From positions 62,001-126,000 of the forward strand of contig NZ_WBJR01000002.1 in assembly GCF_009296185.1 (NCBI RefSeq): a stretch of DNA of 64,000 nt. Direction: 5' to 3'. The position numbers and the translations under genes are program-made. Of this stretch, positions 1-64,000 are shown piece after piece (position 1 is the first letter of the stretch; each line of letters begins with the position of its first letter). The notes beneath the pieces are model-generated. The model had not been told where the DNA came from. It did not search any database and worked only from the letters and a program-made list of their open reading frames with translations. This DNA comes from Hydrogenovibrio sp. JE_KL2 (lineage in GTDB: Bacteria; Pseudomonadota; Gammaproteobacteria; Thiomicrospirales; Thiomicrospiraceae).

Positions 1-5
1 ACATC

Positions 6-428
6 ATGATGTTAAGACTTTCCACCGGACAAATCATTCCAGAATCCGAAATCACATGGCATGCCATGCGCGCGCAGGGTGCTGGTGGACAAAATGTCAA
101 TAAGGTGGAAACTGCGATTCATCTGCGTTTCGACATTAAGGCTTCGTCTTTGCCGGAAGACTTCAAGCTGCGTTTGCTGAGAAAATCCGACCGACGCATT
201 ACCAAAGATGGCGTGATTATCATCAAGGCTCAATCTCACCGTACGCAAGCCGCAAACAAAGAAGAGGCACTACAACGATTACAGGCTATATTAGAAGAGT
301 CTGCAGTGCGACCCAAAACACGCATACCGACTCGACCAAGCAAAAGCGCACGCCTTAAACGAGTGGATGAGAAAAAACAACGCGGTCAAATTAAAAATCT
401 TCGGCAACGTGTGCGCCATGACGATTAA
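6..428 (+). CDS. arfB: Alternative ribosome-rescue factor ArfB (peptidyl-tRNA hydrolase)
   Basis: Hydrolyses peptidyl-tRNA on ribosomes stalled at the 3' end of an mRNA that lacks a stop codon. The release-factor GGQ loop is plain (residues 27-29, in RAQGAGGQNVNKVE). The family's basic tail, which reaches into the empty mRNA channel, is the Lys/Arg-rich stretch from about residue 105 to 140. The length of 140 residues equals that of E. coli ArfB, so the gene looks complete. Two ATG codons (6 and 9) compete as start and only five upstream bases are visible, so the start is not settled. murI follows after 32 bases in the same direction. Confidence 0.93.
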   Translation: MMLRLSTGQIIPESEITWHAMRAQGAGGQNVNKVETAIHLRFDIKASSLPEDFKLRLLRKSDRRITKDGVIIIKAQSHRTQAANKEEALQRLQAILEESAVRPKTRIPTRPSKSARLKRVDEKKQRGQIKNLRQRVRHDD

Positions 429-460
429 AATAGAGACATTCGATACTAATAAATAAAAAT

Positions 461-1249
461 ATGACTGATTCCAGACCTATTGGCGTATTTGATTCCGGCA
501 TTGGCGGCTTGCCGATTGCCCAAAAAATCCGAGAATTACTCCCGAACGAAAACATCCTTTATGTCGCGGACACGGCTTACGCGCCCTATGGCGAAAAGAC
601 TGAAGACACCATTTTGCAACGCTCTTTAGCGGTGGTGGATTTTCTGATTTCCCAAGATGTCAAAGCCATCGTCGTCGCCTGCAACACCGCGACCATGGTT
701 AGCATCAAAACCCTGCGTGAAAGATACGACCTGCCGTTTATCGGCGTGGAACCGGGCGTCAAACCTGCCGCCATTCACACCAAAACGGGCGTGATTGGCG
801 TATTGGCAACCGAAAAAACCCTCACCAGCCATGCGTTTGATGCGCTGGCAAAACGCGTGGCGGGCAATGCCCATATGGAAATCCAGCCCTCGCCCAAGCT
901 GGTGCGCTTGGTCGAAGCGCTGCAACTAAATGATGAAGCCGCCACGCAAGCGGTGGAAGAATATGTGCATCCGCTTATCAACAAAGGCGCTGACACCATT
1001 ATCCTCGGTTGCACGCACTTTGCGCACTTGGCGCCCGTGATTGAAAAGGTAGCGGGCGAAAAAGTTTCCGTCATCAGCACCGAACTGGCGGTTGCCAAAG
1101 AAGTTGCCAGACGCTTGAGGAATGAAGCCCTTTTGTCGGCACGAACCGCAACAGGTACCACCGAGTTTTTCAGCAATGGCGACATGGCGCTTTTCCAACA
1201 GCAAATCCAATATCTTTGGGGAGCAGACGCGCAAGCACAAAGCTTTTAA
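461..1249 (+). CDS. murI: Glutamate racemase
   Basis: Interconverts L- and D-glutamate in the cytoplasm to supply D-Glu for peptidoglycan. The N-terminal family signature GVFDSGIGGLP is intact, and both catalytic cysteines are visible: Cys74 in VACNTAT and Cys184 in LGCTHFAHL. The 262 residues match the family length. It lies 32 bases after arfB with no terminator between them, so the two may be cotranscribed. No strong Shine-Dalgarno precedes the ATG; the upstream bases are AT-rich. A copy of the window-wide repeat lies 18 bases after the stop codon. Confidence 0.95.
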   Translation: MTDSRPIGVFDSGIGGLPIAQKIRELLPNENILYVADTAYAPYGEKTEDTILQRSLAVVDFLISQDVKAIVVACNTATMVSIKTLRERYDLPFIGVEPGVKPAAIHTKTGVIGVLATEKTLTSHAFDALAKRVAGNAHMEIQPSPKLVRLVEALQLNDEAATQAVEEYVHPLINKGADTIILGCTHFAHLAPVIEKVAGEKVSVISTELAVAKEVARRLRNEALLSARTATGTTEFFSNGDMALFQQQIQYLWGADAQAQSF

Positions 1250-1267
1250 TGCATGGTAAGGTGCCCT

Positions 1268-1286
1268 ACCCAACCTGGCAGATTTT
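1268..1286 (+). repeat. Window-wide 18-20 bp motif, copy 1 (three-C, CTGGCAG form)
   Basis: Reads ACCCAACCTGGCAGATTTT. It lies 18 bases after the murI stop. No complementary arm is seen upstream, so this copy is not a hairpin. Confidence 0.9.
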
Positions 1287-1455
1287 GCAAGTGAGAAGAC
1301 GTATATGTCTAACTCAAGAAAAGCATTCTTGCTGATTCGACAACAATGAATTCTCTAAATATAAACAAAAACGCAAAAGTGTCTTGCTAAAATCCTAAGA
1401 ACTAAAACGCGAAAATACGCGCAGTCATCCCAGTTTCAAACCTAAGGAGTCAAAC

Positions 1456-2019
1456 GTGGATACCTATAGCAAGCTCAGCAAACAAACTATTTTTCTTCAC
1501 TGGGTGGTCGCCACCTTTATGATCGCTCTCTTGGCAGTCGGTGTGTATATGCACGAGACCAAGAGTTTCTTTTTATACTCCTGGCACAAGTCTTTTGGGG
1601 TGTTGATTGTAGTATTTGTGGTTTGGCGTATTGTCAACCGTATGAAAAACGGCTGGTTGGAGCCAGTCAGACAATACACGCCGGTTGAAATCACTCTATC
1701 GAAAATTGTGCATTGGTTGTTGATTATCGGCACTATCCTGATGCCTATTTCCGGGATGATGATGTCTGGTCTGGGCGGTTACGGTATTCCGTTCTTCGGC
1801 TTAGAACTGGTCGCACCCAACCCAAACCCTGACGACCCGACTAAAATGATTCCGTTGAATGCCCCTTTGGCTCAAGCAGGTAAAGTGGTTCACAGTTTGG
1901 CGGGGGATATTTTGATTGGGGCGGTTGCACTGCATATTGCCGGTGCGTTGAAGCACCACTTCATCGATAAGGACAACACTCTGAACCGTATGAAGGGCGC
2001 AGACATTTCCCCAAAATAA
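1456..2019 (+). CDS. Cytochrome b561-family diheme membrane protein
   Basis: Inner-membrane electron carrier of the CybB/YodB type with four predicted membrane helices. Candidate haem-ligand histidines are spread as in the family: H15 (FLHWV), H44 (WHKSFG), H86 (VHWLL), and H146/H160 near the last helix. The start is GTG at 1456, chosen because a strong AAGGAG stands seven bases upstream. It is a single-gene unit closed by a perfect hairpin terminator at 2059. Its partner, probably quinone or a periplasmic haem protein, cannot be read from the neighbourhood. Confidence 0.88.
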   Translation: MDTYSKLSKQTIFLHWVVATFMIALLAVGVYMHETKSFFLYSWHKSFGVLIVVFVVWRIVNRMKNGWLEPVRQYTPVEITLSKIVHWLLIIGTILMPISGMMMSGLGGYGIPFFGLELVAPNPNPDDPTKMIPLNAPLAQAGKVVHSLAGDILIGAVALHIAGALKHHFIDKDNTLNRMKGADISPK

Positions 2020-2058
2020 TGCATAAGCTAATCAATAAACTCTTCTAGCTTAGAATTT

Positions 2059-2096
2059 ATGCGCTTCAATTCAGCCTCGTTGAAGCGCATCTTTTT
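2059..2096 (+). terminator. Rho-independent terminator of the cytochrome b561 gene
   Basis: A perfect 11-bp inverted repeat, ATGCGCTTCAA / TTGAAGCGCAT, has a 10-base loop and is followed by CTTTTT. It lies 40 bases after the stop codon and the T-run is on the + side only, so it serves the + strand gene. Confidence 0.88.
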
Positions 2097-2105
2097 ATCA
2101 CGCGT

Positions 2106-2124
2106 ACCCAACCTGGCAGATTTT
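2106..2124 (+). repeat. Window-wide motif, copy 2
   Basis: Reads ACCCAACCTGGCAGATTTT between the convergent ends of the cytochrome b561 gene and the GGDEF-EAL gene, 19 bases outside the latter's stop codon. Confidence 0.9.
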
Positions 2125-2142
2125 AAGAACGCGTCAGCCCTC

Positions 2143-4209
2143 TCAAGCAAATTGCGCAGGTCGCCCAAGCAGATAGCCTTGGTACAGATCCACTTCTTTA
2201 TTCTGAAGCCAACGCTTTTGCGCTTCGGTCTCGACACCTTCAATCAACACTTTCAGATTCATGGCTTTCGACATGGCAATCATGGCTTTTACCATCTCTT
2301 GTGTTTCGCTTGAGGTTTCTATGTCGTTGACAAAGGCACGGTCGATTTTGACAATATCCACCGGCAAGCTTTTCAGTATTGCCAGCGAGGCATAGCCAGT
2401 TCCAAAATCATCCAGCAAAATATGGCAGCCCTTTTCCCGCAATTGCTCCAAAACCGCAATGGTGGCACTCAGGTTGTGCATGATAGCGGTTTCTGTGACT
2501 TCAAAATTGAAGCGAGAAATAGGGACTGATTTTTGATGCGCAATCGCACAGAGCTTCTCAACCAGTTTTGGGTTGTCCAACTGCACCGGAGACAGATTGA
2601 TGCCAACCTTGATACTGCTATCCAACTCCTTTGTCCCAAGATCGTCACAGACTTTTTTAAACAACGCGAAGCCTAATTGTGAAATCAAGCCATTCTGCTC
2701 GGAGTACTCGATAAAGTGCTGCGGATAAACCAACTCACCCTCTTCGTTCTTGAGACGAATCAAGGCTTCATATTCCACTGGTGAATGGAAGCTGTCCTTG
2801 TAGAATATTGGCTGATAATGCATTTCGATATGGTTTTTCGGCATTTCTATCGCCTGCCATATCAAATGCGCGATCTTGTTCATTTCAATCAGTTCTTGCT
2901 CGTCTTTCTCTTCAAAAAACTGATAACTGTTTCGCCCTTGGGTTTTGGCTCGACACATGGCGGAATCTGCTCGGCGCAACAACTCCTCTACATTGCCACC
3001 ATGCTCTGGGTAAAAAGCAACACCGATAGATGCCGTCAAACGATGGATATGCTTGCCGCGAACATAGGGTTTAGACAGCCTGCGAACCAAGTTTTCCGCA
3101 GTTTCTTCTATGCTTCTTTCCCGGGTGACATTGGTCATCACCACCACAAATTCATCCCCACCAAACCGGCAGGCCAAGTCGGATTCTTTGGTATAGAAAG
3201 CAATTCTTTTGGAAGCTTCTCTAAGTATCCAATCGCCTTCGCTATGACCGAAGTGGTCATTTATCGCCTTGAACTTATCCAGGTCGATGAACAAAATAGC
3301 GATTTTCCCACTATCATTTTTTTGAGTCCCGGCAATACTGTTTTCAACGAAGCTGTTGAGCAGGACTCGATTTGCCAAACCAGTCAGTGAATCATAGTAA
3401 GCCAGTCTATCCAGCCGTTTTTCATCGGCTTTGCGTTCACTCATGTCGGTCAACACACTCACATAAAATGGCTTACCGGAAAGCTTGTCCAAAACCTTTG
3501 AAGCCTGTAACCAGCCGGGATAAATGGACCCGTCTTTTCGTCGGTTCCATATCTCGCCTCGCCAGCTACCGGTCTCATCCAAGCTTTTCCACAGGTTGCT
3601 ATAAAAGTCTTCATCGTGAACGCCGGAACGGAATAGGGTGGGCCGTTGATTGAGCACGTCCATTTGCTCATAGCCCGTAGTGTCTGTAAATGCTTTGTTT
3701 GACTTAATGATTTTGCCTTGCCCATCCATCACCAGAATGCCATCTGCAATCTGGTCGATCAGAGCGTTTGCCAGATATAAAGAATGAATGGTGGCTGCCC
3801 CTTCAGAAATTCGGTTGAGATATACTAGACAATAAGGCTTACCTGAAAGCTCTGGTTTCAGCAACTGACTGTTCAGCGTAAAAAATCTACCGTCATGAAG
3901 CTCGAAGACATGGTTTTGATGCACCACCTGGTCATCAATGGAAGCCTCAATTGTTTTCAAGAAATTAATAAAGATTTCCATACTATCGGCCGATAGTAAC
4001 TCATGGAAATGACGATCCATAACACTTTCCGCCAGGCTTAAAAACTCATAAGCCGGCGTATTGATGCAAATGATCTTTCCGTTTGGATTTAGAAGAACAA
4101 CTGGGGTTTGACAAGATTCAAACAAAACATGATAGAACCTAAGCCCCTTAAACGACTTCTTTGCCAAAAAATCACATGCAACTAGACTCTTGCTCTCTTT
4201 TTGAGCCAT
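2143..4209 (-). CDS. PAS-PAS-GGDEF-EAL cyclic-di-GMP turnover protein
   Basis: Cytoplasmic sensor-effector for cyclic di-GMP. Two PAS-like segments come first; the second (LVMDGQGKIIKSNKAF) is the clearer, followed by a PAC-like stretch. A GGDEF domain has an intact FGGDEF at about residue 350 (synthesis). An EAL domain starts with YEALIRL near residue 480 and keeps DDFGTGYASL and the later EGVET (hydrolysis). Both catalytic cores look usable, so the net activity cannot be predicted. There is no membrane segment. The protein stops right after GYLLGRPAQFA, a little early for the family; a neighbouring frame stays open past this point, so a small 3' change is possible. Confidence 0.92.
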   Translation of the reverse strand: MAQKESKSLVACDFLAKKSFKGLRFYHVLFESCQTPVVLLNPNGKIICINTPAYEFLSLAESVMDRHFHELLSADSMEIFINFLKTIEASIDDQVVHQNHVFELHDGRFFTLNSQLLKPELSGKPYCLVYLNRISEGAATIHSLYLANALIDQIADGILVMDGQGKIIKSNKAFTDTTGYEQMDVLNQRPTLFRSGVHDEDFYSNLWKSLDETGSWRGEIWNRRKDGSIYPGWLQASKVLDKLSGKPFYVSVLTDMSERKADEKRLDRLAYYDSLTGLANRVLLNSFVENSIAGTQKNDSGKIAILFIDLDKFKAINDHFGHSEGDWILREASKRIAFYTKESDLACRFGGDEFVVVMTNVTRERSIEETAENLVRRLSKPYVRGKHIHRLTASIGVAFYPEHGGNVEELLRRADSAMCRAKTQGRNSYQFFEEKDEQELIEMNKIAHLIWQAIEMPKNHIEMHYQPIFYKDSFHSPVEYEALIRLKNEEGELVYPQHFIEYSEQNGLISQLGFALFKKVCDDLGTKELDSSIKVGINLSPVQLDNPKLVEKLCAIAHQKSVPISRFNFEVTETAIMHNLSATIAVLEQLREKGCHILLDDFGTGYASLAILKSLPVDIVKIDRAFVNDIETSSETQEMVKAMIAMSKAMNLKVLIEGVETEAQKRWLQNKEVDLYQGYLLGRPAQFA

Positions 4210-4423
4210 TTCTGTTAATCCTCATCATGAGTATTTTTCAGGTTTCGTGCAATCAAACATGCTTATTGAATCGCCGTTTCAAGATTCAGAACATCCGAAC
4301 AGGTAACTTTCTAAATGTTTCAAAAAATGCTCTCTTCCGTACTCCTTTACGTCCGAAAAACACTTTATCACCCTATAGAAGAAACTAAATACTTTCCATT
4401 AATTCCATTAGTTTTCCCTAAAA

Positions 4424-4482
4424 CTACCTATAGGTAGGCGACGAAAAATCATTCTAGCATAAACATACCTAGCTATAGGTAG
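4424..4482. promoter_or_regulatory. Pair of palindromic operators before the XRE gene
   Basis: CTACCTATAGGTAG at 4424-4437 is a perfect 14-bp palindrome. A second site at 4466-4482 carries the same half-sites, TACCTA and TAGGTA, with four bases between them. The second site ends 18 bases before the ATG of the small XRE repressor. This arrangement is typical of autorepression; binding by that protein is inferred. Confidence 0.72.
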
Positions 4483-4500
4483 TTTTGTTGTGAGCACTCT

Positions 4501-4800
4501 ATGAACCAGAAAATCAATAACGAAAAACAAGAATGGATTCGCAATGTTCACTTAAAAATTGGACAGAATGTCAAACGACACAGACAAGAAAAGGGACTTT
4601 CTCAAGTCGCACTCGCCCATGAACTTGGGCATGATTCTGTCGGCGTAATTTCAACTGCAGAAATCTGTTTAAACGGTAAACACTTCAATATTGAGCATCT
4701 CGCCAGAATCGCATGCGTTCTGGACATAGACATTTGCTGCCTGCTTGACGGTGTCAGTGAAATCTATAAAACACACAAAGAACTGAAAAACGATCCATGA
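4501..4800 (+). CDS. Small XRE-family (Cro/CI-type) regulator
   Basis: A 99-residue protein made almost entirely of one helix-turn-helix domain: IGQNVKRHRQEKGLSQVALA, then the recognition region, then the usual HLARIACVLDIDICCLL closing helix. The recognition part is somewhat unusual (SVGVISTAEICLNG). There is no second domain, so dimerisation probably uses the last helix. Two matching palindromes lie directly upstream and a hairpin directly downstream, so it looks like a stand-alone autoregulated gene. Targets are unknown; no toxin or phage gene sits beside it. Confidence 0.85.
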   Translation: MNQKINNEKQEWIRNVHLKIGQNVKRHRQEKGLSQVALAHELGHDSVGVISTAEICLNGKHFNIEHLARIACVLDIDICCLLDGVSEIYKTHKELKNDP

Positions 4801-4815
4801 TTTTCTAACCAAAAA

Positions 4816-4847
4816 CGTCACCTTAATTCAGCGTGATTAAGGTGACG
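4816..4847 (+). terminator. Hairpin after the XRE gene
   Basis: Perfect 12-bp stem CGTCACCTTAAT / ATTAAGGTGACG with an 8-base loop, 15 bases past the stop codon. It is preceded by AAAAA, but the + side has only a loose T-run 12 bases on, so termination may be better on the - strand. Confidence 0.65.
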
Positions 4848-5245
4848 CACTCATCATTTTGCAAAGATCGAATTAACGTTACATTTGCCCGTGTATCCGT
4901 CTAAAATAAAAGTGCTTTTCATATATATAAAACTGAGATGGCGCAACGAGCGGGGTGAAGCTTAATTCTCCAGGTTTGGTATTTCCTCTCAAAACCGATG
5001 CATTTTAACGACTGTTTGTTTTCATTTTGAAATCCGCTCGGATTCAATGACCCTTTTGCCATCATGAGTGAAATTAGTCGGAATCAGTTGGTATGTCGGC
5101 TTCCGCTCGGTGGAAACCTTGGTGTGGTGTATGGTGCTGCTGGTGCAGATGATTCCTTATTTATCCGCGATGATTTTTTCGACCCTCAGCGTTTTTCCAA
5201 ACTCTTCGGTGAAGTGGTTGCCGTTCAAGTGATGTTTATACTCTT
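4848..5245. other. Gene-free stretch, possibly a decayed reading frame
   Basis: About 400 bases without a convincing gene. One - strand frame is open except for a single in-frame TAA near 5160, giving two peptides of about 28 and 44 codons with protein-like composition (one contains NGNHFTEEFGKTLRVEK). I do not recognise it. No RNA gene or clear promoter is visible. Confidence 0.3.
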
Positions 5246-5265
5246 ACCCCAACCTGGTAGATTTT
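5246..5265 (+). repeat. Window-wide motif, copy 3 (four-C, CTGGTAG form)
   Basis: Reads ACCCCAACCTGGTAGATTTT, 31 bases beyond the gpmA stop codon. Confidence 0.9.
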
Positions 5266-5296
5266 AGCGATTATTCCGATGCTCATTCTTGCCGTT

Positions 5297-5977
5297 TTAA
5301 GCCAACGCCTTTTTGTGCAATTTGTTGTCCGCCCACTCATACAGCAATGGCGTACCGGTAGGAATCTCCAACTCGAGCACCTGATCTTTCGATAGGTTCT
5401 CAATCAACATCACGATTGAGCGTAAGCTATTGCCATGCGCCGATACCAGCACGTTTTTGCCCGCCGTCAGCAAAGGCATCACACTCTCCACAAAGAAGGG
5501 AATGGTACGTTCCGACGTGTCTTTTAAACTCTCGCCATTCGGCGGCGGCACATCATAACTTCTGCGCCAGATATGCACCTGCTCATCCCCAAACTCTTCC
5601 GCCACTTGTGCCTTGTTTCGCCCTTGCAGTTCACCGTAATAGCGCTCGTTCAAATGCCAGTTGTGATAAATCGGTAAGATATTCGCCAGCGTTTCTTCGC
5701 TGTAAATGCCGGTTTTATCCTTCATCTCCGGGTCATCATGCAACACCACCGGCGTTTTCTCGCTGTGCGATTGCACTAAGGCAATCATCGCGGTTTCCAT
5801 CGCGCGAATCTGCATGGAACTGAACACCACATCAAATTCGATATCCGCGATTTTCTGGCCTGCGGCTTCCGCTTCCTTGATGCCGTTTTGCGACAAAGGC
5901 ACATCCACCCAACCGGTAAAGATATTCTTTAGATTCCACACGGATTCCCCGTGTCGCAATAAAACCAGCTTTGACAT
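5297..5977 (-). CDS. gpmA: 2,3-bisphosphoglycerate-dependent phosphoglycerate mutase
   Basis: Cytoplasmic glycolytic/gluconeogenic enzyme that interconverts 3- and 2-phosphoglycerate through a phosphohistidine. The RHGES motif holds the phosphorylated His9; ERYYGELQG and VSAHGNSLR supply the rest of the active site. The roughly 226 residues are slightly short of E. coli GpmA. ATG at 5977 is preferred to the GTG one codon upstream because GAGG then sits six bases before the start. A diverged copy of its first 33 codons and leader lies at 8773-8983, beside the 1262-residue gene. Confidence 0.95.
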   Translation of the reverse strand: MSKLVLLRHGESVWNLKNIFTGWVDVPLSQNGIKEAEAAGQKIADIEFDVVFSSMQIRAMETAMIALVQSHSEKTPVVLHDDPEMKDKTGIYSEETLANILPIYHNWHLNERYYGELQGRNKAQVAEEFGDEQVHIWRRSYDVPPPNGESLKDTSERTIPFFVESVMPLLTAGKNVLVSAHGNSLRSIVMLIENLSKDQVLELEIPTGTPLLYEWADNKLHKKALA

Positions 5978-6120
5978 CACGCACCTCTAAACAAAGGAAG
6001 ATAGAGTTTTATCATAATGGTTTTTATGCGCCTTTTTTATGAAGTAAATCGTAAGATTTAAGAGTCATTTTTCTAAAAATGATCAGATACCATCGTAAAC
6101 TTTTCGGAAATCTAGGCAAG

Positions 6121-6696
6121 TTACTTCAAAAGTTTTTCTAGGATTAACTGCAAAGTCTCTAGCACTTTTTTAACTGGTTGCCCACTTTGAACGCGCGTAA
6201 TTGCGCCATCTATAGCGAGAGAAATCGCCTCGGATAGTATTTCAGGCTGTCCAGATTTCAACAATGATGCCGCAATTAGATTTGTCATATCTTCTTTATG
6301 CTTCAGTGAAATTTTTGACACTTCCGGTAATTCACTGCCAATTTCACCAACACTGTTAATAAAAGCACATCCCCGATAGTCACTATCTGAAAACCACTCC
6401 GAAAGAACATCGGTCAACCGTTCTATTTGATTATTCTTCTGCTCTAATGCCTGTGAGAACCAAGCCATCCATTTATCATGACGATAATGTAAAAACGCCA
6501 GAATCAAATCATTTTTACTAGGATAGTGTCGGTAAAAAGTCACTTTAGTCACTCCCGATTCTTTAATTAGTTTATCCACACCAGTGGCTCGAATGCCGTT
6601 TTGGTAAAACAAATCGTGTGCTGTCAGCAAGATGCGGGTTTTGGCATCAGAAACTTTTGCAGGGGGCATATCATTTTTTGTTTTCATGGCATGCAT
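6121..6696 (-). CDS. TetR/AcrR-family repressor
   Basis: The N-terminal helix-turn-helix is classic TetR (RILLTAHDLFYQNGIRATGVDKLIKESGVTKVTFYRHYPSKNDLI), followed by an all-helical ligand domain, about 190 residues in all. It is divergent from the DUF1348 gene at 6775, and two inverted copies of one operator lie between them, so it most likely represses itself and that gene. The start is uncertain: ATG at 6696 or 6687 is possible, neither has a good ribosome site, and the farther TTG at 6705 would put an operator inside the coding sequence. The ligand is unknown. Confidence 0.88.
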   Translation of the reverse strand: MHAMKTKNDMPPAKVSDAKTRILLTAHDLFYQNGIRATGVDKLIKESGVTKVTFYRHYPSKNDLILAFLHYRHDKWMAWFSQALEQKNNQIERLTDVLSEWFSDSDYRGCAFINSVGEIGSELPEVSKISLKHKEDMTNLIAASLLKSGQPEILSEAISLAIDGAITRVQSGQPVKKVLETLQLILEKLLK

Positions 6697-6698
6697 TA

Positions 6699-6750
6699 TA
6701 GACAAGTCTGTCTACTTTGGTTACACTTTTAAGTAGACAGACTTGTCTAC
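6699..6750. promoter_or_regulatory. Two inverted TetR operators in the divergent promoter
   Basis: TAGACAAGTCTGTCTAC (6699-6715) and GTAGACAGACTTGTCTAC (6733-6750) are the same sequence in opposite orientation, each a near-palindrome. They lie between the tetR-like and DUF1348 starts, as expected for control of both. Confidence 0.82.
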
Positions 6751-6774
6751 ATACTTAAAAAATAGGGGAACAAT

Positions 6775-7242
6775 ATGGAAATTAAAGCACCGACACCACC
6801 ATTCACCATGGAAACTGCGATACAAAAAGTTCGCATGGCAGAAGATGCCTGGAATACTCGCGACCCTGAAAAAGTCGCATTGGTTTATACCGAGGATACA
6901 GTTTGGCGAAACCGAACAGTGTTTCCTCGTGGTCGAGCAGAAGTAAAAGGCTTCCTAAAACAAAAATGGGAAAAGGAACTCGACTACCGACTCATAAAGG
7001 AAATCTGGGGATTTCGTGAAAACCGTATTGCCGTTCGTTTTGCGTATGAATGGCACGATCAAACAGAGCAATGGTTTCGCTCTTACGGAATTGAAACCTG
7101 GGAATTCAACCCTCAAGGCTTAATGCAAAGACGATTCGCTAGCATTAATGACATGAAAATTGACGAAGCTGAAAGAAAATTCTTTTGGCCTCTAGGACGC
7201 AGACCAGACGATCACCCAAGTCTTAGTGATTTAGAAATGTAA
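6775..7242 (+). CDS. DUF1348 / NTF2-like (SnoaL-fold) protein
   Basis: A 155-residue single-domain protein of the DUF1348 family. Its marks are visible: [23 protein letters not shown], the conserved W and R residues through [21 protein letters not shown], and the closing [16 protein letters not shown]. The fold is a cone-shaped NTF2 barrel; the biochemical role is not known. AGGGGAA stands six bases before the ATG. It is divergent from a TetR repressor and behind its operators, the usual setting for a gene induced by a small electrophile or toxic compound; that link is inference. It ends at a hairpin formed by a copy of the window-wide motif. Confidence 0.88.
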
Positions 7243-7262
7243 ACCTTGACGAGCCAAGTAAA

Positions 7263-7290
7263 CTGCCAGATACCCAACCTGGCAGATTTT
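7263..7290 (+). repeat. Window-wide motif, copy 4, as an inverted-repeat hairpin
   Basis: The motif (7272-7290) is joined by an upstream CTGCCAG arm (7263-7269) that pairs perfectly with its CTGGCAG, followed by ATTTT. It lies between convergent genes and looks like a bidirectional terminator. Confidence 0.82.
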
Positions 7291-7347
7291 ACTCAATAGT
7301 TTTAAAGTGTGTTTGCATGAAGTTAGTCGTGAAAATGGATACCGCGT

Positions 7348-8091
7348 TTATATTTGCGCTAGCCCACCATCTACCTGAAAATCCGCACCCGAAACAAAAG
7401 AAGCCTCATCTGAAGCCAAAAATAATATCGCATTTGCAATCTCATTTGGCGAACCAATTCGACGCAACGGTGTTGCAGCCGTAACCTGCTGCAAAATATT
7501 TGACAAAACACCTTCTTCAAAACCAAATTTGTCGAAAATCGGTGTTTGCGTAACTCCGGGGGACAGAACATTCACCCGAATTCCCTGTGGACTCAATTGT
7601 TCAGCAAACGAACGTCCAAGAGACCTGACAGCGGCTTTAGTAGCGCCATATACAGACCAAACGCCAGCGCCTTTTTGCGCCTGAATCGAAGAAATGAGAA
7701 TAATCGAAGCTCCTATCTTTAAAAATGGTATTGCCTTTTGCACCGTAAAAAAAACGCCTTTAACATTCACATTAAAGCTCTTGTCAAAACTGGCTTCTGT
7801 CACCGCCTCAACATTTTGCGCTTCTGCAATGCCTGCGTTTGCCACAACCACATCCAGTCGCCCCCACTTTTCGATGCAAAATTGATAGAACATCTCTATA
7901 TCTGCTAACTTCGTCACATCTCCTTGAAAGATTAAGACTTGATCACCATACTTTTCTTTCAGACTATCCAGTCCTTGCTCAGATCGCCCCATCACCGCAA
8001 CTTTATAGCCACGCTCAATAAACAAACTGGTTGTCGCCAAACCAATGCCGGAATACCCACCTGTAATTGCCAATACTTTCATTTCCATCAT
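7348..8091 (-). CDS. Short-chain dehydrogenase/reductase
   Basis: NAD(P)-dependent oxidoreductase with a Rossmann fold, 247 residues. The cofactor glycine motif TGGYSGIG is at the N-terminus; NAG, the catalytic Ser (LISSIQ) and the YGATK pair follow in order, and the C-terminus has the family FVSGADFQVDGG. ATG at 8091 is chosen because AAGGAG lies six bases upstream. The substrate is unknown; SDRs of this type often act on hydroxy or keto compounds. It is divergent from an XRE-cupin regulator that probably controls it. Confidence 0.9.
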   Translation of the reverse strand: MMEMKVLAITGGYSGIGLATTSLFIERGYKVAVMGRSEQGLDSLKEKYGDQVLIFQGDVTKLADIEMFYQFCIEKWGRLDVVVANAGIAEAQNVEAVTEASFDKSFNVNVKGVFFTVQKAIPFLKIGASIILISSIQAQKGAGVWSVYGATKAAVRSLGRSFAEQLSPQGIRVNVLSPGVTQTPIFDKFGFEEGVLSNILQQVTAATPLRRIGSPNEIANAILFLASDEASFVSGADFQVDGGLAQI

Positions 8092-8127
8092 GCTCTCCTT
8101 AAATGAAATTGCTGTTTTCAGCCATTG

Positions 8128-8188
8128 CACTATAGCGATGTCAGGAAATACAAAATATACTATAGTGAAATTATTCCAATATAGTGGA
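8128..8188. promoter_or_regulatory. Candidate operators between the SDR and XRE-cupin genes
   Basis: Three related CTATAG-type elements occur in the shared promoter: CACTATAG (8128-8135), ACTATAGTG (8159-8167) and TATAGTGG (8180-8188). The middle one is almost palindromic. They are likely sites for the adjacent XRE-cupin protein; the assignment is inferred from position. Confidence 0.5.
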
Positions 8189-8194
8189 AATGCA

Positions 8195-8755
8195 ATGAAT
8201 GACTTCGCCCACATCAGTGCGTTTATCAAACAATATCGACTCGCAAACCAGGAAACTTTACAAAGTTTATCGGAGCGTTCTCAAGTAAGTCGCTCGATGA
8301 TTGCACAAATAGAAAGCGGGCAAGCCTGCCCCACGATTAACGTGCTGTCAAAACTGGCGAATGCCATGAATATTCGACTAGGCGAATTAGTTGAACCGCC
8401 AGAAAACCAATCTCGTATTAAAGTCTTCCAGCCAAATGAAAATAATATCGTCAGCAAACCCAACCACCCGTTTGTATGCCATCATCTGACCCATCAAGCC
8501 GGTAAGGTTCCAACGGATTTTTACAGCTTCCATTTCACCGATTACGGCAAAACGGACTTTGGCGCTAACATTCCGGGTTCAACCAAATATCTTTGGCTGG
8601 AATCTGGACAACTCACAATTTACCATGCCACGGAAAACATCACGCTAAAAGCCGGCAGAATGGCGACATTCAATGCCGCCATTCCCCATCGGTTCGAAAG
8701 CAAAAGCGGCTCTCTTGCCAAAGGCATTTTCTTAGTGACCTATGATAATGCCTGA
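8195..8755 (+). CDS. XRE-cupin transcriptional regulator
   Basis: A 186-residue regulator with an N-terminal helix-turn-helix (SLSERSQVSRSMIAQIESGQACPTINVLSKLANAMN) joined to a C-terminal single cupin barrel (YLWLESGQLTIYHATENITLKAGRMATFNAAIPHRFES) that probably binds the inducer. ATG at 8195 is chosen because it begins the domain, although the frame is open further upstream across the promoter. It is divergent from the SDR gene and probably regulates it and itself. Its TGA stop shares its last base with the repeat copy at 8755. Confidence 0.9.
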   Translation: MNDFAHISAFIKQYRLANQETLQSLSERSQVSRSMIAQIESGQACPTINVLSKLANAMNIRLGELVEPPENQSRIKVFQPNENNIVSKPNHPFVCHHLTHQAGKVPTDFYSFHFTDYGKTDFGANIPGSTKYLWLESGQLTIYHATENITLKAGRMATFNAAIPHRFESKSGSLAKGIFLVTYDNA

Positions 8756-8774
8756 CCCCAACCTGGCAGATTTT
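8755..8774 (+). repeat. Window-wide motif, copy 5
   Basis: Reads ACCCCAACCTGGCAGATTTT. It is squeezed between the XRE-cupin stop and the gpmA fragment, and touches the stop codons of both. Confidence 0.9.
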
Positions 8775-8983
8775 ACTCATTAATGTTGATGCCGTTTTGC
8801 GACAAAGGCACATCCACCCAACCAGTAAAGATATTCTTCAGATTCCACACGGACTCCCCGTGCCGCAATAAAACCAGCTTTGACATCACGCACCCCTAAG
8901 CGAAGGAAGATAGAGTTTTATCATAATGATTTTGAAATGGATTTTGTATGGAAGAAATCATGAGATTTGAAATACATGATTCC
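8773..8983 (-). pseudogene. Duplicated 5' end and leader of gpmA
   Basis: On the - strand, from ATG at 8886, the first 33 codons of gpmA recur ([15 protein letters not shown] onward) with mostly silent changes. Four unrelated codons and a TAA made by the flanking repeat follow, leaving a 37-residue open frame. The ribosome site and about 100 bases of leader are duplicated too; similarity fades near 8983, matching 6068 in the true copy. His9 is kept but most of the enzyme is gone. The two copies are direct repeats, so recombination between them would delete the roughly 2.9 kb holding the TetR/DUF1348 and SDR/XRE modules and restore one intact gpmA. Confidence 0.88.
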
Positions 8984-9085
8984 TTTGGTTTTTGTTCTTT
9001 CTTTTTTAGCCTACCGCTTTAATAATAAATAGAATTATTTTCTTAAACACACATATTTTTTATCAAAATTACTAGTGAGGCAATC

Positions 9086-12000
9086 ATGAGCGGATGGAAC
9101 ATAACAGCAAATGATATAAAAAACTGGACTGCTACAAATAAGCGTCTTGCCGAAGAAATGCTCCCCCTTTTGATTAAAAAACTCATACTCGCGTCTGTAA
9201 CCCCTGAAGAAATCGATTTTCCATCTGGCGATAGTATTGCTGTTGGCGGTTGGGATGGGGTTCTTAACGTAAAAGAAGGCACTAAATTTGTTCCTGAAGG
9301 AAAATCTGGTTGGGAATTTGGCACTAACAACAGTGTTAAAAACAAAGCAGATAAAGACTACAAAAAACGCTCAGATAAACCAGAACCTTTTTCTCCTGAA
9401 GAAACTTCTTTTGTTTTTGTAACCTCTCGTTTATGGACAACCAGAGACAAGTGGGTTTCCGAAAAAAAATCCGACCAAATATGGAAGGATGTCAAAGGAA
9501 TCAATGCAAGTACCCTTGCTGAATGGCTAGAATACTGTCCCGCTGTGCATCGGTGGTTCGCTCAAATTTTAGGCAAAAGAGAACCAACTGTTAAAGATAT
9601 AGATCAGGCTTGGGAAGAATATAGCAACATTACTGAAAAACCTTTAACTACTAGCTTCTTTAAACATAATCGTGAAAATGAAATTTCAGAACTCAGTAAC
9701 TTCCTTACAAAAGGTTCAGGTGTTTTTAGAATTCTTTCAACGTCTAAAGCTGAAGCATATGGATTTGTCTTAGCAGTAATTCAGACAAACGAAATATTTG
9801 GTTCAAGAGCACTATTTATAAAATCCCAAGAAAGCTGGGACTTTATGTTAGAAAATGACCAACCACTTATTTTAGTGCCATATGGCTTTCAACCAACCAA
9901 CATTGGCGCTGCGACAGCAAAGAATCATCTAGTAATCATCATTGATGACCAATATGCAAAATCTCCGTCCTTAACATTAGAACGTCAGCCACGACTTGTT
10001 CGTGAGGAAGCAATTAAAACACTAGGTTTTAATGATTCCGAAGCTAATACTCTATATCAAGATACAAAAGGATACCTTGAGCCAATACTTAGGCATGATT
10101 GGCTCAAGCCAAGAGATGTAATTTACCCGGTATGGTTAGATAAGTATGATCCCGAAGTACTCTTTACAGTGTTATTTTCATCCGAATGGATTGAAAGTAA
10201 CGAAAATGATAAGCAAATTCTAGAAAAATTATCAGACTTACCGTATGAACAATTACAAAAACAGCTTACTGCACTATCCAAAGAACCGGATCCTCCGGTC
10301 AGATATATTAGAGATGTTTGGCAAGTTATTTCTAAATTAGATTTATGGTTTTTAATTTTCCCAAGGCTCTCTAAAACATACTTAGATCGCTTAAAAGATG
10401 TTATCCCTTTGATTTTTACTGACTTTGATCCTGCGTATGACCTAAGTCCTGATGAACGATTTTTCGCTAATATTCATGGAACCGTTCCAAAATACTCAGG
10501 TGCATTAAAAAGCGGTATAGCAGACACTCTGGCTCTACTAGCTAACTTTGGCGACGACTATTCAAACCATTTAGGCGGTATTTCTGTTCAGTCAAACATT
10601 AGCTACTGGTTACGTACTTTGTATGAAGAAAATAATCATGTTCGTTTCTGGTTTTCTTTAGACTCTTGTACTCTCTCATTTGCGGAAGCAGCCCCAAAAG
10701 AGTTTCTAGATGCAATTGATGCTTCAAGTCAAGGATCAGCTTCTCCAATGTTGAAAATATTTGAAGCCGAAGGTGAAGATACCTTTAGTGGAGTATGTTA
10801 TCACAGTAATATTTTGTGGGGACTGGAGAGCATTTCTTGGAATAAACTGTACCTAACCCAAACATGTTCTTGTTTGGCTCGTCTATCTGAAATTGATCCT
10901 GGGGGTCGGTGGGGCAAAAGACCTTTTAGTTCGTTGGTTGATGTTTTTCTAGGCTGGATTAATAACGTTTCGGCAACTCACGATGAAAGACTCAAAATTT
11001 TACAGCATGTTTTAATTCCTAATTTTCCAGATATTGCATGGAAATTAATGTTGAAGCTAATTAATACATTTCCCGGTATGACTTCGGGTGTCCACAAACC
11101 AAAATATCGAGATTGGGCATTAAGTGTTGATTCAACAACAACCAATGTTGCCTACATGAACTATACAAAAGCAATTGTGGATTTACTTTTGAATGAAGTC
11201 GATAACGATTTAGAAAATAGAATCATTGATTTAATTAAAAGCTTCGATTCCTATACAGAAAAACAAATAGAGGCAATCTTAGCTAAATTCTTAAGTTTAG
11301 ACGATAGCCACCTAAACGATGATCAGAGAATTAAAATTTTAGATTCACTAAGAAATACAATTTCACATCACCGAGAATTTCCAGATACAGATTGGTCTTG
11401 GGAAGAAGCTTTACTTAAAAGATTGGAAGATATTTACAATAAATTTAACTTTCCTGATGCAATGAAAAGTAACTCATTCCTTTTTAGGGATTATCACCCT
11501 AACCTGATTGAACCTTTAAATAAAAAAGAATTTGACCATTATCAGAGAGAAGAACTACTTTCAAAAAAACGAATCGATGTCGTTGAACAAATTACCAAGG
11601 AGCATGGTTCTGATGGAATTATTCACTTTATAGAGAATGTTAGTTATCCTGACATCATTGGTAATACCGCCTACTTTTCACCCATATCCAATTCCCTAGA
11701 ATCACTAGCTTTTAATTGGATAAATGAATCTGGCAAAAAAAAGGCTTTTTCAAAAGGCTTCCTTACACCTCTAGCACATAATGAATTTGATAGAGCAAAA
11801 CAACTTCTCGTAGAAAACAAAGACTGGGCAACCCAAACTAAGGCTGAATTTTTGCTAAGTTTTCCGATAAATGAAAAAACGTTAACCGTAGTAGATGCAC
11901 AGCCAACAGAAACTCAAAAATATTTTTGGATGAGCCTTGATCGATATTTTTCAGCCGATTCAATCATCACTCGGTTGCGAATAGTAGAAAAGTTTTTTAA

Positions 12001-12874
12001 GTATGATCGCCCCTTTGCAGCGATTGATGTGATGGCAGCAGCTTTATACAAAAAAGAACACCTAACTCAAATCAACCCTAGCTTGGTTGCCGATATTTTG
12101 AAAAAGGCAATCTCTAATCCAGCAGATATGGAGCAAGTAGGTTTACAAAGAATACATTATGATATTCTTAAGTGTATTGAATTCTTACAGCATTCAGGAG
12201 AAATACCAGATGAAACGATGGTGCAAATTGAATGGAACTTTTTAAAATTATTTGAATATCAAGAACAATTGCCTAAAACTTTAATCAAAGCTGTCGCAGA
12301 TGACCCCAGTTTCTTCGCTCAGCTCATTTCTTGGATGTACAAAAGAAAAGATGGCAAAGAAGATTCCCCTGAAACGTTAACAACAGAACAGATGCAGATT
12401 CGTGCAGAAAATGCTTGGAATCTCCTCAATATGATTACTACTTTGCCAGGTCAAAGTGGTGAAGACATTGATCAAAATATATTAAATACATGGGTAACTT
12501 CTGCCAGAGAGCAATTAGAACAAATAGGGCGTAAAGATATTGGAGACAGCCAAATTGGAGAATATTTATCTCATTGCCCTAAGGGAAAAGATGGCTTTTG
12601 GCCACATGAAGCCGTCCGCTCGGTTTTAGAAAAATGCAAAAGTAAGAAAATTGAAGATGGCCTTGTAAATGGAAAACACAATTTACGAGGCATTACTTCT
12701 AGACATCCATATGCCGGTGGCGATCAAGAAAGGATTTTAGCTAATCAATATACTGAAGCTGCAAACGTAATGAGCTTAACTTTTCCAAGAACAGCGTTGG
12801 TTTTAAGAGAGTTATCAGAAGATTATAAGTACCATGCAAAAAGACATGATCAAGATGTTGAGTTGCACGATTAA
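9086..12874 (+). CDS. Large protein of unknown function, candidate single-gene defence protein
   Basis: 1262 residues, start supported by GAGG six bases upstream. I do not recognise a named family. Region 1, about residues 1-165, is a compact alpha/beta domain with GGWDG (54-58), PEGKSGWEFGT (70-80), KADKDYKKR and then FVFVTSRLW, ending DVKGINASTLAEWLEYCPAVHRWF. The Asp57/Glu77/Lys spacing is reminiscent of a restriction-endonuclease-like fold, but no canonical (D/E)xK is present. Region 2, about 190-350, resembles a STAND NTPase (RENEISELSNFL, a hydrophobic strand NHLVIIIDD) but lacks a Walker A loop. Region 3, to the end, is a long helical repeat scaffold. The gene is clearly more AT-rich than metE and gpmA, stands alone, and sits beside the gpmA duplication, all suggesting horizontal gain. 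Antiphage function is inference. Confidence 0.75.
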   Translation: MSGWNITANDIKNWTATNKRLAEEMLPLLIKKLILASVTPEEIDFPSGDSIAVGGWDGVLNVKEGTKFVPEGKSGWEFGTNNSVKNKADKDYKKRSDKPEPFSPEETSFVFVTSRLWTTRDKWVSEKKSDQIWKDVKGINASTLAEWLEYCPAVHRWFAQILGKREPTVKDIDQAWEEYSNITEKPLTTSFFKHNRENEISELSNFLTKGSGVFRILSTSKAEAYGFVLAVIQTNEIFGSRALFIKSQESWDFMLENDQPLILVPYGFQPTNIGAATAKNHLVIIIDDQYAKSPSLTLERQPRLVREEAIKTLGFNDSEANTLYQDTKGYLEPILRHDWLKPRDVIYPVWLDKYDPEVLFTVLFSSEWIESNENDKQILEKLSDLPYEQLQKQLTALSKEPDPPVRYIRDVWQVISKLDLWFLIFPRLSKTYLDRLKDVIPLIFTDFDPAYDLSPDERFFANIHGTVPKYSGALKSGIADTLALLANFGDDYSNHLGGISVQSNISYWLRTLYEENNHVRFWFSLDSCTLSFAEAAPKEFLDAIDASSQGSASPMLKIFEAEGEDTFSGVCYHSNILWGLESISWNKLYLTQTCSCLARLSEIDPGGRWGKRPFSSLVDVFLGWINNVSATHDERLKILQHVLIPNFPDIAWKLMLKLINTFPGMTSGVHKPKYRDWALSVDSTTTNVAYMNYTKAIVDLLLNEVDNDLENRIIDLIKSFDSYTEKQIEAILAKFLSLDDSHLNDDQRIKILDSLRNTISHHREFPDTDWSWEEALLKRLEDIYNKFNFPDAMKSNSFLFRDYHPNLIEPLNKKEFDHYQREELLSKKRIDVVEQITKEHGSDGIIHFIENVSYPDIIGNTAYFSPISNSLESLAFNWINESGKKKAFSKGFLTPLAHNEFDRAKQLLVENKDWATQTKAEFLLSFPINEKTLTVVDAQPTETQKYFWMSLDRYFSADSIITRLRIVEKFFKYDRPFAAIDVMAAALYKKEHLTQINPSLVADILKKAISNPADMEQVGLQRIHYDILKCIEFLQHSGEIPDETMVQIEWNFLKLFEYQEQLPKTLIKAVADDPSFFAQLISWMYKRKDGKEDSPETLTTEQMQIRAENAWNLLNMITTLPGQSGEDIDQNILNTWVTSAREQLEQIGRKDIGDSQIGEYLSHCPKGKDGFWPHEAVRSVLEKCKSKKIEDGLVNGKHNLRGITSRHPYAGGDQERILANQYTEAANVMSLTFPRTALVLRELSEDYKYHAKRHDQDVELHD

Positions 12875-12878
12875 CACT

Positions 12879-12911
12879 AAAAAACCGCCAGACCCAACCT
12901 GGCAGTTTTTT
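12879..12911. terminator. Bidirectional terminator built on window-wide motif copy 6
   Basis: The motif variant at 12892-12910 (ACCCAACCTGGCAGTTTTTT) pairs with an upstream CCGCCAG arm: GCCAG / CTGGC, extended by a G-U pair on the - strand. Six A bases on the left and six T bases on the right give a T-run in both directions. It serves the 1262-residue gene and metE, which converge here. Confidence 0.82.
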
Positions 12912-12927
12912 CAGCATTTAGAATGAA

Positions 12928-15285
12928 TTAGGCGCTTTGGATTTTTTCTTCAAATTGCTTCCTCAGAATCTTCGCAGCTTCCACCATATTGGCGAGTGCC
13001 GGTTCGGTTTCTTTCCAGCCGCGGGTTTTGAGGCCGCAGTCCGGGTTCACCCAGAGTCTTTCAGCCGGAATATTCTTAGCCGCCTTTTGAATCAAATCCA
13101 CCATCTGCTCAACCGTTGGGATATTCGGTGAGTGGATGTCGTAAACGCCCGGCCCGATTTCATTCGGATATTGGAAATCGACGAAGGCATCCAACAACTT
13201 CATTTGCGACTTGGACGTTTCGATGGTGATGACATCGGCATCCATTTTCGCCACGGCTTCGATAATGTCATTGAACTCGGAATAGCACATATGGGTATGG
13301 ATTTGCGTGTCGTTCTGCACCCCGGAAGTCGTGAGGCGGAAGCTATTGACCGCCCAATAGAGATAATCCTCCCAATCGGATTGCTTCAATGGCAAGCCTT
13401 CACGCAACGCGGCTTCGTCGATTTGAATCATGTGAATACCGGCGGCTTCCAAGTCCAGCACTTCATCTCTGAGTGCTAGGGCAATCTGGTTACAGGTGGT
13501 TTCACGGGTTTGATCGTTACGCACGAACGACCATTGCAACATGGTCACCGCGCCGGTCAGCATGCCTTTCATAATCTTGTCGGTCTGGCTTTGTGCGTAA
13601 GTTGACCAGTTGACCGTCATCGGTAACGGACGCGAGACATCCCCGAAAATAATCGGCGGTTTCACGCAACGCGAACCATAGGACTGCACCCAACCGAACT
13701 GGGTAAAGGCATAGCCATCCAACTGTTCGCCAAAGTATTCGACCATGTCATTGCGCTCGGGTTCACCGTGTACGAACACATCAATACCGATGCGTTCCTG
13801 GCGCTCGCAGACATCGCGAATTTCCGCCTGCATGGCTTCAATATAGTCCAACTCATCCAGCTCACCGTTTTTGAACTTACGTCTGGCCTGACGGATTTCC
13901 TGCGTTTGCGGGAAGGAACCGATGGTGGTGGTCGGGAACAGGGGCAAACCGAATCTGGCTTTTTGCAACTTGGTTCGGAAGGCATAGGGTTCGTCTCGCG
14001 TCAGCGGGATTTCATCTAACTTGGCAAGGCGGGTTTGCACCTCGGCATTGTGAATCAGATTGGAATTGGCTTTAGCTTTTAGTGTCAGACGATTTTCCGC
14101 TAAGGCTTTTTCATGACCTTTTTCATTCTCGCTGCCATTCAACGCATCGTTCAGCAGTTTGATTTCACCCAATTTTTGTTTGGCAAATGACAGGTAGTTT
14201 TTCAACTCTGGATTCAGCTTGGTTTCCACTTCGAGATTGACCGGCACGTGTAACAGCGAACAACTCGGCGCTATCCACAGGTTATCGCCAAACTTGGCTT
14301 TGGCGTCTTGAAGCTGTTCGATGGCATCGGTGATGTCGGTTTTCCAAATATTACGCCCGTCCACCAGACCGATGGACAAAACTTTATCTGCCGGATACAG
14401 CTCAACCACATCATCCAACTGCTTAGCGCCACGCAACCCGTCATAATGCAAACCGGCAACAGGAAGCTGACAGACTAAATCTAGGTTGTCGCCCAAGGTT
14501 TCAAAATAGGTTGCCAACAACAGTTTGACCGGAGATTGCGCCAGCGTTTGATAAGCGTCTTTAAAGGCGTTTTGCCACTCGGCTTCCAGCTCCAGCACCA
14601 AAATCGGTTCGTCGATTTGCACCCACTCAACGCCTTGCTCCGCCAAGCGTTGCAAGATTTGCGCATAAACTGCCAACAACGCAGGCAAACGACTGAGTTT
14701 GGGAATAGCCGTGCCTTTGTTTTCCGCTAAATACAAATAGGTCACGGGGCCGACCAACACCGGTTTAAAATCGATATTGGCAGCATCCTGCTTCAAGGCC
14801 AGTGCCTCTGCCACTTCATCGAAAAGGCGTGTGTCAGTAATAGCAAATTCGGTGTCCTCTTCCAACTCCGGCACAATGTAATGGTAGTTGGTATCGAACC
14901 ATTTTTTCATCGCGCCGGCGTAATCGGCTTTAGACTGTGTTTCACAACCATGTCCCGCACAACAACCATGCCCGTCATCCGATGGCGCACGACCACGTGC
15001 CATGCGAAAAGCGACTTCCACATCAAACGCATCTTGGCGAAAACGCTTGGGAATCACCCCCAATAAGGTACTCATATTCAACACTTGATCGTAATAGGCG
15101 AAATCATTGACGGGAATCAGCTCCACTCCGGCTTTGATTTGCGTTTGAAAATTCTGATAACGGATTTCTCTGGCTTGCGCTTCGAGATCCGCTAAACTTT
15201 TTTCGCCCTTCCAATAGGCTTCTAGCGTAAATTTCAATTCCCGAAAATCGCCGATACGGGGGTAGCCAAGATTGTGTAATGCCAT
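12928..15285 (-). CDS. metE: Cobalamin-independent methionine synthase
   Basis: Transfers a methyl group from 5-methyltetrahydropteroyl-triglutamate to homocysteine. It is full length at 785 residues, with the duplicated barrel of the family. The zinc site is visible in HTHMCYSEF and in NPDCGLKTR near the end. Start ATG at 15285 with AAAGGAG upstream. Unusual is an insertion at about residues 103-119 with the pattern HGCCAGHGC, just before [11 protein letters not shown]. coli MetE has a short Cys-free linker there. Divergent metR and a MetR box lie directly upstream, so homocysteine-dependent activation is expected. No B12-dependent metH is in the window. Confidence 0.96.
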
Positions 15286-15389
15286 GATGTTTGTCTCCTT
15301 TAATTTTTTTGAAAGCGAACGCTTTACTCACGACTCGCATAGTAAGCCGGTACAAACATGAAAACAAACGAATAAAATTCACATAAACA

Positions 15390-15402
15390 TGAAAATAATT
15401 CA
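15390..15402. promoter_or_regulatory. MetR box in the metE-metR divergent promoter
   Basis: TGAAAATAATTCA fits the known MetR pattern TGAA-N5-TTCA exactly and lies 12 bases before the metR start, about 105 bases from metE. A looser TGAA...TTCA pair at 15359-15381 may be a second site. Confidence 0.75.
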
Positions 15403-15413
15403 TAATATTGTTT

Positions 15414-16325
15414 ATGTTAGAAATCAAACACCTCAAAACCATCCTGTCGCTGGCGGAAACCCACTCGGTCAACATCAGCGCACAGCAGTTGCACATGACG
15501 CAATCTGCGTTATCGCATCAAATAAAACTGTTGGAATCGCAACTGGGGCAAAACCTGTTCGAGCGAAAATCCAACCCGATTCGTTTTACCCCTGCCGGTG
15601 AAACCCTGCTGGCTTGTGCCAAAGAAGTGCTACCGAAAATCCAGCACACAGAGCAGGTGCTGACGGCAATGGAACAGGGCAACCTTGGGCGTTTGTTGAT
15701 TGGGGTCGATTGCCACACCTGTTTCGACTGGTTACTGCCTTTGGTGCAAAACTATCAGGAGAAATGGCAAGGCGTGGATTTGGATATTTTGAATGTGTTC
15801 GGCAACAGCCCGGAGCAAAGCGGTGAACTGACGCTTGCCAAGCTGGACAAACAAGAATTGGATTTGGTTATCACCTCCGACCCCGAACCTTCAGAAGACC
15901 GGGTGTTCACCCCCTTGTTCAGCTATGAACAGGTTTGTGTGTTTTCTCCACAACACGCCTTTACCCAAAAAGGGACGTTACTGCCGGAAGACTTCAAGGA
16001 TCAGACATTGATTGTCTATCCGGTGGACAAACAAAAGCTGGATATTTTCCGTCGTTTCTTAAACCCCGCGAATATCAAGCCGAAGGAAATCCGCCACTCG
16101 CAACTCACGGTGATGATGTTGCAGAACGTCGCTTTGAATCGCGGCGTGTGCATTCTACCCAAATGGCTTATCAAAACCTTGCCGGAGTTCAGTCACCTGC
16201 CGACCAAACCGCTAGGCAAAGAAGGCTTGTGGTCAACGCTCTATGCCGCCACGCGACGCTCGGAACAAAGACTGCCTTATCTAGAAGACTTTATCCACCT
16301 AATTGCGGATAATATGAACCCTTAA
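15414..16325 (+). CDS. metR: LysR-type activator of methionine synthesis
   Basis: About 303 residues. The N-terminal winged helix (LKTILSLAETHSVNISAQQLHMTQSALSHQIKLLESQLGQNLFER) is standard LysR, followed by a periplasmic-binding-like effector domain that in MetR senses homocysteine. The MetR identity rests on sequence style (GVDCHTCFDWLLPL) and on divergence from metE with a MetR box between. ATG at 15414 is preferred over the TTG two codons upstream. The protein covers its own operator only a few bases before the start, consistent with autorepression. Confidence 0.92.
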   Translation: MLEIKHLKTILSLAETHSVNISAQQLHMTQSALSHQIKLLESQLGQNLFERKSNPIRFTPAGETLLACAKEVLPKIQHTEQVLTAMEQGNLGRLLIGVDCHTCFDWLLPLVQNYQEKWQGVDLDILNVFGNSPEQSGELTLAKLDKQELDLVITSDPEPSEDRVFTPLFSYEQVCVFSPQHAFTQKGTLLPEDFKDQTLIVYPVDKQKLDIFRRFLNPANIKPKEIRHSQLTVMMLQNVALNRGVCILPKWLIKTLPEFSHLPTKPLGKEGLWSTLYAATRRSEQRLPYLEDFIHLIADNMNP

Positions 16326-16368
16326 TTACGAACTTTGATCATAAACCCTTAATTTTCGAATCATTTAA

Positions 16369-17262
16369 ATGAACGCCACCCTCGCCCTCATAACAGAATC
16401 AAACACGCAATTGAACGATGCACTTTTGGCGCTGACACCAACGCTTGAATTGCCATCCGTTGTGCGTGAGCAGGCGTTGAAAAAGCAGAGCAATATCAGT
16501 GATTATGACTTTCTGCTCGGTTGGCATTATGCCGACGATGAACATCTACCCCCCAACCTGGCACTTTTTTCCAAAACCACCGGGCCGGTTTTCATCGACT
16601 TCTTAGGCGGCAAGAAAAATCATCGTCGCCAATTCGGTGGCGGTAAAGGGCAACCGCTGGCAAGAGCTGTGGGGATTGCCTCCGACTTCACGCCAAAAGT
16701 CATTGATGCCACTGCTGGCATGGGCGGCGACGCATTTGTCTTTGCCACCTTGGGTTGTGAGGTGTTGATGATAGAACGCTCACCCATCGTCGCTGCGTTG
16801 CTGCAAGACGCCTTGAACCGTGCAAACCTTGAACTGCAACTGGAAGCGTCTCACACGACTCAGGGCAAAACCCAACGCTTCGATGAAGATGAACGCGAGT
16901 TCTTAACCGCAACCATCAGCCGAATGCAGTTGGTAAATGCCGATGCAGCTGAGTTTATCGCGACAACAAGGCCAGAAGCGGATGCCATTTACCTCGACCC
17001 GATGTATCCTGAGAAAAAGAAAAAAGCCGCTACCAATAAAGAAATGACGGCGCTACAAGGATTGGTTGGCCCGGACATGGATTCGAGTCGATTGCTTGAA
17101 GCGGCCTTGGCGGTGGCGAAAAAACGTGTAGCGGTGAAGCGCCCGGCAAAAGCGGAACCGATTCAACTGGCAAGCGGCAAAAAATCGTCTGCCAGCATCC
17201 AAAGCCCAAACACACGTTATGACTTATATGTCTCCACAGCTGTCACCGCACCGCAATCTTGA
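16369..17262 (+). CDS. rsmJ: 16S rRNA (guanine-1516-N2)-methyltransferase
   Basis: SAM-dependent methyltransferase that modifies G1516 of 16S rRNA. The SAM-binding motif DATAGMGGDAFVFATLGCEVLMIERSP and the catalytic-loop region YLDPMYPEKKKKAATNKEM are both intact; the closing KKRVAVKRPAKA stretch is typical. At 297 residues it is longer than E. coli RsmJ (250), mainly at the N-terminus. Codons near residues 60-68 (PPNLALF) are encoded by a sequence that closely matches the window-wide motif, so part of the extra length could derive from it. It follows metR by 43 bases on the same strand. Confidence 0.93.
   Translation: MNATLALITESNTQLNDALLALTPTLELPSVVREQALKKQSNISDYDFLLGWHYADDEHLPPNLALFSKTTGPVFIDFLGGKKNHRRQFGGGKGQPLARAVGIASDFTPKVIDATAGMGGDAFVFATLGCEVLMIERSPIVAALLQDALNRANLELQLEASHTTQGKTQRFDEDEREFLTATISRMQLVNADAAEFIATTRPEADAIYLDPMYPEKKKKAATNKEMTALQGLVGPDMDSSRLLEAALAVAKKRVAVKRPAKAEPIQLASGKKSSASIQSPNTRYDLYVSTAVTAPQS
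16548..16570 (+). repeat. Window-wide motif, variant copy 7 inside rsmJ
   Basis: Contains CCCCCCAACCTGGCA followed by CTTTTTT rather than GATTTT, so it is a partial match. It encodes PPNLALF in the N-terminal part of RsmJ. Confidence 0.55.
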
Positions 17263-17554
17263 TTACGTTCAGCCTCTATTTAGTTGATTGGGCTAAGTAA
17301 AATCCTTTTATTTTCTTGTACTTATTAGTAAATCTACCTGCCACAATACAAATAATTTATAACTAATATTACAACAAACTTATATAAAAAAAATTTGTCA
17401 CAGAATCGTCATAAATTCCTGTAAAATCAACTGCTTGAAAAATACTCTATAAAAGAGTTTCGTCCATTTTTAGGGCAAAATCATAAAATATGACTCCCTT
17501 CCGCCTTCCGTACACTATTGAACCCTCTCTGTTCTACCCATAAAATTGAAAAGG
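17263..17554. other. AT-rich promoter region of the DUF4395 gene
   Basis: About 290 bases, strongly AT-rich, with no reading frame worth calling. Several TTG and TATAAA-like hexamers occur but none has good spacing, so I do not place a promoter. No hairpin with a T-run was seen after rsmJ. Confidence 0.4.
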
Positions 17555-17568
17555 TTGATGCAGATCAA
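17555..17568. promoter_or_regulatory. FNR/ANR-type palindrome
   Basis: TTGATGCAGATCAA is an exact match to the FNR consensus TTGAT-N4-ATCAA. It lies 20 bases before the ATG of the DUF4395 gene. Such a downstream position fits repression better than activation. Confidence 0.6.
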
Positions 17569-17588
17569 AAAAACAATGGAGTTTTCCT

Positions 17589-18377
17589 ATGTCTAAATTT
17601 TTTAACGACATCTCAGACGTTGTCAAAAACCTTTGGTTCAGAGATACCAAAGAAGACGCTATTTATATTAATGATGTCGCTGTTCGTATTCGTGCAGGGA
17701 TGCTTTTGTTTATTTCTATTTATATGAGTTTCACGCTTTGGAACGCTTTCTTCGTTTCACATTGGGTGGTAGACGGTAACACGGCTGTGGATAGCGGCGA
17801 CATGGATTGGGATAATAATATCATTTACAGCGTTCAGGCCATCAAGCGCGTGTACGACTGGACTTTCCAAACTAATTTACTTTGGTATGGTTTATTTGAA
17901 ATGTTGGCGGGGATGACGACGATTACGGCACGTTTGTCACCAACCATTTACCTTGCTTCGTTCCTGGCTAAGAGAACGGCGAAGCCAATCTGGAAGCCTT
18001 TGGCGCCTAAACGTTTTGCTTGGACGATTGGTGCGTCAATCATTGCAACCTGTTTGGTGTTCTTCAACCCTGACGTGTTCGCAAACTGGGTCAATACCAT
18101 TTTCCGACATGAAGTGTTGCCAACCGATCGCCAGTATATGTCTTACTACATTCCTTTATCTTTGGTTTGGGTCTGTCTTGGCTTTATGTGGATGGAAGCG
18201 GTCATGGGCTTCTGCGTAGGCTGTAAAGTACATGCCTTGTTGGTGAAAGTCGGTATTCTGAAAGATGAATGTGAAGCCTGTAACAACATCGACTGGGATG
18301 AGATTGCCCGTAAAAACCAAGAACGCTTGGCAAAAGAAGCGGCTGCGCAAAAATCAACGGAGCAACACGCCTCTTAA
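17589..18377 (+). CDS. DUF4395 multi-pass membrane protein
   Basis: A 262-residue inner-membrane protein with about five hydrophobic segments. The DUF4395 mark is EAVMGFCVGCKVHALLVK near residue 210, a Cys-x2-Cys at the membrane edge. A charged cytosolic tail with another Cys pair (CEACNNIDWDE) follows. Family members occur next to rhodanese or thiol-redox genes, which suggests sulfur handling, but the function is not established. GGAG lies eight bases before the ATG. A perfect FNR palindrome is in the leader and a strong terminator follows, so this is a single-gene unit. Confidence 0.8.
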   Translation: MSKFFNDISDVVKNLWFRDTKEDAIYINDVAVRIRAGMLLFISIYMSFTLWNAFFVSHWVVDGNTAVDSGDMDWDNNIIYSVQAIKRVYDWTFQTNLLWYGLFEMLAGMTTITARLSPTIYLASFLAKRTAKPIWKPLAPKRFAWTIGASIIATCLVFFNPDVFANWVNTIFRHEVLPTDRQYMSYYIPLSLVWVCLGFMWMEAVMGFCVGCKVHALLVKVGILKDECEACNNIDWDEIARKNQERLAKEAAAQKSTEQHAS

Positions 18378-18407
18378 TCTCATTCATGACTTCAGGAAGA
18401 ACTCATT

Positions 18408-18433
18408 AAAAAACGGCAGGATGCCGTTTTTTT
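18408..18433 (+). terminator. Rho-independent terminator of the DUF4395 gene
   Basis: Stem AAAACGGCA / TGCCGTTTT with a GGA loop, running into seven or more T bases, 31 bases past the stop codon. Confidence 0.92.
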
Positions 18434-18455
18434 ATATCTAGCGTTTAGTCCGCTT

Positions 18456-18475
18456 ACCCCAACCTGGTAGATTTT
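18456..18475 (+). repeat. Window-wide motif, copy 8
   Basis: Reads ACCCCAACCTGGTAGATTTT. The preceding TTTAGTCCGC also precedes copy 9 at 22100, so these two share a longer unit of about 40 bases. Its terminal TTTTA is the stop codon of the - strand gene that follows. Confidence 0.92.
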
Positions 18476-18797
18476 ACTCGGCAGGGTCTTTTTTCTTATC
18501 TTTACCATCCGGCTTTTCGGATGACTTCTCGGTAGATTTTTCCACCGTCTTCTTGGCGAACCCCACACCTTTTTTGGTCTTGGCTGTCAAGTCAAGCGAC
18601 TCGACCAACTCCCGGTAATCCACGCCCAAACGGTGAAACTCCGCAAAACTTTTGGCGATAACGGCAATGGTATTCGGCACCTCTCCCTTCTTCTTATAGG
18701 CCTGAAGATTTTTGTCACTCACCTTAATCAGGCGACTGAATTTCGGCAGGGAAATGTCTGCATCCAACAATGTTTTTTTAAATTCGACAAACGTCAT
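18474..18797 (-). CDS. Small helix-turn-helix-like protein with Lys-rich tail
   Basis: About 107 residues; ATG at 18797 is chosen because GGAG lies seven bases upstream, although the frame is open further back. The first 70 residues (TLLDADISLPKFSRLIKVSDKNLQAYKKKGEVPNTIAVIAKSF) look like a Cro-type helix-turn-helix. The last 35 are low-complexity Lys/Ser/Glu/Pro. I do not recognise the family. It is convergent with the DUF4395 gene, and its TAA stop is formed by the repeat at 18456. DNA binding is likely but the target is unknown. Confidence 0.7.
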   Translation of the reverse strand: MTFVEFKKTLLDADISLPKFSRLIKVSDKNLQAYKKKGEVPNTIAVIAKSFAEFHRLGVDYRELVESLDLTAKTKKGVGFAKKTVEKSTEKSSEKPDGKDKKKDPAE

Positions 18798-19001
18798 GGT
18801 TTGCTCCGGGCAAAAAATTAGCTGGCACATTATAGCGTCTTGAACCCGTCGCAAGAAATGCTAATGGTTTGACAAACACAATAAAGTCTGCATAATCGTA
18901 ATAACTTATTACCATTATATGTATTTTATTGCTTAAAATAATCAAAAAAATACATGGCGATAAGCACTCAAACTTTTCAAAAACCCGTAAAGGAGTCCAT
19001 C

Positions 19002-19187
19002 ATGGCAAAAGCGCTTAAGAAAAAAGCCGTCAAAAAAGTCGCATCTAAAATCAGCAAGAAATTGGTTTCTAAAAAGAAAGCGAAAAAAATCACGAGCAAA
19101 GTCGCTAAAGCGGTTATGAAGAAAAAGCCTAGCACCAAGAAAAGTGCGCGTAAAGTGGCTAAAAAAGCGGTAAAACGTATCGCTTAA
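19002..19187 (+). CDS. Small histone-H1-like, Lys/Ala-rich protein
   Basis: 61 residues, about 40% Lys, with repeated AKK/VAKK/KKA units like the C-terminal tails of histone H1 and of bacterial HU- and H1-like proteins. AAGGAG stands before ATG at 19002; an upstream in-frame ATG at 18954 has no such site. It probably binds nucleic acid in the nucleoid by charge alone. It is a single gene between two - strand genes. Low complexity prevents a firmer family call. Confidence 0.75.
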   Translation: MAKALKKKAVKKVASKISKKLVSKKKAKKITSKVAKAVMKKKPSTKKSARKVAKKAVKRIA

Positions 19188-19275
19188 TCAAAGCTTAACC
19201 GCGTGAATGCGGTCAGAGATGTCCGAAGGCAATTTTGGGTTCGGGCATCTTGCACTACCCCAATTAAAATCCTTT

Positions 19276-20346
19276 CTAATCTTTCGCCATAACGCAAATC
19301 TTGAAGCCTGTGTCTTTTTTGGCGAGGTACATTTGTTCATCCGCCAAACGAATCAATTCATCCCCCTCAAGAAACTCCACCGGTCCCGTTTCACAAATGC
19401 CCATACTTAAAGTGAGTGTTGGATATTTCTTTTGAAGTGCCTGAATGATTTTATGGCAGAGTTTTTCGGCATCCTCCGCCGAGCATTCTGGCAAAATAAC
19501 GCAAAACTCATCTCCGCCATATCGGCAGGCGATGTCGGTTTCTCGCGTGTTGTTCAACAAAATATCGCCGATTGCCTTCAGGACTTCGTCACCCTTAATA
19601 TGCCCTTGGTTGTCATTCACGGCTTTGAATTCGTCAATATCGAAATAGATCAACGACAAACAGGATTGATGCCGTTTGGCGACCAGCAATGCTTTATGCA
19701 TCAGTTCTTGAAGTGCGCGTTGATTATAGAGATTGGTCAAAGGATCAAGGCGAGCCTGACGCTCAAGCTGTTCAGTACGCTCTGCGACTTTTTCTTCAAG
19801 GTCTTTTGCATACAGCTCGGTTTTGCGTTTGGCATTTTCGATTTCCGATACCAAGCTGTCGATATAAGTATCGAACACCAATGTGGTGTCGAAATACAAT
19901 AATTTGTCCAACACATCGAGAGTGCTTTCCAGTTTTTTGGTATCGCGGATATTGCTTTTAAGGACGTGGAAAATGAGGTTTTTGAGTGTCATCACCGCCG
20001 AGAGGTAGAGCTCAATCCGCTTGTGAACCATGCCAATGCGCAAGCGATTGTTGACGTATGCTATACCGTAATCACCGGCGAAGAGATCTGTCACATATTT
20101 TCGCTGTGCGGATCGAAGTCGCCCCAGAGTATCGGCATCGCCAATCAACAAGGAAATTTCGTCAATCTTGGTTTGCTTGTCATAAAACTCATCGACAATA
20201 AAGTCGATATTCTCTTCAATCAAAGCTTTATATTCCGCCAGTTGCGCCAGTTGATCTTGCCCCAACTCCAGCAGAGCCATCCTATTACTGATTTCCACTT
20301 CGCTTATTTGCATTTGTTCAAGCAAAGTTTGGTCGGTTCGCATCAT
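19276..20346 (-). CDS. Globin-coupled diguanylate cyclase
   Basis: Oxygen-sensing c-di-GMP synthase of the HemDGC/DosC class. The N-terminal protoglobin domain (about residues 1-160) carries the proximal haem histidine at residue 108 in RIGMVHKRIEL, the hallmark of globin-coupled sensors. A coiled-coil stretch (KTELYAKDLEEKVAERTEQLERQ) leads to a GGDEF domain with YGGDEF at about residues 276-281, intact for catalysis. ATG at 20346 is chosen for spacing to TAGGAG; a TTG three codons upstream would be too close. It is a single gene, divergent from the MDR oxidoreductase. Confidence 0.93.
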   Translation of the reverse strand: MMRTDQTLLEQMQISEVEISNRMALLELGQDQLAQLAEYKALIEENIDFIVDEFYDKQTKIDEISLLIGDADTLGRLRSAQRKYVTDLFAGDYGIAYVNNRLRIGMVHKRIELYLSAVMTLKNLIFHVLKSNIRDTKKLESTLDVLDKLLYFDTTLVFDTYIDSLVSEIENAKRKTELYAKDLEEKVAERTEQLERQARLDPLTNLYNQRALQELMHKALLVAKRHQSCLSLIYFDIDEFKAVNDNQGHIKGDEVLKAIGDILLNNTRETDIACRYGGDEFCVILPECSAEDAEKLCHKIIQALQKKYPTLTLSMGICETGPVEFLEGDELIRLADEQMYLAKKDTGFKICVMAKD

Positions 20347-20643
20347 ATCCAACACTCCTACCTAGAAACCGTGTGTACAGCAGAGACAAAACTGATGGAC
20401 ACTCCCCATCACTCGGTCACAAAATTATCTTCATTGGCAATAAACTTAATTTAGCTCAACTTTTGCTCCTGTACCAGTAAAAGCTTGGGATTTGTGTAAA
20501 GAAATATCCCCTCAATCTTGCAAAATTATAGGGTTACAGATAAAAACTATACGTTTAGAATAGGAAAATTGGAACAGCATTAGATACCGCTCAACACTGA
20601 TTTAATATTGTCCGTCTCTGCACTGCAGGCAAAGGAGTTTGTG

Positions 20644-21690
20644 ATGACAGCACCAATCCAACCGAACATTCCTGAAAAAATGAAAGCCATTGCCGCCCTG
20701 GCAGCAAAGGAAACCAATACCACCAAGAATCTGGTGGAAATTTCCCTGCCGACGCCGGTGCCAACCCACCGCGACATTCTGGTGAAAATCAAAGCCGTCT
20801 CCATCAACCCGGTAGATACTAAAATCCGCAAACGCCATGCTGCGCAATCTGACGATACCGACCCGAAAGTACTGGGTTGGGATGCCGCCGGTACAATTGT
20901 CGCCGTCGGCGATGAAGTGACGAACTTCAAGGTAGGAGACGATGTTTGGTATGCGGGTGAACTCACTCGCCAAGGCAGCAATGCCGAATATCAGTTGGTG
21001 GATGAACGCTTGGTGAGCCTCAAACCAAAGAGCCTGAACTTTGCCGATGCGGCAGCCATGCCACTCACTATTCTCACCGCATGGGAAATGCTGTTTGACC
21101 GCCTGCAAATCAAACAGGATGACAACAAATGCCTGCTCATCATCGGGGCTGCCGGTGGCGTGGGTTCCATCATGATTCAACTTGCCAAGCTGCTGACACA
21201 GAAAATCATTATCGGCACCGCTTCACGACCTGAATCCGAGGAATGGTTGAACGAAATGGGATGCCATCACATTATCAATCACCGCGAGTTGCTGGTACCC
21301 CAAATCAAAGAACTTCATCTGCCTGCGATTCCGACCATTGTCTCACTGAATCTTACCGGTCAGCATCTGGAAGAAATTGCAGAACTCATCGCCCCTCAAG
21401 GTAAGTTTGGTTTGATTGATGATCCTCTCACTTTTGATATTTCAGCCTTCAAACAAAAAAGCGTCTCGATTCATTGGGAATTTATGTACACCCGATCTCT
21501 ATTCAAAACCGAAGATATGAGTCAGCAACACACTATCCTCAAAGAAGCGGCGGAGATGATAGACAGCGGTCGCCTCAAATCGACGATGAACCACCACTTC
21601 GGCAAGCTGACGTTGGAAAACCTCAAGGCCGCACATGAATTCATCGAAACCCATAGCGCCATCGGCAAAGTGGTACTCGAAGGCTTCTAG
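20644..21690 (+). CDS. Zinc-type/quinone-oxidoreductase-like MDR dehydrogenase
   Basis: Medium-chain dehydrogenase/reductase of 348 residues: a GroES-like N-terminal domain (DILVKIKAVSINPVDTKIRK, GWDAAGTIVAVGDEV) and a Rossmann domain with LIIGAAGGVGSIMIQLAK for NADPH. The Cys ligands of zinc-binding members are absent, so it is probably a zinc-free quinone or enone reductase despite the usual family name. AAAGGAG precedes the ATG. It stands alone, divergent from the globin-coupled cyclase and followed by a long hairpin-rich spacer. Confidence 0.9.
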   Translation: MTAPIQPNIPEKMKAIAALAAKETNTTKNLVEISLPTPVPTHRDILVKIKAVSINPVDTKIRKRHAAQSDDTDPKVLGWDAAGTIVAVGDEVTNFKVGDDVWYAGELTRQGSNAEYQLVDERLVSLKPKSLNFADAAAMPLTILTAWEMLFDRLQIKQDDNKCLLIIGAAGGVGSIMIQLAKLLTQKIIIGTASRPESEEWLNEMGCHHIINHRELLVPQIKELHLPAIPTIVSLNLTGQHLEEIAELIAPQGKFGLIDDPLTFDISAFKQKSVSIHWEFMYTRSLFKTEDMSQQHTILKEAAEMIDSGRLKSTMNHHFGKLTLENLKAAHEFIETHSAIGKVVLEGF

Positions 21691-21783
21691 GCTGGAAAGA
21701 AGGCATGTCCAGCCAAATTGATTTTTTAGTCTTTTTTGATAAAAAGGATTTGCAATCTTAAAATCAGCATGTTCTAATATAGT

Positions 21784-21923
21784 CGTTATGTTTAGTAGTA
21801 CATAACGAAACCAGCATAAGAATCGAGAAAGAATCACCAGATTTACGTTAGATTCATTAGGGTACTCAATTGGCTTCGCCAATTTTTTTATGCTGATCGT
21901 TATGCCCAACTGAACATAACGAT
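21784..21923. repeat. Composite hairpin block A, left of recQ
   Basis: Three inverted repeats in a row: CGTTATGT / ACATAACG (21784-21807), then the terminator hairpin AATTGGC-TTC-GCCAATT with a T-run (21868-21889), then ATCGTTATG / CATAACGAT (21896-21923). The outer arms also match each other. A diverged second copy, block B, lies at 24247-24334 on the other side of recQ, with the same order and a shared GCCAATTTTTTTATGC core. Confidence 0.8.
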
Positions 21924-21999
21924 TCTCATCTCTTCAGTTGAATAGATGGGGTACGACTCTCTTTAGTTTTTATATTTATCTGTCATTTAACTAAAGATT

Positions 22000-22036
22000 A
22001 GACCCAAGCCAGCTTGCCTGCCTTGGGTCTTTTTTT
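22000..22036 (+). terminator. Strong terminator, possible end of a small RNA
   Basis: AGACCCAAG / CTTGGGTCT, a 9-bp stem with a 13-base loop followed by seven T bases. It is 310 bases past the nearest + strand stop, after another terminator, so it may end an independent small transcript starting around 21930. No known RNA family was recognised. Confidence 0.65.
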
Positions 22037-22068
22037 ATAAGTCTTTTTTTATAAGTCTTTTTTTATGC
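22027..22068 (+). repeat. Three tandem copies of a 14-bp unit
   Basis: GTCTTTTTTTATAA repeats at 22027 and 22041, with a third copy at 22055 ending in ATGC. It begins inside the terminator T-run and seems to have grown from it by slippage. Confidence 0.85.
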
Positions 22069-22099
22069 CGATTTTTTATTTCTGGCATTTAGTCCGCCC

Positions 22100-22119
22100 A
22101 CCCCAACCTGGTAGATTTT
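22100..22119 (+). repeat. Window-wide motif, copy 9
   Basis: Reads ACCCCAACCTGGTAGATTTT, 15 bases outside the recQ stop codon. Like copy 8 it is preceded by TTTAGTCCGC. Confidence 0.9.
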
Positions 22120-22134
22120 GACGAGACTTTTTGA

Positions 22135-23964
22135 CTAAGCTTGACGCAGCAGATTTAAAAACTCGAAACCATAACGGCTGAGCTTGGTTTCGCCCACCCC
22201 GCTGATTTGCAGAAGTTCATGGTCATTTTTCGGCAGGGCGACCGCCATTTCCAGCAAGGTGGCATCACCAAACACCTGATAGGCAGGTTTATCTTCACTG
22301 TCGGCAATCTCTTTGCGTAAGGCTCTCAAGTTTTCAAAAACTTCTTGTTGAGATTCGGTCAACCCTTCTCGCGCAGTCGTCCGACCCAACCTGGCAGATT
22401 TTATCGATTTCACCCGGGGTTTTGCCAGTTGTAGTTCGACCTTACCTTTCAGCACATCCCCGGACGATGCGGTCAACTTCAACACCGAATAGTTGCGAAT
22501 GTCCTGCATCAAATAGCCACGGTGAATCAGTTGACGGAAAATACTTTGCCACTCGGCAACCGAAAATTCTTTGCCGATGCCATAGGTGCTGAGCTGTTGA
22601 TGTCCCGATTGGCGAATGCGTTCATTGTCCGCCCCTCGCAACACTTCAATCACATAGCTCATGCCAAAGCCTTGCTGTAAACGATACACGCAAGACAAGG
22701 CTTTTTGCGCCACGACCTTGCCGTCAAACAACACGGGCGGGTTCAAACACACATCACAATTACCGCAGGCATGGTGCATCGGGTCGCCAAAATAATTCAG
22801 CAGCACACTGCGCCGACAGGTCTGGGCTTCGGCAAACTCCACCATGCTGGCGAGTTTGAAACTCTCTATCCGCTTTTGATCTTCATTGGCGACCTGCTCG
22901 ATAAAATGCCGAGCCGTCACCACATCCTGCGCGCCGTAAAGCAACAAGGCTTCCGATGCCAATCCATCCCGACCGGCGCGCCCGGTTTCCTGATAATAGC
23001 CTTCGATGTTTTTCGGCAAATCATAATGCACCACAAAGCGGACATTAGGCTTGTCGATGCCCATGCCGAATGCCACCGTCGCCACCACAATACTGACTTC
23101 ATCGCGCATAAATTGCTGATGCACTTTGTGGCGTATTTCCGCCGGCAGCCCTGCATGGTAAGCCTGCGCGCGATAGCCTTTTTGTTGTAGTTGCAGCGCC
23201 ACTTCTTCCACTCGCTTGCGGCTTAAACAATAGACCACACCACTTTCTTCCGCTGCATTTCGCTGATCCAAAAAATCAACCAACTGTTTAAAAGGCTGAC
23301 GTTTTTCCAATACGGTATAGCGAATATTCGGGCGGTCAAATCCGATGACATGCACCTTGGGCGACTGCAACGACAAACGCTGCACGATATCCTCACGGGT
23401 GGCGGCATCGGCCGTCGCGGTCAGGGCAATAAAAGGCACTTGGGCAAACAGGTTGCGCAACTGACCGATACGACTGTATTCCGGCCTAAAGTCATGCCCC
23501 CACTGTGAAATACAATGCGCTTCATCAATCGCAAACAAACTGATTGGCAAGCTCTGCAACTGCTGGACAAAATCCTGATTCAACAATCTTTCGGGCGCGA
23601 CATACAGCAAATCCAATTGCCCGGTATGGAGTTGCATCAACACTTGGTTGGCTTCTTCCAGACCGAGAGTTGAGTTGTAATAAGCCGCTTGCACACCATT
23701 CGCCTTCAACGCGCTGACTTGATCTTGCATGAGTGAAATCAATGGCGACACCACGATTGCCGTGCCTTCGCGCAACAAGGCAGGAATCTGATAACACAAG
23801 GATTTTCCACCCCCGGTCGGCATCAACACAAAGCAGTCTGCGCCCTGCATGACATCCTCAATCACTTCGATTTGATGCGAACGGAATTGGGTATAACCAA
23901 AGGTCGATTGCAGGCAATCCAAGGCCTGTTGCTGACAAAAAACAGAAGGGGACTCAAGTGACAT
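22135..23964 (-). CDS. recQ: ATP-dependent DNA helicase RecQ
   Basis: 3'-5' DNA helicase of recombination and fork repair. Domains run in order: helicase core with MPTGGGKSLCYQ and AIDEAHCISQWGHDFRPEY, the second RecA lobe ending in QETGRAGRDG, the RQC zinc site (CRRSVLLNYFG...CGNCDVC), the winged helix, and a C-terminal HRDC domain. The 609 residues match E. coli RecQ. Between the winged helix and HRDC the linker contains KSARLG, encoded by an exact copy of the window-wide motif. The gene is flanked by blocks A and B and by two more copies of the motif. Confidence 0.96.
   Translation of the reverse strand: MSLESPSVFCQQQALDCLQSTFGYTQFRSHQIEVIEDVMQGADCFVLMPTGGGKSLCYQIPALLREGTAIVVSPLISLMQDQVSALKANGVQAAYYNSTLGLEEANQVLMQLHTGQLDLLYVAPERLLNQDFVQQLQSLPISLFAIDEAHCISQWGHDFRPEYSRIGQLRNLFAQVPFIALTATADAATREDIVQRLSLQSPKVHVIGFDRPNIRYTVLEKRQPFKQLVDFLDQRNAAEESGVVYCLSRKRVEEVALQLQQKGYRAQAYHAGLPAEIRHKVHQQFMRDEVSIVVATVAFGMGIDKPNVRFVVHYDLPKNIEGYYQETGRAGRDGLASEALLLYGAQDVVTARHFIEQVANEDQKRIESFKLASMVEFAEAQTCRRSVLLNYFGDPMHHACGNCDVCLNPPVLFDGKVVAQKALSCVYRLQQGFGMSYVIEVLRGADNERIRQSGHQQLSTYGIGKEFSVAEWQSIFRQLIHRGYLMQDIRNYSVLKLTASSGDVLKGKVELQLAKPRVKSIKSARLGRTTAREGLTESQQEVFENLRALRKEIADSEDKPAYQVFGDATLLEMAVALPKNDHELLQISGVGETKLSRYGFEFLNLLRQA
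22384..22402 (+). repeat. Window-wide motif, copy 10, inside recQ
   Basis: Exact ACCCAACCTGGCAGATTTT. On the coding (-) strand it reads in frame as KSARLG in the linker before the HRDC domain, where an insertion would be tolerated. Confidence 0.92.
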
Positions 23965-24124
23965 AACGCGGGGAAAAAACCTAGATTTTGTTCAAGAAAG
24001 CAACTGGGTTATTGCTTTGTTTATTGGCAATATTATACCGCTTACAAGACTATTTATCGGCATCATTGCCAAACGAAGCACCCAACATTGAATGGGCGTT
24101 GAAAACCCTCACCGAGCGCCCTTT

Positions 24125-24144
24125 ACCCCAACCTGGTAGATTTT
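24125..24144 (+). repeat. Window-wide motif, copy 11
   Basis: Reads ACCCCAACCTGGTAGATTTT in the divergent spacer upstream of recQ. It is the one clear copy not at any gene's 3' side. Confidence 0.9.
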
Positions 24145-24246
24145 CATAATGGAACCACTTGTAAGACCTTACCAATCATATAGTTAAATCAGCATTGCAA
24201 ATTTAAAGACTATTGCATTTCCTATATTAGAGTGCTTTAATACTGA

Positions 24247-24334
24247 CCGTTATATATTTTTATACATAACGGAATTTCCTTACGAAATTCCCATTAAATT
24301 GGCATTGCCAATTTTTTTATGCATACCGTTATGC
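24247..24334. repeat. Composite hairpin block B, right of recQ
   Basis: CCGTTAT / ATAACGG (24247-24272), then GGAATTTC / GAAATTCC (24271-24291), then terminator-like AAATTGGC-ATT-GCCAATTT with a T-run (24296-24318), then CCGTTATGC at 24326. The architecture and core sequence match block A. The rest of the 575-base spacer before the TonB receptor holds no gene I can support. Confidence 0.78.
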
Positions 24335-24539
24335 TTTGTTAGCTATAGCGATTGATCGCAATGACAATTGCTGTAGCTTTCAGATCAAGTCTCTTTCAAG
24401 AGATGATGTAGAAGTCGAATGGCTGATAACTCGTTTCCATTATAAAAACCGGCGCGCTTTTCTATACAAAAGTAGCTTGGGACTTGGTAAGACCATCGAT
24501 ATGTACTTATATATATAAAGAACTTTGGAGCAATCAACA

Positions 24540-26579
24540 ATGAACACAAAAACGGCAAAACTTTCGCTGGTTATCGCCGCTCTCATCAGCCAACAGGCTC
24601 TAGCGACAGACAAAGGACAAAACACTCAGAAAAATAGTGATGTTTTCAAACTGGGTACGATTTCGGTTTCTGGCGAGTCAGATAACGCAGGAACCGTCTC
24701 AACTGTCACGCCTGACGACATACGCGTAAAAGGAGATACCGATGTCGGTCAGGCTATTGAAGATATTCCTGGCGTCAGTTTACAGTTCGGTGGACAACGT
24801 GCAGAAACACGTGCAAGTATCCGTGGATTTGATTCACGACAAATCACCCTAAACTTGGACGGCATTCCAATCTACATTCCTTATGACGGTAATATCGACT
24901 TGAGCCGCTTTAGAACCAGTGATTTGAGCAAAATCGAAGTCACAAAAAGCTTAGGATCACTACTCGAAGGACCAAACAATATGGGCGGGTCTATTAACCT
25001 TGTAACCAAGCGCCCATCCAAACCTTTGGAAGTGAATGCGAACTTTGGTGTTGAAACAGGGAAAGATGGCCTATTCAAAAATGCGCAGGACATCCAAGTT
25101 GGTTCTCGCTTGTCCGATAAATATTATGTTACCGGCGGTGTTTCCCGTTTAGAAGGCAGCGATTTTCCGCTTTCTGACAGTTATTCTCCTGTCAATCCAA
25201 CCGTACAAGGCAAAGGTAACCGCAACCACTCTGGAAGTGAAAGCTCAACCGGCAACCTGAAATTTGGGTTTACCCCAAACGCAACAGATGAGTATGCCAT
25301 CAGCTACTACAAAACCCAGGGAACCAAGCAGTCGCCACCTTATGCCGGCGATACTGCGGCAACTGGACAATCCGTCCGTTATTGGGACTGGCCGCAGTGG
25401 GATAAAGAAAGCGTCTATTATGTAGGACGCACTCAAATCGGAAAAGGTTATTTGAAATCACGCCTGTTCTATGACAACTTTAAGAACAAGCTTTATTCAT
25501 ACAATGACGATACCTATACCACTATCACAAAAGGCTATGCCTTCCGTTCGCAATATGATGACCATAGCATTGGCGGCAGCCTAGAAGGCGGCGTGCCTAT
25601 TGACAATCATATGATCAAAGCGGCACTGTTCATTAAGAATGATGAACATAAAGAGCGTGATCTGAAAAAAGACAACTCACCGTCTTCTTTTGACCAAAGC
25701 TGGCGTACCTACCAAGGCCACACCTATTCAGGCACGCTGGAAGATACGATTCAATTCTCAAAAAAAACCAGTCTGACACTTGGGTATCGTCATGATCTAT
25801 ACGAATTGACCAAAACAGATGACGGCGATCCCAACAACGACCCACATGGCTCACAGAACAAAGACAACTTCCAAATCAAAGCAGAGCATGAATTGGGAAC
25901 GCACACTGTGTTTGCCGGCGTTTCCGCTAAGTCACGCTTCCCGAATATGAAAGATATGTTCTCTTATAGGATGGGTAAAGCCATACCCAACGTTAATCTG
26001 AAAGCCGAACAAGCTTTAAGTTATGAAGTAGGGTCAAAAGGGCACTTCAACAAACTTCGTTACCAAGCCAACGTTTTCTATTCTGATATTTCTGACGCCA
26101 TTGAGTCGGTAAGCGTCGCCAACTCACTGTGCGGTGCAGGAGCTACCAGCTGTACACAAAATCAAAACGTCGGAAAATCTACTTCGTCTGGTCTTGAGTT
26201 GAGCATGGGCATGCCTGTCACGGAAACGGTAGATGTGAATTTGAGCTATTCCTATCTTGACCGTGTTTTGGCAGACAAGTCTTTAACGGCAACCAACGTG
26301 CCGAAAAACCAAGTGCACATTTCGTCCGACTGGTTTGCCACCTCGTCGCTCAACATGGGCGTTGATTGGGACTACATAGCCGATCAACAAACAAGCAGTG
26401 ACGGTTCTCGCCCAGTGGCTGGGCACAACCTTTGGACTGCCCGTGCCGAGTATCAAATCAACAAACATTTCACCACAAACTTTGTGTTGAGAAATGTGTT
26501 GGATACCGACTACGAAGTTTCCGAAGGAGACCCTATGCCAGGCCGCTCATTATGGATGAACGTTAACGCTAAGTTCTAA
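24540..26579 (+). CDS. TonB-dependent outer-membrane receptor
   Basis: Outer-membrane gate for a scarce chelate, 679 residues. An N-terminal signal peptide ends near LISQQALA. The plug domain follows (DVGQAIEDIPGVSLQFGGQRAETRASIRGFDSRQITLNLDGIPIYIPYDG), then a 22-strand-type barrel ending in an aromatic residue (LWMNVNAKF). ATG at 24540 is chosen for the GGAG upstream; a TTG five codons earlier is possible. The following genes encode a binding protein, permease and ATPase of the siderophore/B12 class, so it most likely imports a metal chelate. No obvious Fur box was seen. Confidence 0.92.
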   Translation: MNTKTAKLSLVIAALISQQALATDKGQNTQKNSDVFKLGTISVSGESDNAGTVSTVTPDDIRVKGDTDVGQAIEDIPGVSLQFGGQRAETRASIRGFDSRQITLNLDGIPIYIPYDGNIDLSRFRTSDLSKIEVTKSLGSLLEGPNNMGGSINLVTKRPSKPLEVNANFGVETGKDGLFKNAQDIQVGSRLSDKYYVTGGVSRLEGSDFPLSDSYSPVNPTVQGKGNRNHSGSESSTGNLKFGFTPNATDEYAISYYKTQGTKQSPPYAGDTAATGQSVRYWDWPQWDKESVYYVGRTQIGKGYLKSRLFYDNFKNKLYSYNDDTYTTITKGYAFRSQYDDHSIGGSLEGGVPIDNHMIKAALFIKNDEHKERDLKKDNSPSSFDQSWRTYQGHTYSGTLEDTIQFSKKTSLTLGYRHDLYELTKTDDGDPNNDPHGSQNKDNFQIKAEHELGTHTVFAGVSAKSRFPNMKDMFSYRMGKAIPNVNLKAEQALSYEVGSKGHFNKLRYQANVFYSDISDAIESVSVANSLCGAGATSCTQNQNVGKSTSSGLELSMGMPVTETVDVNLSYSYLDRVLADKSLTATNVPKNQVHISSDWFATSSLNMGVDWDYIADQQTSSDGSRPVAGHNLWTARAEYQINKHFTTNFVLRNVLDTDYEVSEGDPMPGRSLWMNVNAKF

Positions 26580-26594
26580 AAGAACAACTACCAA

Positions 26595-26666
26595 AGAGAA
26601 AGCAAGACATCCTGTTTTTGCTTTCTCTCAAACAGTTTTGTCGATGACCTGTATTTGTCATCGACA
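26595..26666 (+). terminator. Two successive hairpins between receptor and transport genes
   Basis: AGAGAAAGCAA / TTGCTTTCTCT (26595-26628, 11 bp) and TGTCGATGAC / GTCATCGACA (26639-26666, 10 bp) are perfect stems. Neither has a clean T-run, so they may attenuate or stabilise the mRNA rather than end it. Confidence 0.6.
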
Positions 26667-26694
26667 CCAATCAGACCTCAAAGGACAACTTAAA

Positions 26695-27234
26695 ATGAAA
26701 CAACTGGTTTTACGCCTAGTTTTTATAGGTTTCACTCTCTTAACCTCTGCTGCTTTTGCCAGTGACACTTCCGGCAAGATGAGCACTGAATTAAGCATTA
26801 CAGGCTCCGTAGTTCACCCGTTAACCCTAACATTGGCCGACTTAAAGAAAATGTCTTCTGAAGAAGTGCGTGACCTACCGTTAATTTGCCAAAGCGGCGC
26901 CAACAAAGGTCATATTAATAAACTGACAGGCATTCCCCTCAAAACGTTACTGATAAGGGCTGGGCTCTTGGTCAAGCATCCAAAGGACTTTCGTAAACTG
27001 GCATTCATCGCTTATGCCACAGACAATTACTGGGTGACTTATTCTTGGGGCGAGATTTTCAACCGCGCCGATGGCAATAAGGTATTGGTCTATTTTGCAA
27101 AAGACGGCAAGCCTCTAGATCAAAGCGAAGGTCAGTTTGCCTTAATCTCATCAATGGACACTCACACAGGTGCACGCCAAGTGAAATGGCTACGCAAAAT
27201 AGAAGTCCGCATGTTACAGCCCAAAACAGAATAA
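26695..27234 (+). CDS. Small periplasmic sulfite-oxidase-fold (molybdopterin-binding-like) protein
   Basis: 179 residues with a signal peptide (LLTSAAFA). The body (SITGSVVHPLTLTLADLKKM...LPLICQSGANKGHINKLTGIPLKTLL) resembles the molybdopterin-binding domain of sulfite-oxidase-family proteins, reduced to its core. A Cys at the position of the catalytic Cys is kept (LICQSG), but whether it holds a cofactor cannot be told. ATG at 26695 is preferred because the signal peptide begins there. It sits between a TonB receptor and a chelate ABC importer, so it may bind or modify the imported compound. Confidence 0.75.
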   Translation: MKQLVLRLVFIGFTLLTSAAFASDTSGKMSTELSITGSVVHPLTLTLADLKKMSSEEVRDLPLICQSGANKGHINKLTGIPLKTLLIRAGLLVKHPKDFRKLAFIAYATDNYWVTYSWGEIFNRADGNKVLVYFAKDGKPLDQSEGQFALISSMDTHTGARQVKWLRKIEVRMLQPKTE

Positions 27235-27256
27235 GAGTCTCAACCAGGTTCGCGAT

Positions 27257-28291
27257 ATGATTTTTCGTTACAAAACTTATCTAATCGGTCTTTTGGGCGC
27301 AATGGGGTTATTCATTAACCCTGTTGCCAAAAGTGCCGACTGTTTTTTAAAAAACGCACCTCAAACGGTCTACACCGCCACACCCGTTGCCACCTATCTA
27401 TTGATGGTATTGGCACCAGAAAAACTCGCCGGTTGGAATTTTCCCGCTCCGCCACAGGCAAAAGGGATCTTTCCAGACAGCAGCTTCTCGAAACCTGTCA
27501 TCGGTGGTTGGTTTGGCCAAGGCAGAACGCCCAACATGGAAAATTTAGTGGCGACCAAACCGCAGCTAATCGTCAACTCGGGAACTACCGTCAACCTTGA
27601 AAAACAGGCCTCCCTGAAACAATTTGGCATACCAGTATGCTCCCTGAAGTTGGACAGATTAGAAGATTATCCAACAGCCATCCGGCAGTTTGGTGTTTGG
27701 CTTGGTAAACCACAAAGAGCAAATACTTTAGCTGACTATACTCAAAAGCAAATCAAATGGTTAAGTGCACAAAAACACAAACTCCGCACAAACAACGTCC
27801 CGATGAAAACCGTCTACTATGCCGAGACCCCTAGCGGGCTTGCCACGGAATGCAGAGGCTCCATTCATTCCGAAGTCATTCCTCTCTCGGGCGCCATTAA
27901 TTCACACCTATGCCCTGCTAGCTCGGGTAAACAAAACCGCTTCGGTCGCGTCAACATCAATTTCGAGCAACTTCTGGCTTATAACCCTGATGCCATTATT
28001 ACGCAAGATGTAACTTTCTACCGTCAAGTGTATGTCGATGCCAAATGGCAAGCCCTGAAAGCAGTGAAAAACAAACAGGTGTTTCTTGTTCCGCAAACAC
28101 CTTTCCGATGGATAGACCGCCCACCGAGCTTTATGCGCATGATCGCAGCACCATGGTTAATGCATAAACTTTATCCTGATCAGATTCAATGGAATGATAT
28201 CCGCCAAACCAAGGAATTTTTTCATCTCTTTTTCCAGGTTTCCCTTACAGATGAGCAGGTTCAAACAATTCTCAACGGAAAAACACTATGA
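27257..28291 (+). CDS. Periplasmic substrate-binding protein of an iron-chelate-type ABC importer
   Basis: 344 residues with a signal peptide ending near AKSADC. The body has the two-lobed TroA/FepB fold with a long linking helix; PDAIITQDVTFYRQVYVDAKWQALKAVKNKQVFLVP is typical of the C-terminal lobe of this class. The ligand is unknown. The stop overlaps the start of the next gene (ATGA), so the four genes from here to 31101 are translationally coupled or adjacent. It probably receives the compound from the TonB receptor and passes it to the FecCD permease. Confidence 0.87.
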   Translation: MIFRYKTYLIGLLGAMGLFINPVAKSADCFLKNAPQTVYTATPVATYLLMVLAPEKLAGWNFPAPPQAKGIFPDSSFSKPVIGGWFGQGRTPNMENLVATKPQLIVNSGTTVNLEKQASLKQFGIPVCSLKLDRLEDYPTAIRQFGVWLGKPQRANTLADYTQKQIKWLSAQKHKLRTNNVPMKTVYYAETPSGLATECRGSIHSEVIPLSGAINSHLCPASSGKQNRFGRVNINFEQLLAYNPDAIITQDVTFYRQVYVDAKWQALKAVKNKQVFLVPQTPFRWIDRPPSFMRMIAAPWLMHKLYPDQIQWNDIRQTKEFFHLFFQVSLTDEQVQTILNGKTL

Positions 28292-29328
28292 GCAGACAGA
28301 CGGCATCTAAAATGCACATCGGCATCATGCTACACATGACCCCCGAGCACAATGAGTCTCCCGTTGAGGCTTATCAAAACTTTACTCACTTGGTACAAGT
28401 TGCCGAAGAACTGGGTATGGAAGAAGCTTGGGTGACCGAACATCACTTTAATGCTCATAGTTTGGCGCCTTCTCCTTTGATGCTGATGGCACACTTTCTG
28501 GCATCAACACAAAGGATGCGCTTTGGCAGTGCGGCGGTATTGATTGGCTTTCACAACCCCTTGTCCATTGCTGAACAGCTTGCAACACTGAGTACTCTAT
28601 ACCCAAATCGAGTCGTTGCAGGCTTTGCAAAGGGTGGCCCCTTTGAAGCTCAAAATACTGCTTTCAACATGAACGGCGAGCTTGGACGTTCACGGATGGA
28701 AGAAGCTGTGCCTGCCCTACTTAAACTCTTCAATACTGAAAATACCTCGCATTATGGCGAGCGTTATCAATGGCAGAATATTGACCTGCAACCCAAAACT
28801 CGACTCGGCCCTGAACACTTCTACCTTGCGACAGCTAAAGAGACTAGCATTCGTCTCGCTGCTGAACTTGAGCTAGGTTTAATGTCTGCACAGTTCTGGT
28901 CGACAGAGAAAATCCAAAACACCATCATGCTTTATCGCCAACACCACCGGAAAAATCATAAGCCCAATATGATGGTGTCACGTGGGTTATATATTGCCGA
29001 AAATATCAACACTGCCAAAGATATTGCATGGCAACACATTCAAGCTGTTCGGGCACACAAGCACCAATTGTTTGACAAAAAAGCGGGACCGATGACAAAA
29101 CTATCGGAGGAGGAACTAATGGAAAACACCTTACTAGGAACGCCCGAGGACATTTTTTGCAAGCTTGAAAAGCTACATGAACTGGGTGTGACCAACCTTG
29201 CTCTCAACCCTTTGACTGCCAAACACAGTGAACGTACATATCAAATAAAACAGTTTATGCACGACATTTGGGAAGGTTTTACCGCTAAACACTTCAATGC
29301 AGATCGGGCGGAATCCCTGACTTCATGA
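28288..29328 (+). CDS. Luciferase-like (LLM class) flavin-dependent monooxygenase
   Basis: 346 residues, TIM-barrel LLM fold: the start HIGIMLHMTPEH, then VAEELGMEEAWVTEHHF, RMRFGSAAVLIGFHNPLSIAEQLATLS and RVVAGFAKGGP are family marks. LLM enzymes use reduced FMN or F420 and include the NTA/EDTA and alkanesulfonate monooxygenases. Overlapping starts on both sides place it inside a chelate importer operon, so it probably oxidises the imported chelator or ligand in the cytoplasm. The substrate is inference. No flavin reductase is next to it. Confidence 0.86.
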   Translation: MSRQTASKMHIGIMLHMTPEHNESPVEAYQNFTHLVQVAEELGMEEAWVTEHHFNAHSLAPSPLMLMAHFLASTQRMRFGSAAVLIGFHNPLSIAEQLATLSTLYPNRVVAGFAKGGPFEAQNTAFNMNGELGRSRMEEAVPALLKLFNTENTSHYGERYQWQNIDLQPKTRLGPEHFYLATAKETSIRLAAELELGLMSAQFWSTEKIQNTIMLYRQHHRKNHKPNMMVSRGLYIAENINTAKDIAWQHIQAVRAHKHQLFDKKAGPMTKLSEEELMENTLLGTPEDIFCKLEKLHELGVTNLALNPLTAKHSERTYQIKQFMHDIWEGFTAKHFNADRAESLTS

Positions 29329-30332
29329 ATGCTCGTATCCTACTATTTTTTTTGCTGGTACTTATTGGCTTGGCGCTTTTATCGGTCACCATGGGACGCT
29401 ATGATTTCTCTCCCGTGAGTAGCGTAACGCAACTACTCAGACACTTTGGCTGGCTATCGGGCAACATTGATCCAATGATGACTACTATCATGTTGGATGT
29501 CCGGCTACCAAGAGTCATCGCCGCTATTTTAATCGGCGCGGCATTAGCCGTGTCCGGCACGGCCTTTCAAGCCATGTTCATGAACCCACTCGTTTCACCC
29601 GGAATTCTAGGGGTTTTATCCGGTTCCGCTTTTGGTGCTTCACTGGGTATTCTCTGGTTCGATTCCTTATGGATGATGCAACTTTTCAGCTTTCTTTTTG
29701 GCATGGCTGCGGTTCTTGTCACATTGCTTCTTGCGAGCAATCAAACTCGAAATAATTTAACACTCTTGGTGCTTGGGGGCATGATTTCCGGCGCATTATT
29801 CAGTGCTTTATTGTCCATCGTCAAATATGTCGCTGACCCTTATGACAAACTTCCTGCAATCGTTTATTGGCTGATGGGTTCTCTTGCGAATGTTCAGGAT
29901 AACTTACTGATATTTGTCGCACCGTTTATTTTATTTGGCATTATTTTGATGGCTCTGCAAGGACACACTCTAAACTTGCTTAGCCTTGGCGAGGATGAAG
30001 CGAAAACACTCGGTGTATCCGTTGAAACAAAACGGTTTCATATCATCATATTAGCAACCTTTCTGGCTGCTATTACCGTCAGTCTTGGGGGCATGATCGG
30101 TTGGGTAGGCTTGGTTATTCCCCATGTTGCCCGACTATTATTAGGTGCGGATAACCGCTTATTACTCCCTGCATCAGCCCTGCTTGGCGGCATTTATTTG
30201 CTAATGGTGGACAACCTCGCAAGACTCATGCTCAGCATCGAAATCCCTTTAGGCATTTTGACCGCGTTAATTGGATTGCCCGTTTTCGCTTGGGCACTAC
30301 GGAACGTCAACAAAGGTTGGAGTAACACTTAA
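29325..30332 (+). CDS. FecCD/BtuC-type ABC permease
   Basis: 335 residues and about ten membrane helices. Family marks are DVRLPRVIAAILIGAALAVSGTAFQAMFMNPLVSPGILG near the start and LGGMIGWVGLVIPHVARLL, the coupling region that docks on the ATPase. The ATG overlaps the stop of the monooxygenase gene. It acts with the ATPase one base downstream and with the binding protein upstream. Confidence 0.93.
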   Translation: MNARILLFFLLVLIGLALLSVTMGRYDFSPVSSVTQLLRHFGWLSGNIDPMMTTIMLDVRLPRVIAAILIGAALAVSGTAFQAMFMNPLVSPGILGVLSGSAFGASLGILWFDSLWMMQLFSFLFGMAAVLVTLLLASNQTRNNLTLLVLGGMISGALFSALLSIVKYVADPYDKLPAIVYWLMGSLANVQDNLLIFVAPFILFGIILMALQGHTLNLLSLGEDEAKTLGVSVETKRFHIIILATFLAAITVSLGGMIGWVGLVIPHVARLLLGADNRLLLPASALLGGIYLLMVDNLARLMLSIEIPLGILTALIGLPVFAWALRNVNKGWSNT

Positions 30333-30333
30333 T

Positions 30334-31101
30334 ATGGCAGTCAGTCTTAACAAGCGCATCAATCATATTCATGCCACCTCCTTAGGCGCGCATCATGACG
30401 GTCAAATGGTTTTCGAGCAATTAGACCTCTTGTTGAAGCAAGGAGAAATCACTGCTTTATTAGGCCCTAATGGTTGCGGAAAAACCACGCTTTTACGTAC
30501 GCTTCTCGGGTTGCATCCCAAAAGCGCTGGGAAAGTAATGTTTGGCAATCACCACGAACAACAACTTTCCCCAAAAGAAAAAGCTCAAATTATCAGCTAT
30601 GTTCCTCAATATCATCGTCTGGCATTCGGCTACCCGGTGATTGAAATGGTTTTAATGGGAAGCATGGCGACTCAACCTTCATGGCAGCGCGCAAGCAAAG
30701 CCCAAAGAGAAGAAGCAGAATCACTGCTCGAAACGCTCAATATCGCTCATCTTAAGAATAAGCCTTACACAGAGCTCTCTGGAGGTCAACGTCAGCTGGT
30801 TTTGATTGCTCGTGCATTAGCGCAGAACACGCCGTTTATTTTTATGGATGAGCCGACCAATGGTCTTGATTTCGGCAATCAAATTAAATTACTGGAAAAA
30901 ATTGGGGAACTTGGGCGCAGACGCCATGGCATCTTAATGACAACTCACCACCCTTCTCACGCGCTTCAAATGGCAGACAGGGCTTTGGTAATGAAGCAGG
31001 GTAAGCTTATACAGGACGGTCATCCGCAACAAATATTGGATGCGGAAACACTCTGCGACCTTTATCAGCTAACCGCCGCTCAATTACCCAAAATGTCTTA
31101 A
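30334..31101 (+). CDS. ABC ATPase of the chelate importer
   Basis: 255 residues of the FepC/BtuD type. Walker A GPNGCGKTTL, signature LSGGQRQL and Walker B FIFMDEP are intact. ATG at 30334 lies one base after the permease stop; the longer frame to 30271 would overlap the permease. It powers the FecCD-type permease. The operon ends with this gene; a repeat copy follows. Confidence 0.92.
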   Translation: MAVSLNKRINHIHATSLGAHHDGQMVFEQLDLLLKQGEITALLGPNGCGKTTLLRTLLGLHPKSAGKVMFGNHHEQQLSPKEKAQIISYVPQYHRLAFGYPVIEMVLMGSMATQPSWQRASKAQREEAESLLETLNIAHLKNKPYTELSGGQRQLVLIARALAQNTPFIFMDEPTNGLDFGNQIKLLEKIGELGRRRHGILMTTHHPSHALQMADRALVMKQGKLIQDGHPQQILDAETLCDLYQLTAAQLPKMS

Positions 31102-31114
31102 CCCAGAATGTTTT

Positions 31115-31134
31115 ACCCCAACCTGGTAGATTTT
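31115..31134 (+). repeat. Window-wide motif, copy 12
   Basis: Reads ACCCCAACCTGGTAGATTTT between the convergent importer and zinc operons. Confidence 0.9.
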
Positions 31135-31155
31135 TGAATACTTTTACCCGAGAAA

Positions 31156-31716
31156 TCATCTCAGCCAAACATCATCTTTGTAAAGTTTGAGGTGGGCGTT
31201 CTTTAGCAAATAACCCGCATCGCCCATGTCGGTTTTGAAGTGTTGCAAGCTTAGCACCCCCGTCACTTCAAATGCGTAATCTACTTGGTGCATCCTAACG
31301 CCCTGGCCTTTAGCGGCTTCGACCATGACGGTCTGGTTGACAGGGGGCGGTGGAACATGGATACAGGCTCCAAAATAAGGCACTAACAGGAAGCGCGTAA
31401 TCAGACCATTTTTAATGTCAATAGGGGCAATGTAACCGGCCAGCTTGACCTTTTTGCCGTCAAGTTTCGGATTCACGGGCGCGTTAGCGAGTTCAGCTTC
31501 GATCTTTTGTAAAATGGCCAGCCCTTCTTTGCTATTGTCGGGAAGCTCATTGATCCGCATGATGTCTTTTTCATATTTTTTCAGCAATGTTTTCGGGTCA
31601 TAACCCGGCGGAATCAAGTCACTCCACTTGATTGGCTTTGCTTTATCGGCTGCCAATAAGGGAAAAGAAACCAATAACAGCAGGTATCCGACAAACCTAG
31701 TCAGGCGTCTCATCAA
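31156..31716 (-). CDS. DUF3299 secreted protein (zinc operon)
   Basis: 186 residues with a signal peptide (YLLLLVSFPLLAADKAKP). The DUF3299 core is plain: KLAGYIAPID...FLLVPYFGACIHVPPPPVNQ, with a Cys and His that could bind metal. It is the last gene of the zinc operon; its ATG overlaps the stop of the permease gene. Homologous genes accompany ZrgA, permease and ATPase in vibrios, where the set promotes zinc uptake. The exact role of this subunit is not known. Confidence 0.85.
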   Translation of the reverse strand: MMRRLTRFVGYLLLLVSFPLLAADKAKPIKWSDLIPPGYDPKTLLKKYEKDIMRINELPDNSKEGLAILQKIEAELANAPVNPKLDGKKVKLAGYIAPIDIKNGLITRFLLVPYFGACIHVPPPPVNQTVMVEAAKGQGVRMHQVDYAFEVTGVLSLQHFKTDMGDAGYLLKNAHLKLYKDDVWLR

Positions 31717-32966
31717 GAACTCAGTCCTTTATTCAAACTATTGCGGTAAGCAGCAATTCCCGGGATAAAACTAATCAGCACGGCTGCCAACCAACCAATA
31801 CCAATAAATTGAAGTTGTTCAATGTCCGGCCAGACAGGCTGTACAAATAATCCGAAGTGCTCCGCAAGGTAAGGAGAAAATGCCGCTAAACCCGCATATA
31901 AAATCAACATTCCGAATAAGGTTCCCAACAGCATTATGAACAGTGTTTCTATGACAAACAATAATACAACATGATAACCGTGAATACCGACTGCTCGCAA
32001 AACGGCAATTTCATATTGCCGTTCTTTCAAAGTGCTGAGCAGCGTCATCAAAATACCCGTTAACCCTGCCAGAAACACCATTGCAGCAATGGCTAAGAGC
32101 GCCTGTTCAAAGGGTGACATGATTTGCCACAAGCTGGCTAGCGTTGCTCCCGGTAAAATGGCTAGCAGGGGTTCTTTTGTATAGTCATTAATAGCACGTT
32201 GCACTTTGAACGTCATCAATTCATTTTTCAAACCTAGCATCACTGCGGTCACTGTCTCAGGTTCCACAATCAGTTTCCGCGCCATCTCCGGCGAGATTTT
32301 CAATGGCGATTGCATACCGCCATGCCAATCGATATGAATGGCTTCTATCGCAGCCAATGAAACCTGAAGACTATTGTCCACCGGTGTTCCCGTGGCTTTT
32401 AAAATTCCGCTGACCCTAAAAGGTTTATCGGCATGCTTAGGGGTCAATGCACTGTCCGAGACCCCGTGCGCAAGAATGATGGTACTGCCTACTTTATAGC
32501 CGTACTTCTGTGCAACCTTGGCACCAAGTACCACGTCATAAAGGTCGTGAAAGGCATGGCCTTCACGGAAAAGCAATTTTTGCCCGTCACCATATTGGTA
32601 ATAACGAAAGAAATCGGCTGTGGTTCCCACAACGCGAAAACCTCGATGGGAGTCTCCCAACGAGAGCGGCACTGCCCAGGCGACGTCAGGTCGGTTTTTC
32701 AAAGTCAAATACGCCTGATAGCCCATGTTATTGGTGGCATTGCCAATATGAAAAACACTGTAAAGCAGAAGGTTGATTGGGCCGCTGCGCGCACCAACAA
32801 TCAAGTCCGTCTCGGACAAAGTGGTGAAAAAACTGTTTTTAACTTCTTTGCGCAGGGTATCAACCCCCAACAAGAGGACAACGCTAACGGTAATAGAAAA
32901 GGTCGCCAACAATAAGCTGGCTTTTCGACTCCAGGCACTTTTGATTGCGAGTAACAGCAGATTCAT
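31713..32966 (-). CDS. FtsX-like ABC permease of the zinc operon
   Basis: 417 residues: one N-terminal membrane helix, a large periplasmic domain, and three C-terminal helices ending in AAYRNSLNKGL, as in MacB/LolC-type permeases. Starts and stops overlap by ATGA on both sides, so it is translationally coupled with its ATPase and with the DUF3299 gene. It probably works with the ZrgA-type periplasmic zinc-binding protein in zinc handling rather than in lipoprotein sorting; that is inferred from the operon. Confidence 0.87.
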   Translation of the reverse strand: MNLLLLAIKSAWSRKASLLLATFSITVSVVLLLGVDTLRKEVKNSFFTTLSETDLIVGARSGPINLLLYSVFHIGNATNNMGYQAYLTLKNRPDVAWAVPLSLGDSHRGFRVVGTTADFFRYYQYGDGQKLLFREGHAFHDLYDVVLGAKVAQKYGYKVGSTIILAHGVSDSALTPKHADKPFRVSGILKATGTPVDNSLQVSLAAIEAIHIDWHGGMQSPLKISPEMARKLIVEPETVTAVMLGLKNELMTFKVQRAINDYTKEPLLAILPGATLASLWQIMSPFEQALLAIAAMVFLAGLTGILMTLLSTLKERQYEIAVLRAVGIHGYHVVLLFVIETLFIMLLGTLFGMLILYAGLAAFSPYLAEHFGLFVQPVWPDIEQLQFIGIGWLAAVLISFIPGIAAYRNSLNKGLSS

Positions 32967-33676
32967 CCTTCGACCTCCTGTTTGGCAGCCTGATTCAACT
33001 GCGCCAAATCCACCTCGTGATGAAAGTGCTTTGCCAAACTGGCGTCATGACTGACAAAGACCACTGTCGATCCGGCTTGTTCGGCTGCGTTAAACAACCA
33101 ATCCACAAATCGGTCACGATTGTCTGCATCCAATGCTGAAGTCGGTTCGTCGGCTATAATCAACTCAGGACGACCCATTAAAGCTCTGGCAATGGCGACT
33201 CTTTGCTGTTGACCGATACTGAGACGATTCACAGGTTGGGAAATAACCCCTTCAGGTAACCCAAATAAACCCATCCATTGCTCTGCCTGTTGCCTAGGCT
33301 GTGGCGCTCTGTCTCGTCTGTATCTGGAAAAATTAAGGGGCAACAAAATATTGTCCAATGTAGAGAGATAAGGCAACAGGTTAAACTGCTGGAAAATCAC
33401 CCCCAAATGATCGCCGCGAAAACGATCACGCTTCATCGCTGACAGCGAAGACAACTCCGTATTCAACACTTTTAGAGTGCCGCTTTCCGCCACCAAAATT
33501 CCAGACAACAAATTGAGCAGGGTAGTTTTACCACTTCCGCTTGGCCCTTTGATAAACAGGTGTTGCCCCTGCTCCACCACTAAAGAAGGCAGCGACAGAC
33601 AATCCTGCGTTTGTCCTGACCAACGATAGCGAAGTTGGTTGATGTCAATCACCCGATTATTCACTGCCGATTTCAC
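32963..33676 (-). CDS. LolD/MacB-type ABC ATPase of the zinc operon
   Basis: 237 residues. Walker A GPSGSGKTTLLNLLSG, a Q-loop in VIFQQFNLLPYL, the signature LSIGQQQRVAIARAL (SIG in place of SGG) and Walker B LIIADEPTSALD are visible. It is coupled by ATGA overlaps to zrgA upstream and the permease downstream. It energises the FtsX-like permease. Confidence 0.9.
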   Translation of the reverse strand: MKSAVNNRVIDINQLRYRWSGQTQDCLSLPSLVVEQGQHLFIKGPSGSGKTTLLNLLSGILVAESGTLKVLNTELSSLSAMKRDRFRGDHLGVIFQQFNLLPYLSTLDNILLPLNFSRYRRDRAPQPRQQAEQWMGLFGLPEGVISQPVNRLSIGQQQRVAIARALMGRPELIIADEPTSALDADNRDRFVDWLFNAAEQAGSTVVFVSHDASLAKHFHHEVDLAQLNQAAKQEVEG

Positions 33677-34287
33677 TTTAATAATGCAGAAGTATTCTGT
33701 CTAGACAGCGTAGCGGCGGATTGTTTATTGTTCACTACCCACTGCGCCCGGACTTGCTCAAGATGTTGCCAACTCATGAACAACCCGTCTAAATCAAGGG
33801 AGGATAAGTCCAGGGGGGCTTTACAGGTAAAGCTGTAATCGGCATCAATATCGGCATGATGGTGGTGCTCATGGTGGTGCTCATGGTGAGCATCATGGTC
33901 GGCATCATCATGGTGCGTTGCCGCCTCATTTGCTTCCTTTCTTGCTTCAGCTTGGGCGTGAAAAGGATTATCCACATCAACGCTCTTCAGCTCACACTGA
34001 GCTTCTGCGTTAAATCTGATCAACAGCTTGCCATCTATTTGCTTCCCCGAAGATAACGCCTGCAAATGCGTTTTCACCAATGCCTCTTCAGCTTCCGTAA
34101 CCGGCGCATGCTCAAAACCAAACACGTTGTATGCCGGGGAGTGAATCGACAGCAAAAGCTTTTCGCCAGACTGCGCCAAAGTCAAGTTGGCAACACCATG
34201 CTCGTGCGCTTCATGGGCTTCTGATTGAGCGGCAAGTAATGGCATCCCGGTCAAAAAACCGATGGTTAACAAAGTCAGAAGACGCAT
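33673..34287 (-). CDS. zrgA: ZrgA-family (DUF2796) periplasmic zinc-binding protein
   Basis: 204 residues with a signal peptide (LTIGFLTGMPLLAAQ). The DUF2796/ZrgA body has the N-terminal HEAHEHGVANLTLA and a His/Asp-rich loop at about residues 125-150 (HHDDADHDAHHEHHHEHHHH) suited to zinc. In Vibrio, ZrgA with an FtsX-type ABC pair and DUF3299 partner aids zinc uptake under Zur control; the same set is present here next to a Zur gene. GGGGAA stands before the ATG. Its stop overlaps the ATPase start. Confidence 0.9.
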   Translation of the reverse strand: MRLLTLLTIGFLTGMPLLAAQSEAHEAHEHGVANLTLAQSGEKLLLSIHSPAYNVFGFEHAPVTEAEEALVKTHLQALSSGKQIDGKLLIRFNAEAQCELKSVDVDNPFHAQAEARKEANEAATHHDDADHDAHHEHHHEHHHHADIDADYSFTCKAPLDLSSLDLDGLFMSWQHLEQVRAQWVVNNKQSAATLSRQNTSALLK

Positions 34288-34300
34288 AATGGGTTCCCCG

Positions 34301-34861
34301 TTAAAATTCGTTTTGAATGGCTTTGTAGCCGCTGACCAATTTATTATTGGTTTCCACTACTGACTCGGAAAATTCCGACATCTTAATCGTTTTTTTCGGA
34401 AACTGAGTTAAGTCAGTATCTCTATCAATATGCGCTGTGGAAGGGACATAAAACCCTTCAGGTAACTCACAACTTTCCACCACCGAGTTGTGGCGAACCA
34501 CGGCTTTATCACCGACATAACAATTAAACAGTACACTGTTAAAACCGATAAACACCCCTGCCCCCACTCGACAAGGACCATGAATAATCGAGCGATGAGC
34601 AATGGACGTTCGCTCGCCAATAGAAACTTCCGCTCCAGCTTTGGAATGAATCACCACACCATCCTGAATATTGGAATGTGCGCCAATGACAATGGCTTCC
34701 ATTTGTTGGTTGTCATCCAATTCATCCGCACGAATAACCGCATAAGGTCCTATGAATACATTTTCTTTGACGATAATTTTTCCGCATAAAATCGCAGTTG
34801 GGTCAACAAAGGCAGAAGGATGAATTTGCGGTAAATCACCACTTGGATTTCGTCTAATCAT
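34301..34861 (-). CDS. Gamma-carbonic-anhydrase-like protein (zinc operon)
   Basis: 186 residues of left-handed beta-helix hexapeptide repeats (FIGPYAVIRADE, IGAHSNIQDGVVIHS, IGERTSIAHRSIIHG, VGAGVFIGFNSVLFN). The three metal-ligand histidines are visible in VIHS, IAHRS and IIHG. ATG at 34861 is preferred (AGGA upstream) over an earlier in-frame codon inside zur. Being under zinc control it may be a paralogue that tolerates metal shortage; the same family is found in zrg clusters. Confidence 0.87.
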   Translation of the reverse strand: MIRRNPSGDLPQIHPSAFVDPTAILCGKIIVKENVFIGPYAVIRADELDDNQQMEAIVIGAHSNIQDGVVIHSKAGAEVSIGERTSIAHRSIIHGPCRVGAGVFIGFNSVLFNCYVGDKAVVRHNSVVESCELPEGFYVPSTAHIDRDTDLTQFPKKTIKMSEFSESVVETNNKLVSGYKAIQNEF

Positions 34862-34871
34862 GACAGGGTTC

Positions 34872-35330
34872 CTAAATTGCAGTCTGACATTTCTGGCAAG
34901 TGCCATGAATTTCTAGACTCGGCTGATCAATATGAAAATGCGTTTGTTCGGCATTATGTTGTATTGCCGACCAGAGGGAACCAGCTAAAGGGGTTTCTTC
35001 AATGCTGCCACAGTGATCACACATCAAAAACTGGGTCAATTCACTATGAGGTTCATTATGAATATGATGACAAGCGACATATTGCCGTGTAGAGGCAAGG
35101 CGATGAATCAAGGATTGAGATTCTAAAAAGTTCAACGCGCGATAAATCGTCATCGGCTGGGTACCACTTTGCTCGTCGGCCTTATAGTGTTCCAATAACT
35201 CGTAAGCACTGACAGGCTTGTCCAACATCAGCAGTAACCTCAGCACCTTTTCACGAATCGGCGTCAAACGTTGCCCCTGTTGTTGACAGGTGATTCGAGC
35301 TTGTTGCAAGCGTTTATCAAGTTCAGTCAT
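34872..35330 (-). CDS. zur: Zinc uptake regulator, Fur family
   Basis: 152 residues. The winged helix (QRLTPIREKVLRLLLMLDKPVSAYELLEHYK, TIYRALNFLESQSLIHRL) is standard Fur. The structural zinc site is given by two Cys-x2-Cys pairs, CDHC and CQKC, and a His-rich dimer region lies between. The Zur assignment over Fur rests on the operon (COG0523 GTPase, ZrgA, carbonic anhydrase) and on the Zur-type palindrome upstream of the operon. It represses the operon, including itself, when zinc is plentiful; this is inference from family and site. Confidence 0.9.
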   Translation of the reverse strand: MTELDKRLQQARITCQQQGQRLTPIREKVLRLLLMLDKPVSAYELLEHYKADEQSGTQPMTIYRALNFLESQSLIHRLASTRQYVACHHIHNEPHSELTQFLMCDHCGSIEETPLAGSLWSAIQHNAEQTHFHIDQPSLEIHGTCQKCQTAI

Positions 35331-35341
35331 ATCTATGTCCC

Positions 35342-36544
35342 TTAAGCGCCGGTGCTATAGGGTTGTTCAAACGGATCTTCCATTTGCATCCAGTAAGTCG
35401 CGCCGGCATAAAGTTCTTCTTCGGTCAATAAACAGGATTCTAATTGTTTTTTGGTGGCTTGTTCGTCTAATCCTTGTCCGATAAAAACCAGTTCTTGGCG
35501 CATATCACCAAAAGGTTCCACCCATTTCGATCGAATGAAAGCGCGAGACTCTTCGTCTGTCGGCCAACGTTCCTCGGGTACAGCCTTCCAGAACATACCG
35601 GCCCAGTGGTGATGTGCGATACCGCCTGCCTGACTCCAGATGCCGGCCATCTGAGGTTGACTGGCTATCCAGAAGTAACCTTTGGAACGAATCAACTTTC
35701 CGGTTTCCCAAGGTTGCGTGAGAAAACGATAGAACTTCAATGGATGAAAAGGCTTACGAGCGGTAAAAGTAAAACTCCCTATGCCATATTCTTCCGTTTC
35801 CGGCACATGTTCTCCACGCATTTCCTTCAACCAACCAGGGGCTTGCTGGGCTTTTTCAAAATTAAACTTACCTGTGTTCAGCACCTTTTCCAACGGAACA
35901 TTGCCTTTTGACATGGTCAGAATTTCCGCATCAGGATTCAGTGAACGCAAAATCGCACTCAATTCTTCGACTTGTTCTAAGGTCATCAAATCGGTTTTAC
36001 TGATAAGCAAAATATCGGCGAATTCCACTTGGTCGATCAACAAATCAGCCACACTACGCTGATCTTCTTCTCCCAAACTCTCGCCTGCTTCCTGCAAAGA
36101 TTTTGCCTGACGGAAATCCTTCAGAAAATTCCCACCATCCACCACGGTGACCATGGTATCCAGCAAGGCGACATCAGACAAAGAAGTACCGTCTTCATCC
36201 TCAAAAGTAAAGGTTTCAGCAACCGGCAAAGGCTCTGAAATACCCGTCGATTCAATCACCAGATAATCAAACTTACCGGATTTCGCCAACTGCGAAACCT
36301 CTATCAATAAATCCTCACGCAAGGTACAGCAGATACAGCCATTAGACATCTCCACCATCTTCTCTTCAGAACGATTCAACGAAACTTCACCTTCCACCAG
36401 GCTAGCATCTATATTGATTTCGCTCATATCATTGACGATCACCGCCACCCGCAGGTTGTCTCGGTTATTTAACAGGTGGTTCAGTAGAGTGGTTTTTCCA
36501 GCCCCTAAAAAGCCGGATAGAACGGTAACAGGCAATTTTTTCAT
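35342..36544 (-). CDS. COG0523 (CobW/ZigA/YciC-type) zinc metallochaperone GTPase
   Basis: About 400 residues. The P-loop [15 protein letters not shown], the metal-binding GCICCTL (CxCC) and the G-motif SKTDL are intact; a C-terminal CobW_C domain follows ([19 protein letters not shown]). Zur-regulated members (ZigA, YciC) pass zinc to client proteins in shortage. ATG at 36544 is preferred; TTG at 36556 is possible. It is the first gene of the operon and has the Zur box about 50 bases upstream. Confidence 0.92.
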
Positions 36545-36592
36545 CGTAGCATCCAATCGATATTATTCGGTCTTATTCGCGTATTTTTGATA

Positions 36593-36607
36593 TGTTATAA
36601 CATAACA
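36593..36607. promoter_or_regulatory. Zur box of the zinc operon
   Basis: TGTTATAACATAACA: half-sites TGTTAT and ATAACA around AAC, close to the gammaproteobacterial Zur consensus. It lies directly upstream of the COG0523 gene. Confidence 0.8.
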
Positions 36608-36615
36608 CTTAAATT

Positions 36616-36643
36616 GCAATATGCAATATGCAATATGCAATAA
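36616..36643. repeat. Four tandem copies of a 7-bp unit
   Basis: GCAATAT is repeated three times exactly and once as GCAATAA, just upstream of the Zur box in the zinc-operon promoter. Confidence 0.9.
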
Positions 36644-36727
36644 TAATTAAATACCGCTCTCTTCTAAAGCAGTCATCAAATGGATGATAAAAAATAGAAC
36701 GATGCGTGCCAGGAACAGAATTAATCC

Positions 36728-36748
36728 ACCCCCAACCTGGTAGATTTT
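36728..36748 (+). repeat. Window-wide motif, copy 13 (five-C form)
   Basis: ACCCCC then AACCTGGTAGATTTT, 16 bases outside the RND pump stop codon. Confidence 0.9.
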
Positions 36749-36759
36749 TAATGCTTTGC

Positions 36760-36830
36760 TCGACTTACCCTTCGGGCGTCGAGTGCTTCGTTTCTCGACT
36801 TACCCCTTCGGGCGTCGAGTGCTTCGTTTC
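36760..36830. repeat. Tandem 35/36-bp repeat forming hairpins at the 3' end of the RND gene
   Basis: Unit TCGACTTACCC-TTCGGGCGTCGAG-TGCTTCGTTTC at 36760-36794 and again, with one extra C, at 36795-36830. Each unit folds as CTCGAC / GTCGAG around CCC-TTCG-GGC. The gene's TAA stop lies inside the outer hairpin. Confidence 0.88.
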
Positions 36831-39800
36831 CGTACCTTGGTAGTCCTGCAAAGCGGCTTCGAGTTTACGTGTGGATTGCAGCGGTGAACCACTGCGTTTT
36901 GCCAATAACGCATAGGCAACCGGAATCACGAACAGGCTCAACAGCGTAGAGAAACTCACCCCCCAGAAAAGCACATCCCCCAGAATCTGACGGGATTCCG
37001 ACCCCGCGCCACTGGACAACATCAGCGGCACAGTACCTGCGACCGTGGCGATGGACGTCATCATAATCGGGCGAAAACGCAGTTGCGTGGCCGTCACCAA
37101 TGCCGGATACAAAGACAGCCCTCTATCGCGCAATTGGTTGGTGAATTCGACAATCAAAATCCCGTTTTTGGTCGCCAGACCAATCAACATCACCATGGCA
37201 ATCTCGCTGTAAATATTGAACGTCAGGCCATAAGCCTTCATGGCAAACACCCCGCCTGCGAGTGCCAGCGGCACGGTGAGCATAATGACAAAGGGTTGCA
37301 CGAAACTTTCAAACTGCGCCGACAGCACCAGGAAAATCACCACCAAACCGAACAGGAATACAAACGCCATTGAGCTTGAAGAAGATTGGAAATCTTTTGA
37401 ATCTCCCTTGTAGTCGATGGTCGCATCATCCGGCAGGGTTTTGCGGGTGAGTTTATTGAGGTAATCCAATGCCTGCCCAAGCGAATAGCCTTCGTCCAGT
37501 TTCGCGGACAGGGTAATCGACTTGATCCGGTTGTAGCGATACAAACTGGAAGCCACCCCTTCAACTTTCGTGGTGACGAACATCGACAGCGGCACCATGC
37601 CATTGGTCGTGGCAGAACGCAGATAAATCTGCTCCAAATCCTGCGGCGTCTTGAACCACTTGGAATCGGCTTTGAGAATGATGTCGTACTCTTCGCCGTT
37701 GTATTTCACCGTGGTGACTTTTTTACTGCCGAGAAGTGTCTGCAAAGTCTCGCTGATGTCTTGATAAGTGACGCCCAAAGCCTTGGCTTTGTCATAATCC
37801 ACGTGCAAACGCAGTTGCGGCTTATTGGGTTCAAAATCCCAATCCAAACTGTTCAACCCGGGATTGGTTTTAGCGATGGCATCTTCCATCTTCTCTTTCC
37901 AATCCGCCAGCACTTTATAGCTTGGACCACCGATAACAAATTGCACCGGTTTTTGAATACGCCCACCAATGGCAGAACGCATCACCGGAATCGCCTTCAC
38001 CCCGGTTAGATCGGAAAGTTTTTGATGCACTTCTTTCATAATCGTAAAGGCGGATCGACGCTCCGACCAGTCATTCAACACCACAATCACGAAACCGGAA
38101 TTGAAGATTTCCGAGTTACTGAACGAACGTGGCGCACGCACCAACAAACGCTTGGCTTCGCCATTGTTCACCAACGGCATCAGGCGTTTTTCGATTTCCG
38201 CCATGTAACTTTGCATATAGTCAAAAGTCGCACCCTCAGGGCCTTTAACCATCACGAAAAACACGCCTCGGTCTTCTTTCGGCACATATTCTTTCGGCAC
38301 ATCTTTACCGAAGTACAGCATACCTGCCGACAACACCGCCAAAATCGACAGCATCACCCAAGGATGTCGCAGGTTTTTAATCAGCAGTTTTCTAAACCAG
38401 AACAGACGTTTATTCGCTTTGCCCTGCCTCACTTCGCCAGTAACGGCATCAACCCTGCCGACACTATCGGCTTTTTTCTTGAGGAGAATGGACGCCAAGG
38501 CAGGCGACAGACTCAGTGCCACCCACATGGAGAAAATCACCGCCACCGCGAGGGTCACGGCGAACTCGGAGAAGAGCCGCCCGATATTGCCTTCCAAAAA
38601 GCCGATCGGTAGGAACACCGCGACCAGTACCATGGTGGTGGCCAGCACGGCAAAACCGACCTGACGGGTTCCCAGGTAGGCGGCGGCAATCGGCTTATGT
38701 CCCATCTCGATATGACGTTGCGTGTTTTCCAATACCACGATGGCATCGTCCACCACCAAGCCGATTGCCAGCACCAGTGCCAACAAGGTCAGTAGGTTGA
38801 CGGAGAAGCCAAGCATCCACAACACCCAGAAGGTCGCCATAATCGACACGGGCAAGGTTACCATCGGCACCATCGCCGCGCGGAAACTGCGCAGGAACAC
38901 CAGCATCACGCCTACCACCAGCACTAAGGCAATGGCAAAGGTTTTATACACTTCATTGATGGCTTCTTGAACAAATACCGAAGCATCATAGCTGGAATGG
39001 AGTTTCAAACCTTCCGGCAAGGTTTTGTTCACCAAGTCTTTGCGTTCACGCGCCAGTTTTGCCACGGTTAAGGTGTTGGCGGTGGATTGTTTTACAATAC
39101 CAATACCCACCATTGGAATCCCATTGCCATTAAAGATACGGCGGCGCTCCACCGCGCCCATATAAACCTGTGCAATATCACTTAAGGTAACTTGACCGAT
39201 TTGCTTGTCCTGTTTGACCACGAGATTTTTGAAGTCTTGCACCGTTTGCATCGGTTTATCGACTTGCAGGTTGAGCATTACTTGACTGCCCTGCAAAGAA
39301 CCGATTGGCAACTCAACATTGGCGGAGCGCAGTTGGTTTTCCACATCTTGCGTCGTCAGGCCGTAGGTCGCCATTTTTTGCGGATTTAGCCAAATACGCA
39401 ATGCCAAAGATTGTCCACCGCCGACTCGAACATTCGCCACCCCGTCCAATACGGAAAAACGGTCTACGATATAGCGTTCGGCATAATCGGTGAGCTGCGG
39501 TACCGTCATACGGTCACTGGCAAGGTTGAACCACATGATCGGGCTGGCATCGCTATCGGCTTTCTGAACCTGCGGTGGATCCGCCTGTTCCGGCAAGTTA
39601 TCTGTTACACGTGAAACTCGGTCACGAATATCATTTGCCGCATCATCAATATCACGGTCAATGGTAAACTCTACCTTGATGCTTGAACGCCCGTCAGACG
39701 ATGTGGAATCAATGGAATCTATCCCCGCCACCCCGGAAATCTGATCTTCAATGACTTTGGTGATGCGGTTGTCCACCACATCGGCAGAAGCGCCGAGATA

Positions 39801-39950
39801 ATCGGTGGTGATGGTGACAATCGGTGGATCGACATTCGGGTATTCCCGCAAACTCATGCGGTCAAAAGACATCAGGCCAAATGCGAACAACAACAGAGAG
39901 ACAACGGCAGCAAAGACCGGTCTTTTAACGGACGTATCGGAAACCCACAT
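36765..39950 (-). CDS. RND-family (HAE1-type) efflux pump, inner-membrane subunit
   Basis: 1061 residues with twelve membrane helices and two large periplasmic loops. Marks include the start SVKRPVFAAVVSLLLFAFG, SLREYPNVDPPIVTI, the proton-relay region GLVVDDAIVVLENTQRH and GLATKNGILIVEFTN. It exports hydrophobic compounds with the fusion protein encoded just upstream and an outer-membrane channel not in the window. The last 20 residues hold the 9-residue tandem repeat ETKHSTPEG, made by a 35-36 bp DNA duplication, so the true tail may be variable. Confidence 0.94.
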   Translation of the reverse strand: MWVSDTSVKRPVFAAVVSLLLFAFGLMSFDRMSLREYPNVDPPIVTITTDYLGASADVVDNRITKVIEDQISGVAGIDSIDSTSSDGRSSIKVEFTIDRDIDDAANDIRDRVSRVTDNLPEQADPPQVQKADSDASPIMWFNLASDRMTVPQLTDYAERYIVDRFSVLDGVANVRVGGGQSLALRIWLNPQKMATYGLTTQDVENQLRSANVELPIGSLQGSQVMLNLQVDKPMQTVQDFKNLVVKQDKQIGQVTLSDIAQVYMGAVERRRIFNGNGIPMVGIGIVKQSTANTLTVAKLARERKDLVNKTLPEGLKLHSSYDASVFVQEAINEVYKTFAIALVLVVGVMLVFLRSFRAAMVPMVTLPVSIMATFWVLWMLGFSVNLLTLLALVLAIGLVVDDAIVVLENTQRHIEMGHKPIAAAYLGTRQVGFAVLATTMVLVAVFLPIGFLEGNIGRLFSEFAVTLAVAVIFSMWVALSLSPALASILLKKKADSVGRVDAVTGEVRQGKANKRLFWFRKLLIKNLRHPWVMLSILAVLSAGMLYFGKDVPKEYVPKEDRGVFFVMVKGPEGATFDYMQSYMAEIEKRLMPLVNNGEAKRLLVRAPRSFSNSEIFNSGFVIVVLNDWSERRSAFTIMKEVHQKLSDLTGVKAIPVMRSAIGGRIQKPVQFVIGGPSYKVLADWKEKMEDAIAKTNPGLNSLDWDFEPNKPQLRLHVDYDKAKALGVTYQDISETLQTLLGSKKVTTVKYNGEEYDIILKADSKWFKTPQDLEQIYLRSATTNGMVPLSMFVTTKVEGVASSLYRYNRIKSITLSAKLDEGYSLGQALDYLNKLTRKTLPDDATIDYKGDSKDFQSSSSSMAFVFLFGLVVIFLVLSAQFESFVQPFVIMLTVPLALAGGVFAMKAYGLTFNIYSEIAMVMLIGLATKNGILIVEFTNQLRDRGLSLYPALVTATQLRFRPIMMTSIATVAGTVPLMLSSGAGSESRQILGDVLFWGVSFSTLLSLFVIPVAYALLAKRSGSPLQSTRKLEAALQDYQGTETKHSTPEGVSRETKHSTPEG

Positions 39951-39951
39951 A

Positions 39952-41091
39952 TTATTTCACCGCCGCTTCGCCGGATGAGTGCTTCGCTTTTTTCATCGGT
40001 GCCAGTAGTTGCGATTGCGGTTGGTCGGTTTGCATCACCTTGATTTTCACCAACGCCCCCGGACGTAAACTCATGATGCCTTGACTGACAATCACATCAC
40101 CGGAGGCAATCCCTTTTAATACTTGTGTTTGCTTGAAACCGCGATCTCCGGTTTGGATTTCGACCCTTTCCATCTGATACAGTTCTTTGTTCTTGATGGG
40201 TTTCAAACGGTAAACGAACTGGTGATCGCCAATCGCCAAAATCGCACTGGAAGGAATGCGCAACTGTTGCTGGGGTGGCATCAATAATTGCGCTTCAACC
40301 ACCATATTCGTCTTCAGTTGATTTTGCGGATTGGCGACTCTGGCTTGCAGTTGAACCATACGCAAATTGGATTGCAACCTAGGGGCAATGGCGAACACAG
40401 CGCCCTTGAAAACCTGATTTGGGAAAGATGCGGTACGCAACTCCACCGGTTGACCGACTTTCAACTGGCTCAGGTAACGGCTCGGCAATAGGAGCTCTAC
40501 TTTCATCTGACTGGTGTCGTCCAAACTGACAATGGTCGAACCAGCAGGCACATAGGCGCCAACACTGAACTGATGAAACCCGACCTGCCCGGCAAAAGGT
40601 GCATACAAACGTCTGTCGGAAATTTGGGCTTCAATGACTTTGCGTTTGGCGACCGCCGTTTTCCAATCACTGTAATACTGGTCAACCATCGCCTTGGTGA
40701 CATTACCGCGCCCTTCGACCTCTTTTACCCGGTCATACTGTCGCTTGGCTTCTTCCGCCACCTCTTTCGCCTCTTCCAACAACGCCAACTGCTCTTGGGC
40801 ATTCAACTCTACCAACAGCTGGCTTTTGCGAACCATCTGTCCATCCTGGAAATGTAAGCCTTTCAAGACTTCTGAAACGGATGCGGCAATATTAACGGAA
40901 TCCTTTGCCTGCAAACTTCCCAAGGCACGTAATGTCTGCTGAACCGGTTTGGGTTTAACCTGGTATGCAATCACTTCGACCGCTTTTGGCGCCGGCTTTT
41001 CTGCCGCCGACACACTGGCACTCAATACAAGACCTGTCAGGATGCCGAAAAGTAAAAACGAGTGGAAAAAAATGCGCGAAAAGAATGCCAT
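39952..41091 (-). CDS. RND membrane-fusion (periplasmic adaptor) protein
   Basis: About 379 residues with a signal peptide (VLSASVSAAEK). The barrel-sandwich/lipoyl domain (LGSLQAKDSVNIAASVSEVLKGLHFQDGQMVRKSQLLVELNAQEQ), a helical hairpin rich in Lys/Glu, and the second lipoyl half (RLYAPFAGQVGFHQFSVGAYV) are in the usual order. It links the RND pump to an outer-membrane channel. The stop is one base before the pump gene's ATG, so the two are one operon. ATG at 41091 is preferred over an upstream TTG. Confidence 0.92.
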   Translation of the reverse strand: MAFFSRIFFHSFLLFGILTGLVLSASVSAAEKPAPKAVEVIAYQVKPKPVQQTLRALGSLQAKDSVNIAASVSEVLKGLHFQDGQMVRKSQLLVELNAQEQLALLEEAKEVAEEAKRQYDRVKEVEGRGNVTKAMVDQYYSDWKTAVAKRKVIEAQISDRRLYAPFAGQVGFHQFSVGAYVPAGSTIVSLDDTSQMKVELLLPSRYLSQLKVGQPVELRTASFPNQVFKGAVFAIAPRLQSNLRMVQLQARVANPQNQLKTNMVVEAQLLMPPQQQLRIPSSAILAIGDHQFVYRLKPIKNKELYQMERVEIQTGDRGFKQTQVLKGIASGDVIVSQGIMSLRPGALVKIKVMQTDQPQSQLLAPMKKAKHSSGEAAVK

Positions 41092-41320
41092 AAAAATAAG
41101 AAGTTCCAAGGATCATTCCATGCATGATTGCCGGAATGAAAAACATTACCAAATGAAAATAATTGTAGGTCGTAACCCACTTTTTTGCAAAGAAATATCA
41201 CCGACAATTATGATCGATTCGTGGAGATTTTGAGCAGTTTCAGCAGGTAATTTGACTCTGTTGGATGCGGTGTTTAGAATCCATGCATAACACCCACTTT
41301 TTCTGGGGAGAAATTTTCTG

Positions 41321-42142
41321 ATGGAACAGTCCTTTTTACGCCTTGACCGATGCAGGATGCGTCGTCTCTATCAAGGCTTTTCAATTCCTTTTCTGGCTCT
41401 TTTTCTATTTGCGACCTATACCACTTGCGCGACGGCTGCAGAACCATCGGACAAAGTCGATATTCAGGCGTTGGTTCGTCATGTAGACAACCTATGGCGC
41501 GGCACCACGTCCCATGCCGATATGACCATGACGGTGAAAACCCGTCACTACCAACGCAAGCTCACCCTTGAAGCCTGGTCTCGCGGCATGGAAAACTCGC
41601 TGGTCGTCATTCAAGCCCCTATCAAAGACCGTGGCATTGCGACTTTGAAAGTCGGTGAAAACATCTGGAACTATCTGCCTAAGATCAATCGCGTCACCAA
41701 GATTCCCCCCAGTATGATGTCCGGTTCCTGGATGGGCAGTCACTTCACCAATGACGACTTGGTGAAGGAAAACACTTTTGAAGCGGACTATAACGTCAGC
41801 CTGACCTTCTCCGGCATGCGTGACGGACAAAAGATTTATGAAATCACCGCGCTGCCTAAAGAGAATGCCGCCGTCGTTTGGGGTAAAGTGGTAATGGATG
41901 TCATCCAATCTTCACTGACACCGACACGCGCCGACTATTATGACGAAGACGGTAAGTTAATTCGCCGCATGACTTTCAGCGACTTCAAGAAGGTGGACGG
42001 CAAAATCGTGCCGATGATTATGAAACTGCAACCAGAAGACAAGCCGACGGAATCCACTGTGCTCGAATATAACAAGATTGAATTCAATGTGTCGGTTCCG
42101 CAAAGTTTCTTTTCACTGCAATCCCTCAAAAGAAGGCATTGA
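41321..42142 (+). CDS. LolA-like outer-membrane lipoprotein-sorting family protein
   Basis: 273 residues with a signal peptide (FLFATYTTCATAA). The body (TSHADMTMTVKTRHYQRKLTLEAWSRGMENSLVVIQAPIKDRGIATLKVGENIWNYLPKINRVTKIPPSMMSGSWMGSHFTNDDLVKE) is the LolA-fold family that accompanies FtsX-type ABC genes. It probably carries a lipidic cargo across the periplasm. It heads a five-gene set (two permeases, ATPase, outer-membrane protein). The cargo is unknown and it is not the housekeeping LolA. Confidence 0.87.
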   Translation: MEQSFLRLDRCRMRRLYQGFSIPFLALFLFATYTTCATAAEPSDKVDIQALVRHVDNLWRGTTSHADMTMTVKTRHYQRKLTLEAWSRGMENSLVVIQAPIKDRGIATLKVGENIWNYLPKINRVTKIPPSMMSGSWMGSHFTNDDLVKENTFEADYNVSLTFSGMRDGQKIYEITALPKENAAVVWGKVVMDVIQSSLTPTRADYYDEDGKLIRRMTFSDFKKVDGKIVPMIMKLQPEDKPTESTVLEYNKIEFNVSVPQSFFSLQSLKRRH

Positions 42143-42189
42143 AAGAAGACATTGAAATGAAGACCTCAACAGAGACTTAAAGCTACGTC

Positions 42190-43557
42190 ATGAAAACGCC
42201 CAGTCCCGAATTCCAGCCCACTCACGCCAATCACGGATCGGGGTTTTTTCGTATGCTGCTGTTTATCTCTTGGCGAAACATCTGGCGTAACCCCATACGA
42301 AGCCTACTCACTGTTTCCGCACTGTCAGGTAGTTTGGTGATGCTGATTCTCTACTCAGCCCTGCTCGAAGGCATGTCCGACCAGATGGTGAGTTATGCCA
42401 CCGACATTTCCACCGGAAAGCTGCAAATCCACCGTAAAGCCTACCTTGACGACCAAGACCTCTACGCCACCCTATCATGGCAGACACTGAACCAGCTGGA
42501 AAAACAAAACCCTGAACTTAAATTCGCGCCAAGACTTTATGCAGCAGGCTTGGCAAGCTCCAAACAAAACTCCACCGGCGTGTTGATTGAAGCCGTCGAC
42601 CCAAAACAAGAAAACCAAGTCACCCATTTGCTTGAACACCTCCGCAACGGCAAAACCGACTTAAGTATGGCGCCCATCAAAAATGACACACAAGACGAAA
42701 TCAACCCCGAAGGTTATGGCGTTTTGGTGGGTACGCAACTGGCGAAAAATCTGCAACTGACGCTCGGCAGTGAATTGATTTTGATGACTCAGGCTGCCGA
42801 CGGCAGTATCGGCAACGCCTTGTATAGAGTCACCGGCATACTCAGCCCGTTTGACCCTAACTTTGATCGCATGGGCGTTTTGATGTCTGTGCCCGCCTAT
42901 CAGGATTTGATGGCAATGCAAAACGGCATGCATGAAGTCGCCATCAAAACACCGGAAGATGCCGACTTAACGAAAATCCAACAACACTTGCTACAACAAC
43001 TGGCTCAGATTTCCACTCAACAATTAAAGTCGGGAGACACACTTAAAAATCTAGGTGGGAAATTTGTTGTCGAAACCTGGAAACAACTCAACCCATCCGT
43101 TGCCAGCATGCTGTCACTCAGCCGCTCCATGCTACTGATTATCGGCGTTATCGTTGTCAGCTTGGCGGCTTTGGGTATGATTAACACCCTGATGATGGCG
43201 ATTCACGAACGCACCCATGAATTCGGCATACTGCTCTCCATTGGCTTAAAACGCTGGGCAATCTTGGTGATGATTTTACTGGAATCCCTTTATCTGGCTG
43301 TCTTATCTGCCATCATCGGTGCCGTGGTTGGCGGCGGCATAGCACTCCGTTTTGAACATCACGGCATTGACTTCAGCAGCCAGCTACCGGACGGCTATGA
43401 TTGGGCAGGTGTCGTGTTCGAACCCATCATGAAGGGATCGATTTCTATGGATCAAATCTGGCAAGCTGTCATCCTGATGCTGGTATTGACCGTTATTGCC
43501 TCTTTGATTCCGGCACTGCGCACGCTAAAACTGAACACAGCGGAGGCGATACGATGA
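42190..43557 (+). CDS. FtsX/LolC-like ABC permease 1
   Basis: 455 residues: an N-terminal membrane helix after SWRNIWRNPIRSLLTVSALSG, a large periplasmic domain, and three C-terminal helices around LSLAALGMINTLMMAIHERTHEFGILLSIGLKR, the region that contacts the ATPase. It overlaps the second permease gene by ATGA, so a heterodimeric LolCE-like complex is likely. Confidence 0.9.
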   Translation: MKTPSPEFQPTHANHGSGFFRMLLFISWRNIWRNPIRSLLTVSALSGSLVMLILYSALLEGMSDQMVSYATDISTGKLQIHRKAYLDDQDLYATLSWQTLNQLEKQNPELKFAPRLYAAGLASSKQNSTGVLIEAVDPKQENQVTHLLEHLRNGKTDLSMAPIKNDTQDEINPEGYGVLVGTQLAKNLQLTLGSELILMTQAADGSIGNALYRVTGILSPFDPNFDRMGVLMSVPAYQDLMAMQNGMHEVAIKTPEDADLTKIQQHLLQQLAQISTQQLKSGDTLKNLGGKFVVETWKQLNPSVASMLSLSRSMLLIIGVIVVSLAALGMINTLMMAIHERTHEFGILLSIGLKRWAILVMILLESLYLAVLSAIIGAVVGGGIALRFEHHGIDFSSQLPDGYDWAGVVFEPIMKGSISMDQIWQAVILMLVLTVIASLIPALRTLKLNTAEAIR

Positions 43558-44879
43558 ATCCAGCCAGTGAAACCACAACACGTACAACCCCAACCTGGCA
43601 GATTTTAATCACCACGCTGGGCACCATGGCATGGCGAAATCTTTGGCGTAACCGCAAACGTACCGTCATCACTTTAAGCTCAATCGCCGTCGGTTTCGCC
43701 TTGGCGGTACTTTTCATCGGCATTGGCGACGGTAGCCACAACTCAATGATTCGTAATGCCATTCAGCTTGGTGAAGGTCATCTCACCGTGCAACCGAAAG
43801 ACTATCAGGCGGCACCGAGCAACCACTCTTTCCTCCACAATGGCAAGCAACTGGTCGCGGCAATTAAGGCGCTTGACCTGCCTGGAAAGGTGATGCCGAG
43901 AATATCCATCCAAACGCTTGCGAGTACGGCCAACAACTCGGTGGGGGCAGGGCTACTCGGCATCGAGACGGAAAGCTCACTGCACCACCCGCTTGATCCC
44001 ATGGCGGAGAAACTCAAACCCACGCTTATTTCCGGCGCATGGTTAACATCTGACGATGAACGTGGCGTGATTATCGGCTCTGGCATGGCTCGTAAACTCA
44101 AGGCAAAAATAGGCAGCAAGATTGTCTTGATGGCGGGTAAAAAAGGCGGCGACTCGCAGGCTTATCTAGCCAAAGTTCGAGGTATCTTCCATGCCCCGAT
44201 GGATGAGATGAATGATTTCTTCATTGTCAGCCACTTGTCTTTTGCCCGCCAATTTCTGATTGGTGAAGGCGGAGACGCTTTCCGCGAGCCGCTTACCCGT
44301 ATCGCGATTTTCTTGCAGGATCCTGACACACAGGATGCTTGGAAACAAAAACTGAAAGGCTTGCTGAAAAACGACCATAACCTGGTCGTGCTCGACTGGC
44401 AGGAAATGATGCCGCAACTGATTCAATTCATTGCACTGGATAATGCAGGGAACTACGTCTTTCTGATATTCATATTGATTATGGTGGTTTTCGGTATTTT
44501 AAACACGGTGTTGATGAGCGTACTGGAACGCACGCGGGAGTTTGGTCTATTGAGAGCCTTGGGCATGAACCGTCAACATTTGTTGTTATTGGTGTTGTTC
44601 GAATCCCTCTTTTTGAGTTTACTGGCCATCATCGCCGGTTGGTTGCTGGGGGGACTGACCCACTTATGGTTCAGTCATCATGGCATCGACTTCTCGTCGT
44701 TTATGGAAGGTGGAACCAGTTTGATGGGCACAATGATGGACCCTATCATCTACACTGAACTCTCTTGGGATCGAGTGAAACAATTGACGGAAATTGTCTT
44801 TATTACCACCATGGTAACGGGCATTTACCCTGCCGTTAAAGCGGCTAAAGTCACACCGATAGAAGCCTTGCGAACTTGA
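43554..44879 (+). CDS. FtsX/LolC-like ABC permease 2
   Basis: 441 residues, same layout as permease 1 (AWRNLWRNRKRTVITLSSIAVGF at the first helix, VLERTREFGLLRALGMNRQHL before the last helices). ATG at 43554 overlaps the stop of permease 1. Codons 12-18 (TPTWQIL) are encoded by an exact copy of the window-wide motif placed just before the first membrane helix. It pairs with permease 1 and the ATPase at 44917. Confidence 0.9.
   Translation: MNPASETTTRTTPTWQILITTLGTMAWRNLWRNRKRTVITLSSIAVGFALAVLFIGIGDGSHNSMIRNAIQLGEGHLTVQPKDYQAAPSNHSFLHNGKQLVAAIKALDLPGKVMPRISIQTLASTANNSVGAGLLGIETESSLHHPLDPMAEKLKPTLISGAWLTSDDERGVIIGSGMARKLKAKIGSKIVLMAGKKGGDSQAYLAKVRGIFHAPMDEMNDFFIVSHLSFARQFLIGEGGDAFREPLTRIAIFLQDPDTQDAWKQKLKGLLKNDHNLVVLDWQEMMPQLIQFIALDNAGNYVFLIFILIMVVFGILNTVLMSVLERTREFGLLRALGMNRQHLLLLVLFESLFLSLLAIIAGWLLGGLTHLWFSHHGIDFSSFMEGGTSLMGTMMDPIIYTELSWDRVKQLTEIVFITTMVTGIYPAVKAAKVTPIEALRT
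43587..43606 (+). repeat. Window-wide motif, copy 14, inside the permease 2 gene
   Basis: Exact ACCCCAACCTGGCAGATTTT in coding sequence, read in frame as part of TTPTWQIL in the cytoplasmic N-terminus. Confidence 0.92.
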
Positions 44880-44916
44880 AGCAAGTTGACGAATCGCCAA
44901 AGGAATAGGAAAAAAT

Positions 44917-45642
44917 ATGTCAGACAACTTAGAGAACAAGAACCCTCAGCAGGAGGGTTCACCACTATTGTCGCTGGAGCATATCAATAAGTTCTACCAG
45001 CAAGGCGAGCTACAGGTCGAGGCGTTGACGAATGTTAACCTGACCGTTCAAAAAGGCGAGTTTGCGGCACTGGTCGGTCCTTCCGGTTCTGGTAAAACCA
45101 CGCTGCTGAACATCATCGGTGGCTTGGATAGACCTTCTGAAGGTTCGGTCAACCTTAACGGCATTGATATGACGCAATTGTCCGAATCGGACTTATCCAA
45201 TTTCCGTCTGTATCAACTCGGCTTTATTTTCCAAGCCTACAATCTGGTTCCGGTTTTGAATGCATTGGAAAATGTTGAGCTGGTAATGGTATTGCAAGGT
45301 GTGGATGAAAAAGAACGCCGGACTCGCGCCGAACACTATCTAGGGTTGGTTGGGCTGCAAGATGTAATGCATCGCCGTCCGGCGGCACTCAGTGGCGGAC
45401 AACAGCAACGCGTTGCCGTCGCCCGTGCTTTAGCGGCAAACCCAATGCTGGTATTGGCGGACGAACCCACCGCCAACCTCGACTCGGAAAATGCGTTTGC
45501 ACTGTTGGACATCATGCACAAGCTATCGCATGAAGAGCAAACCACCTTCTTGTTTTCGACACACGATCCTCGCGTGATGGAACGGGCGGAACGCATTATT
45601 CGATTACGTGACGGTAAAATCGAACACGATGGTAAAGGCTAA
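44917..45642 (+). CDS. LolD-type ABC ATPase
   Basis: 241 residues. Walker A GPSGSGKTTLLNIIGG, Q-loop FIFQAYNLVPVL, signature LSGGQQQRVAVARAL and Walker B MLVLADEPTANLDSE are intact. The Shine-Dalgarno AGGAATAGGA lies shortly before the ATG. It powers the two FtsX-like permeases just upstream. Confidence 0.93.
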   Translation: MSDNLENKNPQQEGSPLLSLEHINKFYQQGELQVEALTNVNLTVQKGEFAALVGPSGSGKTTLLNIIGGLDRPSEGSVNLNGIDMTQLSESDLSNFRLYQLGFIFQAYNLVPVLNALENVELVMVLQGVDEKERRTRAEHYLGLVGLQDVMHRRPAALSGGQQQRVAVARALAANPMLVLADEPTANLDSENAFALLDIMHKLSHEEQTTFLFSTHDPRVMERAERIIRLRDGKIEHDGKG

Positions 45643-45660
45643 CGCAAAGGTTAAACCATC

Positions 45661-46932
45661 ATGTGGACGTTGAAACCTCCTCTTTTATTCTGCCTGCTTG
45701 CCATAGAGATATTGGCAGTCGGCTACGCGCCGTCAAGCTGGGCTTCGCCTCAGTTCACCGGACGTGTCGCCGTATTGGGTGCTTTGGCGCATGCCGATGC
45801 CGACCAAGCCGGCAGCAAAAAAGGCAAGGACACTTACCTCAATGCCAATCAGCAGGGGTTGCGTTTGATGCTGGACGACACCTCGCCTCAAGACCAATGG
45901 TCGATACATTTGCGAACCGTCCGTCAATATGTGGAAAACTATCCCACCAGCAACCTTCACAGTTCGGATTTGTTCCGGGCAAAAACCTTGTCGGACGACT
46001 GGACAGACACCTCCCCCAATACCCAGACCAAAATCGGCTATGAAATTGATCGCGCCGTTTACAAAACGCAAATTCCTCAGATCTCCAAGTTGTTTGGTGA
46101 TGCTTCCGCCAGTGCGTCTATCGGCCGCCAACCCATTGATTGGGGCGCCGGACGTTTCTGGCAGCCGATGAATGTCTTTGGGAGTTTCGCGCCCACCGAC
46201 TTGGACACCGATTTCAAACCGGGCATTGATGCCGCGACATTGGACTTTTACCCCAGCGCTTTCTCTTCTTTGACGGCAGCCTATGTATTTTCGTCGGATG
46301 CCCAAACCCTATCGAAAGGCAAAACCAATGTGGCTTTGCATTATCGTGCGCAGGTTGGTGATGTCTCCGAACTGGGGTTGATTGCCGCCGATGTATTGGA
46401 TAACCGGATTTATGGCGGTTCTTTCGAGACAAGTTGGCAAGGCATGGGGTTTCGTGTTGAGGGCACTCGAACCCATGACAAGAATGCGAAGCGCGACTAT
46501 AACTTTTGGATAGCCGGTATCGACTATCAATTCGACAACGGCATCTTGATTGCCGGAGAAGTCTATAACAACGAGCGGGGTGCTGAAAACGTTAGCCAAC
46601 TCAATACCGTGGCATCTCAATCTTGGTATCGTTATGGGTTACTGCCGCAACTGAGTCGTCAGTTGGCGGGCGTCAGCATCCAGAAAGACGTCATCCCTCT
46701 CTGGCAGGTGCAATACCTTTTACTGTCGAGTTGGTTGAAAGACTCCCGGCAGGACACCGAGGCATCGTGGTTAAACCAGATCAATGCCACCTACTCGGTC
46801 AGCAATGAATCGAGTCTACTGATTTCCGCGTTGTTCACCAACGGTAAAGGCTTGACCTCAAACCAACAACTTCAGTCAGAGTTTGGCGCGGTGCCGCTGA
46901 GTGTGACCGCGAAGTTCGTCATGTATTTTTAA
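45661..46932 (+). CDS. Outer-membrane beta-barrel protein of the LolA/FtsX-like system
   Basis: 423 residues with a signal peptide (SSWASPQF). The rest is alternating amphipathic strands, ending in Phe (TAKFVMYF), the C-terminal signature of barrel proteins. The conserved-looking IGRQPIDWGAGRFWQPMNVFGSFAPTDLDTDFKPGIDA resembles DUF1302-like/phosphoporin-type barrels. It ends the five-gene system and may be the outer-membrane acceptor for what the LolA-like protein carries. Its 3' end overlaps the convergent GGDEF-EAL gene by 14 bases. Confidence 0.82.
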   Translation: MWTLKPPLLFCLLAIEILAVGYAPSSWASPQFTGRVAVLGALAHADADQAGSKKGKDTYLNANQQGLRLMLDDTSPQDQWSIHLRTVRQYVENYPTSNLHSSDLFRAKTLSDDWTDTSPNTQTKIGYEIDRAVYKTQIPQISKLFGDASASASIGRQPIDWGAGRFWQPMNVFGSFAPTDLDTDFKPGIDAATLDFYPSAFSSLTAAYVFSSDAQTLSKGKTNVALHYRAQVGDVSELGLIAADVLDNRIYGGSFETSWQGMGFRVEGTRTHDKNAKRDYNFWIAGIDYQFDNGILIAGEVYNNERGAENVSQLNTVASQSWYRYGLLPQLSRQLAGVSIQKDVIPLWQVQYLLLSSWLKDSRQDTEASWLNQINATYSVSNESSLLISALFTNGKGLTSNQQLQSEFGAVPLSVTAKFVMYF

Positions 46933-49753
46933 GTTGTTCGCAAACCGCTTGCAAGGGTTGAGGCTTGGCAAAATAGTACCCCTGAATAAGGTCGCAGTTG
47001 AGTTCTTTCAGCAATTGTAGCTGTATTTCCGACTCAACGCCTTCAGCAACAACTTTTTTACCCAATGCCTTGGACATGGAAATGGTCGCCGCCACAATCG
47101 CATAATCATCGGCATTGGAATGCACATGGTCGATAAACTGCTTGTCGATCTTCAAGTACGTGCTCTTCAACTGTCTCAACACCGCAAGCGAGGAAAACCC
47201 CGTACCAAAGTCATCAATGGCAAGTTCTGCTCCATTTCTAATAAAGACATCCAACAGCTTTTGCACTTCTTCCGATAACTCTGCGAATGCCGTTTCGGTA
47301 ATTTCAAACTCCAGGTCGGTAAACGCCAAGTCACTGTCTTGGATTGCTTTTAACAGTTGACCCATATCCTCCGAGCTCGCCAATTGCTTGCCGGATAAGT
47401 TAATGGAAATTCGATGCTCATAACCGACTGCCCGTAATAAAGGCAAATCTTTGGCAACCTGCTCTATTTCCCATAAACACAGTGCTTGAATCAAATTGCG
47501 GCGCTCCGCTATGGGAATAAAGTCAGCGGGTGAATTGAAATCCCGCACGGCTTCTGGCGCTTTTGGCCAGCGAATAAGCGCTTCGGCTCCTGCCGGTTGT
47601 TTGGTGTTAGGGTCATACTGCAACTGGTAGTAGAGTTCAAACTCTTGATGTTCTATCGCATGGGAAAGTGCACCAAACAAAGTCACGTCTCTATGCACCT
47701 TATCCAACATGGAAGGCTCGAAAAATACCGCACAGCTCCGACCGGAACTCTTGGCATGATACAGTGCCGTATCTGCTTCAGAAATCATTTCATTTCTGGT
47801 TTTGCTAGGATCGCAGAACACAATCCCGACACTCACTGACGTCTTGACCTCATGCCCTTCTATATCAAAAGTATCATTGAAGAGTGCAACAATCGAATCC
47901 GCAACACACTCGGCTTCAATCCCGCCTGTATTATGACTTAACAGGATGCCGAACTCATCTCCTCCCATACGGGCAAACACATCTTTTTCATGAAGTTTTC
48001 GTCTGATACGGCTGATAACCGCTAACAATAATTTATCGCCGATAGGGTGTCCCAATGAGTCGTTGATTTCTTTAAAGTGATCTAAATCCAACAACAACAT
48101 GACCGCACGATGGCTACTGTCTCTCTCGCGTATCAGCTCTTCTTTCAACGCGTCGAAAAACATCTGGCGATTCGGCAAACCCGTCAAATTATCGAAGTAA
48201 GCCAAATCACTGATTTTCTGTTTTTGCGCCACGATTTCAGAAATATCCTTAAAGGTCACAACCGAACCGACTACTTGCCCATCTTGCCTAATCGGCGTGC
48301 TCCAATATTCGATCGGAAAATAGGTGCCGTCCTTACGCCATAAGACCTCATCAGTAACGTGATAATCACTACGAGTCTTAATCGGCAGTGACATTTGACA
48401 GTCTTTCATTGGGATTTCATGTCCAGCAGCATCAGAATGGTGAATCAAGCTATGATTCTGGTGTCCTAACAATTCCGACTCTTCATACCCCAGCATTTGC
48501 AATGCGGCAGGGTTAACAAAGGTGGTTCTTCCTTGCAAATCGATCCCGAAAATTCCTTCTGTCGTACTCTTCAGCAACAAGTCGCTCATTTTCTGCACTT
48601 CAAAGTATTCGGTCATATCGACTAGATAACCATATAACTCTTTGACCTCTCCATTCGGATGATATTCCGCTTGGTTATAGTCATAAAAATTACGATATTC
48701 ACCGGATTTGGTTTTTAAACGATAAGACAACTCAAAGTGCTTGTACTGACCAAAAAGACTGTCTTCCAAAATCTTCTTGGCACCAGGAAAATCATGAGGG
48801 TGAATCAGCTTCTCGAAGGAACATTTTGGAGACATCATTTCTTCTGAGGTATAGCCCAAAATGGTTTCCACATTTTTGGAAACATAGATTATCGGCCATC
48901 CCTCGTAAGGCGCCCACTTCAAAATGACAGTCGGCCCGCCCGCAAACAGATTTCGCTCAACCGTCAAATCATGCTCAACGGCTTTCATTTCAGAGATGTC
49001 ATCCAACACCCAAATAACGCCCTTAGAGAGATCGGCAGGGACGTGATCATCCATCGCTTTCCCACTGATACGTCCCCAAAAGATGCTGCCATCCAGTCGC
49101 TTGAATTGATACTCGATATGCATCGCCCTATTCTTCACCAAGGAGAAAAAATAACGTTGCCCGAACTCCACATATGTTTCTTCGGAAACATGAATGGTCC
49201 GAACCGGCTGACCAACCAATTCATCCAGTGATTTTGCGCCGAACAAGTCGCACATCCGCTGATTACAGCGCACAATCATACGGTCGGCATCCACCAGCAT
49301 AATGCCGACTTGCGAGGTTTCAAAAATGGCATTCATTTCCCGCTGGCTGGCTTGAAGTAATGCTAATGCTTCTTTGCGCTTGGTTATCTGCTTGAAAATA
49401 CCGACAACCAATGATTCACCACGCCATAGAACCGTGTTAGCAGTGATTTCTACTGGGATAATTTCGCCATCGGCACGAAGTACTTCCGCTTCGAGAGAAA
49501 TGATTTCACCTTTTACCAAAGCCTCTATATGCTGAGCAAAAGTATTTTTGCTTTCACCGTTTTCAGGGTGAAGGGAGGATTGATGCATTCCCACCATTTC
49601 TTTGGCACTACGGCCAAGCATCTCCGCAAAAGCTTTATTGATAAAGCGGATAGTACCGTTGGTCTCAACAATTCCCATCCCCACCGGCAAACTATCCAAT
49701 AACTGGATATGATCTTTTAACTCAAGATCATCCAGCACATGTGAAAAACTCAT
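46919..49753 (-). CDS. Multi-PAS GGDEF-EAL protein
   Basis: 944 residues, cytoplasmic. At least four PAS/PAC segments come first (GIVETNGTIRFINKAFAEMLG, GIMLVDADRMIVRCNQRMCDLFG, WPIIYVSKNVETILGYT, GIFGIDLQGRTTFVNPAALQMLG). A GGDEF domain has ARMGGDEF near residue 595, and an EAL domain has AEALIRW near 722 with DDFGTGFSSL and AEGVESE. Both catalytic motifs are intact. The number of PAS domains suggests several redox or ligand inputs. It stands alone, and its end overlaps the convergent outer-membrane protein gene. Confidence 0.93.
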   Translation of the reverse strand: MSFSHVLDDLELKDHIQLLDSLPVGMGIVETNGTIRFINKAFAEMLGRSAKEMVGMHQSSLHPENGESKNTFAQHIEALVKGEIISLEAEVLRADGEIIPVEITANTVLWRGESLVVGIFKQITKRKEALALLQASQREMNAIFETSQVGIMLVDADRMIVRCNQRMCDLFGAKSLDELVGQPVRTIHVSEETYVEFGQRYFFSLVKNRAMHIEYQFKRLDGSIFWGRISGKAMDDHVPADLSKGVIWVLDDISEMKAVEHDLTVERNLFAGGPTVILKWAPYEGWPIIYVSKNVETILGYTSEEMMSPKCSFEKLIHPHDFPGAKKILEDSLFGQYKHFELSYRLKTKSGEYRNFYDYNQAEYHPNGEVKELYGYLVDMTEYFEVQKMSDLLLKSTTEGIFGIDLQGRTTFVNPAALQMLGYEESELLGHQNHSLIHHSDAAGHEIPMKDCQMSLPIKTRSDYHVTDEVLWRKDGTYFPIEYWSTPIRQDGQVVGSVVTFKDISEIVAQKQKISDLAYFDNLTGLPNRQMFFDALKEELIRERDSSHRAVMLLLDLDHFKEINDSLGHPIGDKLLLAVISRIRRKLHEKDVFARMGGDEFGILLSHNTGGIEAECVADSIVALFNDTFDIEGHEVKTSVSVGIVFCDPSKTRNEMISEADTALYHAKSSGRSCAVFFEPSMLDKVHRDVTLFGALSHAIEHQEFELYYQLQYDPNTKQPAGAEALIRWPKAPEAVRDFNSPADFIPIAERRNLIQALCLWEIEQVAKDLPLLRAVGYEHRISINLSGKQLASSEDMGQLLKAIQDSDLAFTDLEFEITETAFAELSEEVQKLLDVFIRNGAELAIDDFGTGFSSLAVLRQLKSTYLKIDKQFIDHVHSNADDYAIVAATISMSKALGKKVVAEGVESEIQLQLLKELNCDLIQGYYFAKPQPLQAVCEQLKNT

Positions 49754-49955
49754 CTAACCCCCCTTAGTCAAGCGCATGATACCACTCAAACTAAGCTACA
49801 TTATGTCGTATTAAAGAGACACTTCTGATGAAAGCACCCCTCTAAAATCTATCGTATTCTTATAAAAATATATATTAATAAACGGCCGGACGAATTGATA
49901 CCTAAATTTGCGTAAACCAGAACTGTTTGAATCGAAATTTTCTACAATGGAAATG

Positions 49956-49979
49956 AAAACGCCCCCGATTTCGGAGGCG
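49956..49979 (-). terminator. Terminator of the chemoreceptor gene
   Basis: On the - strand, CGCCTCCGA-AA-TCGGGGGCG (one mismatch) followed by TTTTC, about 22 bases past the stop codon at 50002. Confidence 0.8.
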
Positions 49980-50001
49980 CATATAATAACAAAAGAAAAG
50001 G

Positions 50002-51204
50002 CTATTTGTCGGTCTTGAACTGACCGATAAGACTACTCAACTGCGTCGCGTAATTGCCAACCAAAGCACTGGACTCAGAGGTTTTTGCCGCGCCGGCAGC
50101 AACGGTTTGGGCAATATCATTGATTTGATGGACATTATCGCTGACCACATCGGACTGAGCGCGTTGACTCACTGCCGAAGTTGCGATTTGGCTGTTCATC
50201 TGTTTGATGGTTTTCACCGCTTCAGCGATGGATTGCAACGCTTCACCAGCCTCGTTCGCTTGCAATACACTATTGTGGGCTTGCTCACGGCCTTGGTTCA
50301 TAACCCCTACCGCTTCCAAAGCAACATCCTGAAGTTTTTCAATCATCCCTTCGATTTGCTTGGTCGATTCCTGCGTTTTGCTTGCCAATACACGAACCTC
50401 ATCCGCCACCACAGCAAAGCCACGTCCGTGCTCGCCGGCTCTTGCGGCTTCAATCGCCGCATTCAACGCCAACAGATTGGTTTGCTCGGCAATGTCTTTA
50501 ATAACGTCCAGCACCGAACCGATATTTTCACTGTCTTCTTTCAAACGTTGAATAACGGTTGCAGTCTGCTCAACCTCTTCCGCCAGTTTTTTAATGGACA
50601 ATACCGTACTGTTTACGACACTTGACCCTTTTTCGGTGGCAATATTCGCCTCATTTGCCGCTTCAGATGCCGCTTGGGTATTGTTTGACATTTCTACCAC
50701 TGTATCTGACATCTTAGCGATCACCTGTGCCGCCTGCTGAGTGCCTTCTTGTTGGCGCTCAACACCAGATTGAGTTTCTTTGGTGACGGCAGTCATTTCA
50801 TCCGATGCTCGATTTAACTCGCCGGATACCTGAGCAATACGTTTCACCATGTCACGCAGGTTGCCGGACATACCATTAAAGCTCTGCGCCATGTCACCAA
50901 TAAAGTCGTTACTGACAAGGCTACATTTGTGAGTAATGTCGTTATTGCTGATGGCGTTTGCCACTTCACCAATACGTTTCAATCGGTTTAGCAACATGAC
51001 ATTCAACAGCCAGTAGTTGAAAACCCCTATACTCACACCGGCGGCAACACATGCCATAACGAACCACCACAACATCCCGGGTTTCCAGATGACGAAGAGA
51101 TGGGCAAATACCGGAAATATCACCCCCATCCCGAGGCCAAATCCGAGAAAGACCAAGAACATTCTGCGTAGAATGCTAGGTTGTTTGAAGTCGAAGGATA
51201 CCAT
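50002..51204 (-). CDS. Methyl-accepting chemotaxis protein without a large sensor domain
   Basis: 400 residues. Two membrane helices are separated by only about ten residues (IWKPGMLWW), so there is almost no periplasmic domain. A HAMP-like segment follows, then the signalling hairpin with the invariant tip ([35 protein letters not shown]). It relays to CheW/CheA, which are not in the window. Without a ligand domain it may sense membrane or internal state (energy, pH), or work with a partner. Single gene with its own terminator. Confidence 0.92.
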
Positions 51205-51295
51205 CTATTTCTTCCTTATAGATTTTTTGCTTTTCCAGCCAATCAGCAAGTAGCTTGCCAACTCCTAGTCTGAAACACACCTTATATAAGAGTTA

Positions 51296-52198
51296 TTACG
51301 CATCCCAATAGGCCTTTTGCTTGAAATAATCCAATAAGAAGTCAATCATCGTTCGTGTTTTTTTAGATACGAAGCGGTTACGAGGATAAACCGCATAGAC
51401 ATAGATTTCCGGACGGTAGTAGTTCTCCAAAACCGGCACAAGAGAACCGGACTGCATATCCTTCCAGATAATAAAGGTCGGCTCCATGACGATACCGTGG
51501 CCGGCTTTCGCCATCTCTTTCAGGAACTCGCCATTATTGGCCTGCAAGCGGGTGGAAAAACTAATGTCATGCGTTTCACCGTTTTCGTCCGTCAGTCGCC
51601 ACGAGTTCATGCCATCGTTACCATACTTTAATAACTGGTGGTGCTTGAGATCTTGCAAACTTTGAGGTGCGCCATGTTTTTCAAGATAGGCCGGGCTGGC
51701 GACCAAGCCGAAACGGATTGGCGCAATCTTCCTTGCCTGCATGCTGGAATCCTTTAAATCCGATATACGAATCGCCATATCGAACCCCGAGCTGATCAAG
51801 TCAACTTCACCGTCGGAAAAATCAATATCCAAGTTAATCCCTGGATAGACCTTCATAAACTGATCAAAGACCTTCGTCAGATGCAACATACCAAATGATA
51901 AAGGCACGGCAATTCTTAAGGAACCGGATAACGCCTGATCATCGACATTAACACTCTGCGTCAACTCGGAAAATGCCGACACGACCCCCAGCGCTTTTTC
52001 GTAAAAGCGCAAACCGGCTTCCGTCAAATTAGAAGAGCGCGTGGTTCTGTGAATCAGCTTCGCGCCCAACTCATCTTCTAACTCACTGAGTCGACGACTG
52101 ACTGCGGACTTTGCCATGTTCAGCTGCTCCGCCGCCTTACCGATACCGCCTGCCTCAACGACCCGTATGAATATCTCGATTTTTTCTAACTGACCCAT
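51296..52198 (-). CDS. LysR-family regulator, divergent from doxX
   Basis: About 300 residues: N-terminal winged helix (KIEIFIRVVEAGGIGKAAEQLNMAKSAVSRRLSELEDELGAKLIHRTTR) and a two-lobed effector domain. The style is that of the CrgA/DmlR-like group that often controls quinone or aldehyde stress genes. ATG at 52198 is preferred; the longer frame begins with no ribosome site. It is divergent from doxX-pirin-yqjG and is the likely regulator of that set, a common arrangement for this gene group. Confidence 0.9.
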   Translation of the reverse strand: MGQLEKIEIFIRVVEAGGIGKAAEQLNMAKSAVSRRLSELEDELGAKLIHRTTRSSNLTEAGLRFYEKALGVVSAFSELTQSVNVDDQALSGSLRIAVPLSFGMLHLTKVFDQFMKVYPGINLDIDFSDGEVDLISSGFDMAIRISDLKDSSMQARKIAPIRFGLVASPAYLEKHGAPQSLQDLKHHQLLKYGNDGMNSWRLTDENGETHDISFSTRLQANNGEFLKEMAKAGHGIVMEPTFIIWKDMQSGSLVPVLENYYRPEIYVYAVYPRNRFVSKKTRTMIDFLLDYFKQKAYWDA

Positions 52199-52329
52199 AT
52201 CGCCCACCGCCTGTGATTGTTCTTGAAATAGCAACAGTAAGTTTTAATTTTGCTGGTTTTTCTTATAGATAACAAGTTCTATCATAGACTCAAAGCAAAA
52301 ACTTTACTCACTGACCTAAGGAGAAAATC

Positions 52330-52725
52330 ATGAACTCACTCATTAAACTGTCTGCGCCTTTGGGGCGCGTGATGCTCGCCGCTATTTTTATCATTTCCGG
52401 GCTTGGAAAAATCGCCAACTACACCGGCACCCAAGGTTACATGGAAGCCATGGGGGTCCCCGGTGCATTGTTACCTTTGGTTATTTTGACCGAGGTCGCA
52501 GGTGGTTTGGCGATTGCCTTTGGTTGGCATACACGTATTGCCGCTTTCCTATTGGCTGGCTTTACTTTGTTGGCGGCATTGATTTTCCACACCAATTTTG
52601 CCGACCAAATCCAACAAATCATGTTCCTGAAAAACATGGCGATTATCGGTGGTTTCCTAACCTTGATTCATCATGGCGCCGGAACTTGTTCGCTGGACAA
52701 CCGACACTTAAACAAACAAGACTAA
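52330..52725 (+). CDS. DoxX-family membrane protein
   Basis: 131 residues, four membrane helices. The start (LGRVMLAAIFIISGLGKIANYTGTQGYMEAMGVP) and TEVAGGLAIAFGWHTRIAA are DoxX/YqjF signatures. In proteobacteria this type sits with pirin and the glutathionyl-hydroquinone reductase YqjG, as here, suggesting a role in quinone or thiol redox stress. TAAGGAG stands six bases before the ATG. First gene of the unit controlled by the divergent LysR. Confidence 0.9.
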   Translation: MNSLIKLSAPLGRVMLAAIFIISGLGKIANYTGTQGYMEAMGVPGALLPLVILTEVAGGLAIAFGWHTRIAAFLLAGFTLLAALIFHTNFADQIQQIMFLKNMAIIGGFLTLIHHGAGTCSLDNRHLNKQD

Positions 52726-52775
52726 GTCATGGGGTCGTATCACTTACCGCCCCTAGCCAAAACAAAGGAACTGCT

Positions 52776-53615
52776 ATGACAACCAAAGAAATCCGCATGC
52801 TGACACTCGGCATGCCGACATCAGATGGTGCGGGCGTGAAGTTGACGCGAGTCATCGGTAGCCCGGAGCTGAATATGCTTGATCCGTTTCTGATGCTTGA
52901 CCGCTTTGAAACGGAAAACCCGGAAGATTACATCGCCGGCTTTCCGCCGCATCCGCACCGCGGATTTGAAACCGTGACCTATATGTTGGAAGGCACCATG
53001 CGCCATGAAGACAATTTAGGCAATAACGGATTGCTCAAACCCGGCGGTATCCAGTGGATGACGGCTGGTCGAGGTATTGTGCACTCCGAAATGCCGGAGC
53101 AGGTCGATGGCGCGATGCGTGGCTTTCAGCTGTGGATCAACCTGCCGAGTCACGCCAAGATGCAAGACCCTCATTATCAGGATTATGACCCGGAACAACT
53201 GCCGGTGGAAGTCCGCGACAATGGTACCGAAGTCCGTGTTATCAGCGGACAAACCGATGAAGGTACGCAAGGCCCCATCATCAACGATTGGGTGAAGCCA
53301 ACCTACTTCGATGTTTCTTTACCTGCCAATACTGACTTCACCCAGACGCTGTCTTCAAACGACAACAGTCTGCTGTTTGTCATTAACGGGCAACTCGCCG
53401 TCGGTGAACAACAGCGCATTGCCAAGGCGAATAGCTTGGCGGTTCTGACGCAGGGTGATACCCTAAAGGTCTCGGCAAAAGACGAAGGTGCTCGTTTCCT
53501 ACTGATTTCAGGACAACCTTTGAACGAGTCCATCGCTCGTGGCGGACCTTTTGTCATGAACACGCAGGAAGAAATTCGTCAGGCGTTTGATGACTATCGA
53601 AGCGGTCGTTTTTGA
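52776..53615 (+). CDS. Pirin-family protein (quercetinase-like cupin)
   Basis: 279 residues, two cupin domains. The metal-binding N-terminal motif is intact: FPPHPHRGFETVTYMLEGTMRHED gives the histidines and the Glu follows in WMTAGRGIVHSEMPEQ. Bacterial pirins can act as quercetin 2,3-dioxygenases or redox regulators; the activity here is open. ATG at 52776 is chosen for AAAGGAA upstream; a longer open frame overlaps doxX. Second gene of the doxX-pirin-yqjG unit. Confidence 0.92.
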   Translation: MTTKEIRMLTLGMPTSDGAGVKLTRVIGSPELNMLDPFLMLDRFETENPEDYIAGFPPHPHRGFETVTYMLEGTMRHEDNLGNNGLLKPGGIQWMTAGRGIVHSEMPEQVDGAMRGFQLWINLPSHAKMQDPHYQDYDPEQLPVEVRDNGTEVRVISGQTDEGTQGPIINDWVKPTYFDVSLPANTDFTQTLSSNDNSLLFVINGQLAVGEQQRIAKANSLAVLTQGDTLKVSAKDEGARFLLISGQPLNESIARGGPFVMNTQEEIRQAFDDYRSGRF

Positions 53616-53666
53616 TTCACTTGATGAATCACTAGCCGAACAGGCTGCAAAAGCAACCTGCCTCGT

Positions 53667-53686
53667 AAAATCTGCCAGGTTGGGGG
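53667..53686 (-). repeat. Window-wide motif, copy 15 (minus orientation)
   Basis: AAAATCTGCCAGGTTGGGG on the + strand, that is the motif on the - strand, in the 142-base gap between pirin and yqjG. One of only two copies in this orientation. Confidence 0.9.
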
Positions 53687-53757
53687 AGTCAAACAATCTA
53701 CTCCGACCACCGCAGCAAACATATGAACACTTAACAAAAAACAATAGGGATAGTGAA

Positions 53758-54746
53758 ATGGGGTTTTTAATCAACGGGAAATGGTCGCCAACTTGGTACG
53801 ATACCGACACCACCAAAGGCGAATTCAAGCGCCTGGAATCGGTCTTCCGTAACTGGATCGGATCACCCCCGATGGTTCTCCCGGCATTTCAGGTGAAGGC
53901 GGTTTTGAAGCCGAACCCGGACGCTATCATCTCTATGTTTCTCTTGCCTGTCCTTGGGCGCATCGTGCGCTGATTTTCCGTAAACTCAAAGGCTTGGAAG
54001 ACATGATTTCCGTCTCTGTCGTCAACTCTTTCATGAACGATGAAGAGGGTTGGACATTCGACGATGGTCCAGATGTCATCCCCGACACCGTCAACCATAA
54101 ACGCTTATTGCATGAACTTTACACCTTAGCAAAACCGGATTTCACTGGCGTTGCCAGCGTGCCACTACTTTGGGATAAGCAACGCAACACGGCAGTCAAC
54201 AATGAGTCTTCGGAAATCATCCGCATGTTCAATTCTGCTTTCGATGGCGTGGGCGCACGTGCTGGAGACTACTACCCCGAGATTCTGCGCCATGAAATTG
54301 ATGCGGTGAACCAACGTGTTTACGACACACTGAACAACGGCGTTTACCGTGCGGGCTTTGCCACCAGCCAAAAGGCCTATGAACGTGCCGTGACCGAGGT
54401 TTTCAACACCCTTGATTGGTTAGAAGAAACTTTAAGCATGCAACGCTACTTGGTCGGCGAACAACTGACTGAAGCGGACATTCGCCTGTTTACCACCTTA
54501 ATTCGCTTTGATGCCGTTTACTTCGGACACTTCAAATGCAACTTGAAACGCATTGTCGATTACCCGAATCTGTTCGAATATCTGCTGGACATCTATCAAC
54601 ATGAAGGCATTGCCGAGACGGTGAATATCGAGCATACCAAACACCACTACTACGGCAGTCACGATAAGCTGAATCCGACCTTGATTGTGCCGAAGGGGCC
54701 TGTGCAAAACTTCAACCAACCACACGGCCGCGCGAATTTACGCTAG
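53758..54746 (+). pseudogene. yqjG: Glutathionyl-hydroquinone reductase YqjG/EcmB-type, frameshifted
   Basis: The normal start MGFLINGKWSPTWYDTDTTKGEFKRL is present from ATG at 53758, with AGGGA upstream. After RNWIGSPP the frame is lost at a run of five C bases (53866-53870). One extra base there would restore DGSPGISGEGGFEAEPGRYHLYVSLACPWAHRAL and the rest of the enzyme to the stop at 54746. The catalytic Cys (ACPWAH) lies in the shifted part. The later frame has an ATG at 53994, but a product from it would lack the catalytic motif. This is either a true one-base deletion, a phase-variable or slippage site, or a sequencing error; the rest is well conserved, so decay, if real, is recent. Confidence 0.88.
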
Positions 54747-54854
54747 ACCTTACACGCTTCCAGCTTGATTTTTATAGGCAACTGGCATTCAATAGCGGAG
54801 ACATAAACATAAAATAAACATCCAACAGACAACCCATAACCTCCAGGAGGCCTT

Positions 54855-55373
54855 ATGAAAGTTTTAAGCGCATCTAACTTGATTCGATCAACCCGTTTTT
54901 CCATTTTCGCCGCACTGTTTGCCATGCTAACAATGGGCTTTTCATCTCTGGCGCAAGCCGCGGATGATGGCGCAAAAGTGGTCTATCATGTCGATTTCAA
55001 AAACCCGACCCGTTATTCTGCAACCCTAACCTCTATCAACAACATCCTAAACTACTACGACAGCCAATTAATGGATGCCGATGTGCAATTGGTGTTTGTC
55101 GGTTATGGCCTACGTTTTGCCACTGACGATGATTTGAAAGGCACGCCTTATGTTGCCGACAAAGCATTGAACGCGCGTCGTGCTGAGCTCAAAGGTCGCC
55201 TGATGTCGCTGATAAAAGTGCGCGGTGTCAAAGTCTGGCTATGTGACAAAACCCGTAGCGATGTGAACTTGCCAAAAAGCAAAGTCTATCCTGGCATCCA
55301 GATGACACCATCCGGGGTTGCAAAAATCGCCATTTTGGAATCGGAAGGCTATTCTTATTTGAAAATTCAATAG
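54855..55373 (+). CDS. Periplasmic DsrE-family protein
   Basis: 172 residues with a long signal peptide ending near SLAQAADDG. The body (KVVYHVDFKNPTRYSATLTSINNILNYYDSQLMDADVQLVFVGYGLRFAT) has the DsrE/YchN-like alpha/beta fold. One Cys is visible (VWLCDKT), in the position used by sulfur-carrier members, so sulfur-atom handling outside the cytoplasm is plausible but not proved. GGAGG lies before the ATG. Single gene, followed by a strong hairpin made by the window-wide motif. Confidence 0.82.
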   Translation: MKVLSASNLIRSTRFSIFAALFAMLTMGFSSLAQAADDGAKVVYHVDFKNPTRYSATLTSINNILNYYDSQLMDADVQLVFVGYGLRFATDDDLKGTPYVADKALNARRAELKGRLMSLIKVRGVKVWLCDKTRSDVNLPKSKVYPGIQMTPSGVAKIAILESEGYSYLKIQ

Positions 55374-55381
55374 CCGCACTC

Positions 55382-55411
55382 GCCAGGTTGACCCCCAACC
55401 TGGCAGATTTT
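55382..55411 (+). terminator. Terminator formed by an inverted copy of the window-wide motif (copy 16)
   Basis: GCCAGGTTG (55382-55390) pairs with CAACCTGGC (55396-55404) in a perfect 9-bp stem with a five-base ACCCC loop, then AGATTTT. The motif itself is at 55391-55411. It closes the DsrE-like gene. Confidence 0.9.
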
Positions 55412-55524
55412 CCGCAACTTCTCAAAAACGTCTTAATTGCCAATCGCTTGCAAAATCGTTTAATCCATTCAAATTAAAAAAATCGCTAATGCAAACGCGC
55501 GCGCAACCAAGTAAAATATGCGCC

Positions 55525-56103
55525 ATGAATTCATCCTCCTCATCTTTTAACCAATCGCTTTCCCGGTTCGTTCACTATCAGGACAAGGCGCAACAGTCTT
55601 TTGGGCACTTTATTGCCTGGGGATTACTGTCTTTAGTGGTGATTGCCGCTTCGGTGGTGATTTTGCGTTATGGCTTTGACAGTGGCTCGATTGCGCTACA
55701 AGAAGTCGTACTCTATAACCATGCGATTGTTTTCATGCTCGGGATGGCTTACACCCTTCAGCAAGACAAACATGTGCGTGTCGATGTGTTTTACAACAAC
55801 TTCTCGCCTCGCCGCAAAGCCTGGGTTGACCTATTAGGCGGTCTACTGTTGGCATTACCGACATTGATTTTCATCCTGTGGTCTAGCGCACACTATATTC
55901 TGGTGAGCTGGCGAATCAAGGAAGCTTCGGCGGAAGCTGGTGGGCTCCCTTATGTTTATCTGTTGAAAACCGTTATCTGGATCATGGCGATTCTGCTGAT
56001 CTTCCAAGTGTTGTCGATGATCGCAAAATCTTACCTCACTTTGGTACAGGACGAGCCTGCTGAAGATGACAGCACGCAAGACCACATCGAGGGCAAAGTC
56101 TGA
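55525..56103 (+). CDS. TRAP transporter small membrane subunit (DctQ-type)
   Basis: About 192 residues, four membrane helices. ALQEVVLYNHAIVFMLGMAYTLQQDKHVRVDVFYNNFSPRRKAWVDLLGG is typical of the small TRAP subunit. ATG at 55525 or 55489 is possible; neither has a good ribosome site. The large subunit starts two bases after the stop. No substrate-binding DctP gene lies in the window, so the substrate is unknown; acids such as C4-dicarboxylates or taurine-like compounds are usual. Confidence 0.87.
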   Translation: MNSSSSSFNQSLSRFVHYQDKAQQSFGHFIAWGLLSLVVIAASVVILRYGFDSGSIALQEVVLYNHAIVFMLGMAYTLQQDKHVRVDVFYNNFSPRRKAWVDLLGGLLLALPTLIFILWSSAHYILVSWRIKEASAEAGGLPYVYLLKTVIWIMAILLIFQVLSMIAKSYLTLVQDEPAEDDSTQDHIEGKV

Positions 56104-56105
56104 CG

Positions 56106-57479
56106 ATGGAATACTTGTCTTTACTCTTGTTCGTACTGGTTTTCGCTTTCCTGTTGGTCGGTTTTCCAGTGGCTTTAACACTTGCCGGCGTCTCATTACT
56201 GTTCGCATTGGTCGCCACCGCATTCGGTGCGTTTGACGTTGCTTTCCTGGAAAGTATTCCCAATCGAATCTACAGCATCATGAACAACCAGACACTGCTC
56301 GCCGTGCCCTTGTTCGTCTTCATGGGCATCATGCTGGAACAGTCGAAAATCGCTGAACAATTACTGCAAACCATGGACGAAGTCATGCGTGGCTTTAAAG
56401 GTGGTTTGGGCATTTCCGTCATTCTGGTGGGGGCGCTGTTGGCAGCAAGCACCGGTATTGTCGGTGCGACCGTTGTCACCATGGGATTGCTGGCATTACC
56501 GACCATGATCAAGCAAGGCTACTGTCCTAAGCTGGCAACCGGAACCATTTGTGCCTCGGGAACGCTGGGGCAAATCATCCCGCCATCCATTATTTTGATT
56601 CTTTTGGGTGATGTGCTGTCTTCGGCTTATCAACAAGCGCAATTAAACCAAGGCATTTTCTCCCCAGAACCGCTGTCAGTGGGTGACCTGTTTGTCGGTG
56701 CACTTTTCCCGGGCATGCTGTTGGTCGTGCTTTATATGGTGTATGTGTTCGTCACCGCCATTATCAAGCCGGAAAAAGTACCTGCTCTGGCACAAAACAC
56801 ACGTGAACCGGGCTTTGGTAAACGCGTGCTTTACAGCTTACTGCCGCCTTTGGCATTGATTATTCTGGTGCTCGGTTCGATCTTGGGCGGTTTCGCCACA
56901 CCAACCGAAGCAGCCTCATTGGGAGCCTTAGGCGCAATAATATTAGCGGCAATGAAAAAACGTTTGTCGGTCAGCATCCTGCAAGAGGTGATGCGTGGTA
57001 GCTTACAAGTCACCAGTATGATTTTCTTGATTTTTATCGGTGCCGCTTTCTTCTCTCTCACCTTTAGAGGATTAGGCGGTGACGACTTAATTGCCGGCTT
57101 CTTAAACGACCTGCCGGGCGGTAAGTTCACTGCAATTCTCATTGTGATGCTGTTGATGTTTGTACTAGGGTTCTTCCTGGACTTCATCGAAATCACCTAT
57201 GTCATCGTACCGGTAGTCGCCCCTGTGCTATTTATGATGGGTGTTGACCCAATTTGGTTAGGCATTATGATCGCCATTAACTTACAAACGGCATTTTTAA
57301 CGCCGCCGTTTGGCTTTGCACTATTTTATTTAAAGGGCGTCGCCCCTGCTTCCGTCAAGACTTTGGATATTTACAAAGGGGTAATTCCGTTCATCTTGAT
57401 TCAGCTTTCGGTACTCATTTTGCTTGCCCTATGGCCTGCGTTAGCAACCTGGTTGCCATCGGTTATTTATGGCAAATAA
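56106..57479 (+). CDS. TRAP transporter large membrane subunit (DctM-type)
   Basis: 457 residues, about twelve membrane helices. Family marks: QTLLAVPLFVFMGIMLEQSKIAEQLL, GALLAASTGIVGATVVTMGLLALPTMIKQGY, GTICASGTLGQIIPPSIILILLGDVL and the late NLQTAFLTPPFGFALFYLKG. It is a sodium-coupled secondary transporter with the small subunit upstream. The GGDEF-EAL gene follows after 18 bases, so regulation of the two could be linked. Confidence 0.93.
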   Translation: MEYLSLLLFVLVFAFLLVGFPVALTLAGVSLLFALVATAFGAFDVAFLESIPNRIYSIMNNQTLLAVPLFVFMGIMLEQSKIAEQLLQTMDEVMRGFKGGLGISVILVGALLAASTGIVGATVVTMGLLALPTMIKQGYCPKLATGTICASGTLGQIIPPSIILILLGDVLSSAYQQAQLNQGIFSPEPLSVGDLFVGALFPGMLLVVLYMVYVFVTAIIKPEKVPALAQNTREPGFGKRVLYSLLPPLALIILVLGSILGGFATPTEAASLGALGAIILAAMKKRLSVSILQEVMRGSLQVTSMIFLIFIGAAFFSLTFRGLGGDDLIAGFLNDLPGGKFTAILIVMLLMFVLGFFLDFIEITYVIVPVVAPVLFMMGVDPIWLGIMIAINLQTAFLTPPFGFALFYLKGVAPASVKTLDIYKGVIPFILIQLSVLILLALWPALATWLPSVIYGK

Positions 57480-57497
57480 TAAATTGCAAAGATTAGG

Positions 57498-59660
57498 ATG
57501 CGTCAATCGCCGTTAAAAAGACACTACATGCAAGACTCCGAACAGAACATTCCCAATAGCGACAATGATTTGTCGCACTTGATGCAAGAACGCCACCTAA
57601 AAGACGATATCATTGAGTCGATACATGATGGCGTGATTGTTTTTAACCCCGATTTTTCTGTTCAAGTCATTAACCCGCAAGCACGCGCGCTTCTCAACTT
57701 CTTCAACGACCCAGACCATTTCTTTGACGACCTGACGCTGTTCAAAAACAAAAAAGCAACCCTGACCTTCAAACTGAAAGATTGGTTGCAGCAAATTAGC
57801 CGCCGTGTTGCAAAGCACCCAAAAGAATTCTTTGTCTGGCAACGCATCGACTTCGACCAGCCGTTAAAGCCTCTGCTATTTTCGGCAAAACCAATCGTTG
57901 ATGAAAATCACCAGATTACATCGATTTTGTTGATGATCTATGATCGTCGTTTGCAAGCAGATGCCGACGAGAAAAAGCGTATTCTCAACGCCGCGCTGAA
58001 CAGTTTTGACGGCCAGTTTATCACCAATGATAAAGGGTATATCACACAGCCGAACATGGCATTTTCTGCCTATACTGGACTAATGCGTGAAGAATTATCT
58101 TCCATGAGTATCCTGGCGTGGATGCAAAAACAGCTCACACTGAAAACCACCGAGGAACAAGTTCTCCGTGCGTTGTTGGAAGACGGACGTTGGAGTGGCG
58201 AGGTGGAAGTACACCCCAATGCCGACACCACTTTCTATGCGGTACTGAGCCTATCGATGATTACCGACAACCATCGCAACATTGAATGCTATGTCGGCAC
58301 CTTACAGGACATCACCGACATCAAGCAGGCACAGGCGGAAGTCGAGTATCTGGCTTTTTATGATGAGTTGACCGGGCTTGCCAACCGTCGCCTGCTACTT
58401 GAACACCTTGAACACACCCTATTGCATCATATGCGCCACCGCACTTATAGCGCACTAATGTTCTTGGATTTGGATCGTTTCAAAAACACCAACGACACCT
58501 TCGGACATACCGCTGGCGATGAGCTATTGAAAACCACCGCCTACCGTTTGAAAGAACATCTGCGTGCCGAGGACACCATCGCCCGCTTGGGTGGGGATGA
58601 GTTCGTTATCCTGACGCACATGGATGCTCCAAGTTTGGAGCTGGCAACACAACACGCGCTTACCCTGAGCAATAAGATCATGGATGCACTGTGCGAAGAC
58701 TATATCATCATGGATCAGACCTTGAAAAACTCGGTCAGCATCGGCGTTTGTTGCTTCCCGCTACACCAACACGAAACCCCGGAAGAACTGATCGGCTTTG
58801 CTGACATGGCGATGTATGAGTCAAAAAAACTGGGACGCAACCGCGTACACTTCTACGACCAAACCTTGTCTGAGAGCATCCAAAACCGTCATGCACTGGA
58901 GCGTTCGCTGAATAACGCGGTGATTGAAGAAGAGTTCGAGCTTTTCTTCCAACCGCAGTTCAATTTGAACGAAGAATTGGTATCTGCCGAAGCCTTAATA
59001 CGCTGGAAACACCCCACTCTCGGATTGATATCGCCATCGGAATTCATTCCTATCGCGGAAGACGGTCGTCAGATTCTTAAAATTGGTCAATATGTGATTC
59101 GTGAATCTTTCTTGAAAGCGAAAGAATGGCATGAAAAATATGGTTTGAAAAACCTATCCATCAATATCAGTCCTATCCAATTCCATGAGACCAGCTTTGT
59201 CGCCGGCCTTAGAAGTTTGCAGGAAGAAACCGGCGTTTCACCTGAGCTCATCACCCTTGAAGTCACTGAAGGTATCCTGATTTCAGAAATGGAATTGGCA
59301 CTGCGCAAAATGGCCGCACTGGAAGAAATGGGCTATAAATTCTCTATCGATGACTTCGGGACAGGCTATTCTTCGCTGAGCTACTTCCAAAAATTGCCGA
59401 TTAGAGAACTGAAAATCGATAAGAGTTTTGTTTTCCGCATCCCTGCCAGCCAGGAAGACATCGCCATCATTGATACCATTCTCAACCTTGCGAAAAGCAA
59501 GCAACTGCAAATCGTCGCCGAAGGCGTCGAAACCCGAGAGCAAGTCGACTTCTTCAAAAACACCCAGGCATCCGTGCGCGATAAACTACTGATCCAAGGG
59601 TTTCATTTCAGCAAACCACTTGACGCTTCGGCCTTTGAAGAGCGCTTCTTTCACGCCTAA
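57498..59660 (+). CDS. PAS-GGDEF-EAL protein, active-looking paralogue
   Basis: 720 residues. Two PAS-like segments (HDGVIVFNPDFSVQVINPQARALLNFF; FDGQFITNDKGYITQPNMAFSAYTG), GGDEF intact (ARLGGDEF near residue 366) and EAL intact (AEALIRW near 497, DDFGTGYSSL, AEGVET). No membrane segment. Start GTG/ATG choice: ATG at 57498 has AGATTAGGA upstream; another ATG lies ten codons on. It is 132 bases upstream of a close paralogue, so the pair is a tandem duplication. Confidence 0.92.
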   Translation: MRQSPLKRHYMQDSEQNIPNSDNDLSHLMQERHLKDDIIESIHDGVIVFNPDFSVQVINPQARALLNFFNDPDHFFDDLTLFKNKKATLTFKLKDWLQQISRRVAKHPKEFFVWQRIDFDQPLKPLLFSAKPIVDENHQITSILLMIYDRRLQADADEKKRILNAALNSFDGQFITNDKGYITQPNMAFSAYTGLMREELSSMSILAWMQKQLTLKTTEEQVLRALLEDGRWSGEVEVHPNADTTFYAVLSLSMITDNHRNIECYVGTLQDITDIKQAQAEVEYLAFYDELTGLANRRLLLEHLEHTLLHHMRHRTYSALMFLDLDRFKNTNDTFGHTAGDELLKTTAYRLKEHLRAEDTIARLGGDEFVILTHMDAPSLELATQHALTLSNKIMDALCEDYIIMDQTLKNSVSIGVCCFPLHQHETPEELIGFADMAMYESKKLGRNRVHFYDQTLSESIQNRHALERSLNNAVIEEEFELFFQPQFNLNEELVSAEALIRWKHPTLGLISPSEFIPIAEDGRQILKIGQYVIRESFLKAKEWHEKYGLKNLSINISPIQFHETSFVAGLRSLQEETGVSPELITLEVTEGILISEMELALRKMAALEEMGYKFSIDDFGTGYSSLSYFQKLPIRELKIDKSFVFRIPASQEDIAIIDTILNLAKSKQLQIVAEGVETREQVDFFKNTQASVRDKLLIQGFHFSKPLDASAFEERFFHA

Positions 59661-59792
59661 AGCCCTTTTCAGATAGTTTCGTGAAACTTTCCTTCACAAA
59701 ACGAAATATTCATTCCATTATTACCCCTAAATCGGCTAACATTAGTGGTATTAATCGGTGCATATCATGCAAACTGAATGACGCAAAATTGA

Positions 59793-61934
59793 ATGACAAC
59801 CCATACCAGCCAATCAATTGAAAACAGTTTACAACAAACCCTTTCTTTTGAGGATGCTTTAAAAATCCTCAACCATTCGGAAAAGGGCGTGGTACTGCTT
59901 TCTGAAAAATTCGAGGTGGTCATGGTCAATCAGACCTTGGAACGCTATGGTTGTTTTCAGCAAGAAGCCGACACCAACACCCTGACGTCGGACACTCTCC
60001 GCCTCTATGAAGAAAAACGCAAAGGACTTCGCTTCTCACTCTTAGATTGGTTAGCGTCCTGTGCAAGTGCTGATGGCGACAATCATGTCTCCCCTCAACT
60101 TTGGCTAAAATCTCCGTCCAACAATGCTCTACCAGTGACTCTGCACCTTGGTCGCATCGAATTTAACAATCGACTTTATTGGCTATTGAGCTTGTCTGAC
60201 AAGTCCTGGGAACGCCGAGCGGATGCACAGCAAAAGCTAATGAATGCCAATCATACTGGACAATTCATCACCAGCAGCAACGGATTCATAACCCATCCGA
60301 ATGATGCCTTTCTGAACTTGACCGGACTGGATGCAAACACCCTATCTTCTTTAACCTATATCGACTGGTTAAAAAAACAGGTTTCATTGCAAATGCCGTT
60401 CGACAAAGTGATGTCAACACTGCTTAGCCAGCACCATTGGGCTGGAGAAGTTGAAATCTTCACAGAAACGGATGAACAGTTTAAAGCGCAACTGAGCATT
60501 TCCATGCTGGTTGACCCCAGAAATAATATTGAACACTTTATCGGCCTGCTTCAGGATTTGACTGAGCAGGAAGAAGCACAGGCCACCATTGAAAAACTCT
60601 CGTACTACGACCGTTTGACCGGACTTGCCAATAAGTCTTTATTGCATGATTTGATTGAATCCGCCATTACTCAAGCCGAGGTCAATCAAAGCCAGCACGC
60701 ACTGCTTTATATCGGTTTGGACGGCGTCAAGATTATCAACGATACTTTCGGACACCGAGCCGGCGATGATCTGCTGGTACAGGTTGCTGAAAAAATCAGT
60801 CAAAAGCTATCCCAGTTATCTGATGACACCACTCTGGCGCGACTGGATGGAAGCAACTTTGCCATTCTTTATCACTCGAACAACCAAGACAGACAAACCG
60901 TTAAGGAAGAAGTTGAACAATTTTCGGAAGAAATGGTTGATGTCATTCATGGTCGTTACCAACTACCACAAGGCTCGGTACATACTTCCGCCAGTATCGG
61001 AAGCTGCATTTTCCCAATTAACGACGACCTGAACTATGCCGCCGACCAAATTCTGAGTTTTGCCGATATGGCGATGTTCGAAGCGAAAAAACAAGGTGGA
61101 AATCAGGCGTACTTGTTCGACACGTCTTTGATTGAAAAAGCGCAAAAGCGCCTCGAATTGATCGAAGCCCTGAACCACTCCGAAATGGATGAAGAGTTCC
61201 AAATTTACTTCCAACCTCAAGTGGACGGTGACGGTAACGCCGTGTCGGCCGAAACCCTTATCCGTTGGTTCCATCCGGTGTTGGGCGCAGTATCGCCTTC
61301 CAAATTCATCCCGGTTGCCGAAGAAGGCCGACAAATCATTAAAATCGGTCTTTGGGTATTACATAAAGCATTCTTGCAAATCAAAGCTTGGAACAAAAAC
61401 CGTCCCGATTTCCGTATCGCCGTGAATATCAGCCCGGTGCAGTTCCACGAACAAAGCTTTATTGAAATCATTATCGGGCTAGTAAAATTCACTCAAGTGA
61501 ACCCAAGAAACGTGACTCTGGAGTTGACTGAAGGCGTACTCATCAAAAATGCCAAGTTAGCGATGCAGAAAATTCAGCATTTGGTGTCACTGGGCTTTGA
61601 AATCTCCATTGATGACTTTGGCACCGGCTACTCCTCTCTTAGCTATTTACAAAAGCTACCGATTCATGAACTGAAAATCGACCAATCGTTTATTCATCAT
61701 TTACGGGAAAACCCAGATGATGAGGCCATCGTCAATTCCATCATCCAACTGGCACAAAGCAAAAACCTCAAACTGGTTGCCGAGGGCATTGAAACACCAC
61801 AGCAAGTCGACACCCTGATCAGCAAAAAACCGGACATCACACTGCAAGGCTATTATTTCAGTCAGCCGATTCCTGCCTCAGACTTTGAAGGCCGCTATGT
61901 CACGCCGTCCAACTCTCGAACACACTCTGCATAA
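59793..61934 (+). CDS. PAS-GGDEF*-EAL protein with degenerate cyclase motif
   Basis: 713 residues, closely similar in layout and sequence to the gene just upstream. In this copy the cyclase motif has decayed to ARLDGSNF (near residue 348), so it should not make c-di-GMP. The EAL domain keeps the catalytic Glu as AETLIRW (ETL form, near 486), DDFGTGYSSL and AEGIET, so phosphodiesterase activity is likely. The divided pair suggests one partner tuned to synthesis plus breakdown and one to breakdown. Its TAA stop is made by repeat copy 17. Confidence 0.92.
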   Translation: MTTHTSQSIENSLQQTLSFEDALKILNHSEKGVVLLSEKFEVVMVNQTLERYGCFQQEADTNTLTSDTLRLYEEKRKGLRFSLLDWLASCASADGDNHVSPQLWLKSPSNNALPVTLHLGRIEFNNRLYWLLSLSDKSWERRADAQQKLMNANHTGQFITSSNGFITHPNDAFLNLTGLDANTLSSLTYIDWLKKQVSLQMPFDKVMSTLLSQHHWAGEVEIFTETDEQFKAQLSISMLVDPRNNIEHFIGLLQDLTEQEEAQATIEKLSYYDRLTGLANKSLLHDLIESAITQAEVNQSQHALLYIGLDGVKIINDTFGHRAGDDLLVQVAEKISQKLSQLSDDTTLARLDGSNFAILYHSNNQDRQTVKEEVEQFSEEMVDVIHGRYQLPQGSVHTSASIGSCIFPINDDLNYAADQILSFADMAMFEAKKQGGNQAYLFDTSLIEKAQKRLELIEALNHSEMDEEFQIYFQPQVDGDGNAVSAETLIRWFHPVLGAVSPSKFIPVAEEGRQIIKIGLWVLHKAFLQIKAWNKNRPDFRIAVNISPVQFHEQSFIEIIIGLVKFTQVNPRNVTLELTEGVLIKNAKLAMQKIQHLVSLGFEISIDDFGTGYSSLSYLQKLPIHELKIDQSFIHHLRENPDDEAIVNSIIQLAQSKNLKLVAEGIETPQQVDTLISKKPDITLQGYYFSQPIPASDFEGRYVTPSNSRTHSA

Positions 61935-61952
61935 AATCTACCAGGTTGGGGT
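61933..61952 (-). repeat. Window-wide motif, copy 17 (minus orientation)
   Basis: AAAATCTACCAGGTTGGGGT on the + strand. It overlaps the TAA stop of the EAL gene. AGGTT-GGGGT-AACCT plus a following T-rich tract gives a weak + strand hairpin. Confidence 0.9.
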
Positions 61953-61954
61953 AA

Positions 61955-62302
61955 CCTTTATTTTCGTTATCCTTCCAAATTTCCAATAAATTTGAATACC
62001 TTAGCAAAATTTCGAGTACAATACCGCGTGGTTGCTCATTTGGGATTAAAATTGATTGAGCCGGCAAGACAACTTGCCAATAAATGACAACCCCATGTCC
62101 AGAATATAATTGGTGACCTAGTAATGTGGGCGGCCACCGTCAAGACTAACTTGCTCTGACAGAACTTTCCTGTCCTCTGTACGTAATAATCACAAACAGA
62201 ATTAGCCTAGTACCTTATGGAATGTATATTCAGGACATCTCGCAAGCAGCGCATTACAAATGAAACGCTGCCGATATCCAAAACATCCATTTAGGGAACA
62301 TC
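61955..62302 (+). promoter_or_regulatory. Long structured leader of deaD
   Basis: About 350 bases without a gene. TTGAAT (61992) and TACAAT (62017) form a possible promoter with a long 19-base spacer, giving a leader of about 275 bases. Stems GGCAAG / CTTGCC (62063-62078) and GCAGCG / CGCTGC (62246-62271) lie in it. A 19-codon open frame from ATG at 62260 overlaps the deaD start. Long cold-responsive leaders are known for deaD in other bacteria; regulation here is inferred. Confidence 0.5.
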
Positions 62303-64000
62303 ATGAATACAGACATTAAGTTTGAAGACCTAGGTCTTGCTACACCCATTTTAAAAACACTGAGCGAAATCGGCTACGAAACGCCGTCACCGATTCAAGC
62401 ACAAGCCATTCCTGCCATTTTAAAAGGCGGCGACATTCTTGGTATGGCACAAACCGGTACGGGTAAAACCGCTGCCTTTGCGTTACCGATTCTGTCAAAA
62501 ATCAATTTGAAACAAAAAGACCCTCAAGTGTTGGTGCTAGCACCAACTCGTGAGTTGGCAATCCAAGTTGCAGAAGCCTTCCAGACTTTTTCACGTAACA
62601 TCAAAGACCTACATGTTCTACCGATTTACGGTGGTTCGGAATACTCCGGTCAGATTCGCGCACTAAAACGCGGCGTGCATGTTGTGGTTGGTACGCCTGG
62701 CCGTGTGATGGATCACATCAAAAAAGGCACATTGAAACTGGACGGTATCACCAATATGGTTCTGGATGAAGCAGATGAAATGCTTCGCATGGGCTTTATC
62801 GACGATGTCGAGTGGATCTTGAAGCACACCCCTGCTTCTCGCCAAATCGCGCTATTTTCTGCAACTATGCCGAAAGAAATTCACCGTATCGCCAATACTT
62901 ACCTTAACAATCCTAGCGAAGTCATCATCAAGCAAAAGACATCAACCGCTTCGACCATTGACCAAAAATACTGGTTGGTCAGCGGCCTGCACAAGTTAGA
63001 TGCTTTGACGCGTATTTTGGAAGCAGAAGAGTTTGACGGTATCATTATTTTCGTCCGCACCAAAACCGCGACTGTTGAACTGGCTGAAAAGCTTGAAGCA
63101 CGTGGCTATGCTGCCGCTGCTTTGAATGGTGACATCGCGCAAAATCAGCGTGAGCGTATTGTTGACCAACTGAAAGCCGGTAAATTGGACATTCTGATTG
63201 CCACTGACGTGGTTGCACGTGGACTGGACGTAGAGCGTATCAGCCATGTTATCAACTACGACATTCCTTACGATAATGAATCTTATGTTCACCGTATTGG
63301 TCGTACTGGTCGTGCAGGTCGTAGCGGAACAGCAATCCTGTTCGTTGCGCCACGTGAAAGACGTTTGTTGCGTTCTATTGAACAAACCACCAACAAAAAA
63401 ATCACGCCAATGGAGTTGCCGTCAACCAAAGACATCAACCAAAACCGTATCCTTCGCTTTAAAGATAAGGTCGTCAATGCGGTGCAAGAAGGCGATTTGA
63501 AGCTTTATCAGGAAATGATCGAAAGCATCGAGTCGGAGCACAACATTCCGGCAGTCGAAATTGCCGCTGGTTTGGCAAAGATTCTTCAAGGCGACGTCCC
63601 ATTCTTCCTGGATGACAAGCCAATCAAGCAAGCGCAATTTGATGACCGTCCAGAACGTGGTGGGCGCGATTCCCGTAACGACCGTGGTGGACGTGATTCC
63701 CGCAATGACCGTGGTGGTAACAAAGGACGTAGCCGTCAAGCAGAACCAAACGAAGGTATGGAACGCTTCCGTATTGAAGTGGGTCGTAATCACGGTGTGA
63801 AGCCAGGCAACATTATCGGCTGTATCGCCAATGAAGCGGGCTTGGACGGTGAATATATCCAGAAATTAGTGATTGAGGACAATTACAGTCTTGTCGATCT
63901 ACCAGACCAAATGCCAAAAGACGTTTTCAATGATTTGAAAAATGCATGGGTATGTGGCAAACAATTAAATATTGCCAAAGTTAAAGATGCAGGTGCTCCG
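62303..64000 (+). CDS. deaD: DEAD-box RNA helicase DeaD/CsdA (runs off the window)
   Basis: ATP-dependent RNA helicase for ribosome assembly and mRNA turnover in the cold. 566 codons are visible with no stop. Motifs in order: Q-motif TPSPIQAQAIP, Walker A AQTGTGKT, PTRELAIQV, VLDEADEML, SAT, ARGLD, and HRIGRTGRAGR. Then comes the C-terminal extension with the RNA-binding DbpA-type domain (ERFRIEVGRNHGVKPGNIIGCIANEAGLDGEYIQKLVIEDNYSLVDLPD). A tandem 27-bp repeat (GGRDSRNDR twice) sits in the linker near residue 455. Start ATG at 62303 with AGGGAA upstream. Confidence 0.95.
   Translation, partial: MNTDIKFEDLGLATPILKTLSEIGYETPSPIQAQAIPAILKGGDILGMAQTGTGKTAAFALPILSKINLKQKDPQVLVLAPTRELAIQVAEAFQTFSRNIKDLHVLPIYGGSEYSGQIRALKRGVHVVVGTPGRVMDHIKKGTLKLDGITNMVLDEADEMLRMGFIDDVEWILKHTPASRQIALFSATMPKEIHRIANTYLNNPSEVIIKQKTSTASTIDQKYWLVSGLHKLDALTRILEAEEFDGIIIFVRTKTATVELAEKLEARGYAAAALNGDIAQNQRERIVDQLKAGKLDILIATDVVARGLDVERISHVINYDIPYDNESYVHRIGRTGRAGRSGTAILFVAPRERRLLRSIEQTTNKKITPMELPSTKDINQNRILRFKDKVVNAVQEGDLKLYQEMIESIESEHNIPAVEIAAGLAKILQGDVPFFLDDKPIKQAQFDDRPERGGRDSRNDRGGRDSRNDRGGNKGRSRQAEPNEGMERFRIEVGRNHGVKPGNIIGCIANEAGLDGEYIQKLVIEDNYSLVDLPDQMPKDVFNDLKNAWVCGKQLNIAKVKDAGAP

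Follow-up and report, generated by a model that had tools for sequence, protein, structure and literature searches.

A stand-alone accessory gene of Hydrogenovibrio encodes a candidate anti-phage immune receptor with a predicted nuclease head and a STAND-like fold lacking the P-loop

Results

A single-gene insert beside metE

The window, a stretch of 64,000 nucleotides from Hydrogenovibrio sp. JE_KL2, contains at 9086-12874 of the forward strand an intact open reading frame of 1262 codons, which starts with ATG, is preceded by a ribosome-binding-like GTGAGG at 9075-9080 and is the longest of the 74 window ORFs of at least 120 aa. It has a GC content of 36.4%, compared with 46.0% in the window, is single copy in its own genome and is the sole gene of an insert spanning 8969-12880, as the original prediction of a lone, AT-rich gene had it. 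The left border of the insert is a 183-bp duplicate (8786-8968) of the gpmA-side end, 89% identical to 5877-6059, the upstream-side end of a histidine-phosphatase-family gene at 5297-5980; the other flank is metE, these being the gpmA debris and the neighbour already named in that prediction. At the same site in the relative G010 the insert is missing and the gpmA flank joins the metE terminator directly. The terminator stem at 12887-12903 (forward strand), previously assigned to the gene itself, is therefore that of metE and at most shared with the gene, because it is also present beside metE in this gene-less locus.

Two further candidates at the insert were rejected, namely a promoter of its own (10 promoter-like sites, with 12.3 expected from shuffling) and transposon ends, the sole find at the borders being an 18-bp direct repeat (8757-8774 and 12893-12910) that contains a 10-mer occurring 17 times in the window. 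The gene was absent from 10 other genomes of the genus and from 47 genomes of the family, and was found in 1 of 93 relatives, which is its own genome, and in 12 of 398 genomes of the phylum, own included. It is thus accessory, with a patchy distribution in relatives and an empty site in one of them.

Family distribution and genomic neighbourhoods

At least 574 stretches of the family were detected by scanning a collection with one genome per species. The homologues are full-length and conserved end to end across phyla, indicating that the ORF is more than a chance one. The nearest relatives of the window protein are from Paenibacillus and an unclassified bacterium (46% and 44%, support 1.0), and a genome of the window protein's own class (G235) carries a copy identical in the aligned core to a Pseudomonas copy. 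Carriers of the family include 22 plasmid records, 12 viral contigs and an archaeal MAG. The possibility of a phage gene was rejected: carriage by viruses is occasional, since the viral-contig scan with the single protein found no relative and the scan with the alignment found the 12 contigs, and one phage record matches over 48%.

No convincing match for the window protein was obtained in Pfam, NCBIfam or PADLOC, the top Pfam match being COMMD8_HN (E 0.047, under its cut-off). The family has no name in the 2023 defence library, and the portions of the openly licensed literature that were accessible gave no description of a single-protein immune receptor of such build. The family is therefore widespread and unnamed in the reference catalogues checked.

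At a PADLOC threshold of 1e-10, 266 families were matched by at least one of 150 genes near family loci and 8 by 145 control genes, these counts being per family, not per gene, and the control genes coming from the window's phylum only, the near genes from many phyla. Among the matches listed, the near genes gave AbiE, DISARM, type II restriction, cyclase/E1-E2 and KwaA; the control genes gave mad3 (6 genes, a family matched among near genes too), mad8 (3), AriA (3) and others with 1 each. The contexts of the homologues are variable, mobile and defence-rich rather than fixed parts of the core genome.

The N-terminal head

Residues 1-165 (9086-9580) were modelled by AlphaFold with a pLDDT mostly of 94-98 (94.3 for the model) and align by hhalign to the head of PD-Lambda-4_A. 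In this region GGWDG occupies residues 54-58 and PEGKSGWEFG residues 70-79, as originally described. D57, G58, P70 and E77 are kept in 90/90 members, which makes D57 (codon 9254-9256) the putative catalytic Asp and E77 (9314-9316) the putative catalytic Glu of a PD-(D/E)XK pattern, but the usual place of the lysine, 79, is G, S or T in 88 members and Lys in only 2. K87 (9344-9346) is found in 85 of the 90. As the only two members with K79, which belong to separate clades, both carry Glu at position 87 (chance 0.0025), the catalytic lysine appears to have moved from 79 to K87, a candidate assignment; the other exceptions at 87, two with Gln (L085 and L087) and one with Arg (L033), do not have Lys at 79.

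When residues 1-370 were submitted to Foldseek, the sole two PDB matches at E ≤0.001 were Avs4 chains with phage portal, at low TM-scores of 0.27-0.28 and with ordinary AAA+ proteins (NSF, ATAD2) close behind. Three viral-fold matches named as nucleases had E values of 0.011-0.048. The head thus looks like a PD-(D/E)XK domain and would be a nuclease, in line with the nuclease-like head of the original prediction.

The middle domain and the C-terminal module

The middle domain, residues 166-345 (9581-10120), gave with VIA-align a Z of 10.0 to ClpC1 over 169 residues at 3.4 A, only slightly more than the 7-8 that models without a match usually reach. Among PDB sequences, profile searches returned nothing under E 0.01 and no match for the C-module; their best matches, a designed ATPase (0.011) and Hsp104 (0.017), both fell on the middle domain. 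The place of the missing Walker A loop is residues 213-224 (9722-9757), and GK[ST] occurs there in none of the 90 members. An active STAND ATPase was rejected, as GK[ST] strings are found within residues 176-350 in only 7 of the 90, at query positions 209, 256, 292 or 314, and never after the first strand. The string hhhD[DE] occurs in 3 of the 90 members; the VIIIDD of the window protein (residues ~283-288) lies off the strand aligned to the Walker B of PD-Lambda-4_A. The middle domain is accordingly a predicted AAA+/STAND fold whose P-loop has been lost in all 90 members, so that the STAND-like middle without Walker A holds.

A winged-helix-like segment is suggested at residues 356-415 (10151-10330) by the secondary-structure pattern. 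Residues 417-1262 (10334-12871), the long helical repeat that had been anticipated, form in the model a HEAT/ARM-like alpha-solenoid (pLDDT 92.0), a putative sensor. Its structure matches have Z values of at most 9.0, generic for helical repeats, and the VIA-align lists (importins, PP2A, condensin-like) were discarded as uninformative for function. No convincing housekeeping structure was matched beyond the common AAA+ and HEAT folds.

Homology to PD-Lambda-4_A and exchange of N-terminal parts

The family aligned to PD-Lambda-4_A by hhalign at 99.6% (E 6.4e-24, 1065 columns, 14% identity) and, block by block and in the same order, at 84% for the N-terminal block (E 7.4e-6), 9% for the middle block (E 0.0037), weak by itself, and 99% for the C-terminal block; the remaining, control pairs involving the family gave at most 0.4%. 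One control was not clean, as PD-Lambda-4_A aligned to NACHT-like neighbours at 21% (E 0.001) over 87 columns surrounding the P-loop, which might be what two P-loop proteins give and does not involve the window family. Run against the ORFs of the compared loci, the family HMM recovered the PD-Lambda-4_A homologues L111 (8.8e-14) and L113 (4.1e-9); up to E 10, ORFs from other families gave no hit. The PADLOC profile of PD-Lambda-4_A, PDLC03991, misses the window gene and reaches two family members (5.5e-4 and 9.5e-5). Judged from these profile comparisons, the family is a collinear distant homologue of a catalogued defence protein, a relationship unforeseen in the original prediction that strengthens the defence reading.

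The C-module is joined to a second N-terminal type in two loci (L025, L015) and in 6 of the 12 viral contigs. This second type is also present in plasmid proteins annotated as TPR or NACHT; its head has no match in Pfam, one protein (P0004) matches PADLOC DUF626_VIII at 4.7e-5, and we tentatively read it as a Cap4/DUF4297-like nuclease. Both short-N versions of the C-module follow a HetE-N gene. The window gene, unlike these relatives, has neither a second-type head nor a HetE-N partner.

Discussion

Taken together, these sequence comparisons and predictions suggest that the window protein is probably an Avs/NLR-type immune receptor against phages, acting on its own and without nucleotide switching. 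The HEAT-like solenoid (residues ~417-1262) would bind something that an invading phage or plasmid makes; the STAND fold (166-345), being inactive, would serve as linker or assembly scaffold in place of the ATP switch; and ligand binding would gather the N-terminal PD-(D/E)XK heads, which would cut DNA and so stop the infection or kill the cell. Nuclease activity, DNA as substrate, sensing by the solenoid, assembly on activation and the role in defence are the steps that we infer.

A modification-independent restriction-type DNA endonuclease seems unlikely. Such an enzyme would sense no phage protein but would touch foreign DNA directly, by its solenoid, its winged-helix-like segment or the HTH fused to many relatives, and cut it. 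It would explain the N-terminal extensions, which carry HTH_3 in 25 of the 39 scanned and HTH_17/MerR in 10, and one of which is hit by PADLOC's 'Control_protein' profile (5.8e-13); such fusions suit a DNA-acting or a self-regulating protein equally and count against the receptor reading. Inactive STAND domains have also been proposed as nucleic-acid receptors (PMC8195603, PMC12839542). However, extensions of at least 60 aa are lacking from 50 of the 95 other members, and the window protein has none either. Moreover, the C-module is retained when the head is swapped or missing, which fits a separate sensor, and the K79/E87 exchange raises the receptor reading slightly and lowers the restriction-type one slightly.

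We consider it improbable that, as in PD-Lambda-4, the protein makes up half of a system of several genes and needs a partner gene elsewhere in the genome. Such a partner would agree with the distant collinear homology, with the PADLOC name, which implies a second component, and with the HetE-N genes adjoining the two short-N versions. Against this, no partner is conserved among 857 neighbours at 72 loci, where the largest cluster occurs in 9 loci, BLAST gave no match among the neighbours of family loci for the genes beside L107, a PD-Lambda-4_A homologue, and the insert holds a single gene.

Very improbable is a role in plasmid or host maintenance or in regulation, as transcription regulator or addiction module and not in defence: members with a fused HTH carry annotations as regulators or as HigA-like, and toxin-antitoxin genes lie near some loci, but the nuclease-type residues that never vary, together with the lysine exchange, the collinearity with PD-Lambda-4_A and neighbours that match defence families yet include no fixed operon partner all speak against it. 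A housekeeping enzyme was rejected on the sub-threshold COMMD8_HN match, the empty NCBIfam and PADLOC searches and the PDB-sequence profiles.

Returning to the receptor reading, a tentative extension would make the whole family a class of nucleotide-free NLR/Avs-like receptors, in which a HEAT-type sensor is combined with either of two nuclease-type heads or a HetE-N gene and would be triggered by ligand binding alone, since the STAND domain would have given up ATP. HET-E, the namesake of HetE-N, is a fungal incompatibility NLR, and the HetE-N partner, if true, would link the family to self/non-self recognition elsewhere. STAND/NLR receptors are generally considered to depend on nucleotide binding for holding and releasing their switch, and a STAND fold without P-loop in 90 members offers a direct test of whether signalling can run through the scaffold by itself. 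The two K79 members make the candidate active site of the head testable, the variety of heads and partners lends itself to finding out what the shared C-module senses, and the family, by its size and lack of a name, is a candidate catalogue entry.

Among known systems the closest is PD-Lambda-4_A, which, by its name, we take to come from the E. coli functional selection of Vassallo et al. 2022. Both combine, in collinear order, a PD-(D/E)XK-like head, a STAND-like middle and a long helical C-terminus. The P-loop is kept in 5 of 6 PD-Lambda-4_A homologue ORFs, the sixth (L111) being cut before it, and in none of the window family; the four homologues with a head have DGG(I/V)D..FQxK, whereas the window family has mostly G or S at that lysine place.

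Avs (AVAST) proteins share the order of head, STAND and helical repeat. Their C-terminal repeat binds a phage terminase or portal; in the window family the corresponding part is a predicted solenoid. The Foldseek search with residues 1-370 listed Avs4 (ranks 1 and 2) and Avs3 (ranks 5 and 18), while the profile searches of PDB sequences with the window protein listed no Avs chains. Unlike Avs, the window family lacks Walker A, and its C-terminus looks HEAT-like, whereas that of Avs is TPR-like.

In its STAND/AAA+ fold with lost nucleotide motifs the family resembles iSTAND, iSTAND2 and BrxB of ternary conflict systems and BREX, which have eroded nucleotide motifs and are proposed as the sensing part. 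As to the MoxR-vWA or BREX partner genes of such systems, the 857 neighbours of family loci, grouped by recurrence, showed no recurrent partner. The iSTAND modules are part of multi-gene systems, whereas the window gene unites head, inactive STAND and solenoid in one protein.

The window gene is an accessory insertion between gpmA and metE

The window gene (9086-12874, plus strand) is an uninterrupted ORF encoding 1262 aa, the longest among the 74 ORFs of at least 120 aa in the 64-kb window, and is present as a single copy in its own genome. GTGAGG sits five bases 5′ of its ATG. As the original prediction had stated, the gene is AT-rich (GC content 36.4% vs 46.0% for the window). Its product gave no convincing match in Pfam, NCBIfam or PADLOC.

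Among 93 relatives searched, the gene was present only in its own genome, being found in none of 10 other genomes of the genus, 47 of the family and 35 others of the class. Across the phylum, 12 of 398 genomes (own genome counted) matched the window protein, two of them, G131 and G166, by partial matches only. MetE is present in 9 of the 11 genus genomes. In one of them (G010, locus L140; MetE 93% identical) the gpmA-side segment corresponding to window 5078-6064 ends and the metE side, corresponding to window 12881 onward, starts 14 bases on, terminator included; this is an empty site, and the window gene is an accessory insertion. Coming from the gpmA side, the window has first the intact gpmA-like gene, then an inserted stretch with ordinary genes (6065-8785; a TetR regulator, DUF1348, a short-chain dehydrogenase and an HTH-cupin) that G010 lacks at the site. 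Next is a duplicate, 183 bp long, of the gpmA-side end (8786-8968, 89%), and after it a segment holding the window gene alone (8969-12880). The gene thus stands, as predicted, between gpmA debris and the metE side. The terminator at 12887-12903, which had been regarded as the gene's own, is also found in the empty site and therefore belongs to metE.

A further genus genome (G003, locus L139) carries about 1 kb of different sequence in the same spot, suggesting a small insertion hotspot; the remaining six genus loci, where no gpmA side aligned beside metE, are uninformative on the site. The L139 content (437-1447), from another species of the genus, comprises a DUF2975 gene and, by eye, a short HTH-like ORF. 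Separately, the 10-mer CCAGGTTGGG occurs 17 times in the 64-kb window, both strands counted and 8757-8774 and 12893-12910 included, and in places lies inside a terminator-like CCCAACCTGGCAG(A/T)TTTT element. In this genus it may be a repeat that is linked to terminators or resembles an uptake sequence.

The family is widespread and also found on plasmids

By tblastn the window protein matched 22 plasmid records, half of them (11) conjugative plasmids; in 18 the match covers 80% or more of the protein. A scan of genome contigs matched at least 595 stretches, and 574 of those listed encode a relative; the best 80 of these at least 574 relatives include Bacteroidota, Actinomycetota, Planctomycetota, WOR-3, Chloroflexi and a Methanosaeta MAG. 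Closest among the matches listed are those of Paenibacillus oleatilyticus (46%) and an unclassified bacterium (44%), which form a group with the window protein (support 1.0). G235, a genome of the window's own class, and Pseudomonas nicosulfuronedens have copies with an identical aligned core; the nearest relative with a name is therefore found in another phylum.

A nuclease-like head, an inactive STAND/AAA+ domain and a helical solenoid

The middle domain (residues 166-345) aligned structurally in VIA-align with ClpC1 (Z 10.0, 169 residues at 3.4 Å) and with RFC, ORC, Dark and Apaf-1 (Z 8-9), and a profile search of PDB sequences matched this stretch to a designed ATPase (E 0.011) and to Hsp104 (0.017). 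The Walker A loop is absent in all 90 full-length members; a GK[ST] string within 176-350 occurs in seven, always off the loop position. The STAND-like middle without Walker A of the original prediction was therefore borne out, and this region is an inactive STAND/AAA+ fold.

The nuclease-like head spans residues 1-165. In the model of residues 1-370 (mean pLDDT 94.3), D57 immediately precedes one strand, E77 belongs to the strand after it and K87 to the helix that follows. Two Foldseek hits in the PDB reached E ≤ 0.001, each to Avs4 bound to phage portal (4.8e-4 and 7.7e-4). NSF and further AAA+ proteins came next, interspersed with Avs3 (rank 5) and a Cap4 receptor (rank 6); all TM-scores were low. 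In a viral fold library, three entries named as nucleases matched weakly (E 0.011-0.048, aligned residues not given).

D57, G58, P70 and E77 are invariant in the 90 full-length members, and residue 87 is Lys in 85. PD-(D/E)XK enzymes have a Lys two residues past the Glu; here that place, 79, is Gly, Ser or Thr in 88 members and Lys in two. Both of these (L027 and L043, from separate clades) belong to the five members without K87 and have Glu at 87, reading WEFK...EAD and WEVK...EAN vs the usual WEFG...KAD; the chance of both K79 falling among the five is 0.0025. From these sequences, we read the putative catalytic lysine as having moved to the helix and then returned twice. The remaining three members without K87 also lack Lys at 79 (L033, R; L085 and L087, Q).

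The long helical repeat expected for the C-terminal part was recovered: the model of residues 345-1262 (pLDDT 92.0) is all helix but for some short strands. Four of these strands, lying between about 356 and 415, show a predicted pattern that we read as a winged helix. Foldseek and VIA returned importins, the PP2A scaffold and other HEAT proteins (Z ≤ 9.0, generic for helical repeats).

The family is distantly related to PD-Lambda-4_A

One relative (L003) matched the PADLOC profile PD-Lambda-4_A at 9.5e-5 and at the equivalent position; the profile matched 9 of 398 genomes, G472 through a member of the window family. Conversely, the window-family HMM detected the PD-Lambda-4_A homologues L111 (8.8e-14), L113 (4.1e-9) and L107 (6.9e-5), L110 and L116 weakly (0.05-0.1), and no ORF of other families up to E 10 among the loci then in the set. 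Profile-profile alignment of the two families, with six ORFs (two partial) on the PD-Lambda-4_A side, was collinear over 1065 columns (99.6%, E 6.4e-24). By blocks, the head (84%, 7.4e-6) and the C-terminal module (99.2%, 1.7e-19) aligned, the middle weakly (9%, 0.0037); the family or its blocks against MetE, an integrase-like cluster and a large NACHT-like neighbour, as well as mismatched blocks, reached at most 0.4%. PD-Lambda-4_A against the NACHT-like neighbour gave 21%, around the P-loop. At the level of sequence profiles, the window family is thus a distant homologue of this known defence protein.

The two families differ in the loop: a GLSGVGKT-type P-loop is found in five of six PD-Lambda-4_A homologues, L111 being cut before it, so that the window family is without a loop that its relatives possess. 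The four homologues having a head carry DGG(I/V)D..FQxK. PD-Lambda-4 is said to protect against phage, as its name and source study imply; the name was not found in the accessible part of that study's main text. A review classes PD-Lambda-4 as a P-loop NTPase (PMC10952713).

Parts of the protein are interchangeable

N-terminal extensions of at least 60 aa occur in 45 of 95 members; of 39 scanned, 25 match HTH_3 and 10 HTH_17/MerR. Versions of the C-terminal module that lack the usual head are found in Shewanella OS117 (L025), L015 (gene interrupted) and 7 of 12 viral contigs. OS117, L015 and six of those seven contigs have in common an alternative N-terminus, NPFSTGGGG..DTDD..QxKHS, which is the same in four of the six; elsewhere on plasmids (18 records) it heads, among the 15 listed, proteins annotated TPR, ATP-binding and NACHT. 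Two short-N versions, on a Buttiauxella plasmid and a viral contig (L005 and L169), each directly follow a HetE-N domain gene (L005:9564-9884, 1.5e-40; L169:7573-7917, 7.3e-33), and the pair is likely a two-gene system. The gene of Sedimenticola (L064) is split near residue 337, with head and middle on one side and the C-terminal module on the other.

Defence-like genes surround the family without a fixed partner

At 1e-10, 150 near genes matched 266 PADLOC families by at least one gene; the 25 families listed include AbiEii (6 genes), AbiEi (5), SoFic (3), PDC-S24 (3), mad3 (2) and DrmD (1). A control of 145 random genes, from 19 stretches of the window's phylum only, matched 8 families (mad3 6 genes, mad8 3, AriA 3, the rest 1 each). 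At 1e-25, 88 of the 150, hand-picked with AbiE-like genes removed, matched 92 families; among the 25 listed were DrmD, DrmA, DrmMII, type II methyltransferases and restriction enzymes, together with a cyclase, a phospholipase effector, E1-E2, KwaA and UzuA, mostly by one gene each. Three of nine annotated plasmid loci carry named defence genes (Shedu, reverse transcriptase and SLATT; type I restriction; Abi and superinfection exclusion), three toxin-antitoxin genes, one PDDEXK and ImmA/IrrE, and two nothing recognised.

No conserved partner was found among 857 neighbours of 72 loci: the largest recurrent cluster, judged integrase-like by eye, is present in 9 loci and the second, AbiEii-like, in 8. 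AbiEi/AbiEii-like pairs adjoin the family gene upstream in L034, L048, L049 and L055 and downstream in L073, oriented away from it in four of the five; four of these records are MAGs (two alphaproteobacterial, one Chlamydiae and one unclassified) and one is a Pseudomonas. In three Actinomycetota loci (L083, L086 and L101) a gene for 1389-1411 aa lies 260-281 bases downstream of the family gene; the one scanned, from L083 (13983-18149), contains a P-loop and matches NACHT weakly, below the cut-off (E 3.1e-4).

Proposed working and comparison with known systems

Avs and NLR proteins provide the basis of analogy for a mechanism. By this analogy, the solenoid would most probably recognise an invader product, and recognition would draw the putative nuclease heads together to cut DNA. 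Since a STAND fold lacking the P-loop should be unable to hold ATP in the usual way, a ligand-driven, nucleotide-free trigger would be expected. This is compatible with published proposals that assign inactive STAND domains a sensing or nucleic-acid-receptor role (PMC7159879, PMC8195603, PMC12839542). In the accessible parts of the open-licence literature we found no description of the link to PD-Lambda-4_A, the HetE-N and second-head variants, or a lone protein that has lost the loop in every member examined and combines three elements already known singly: inactive STAND modules, PD-(D/E)XK heads and helical sensors.
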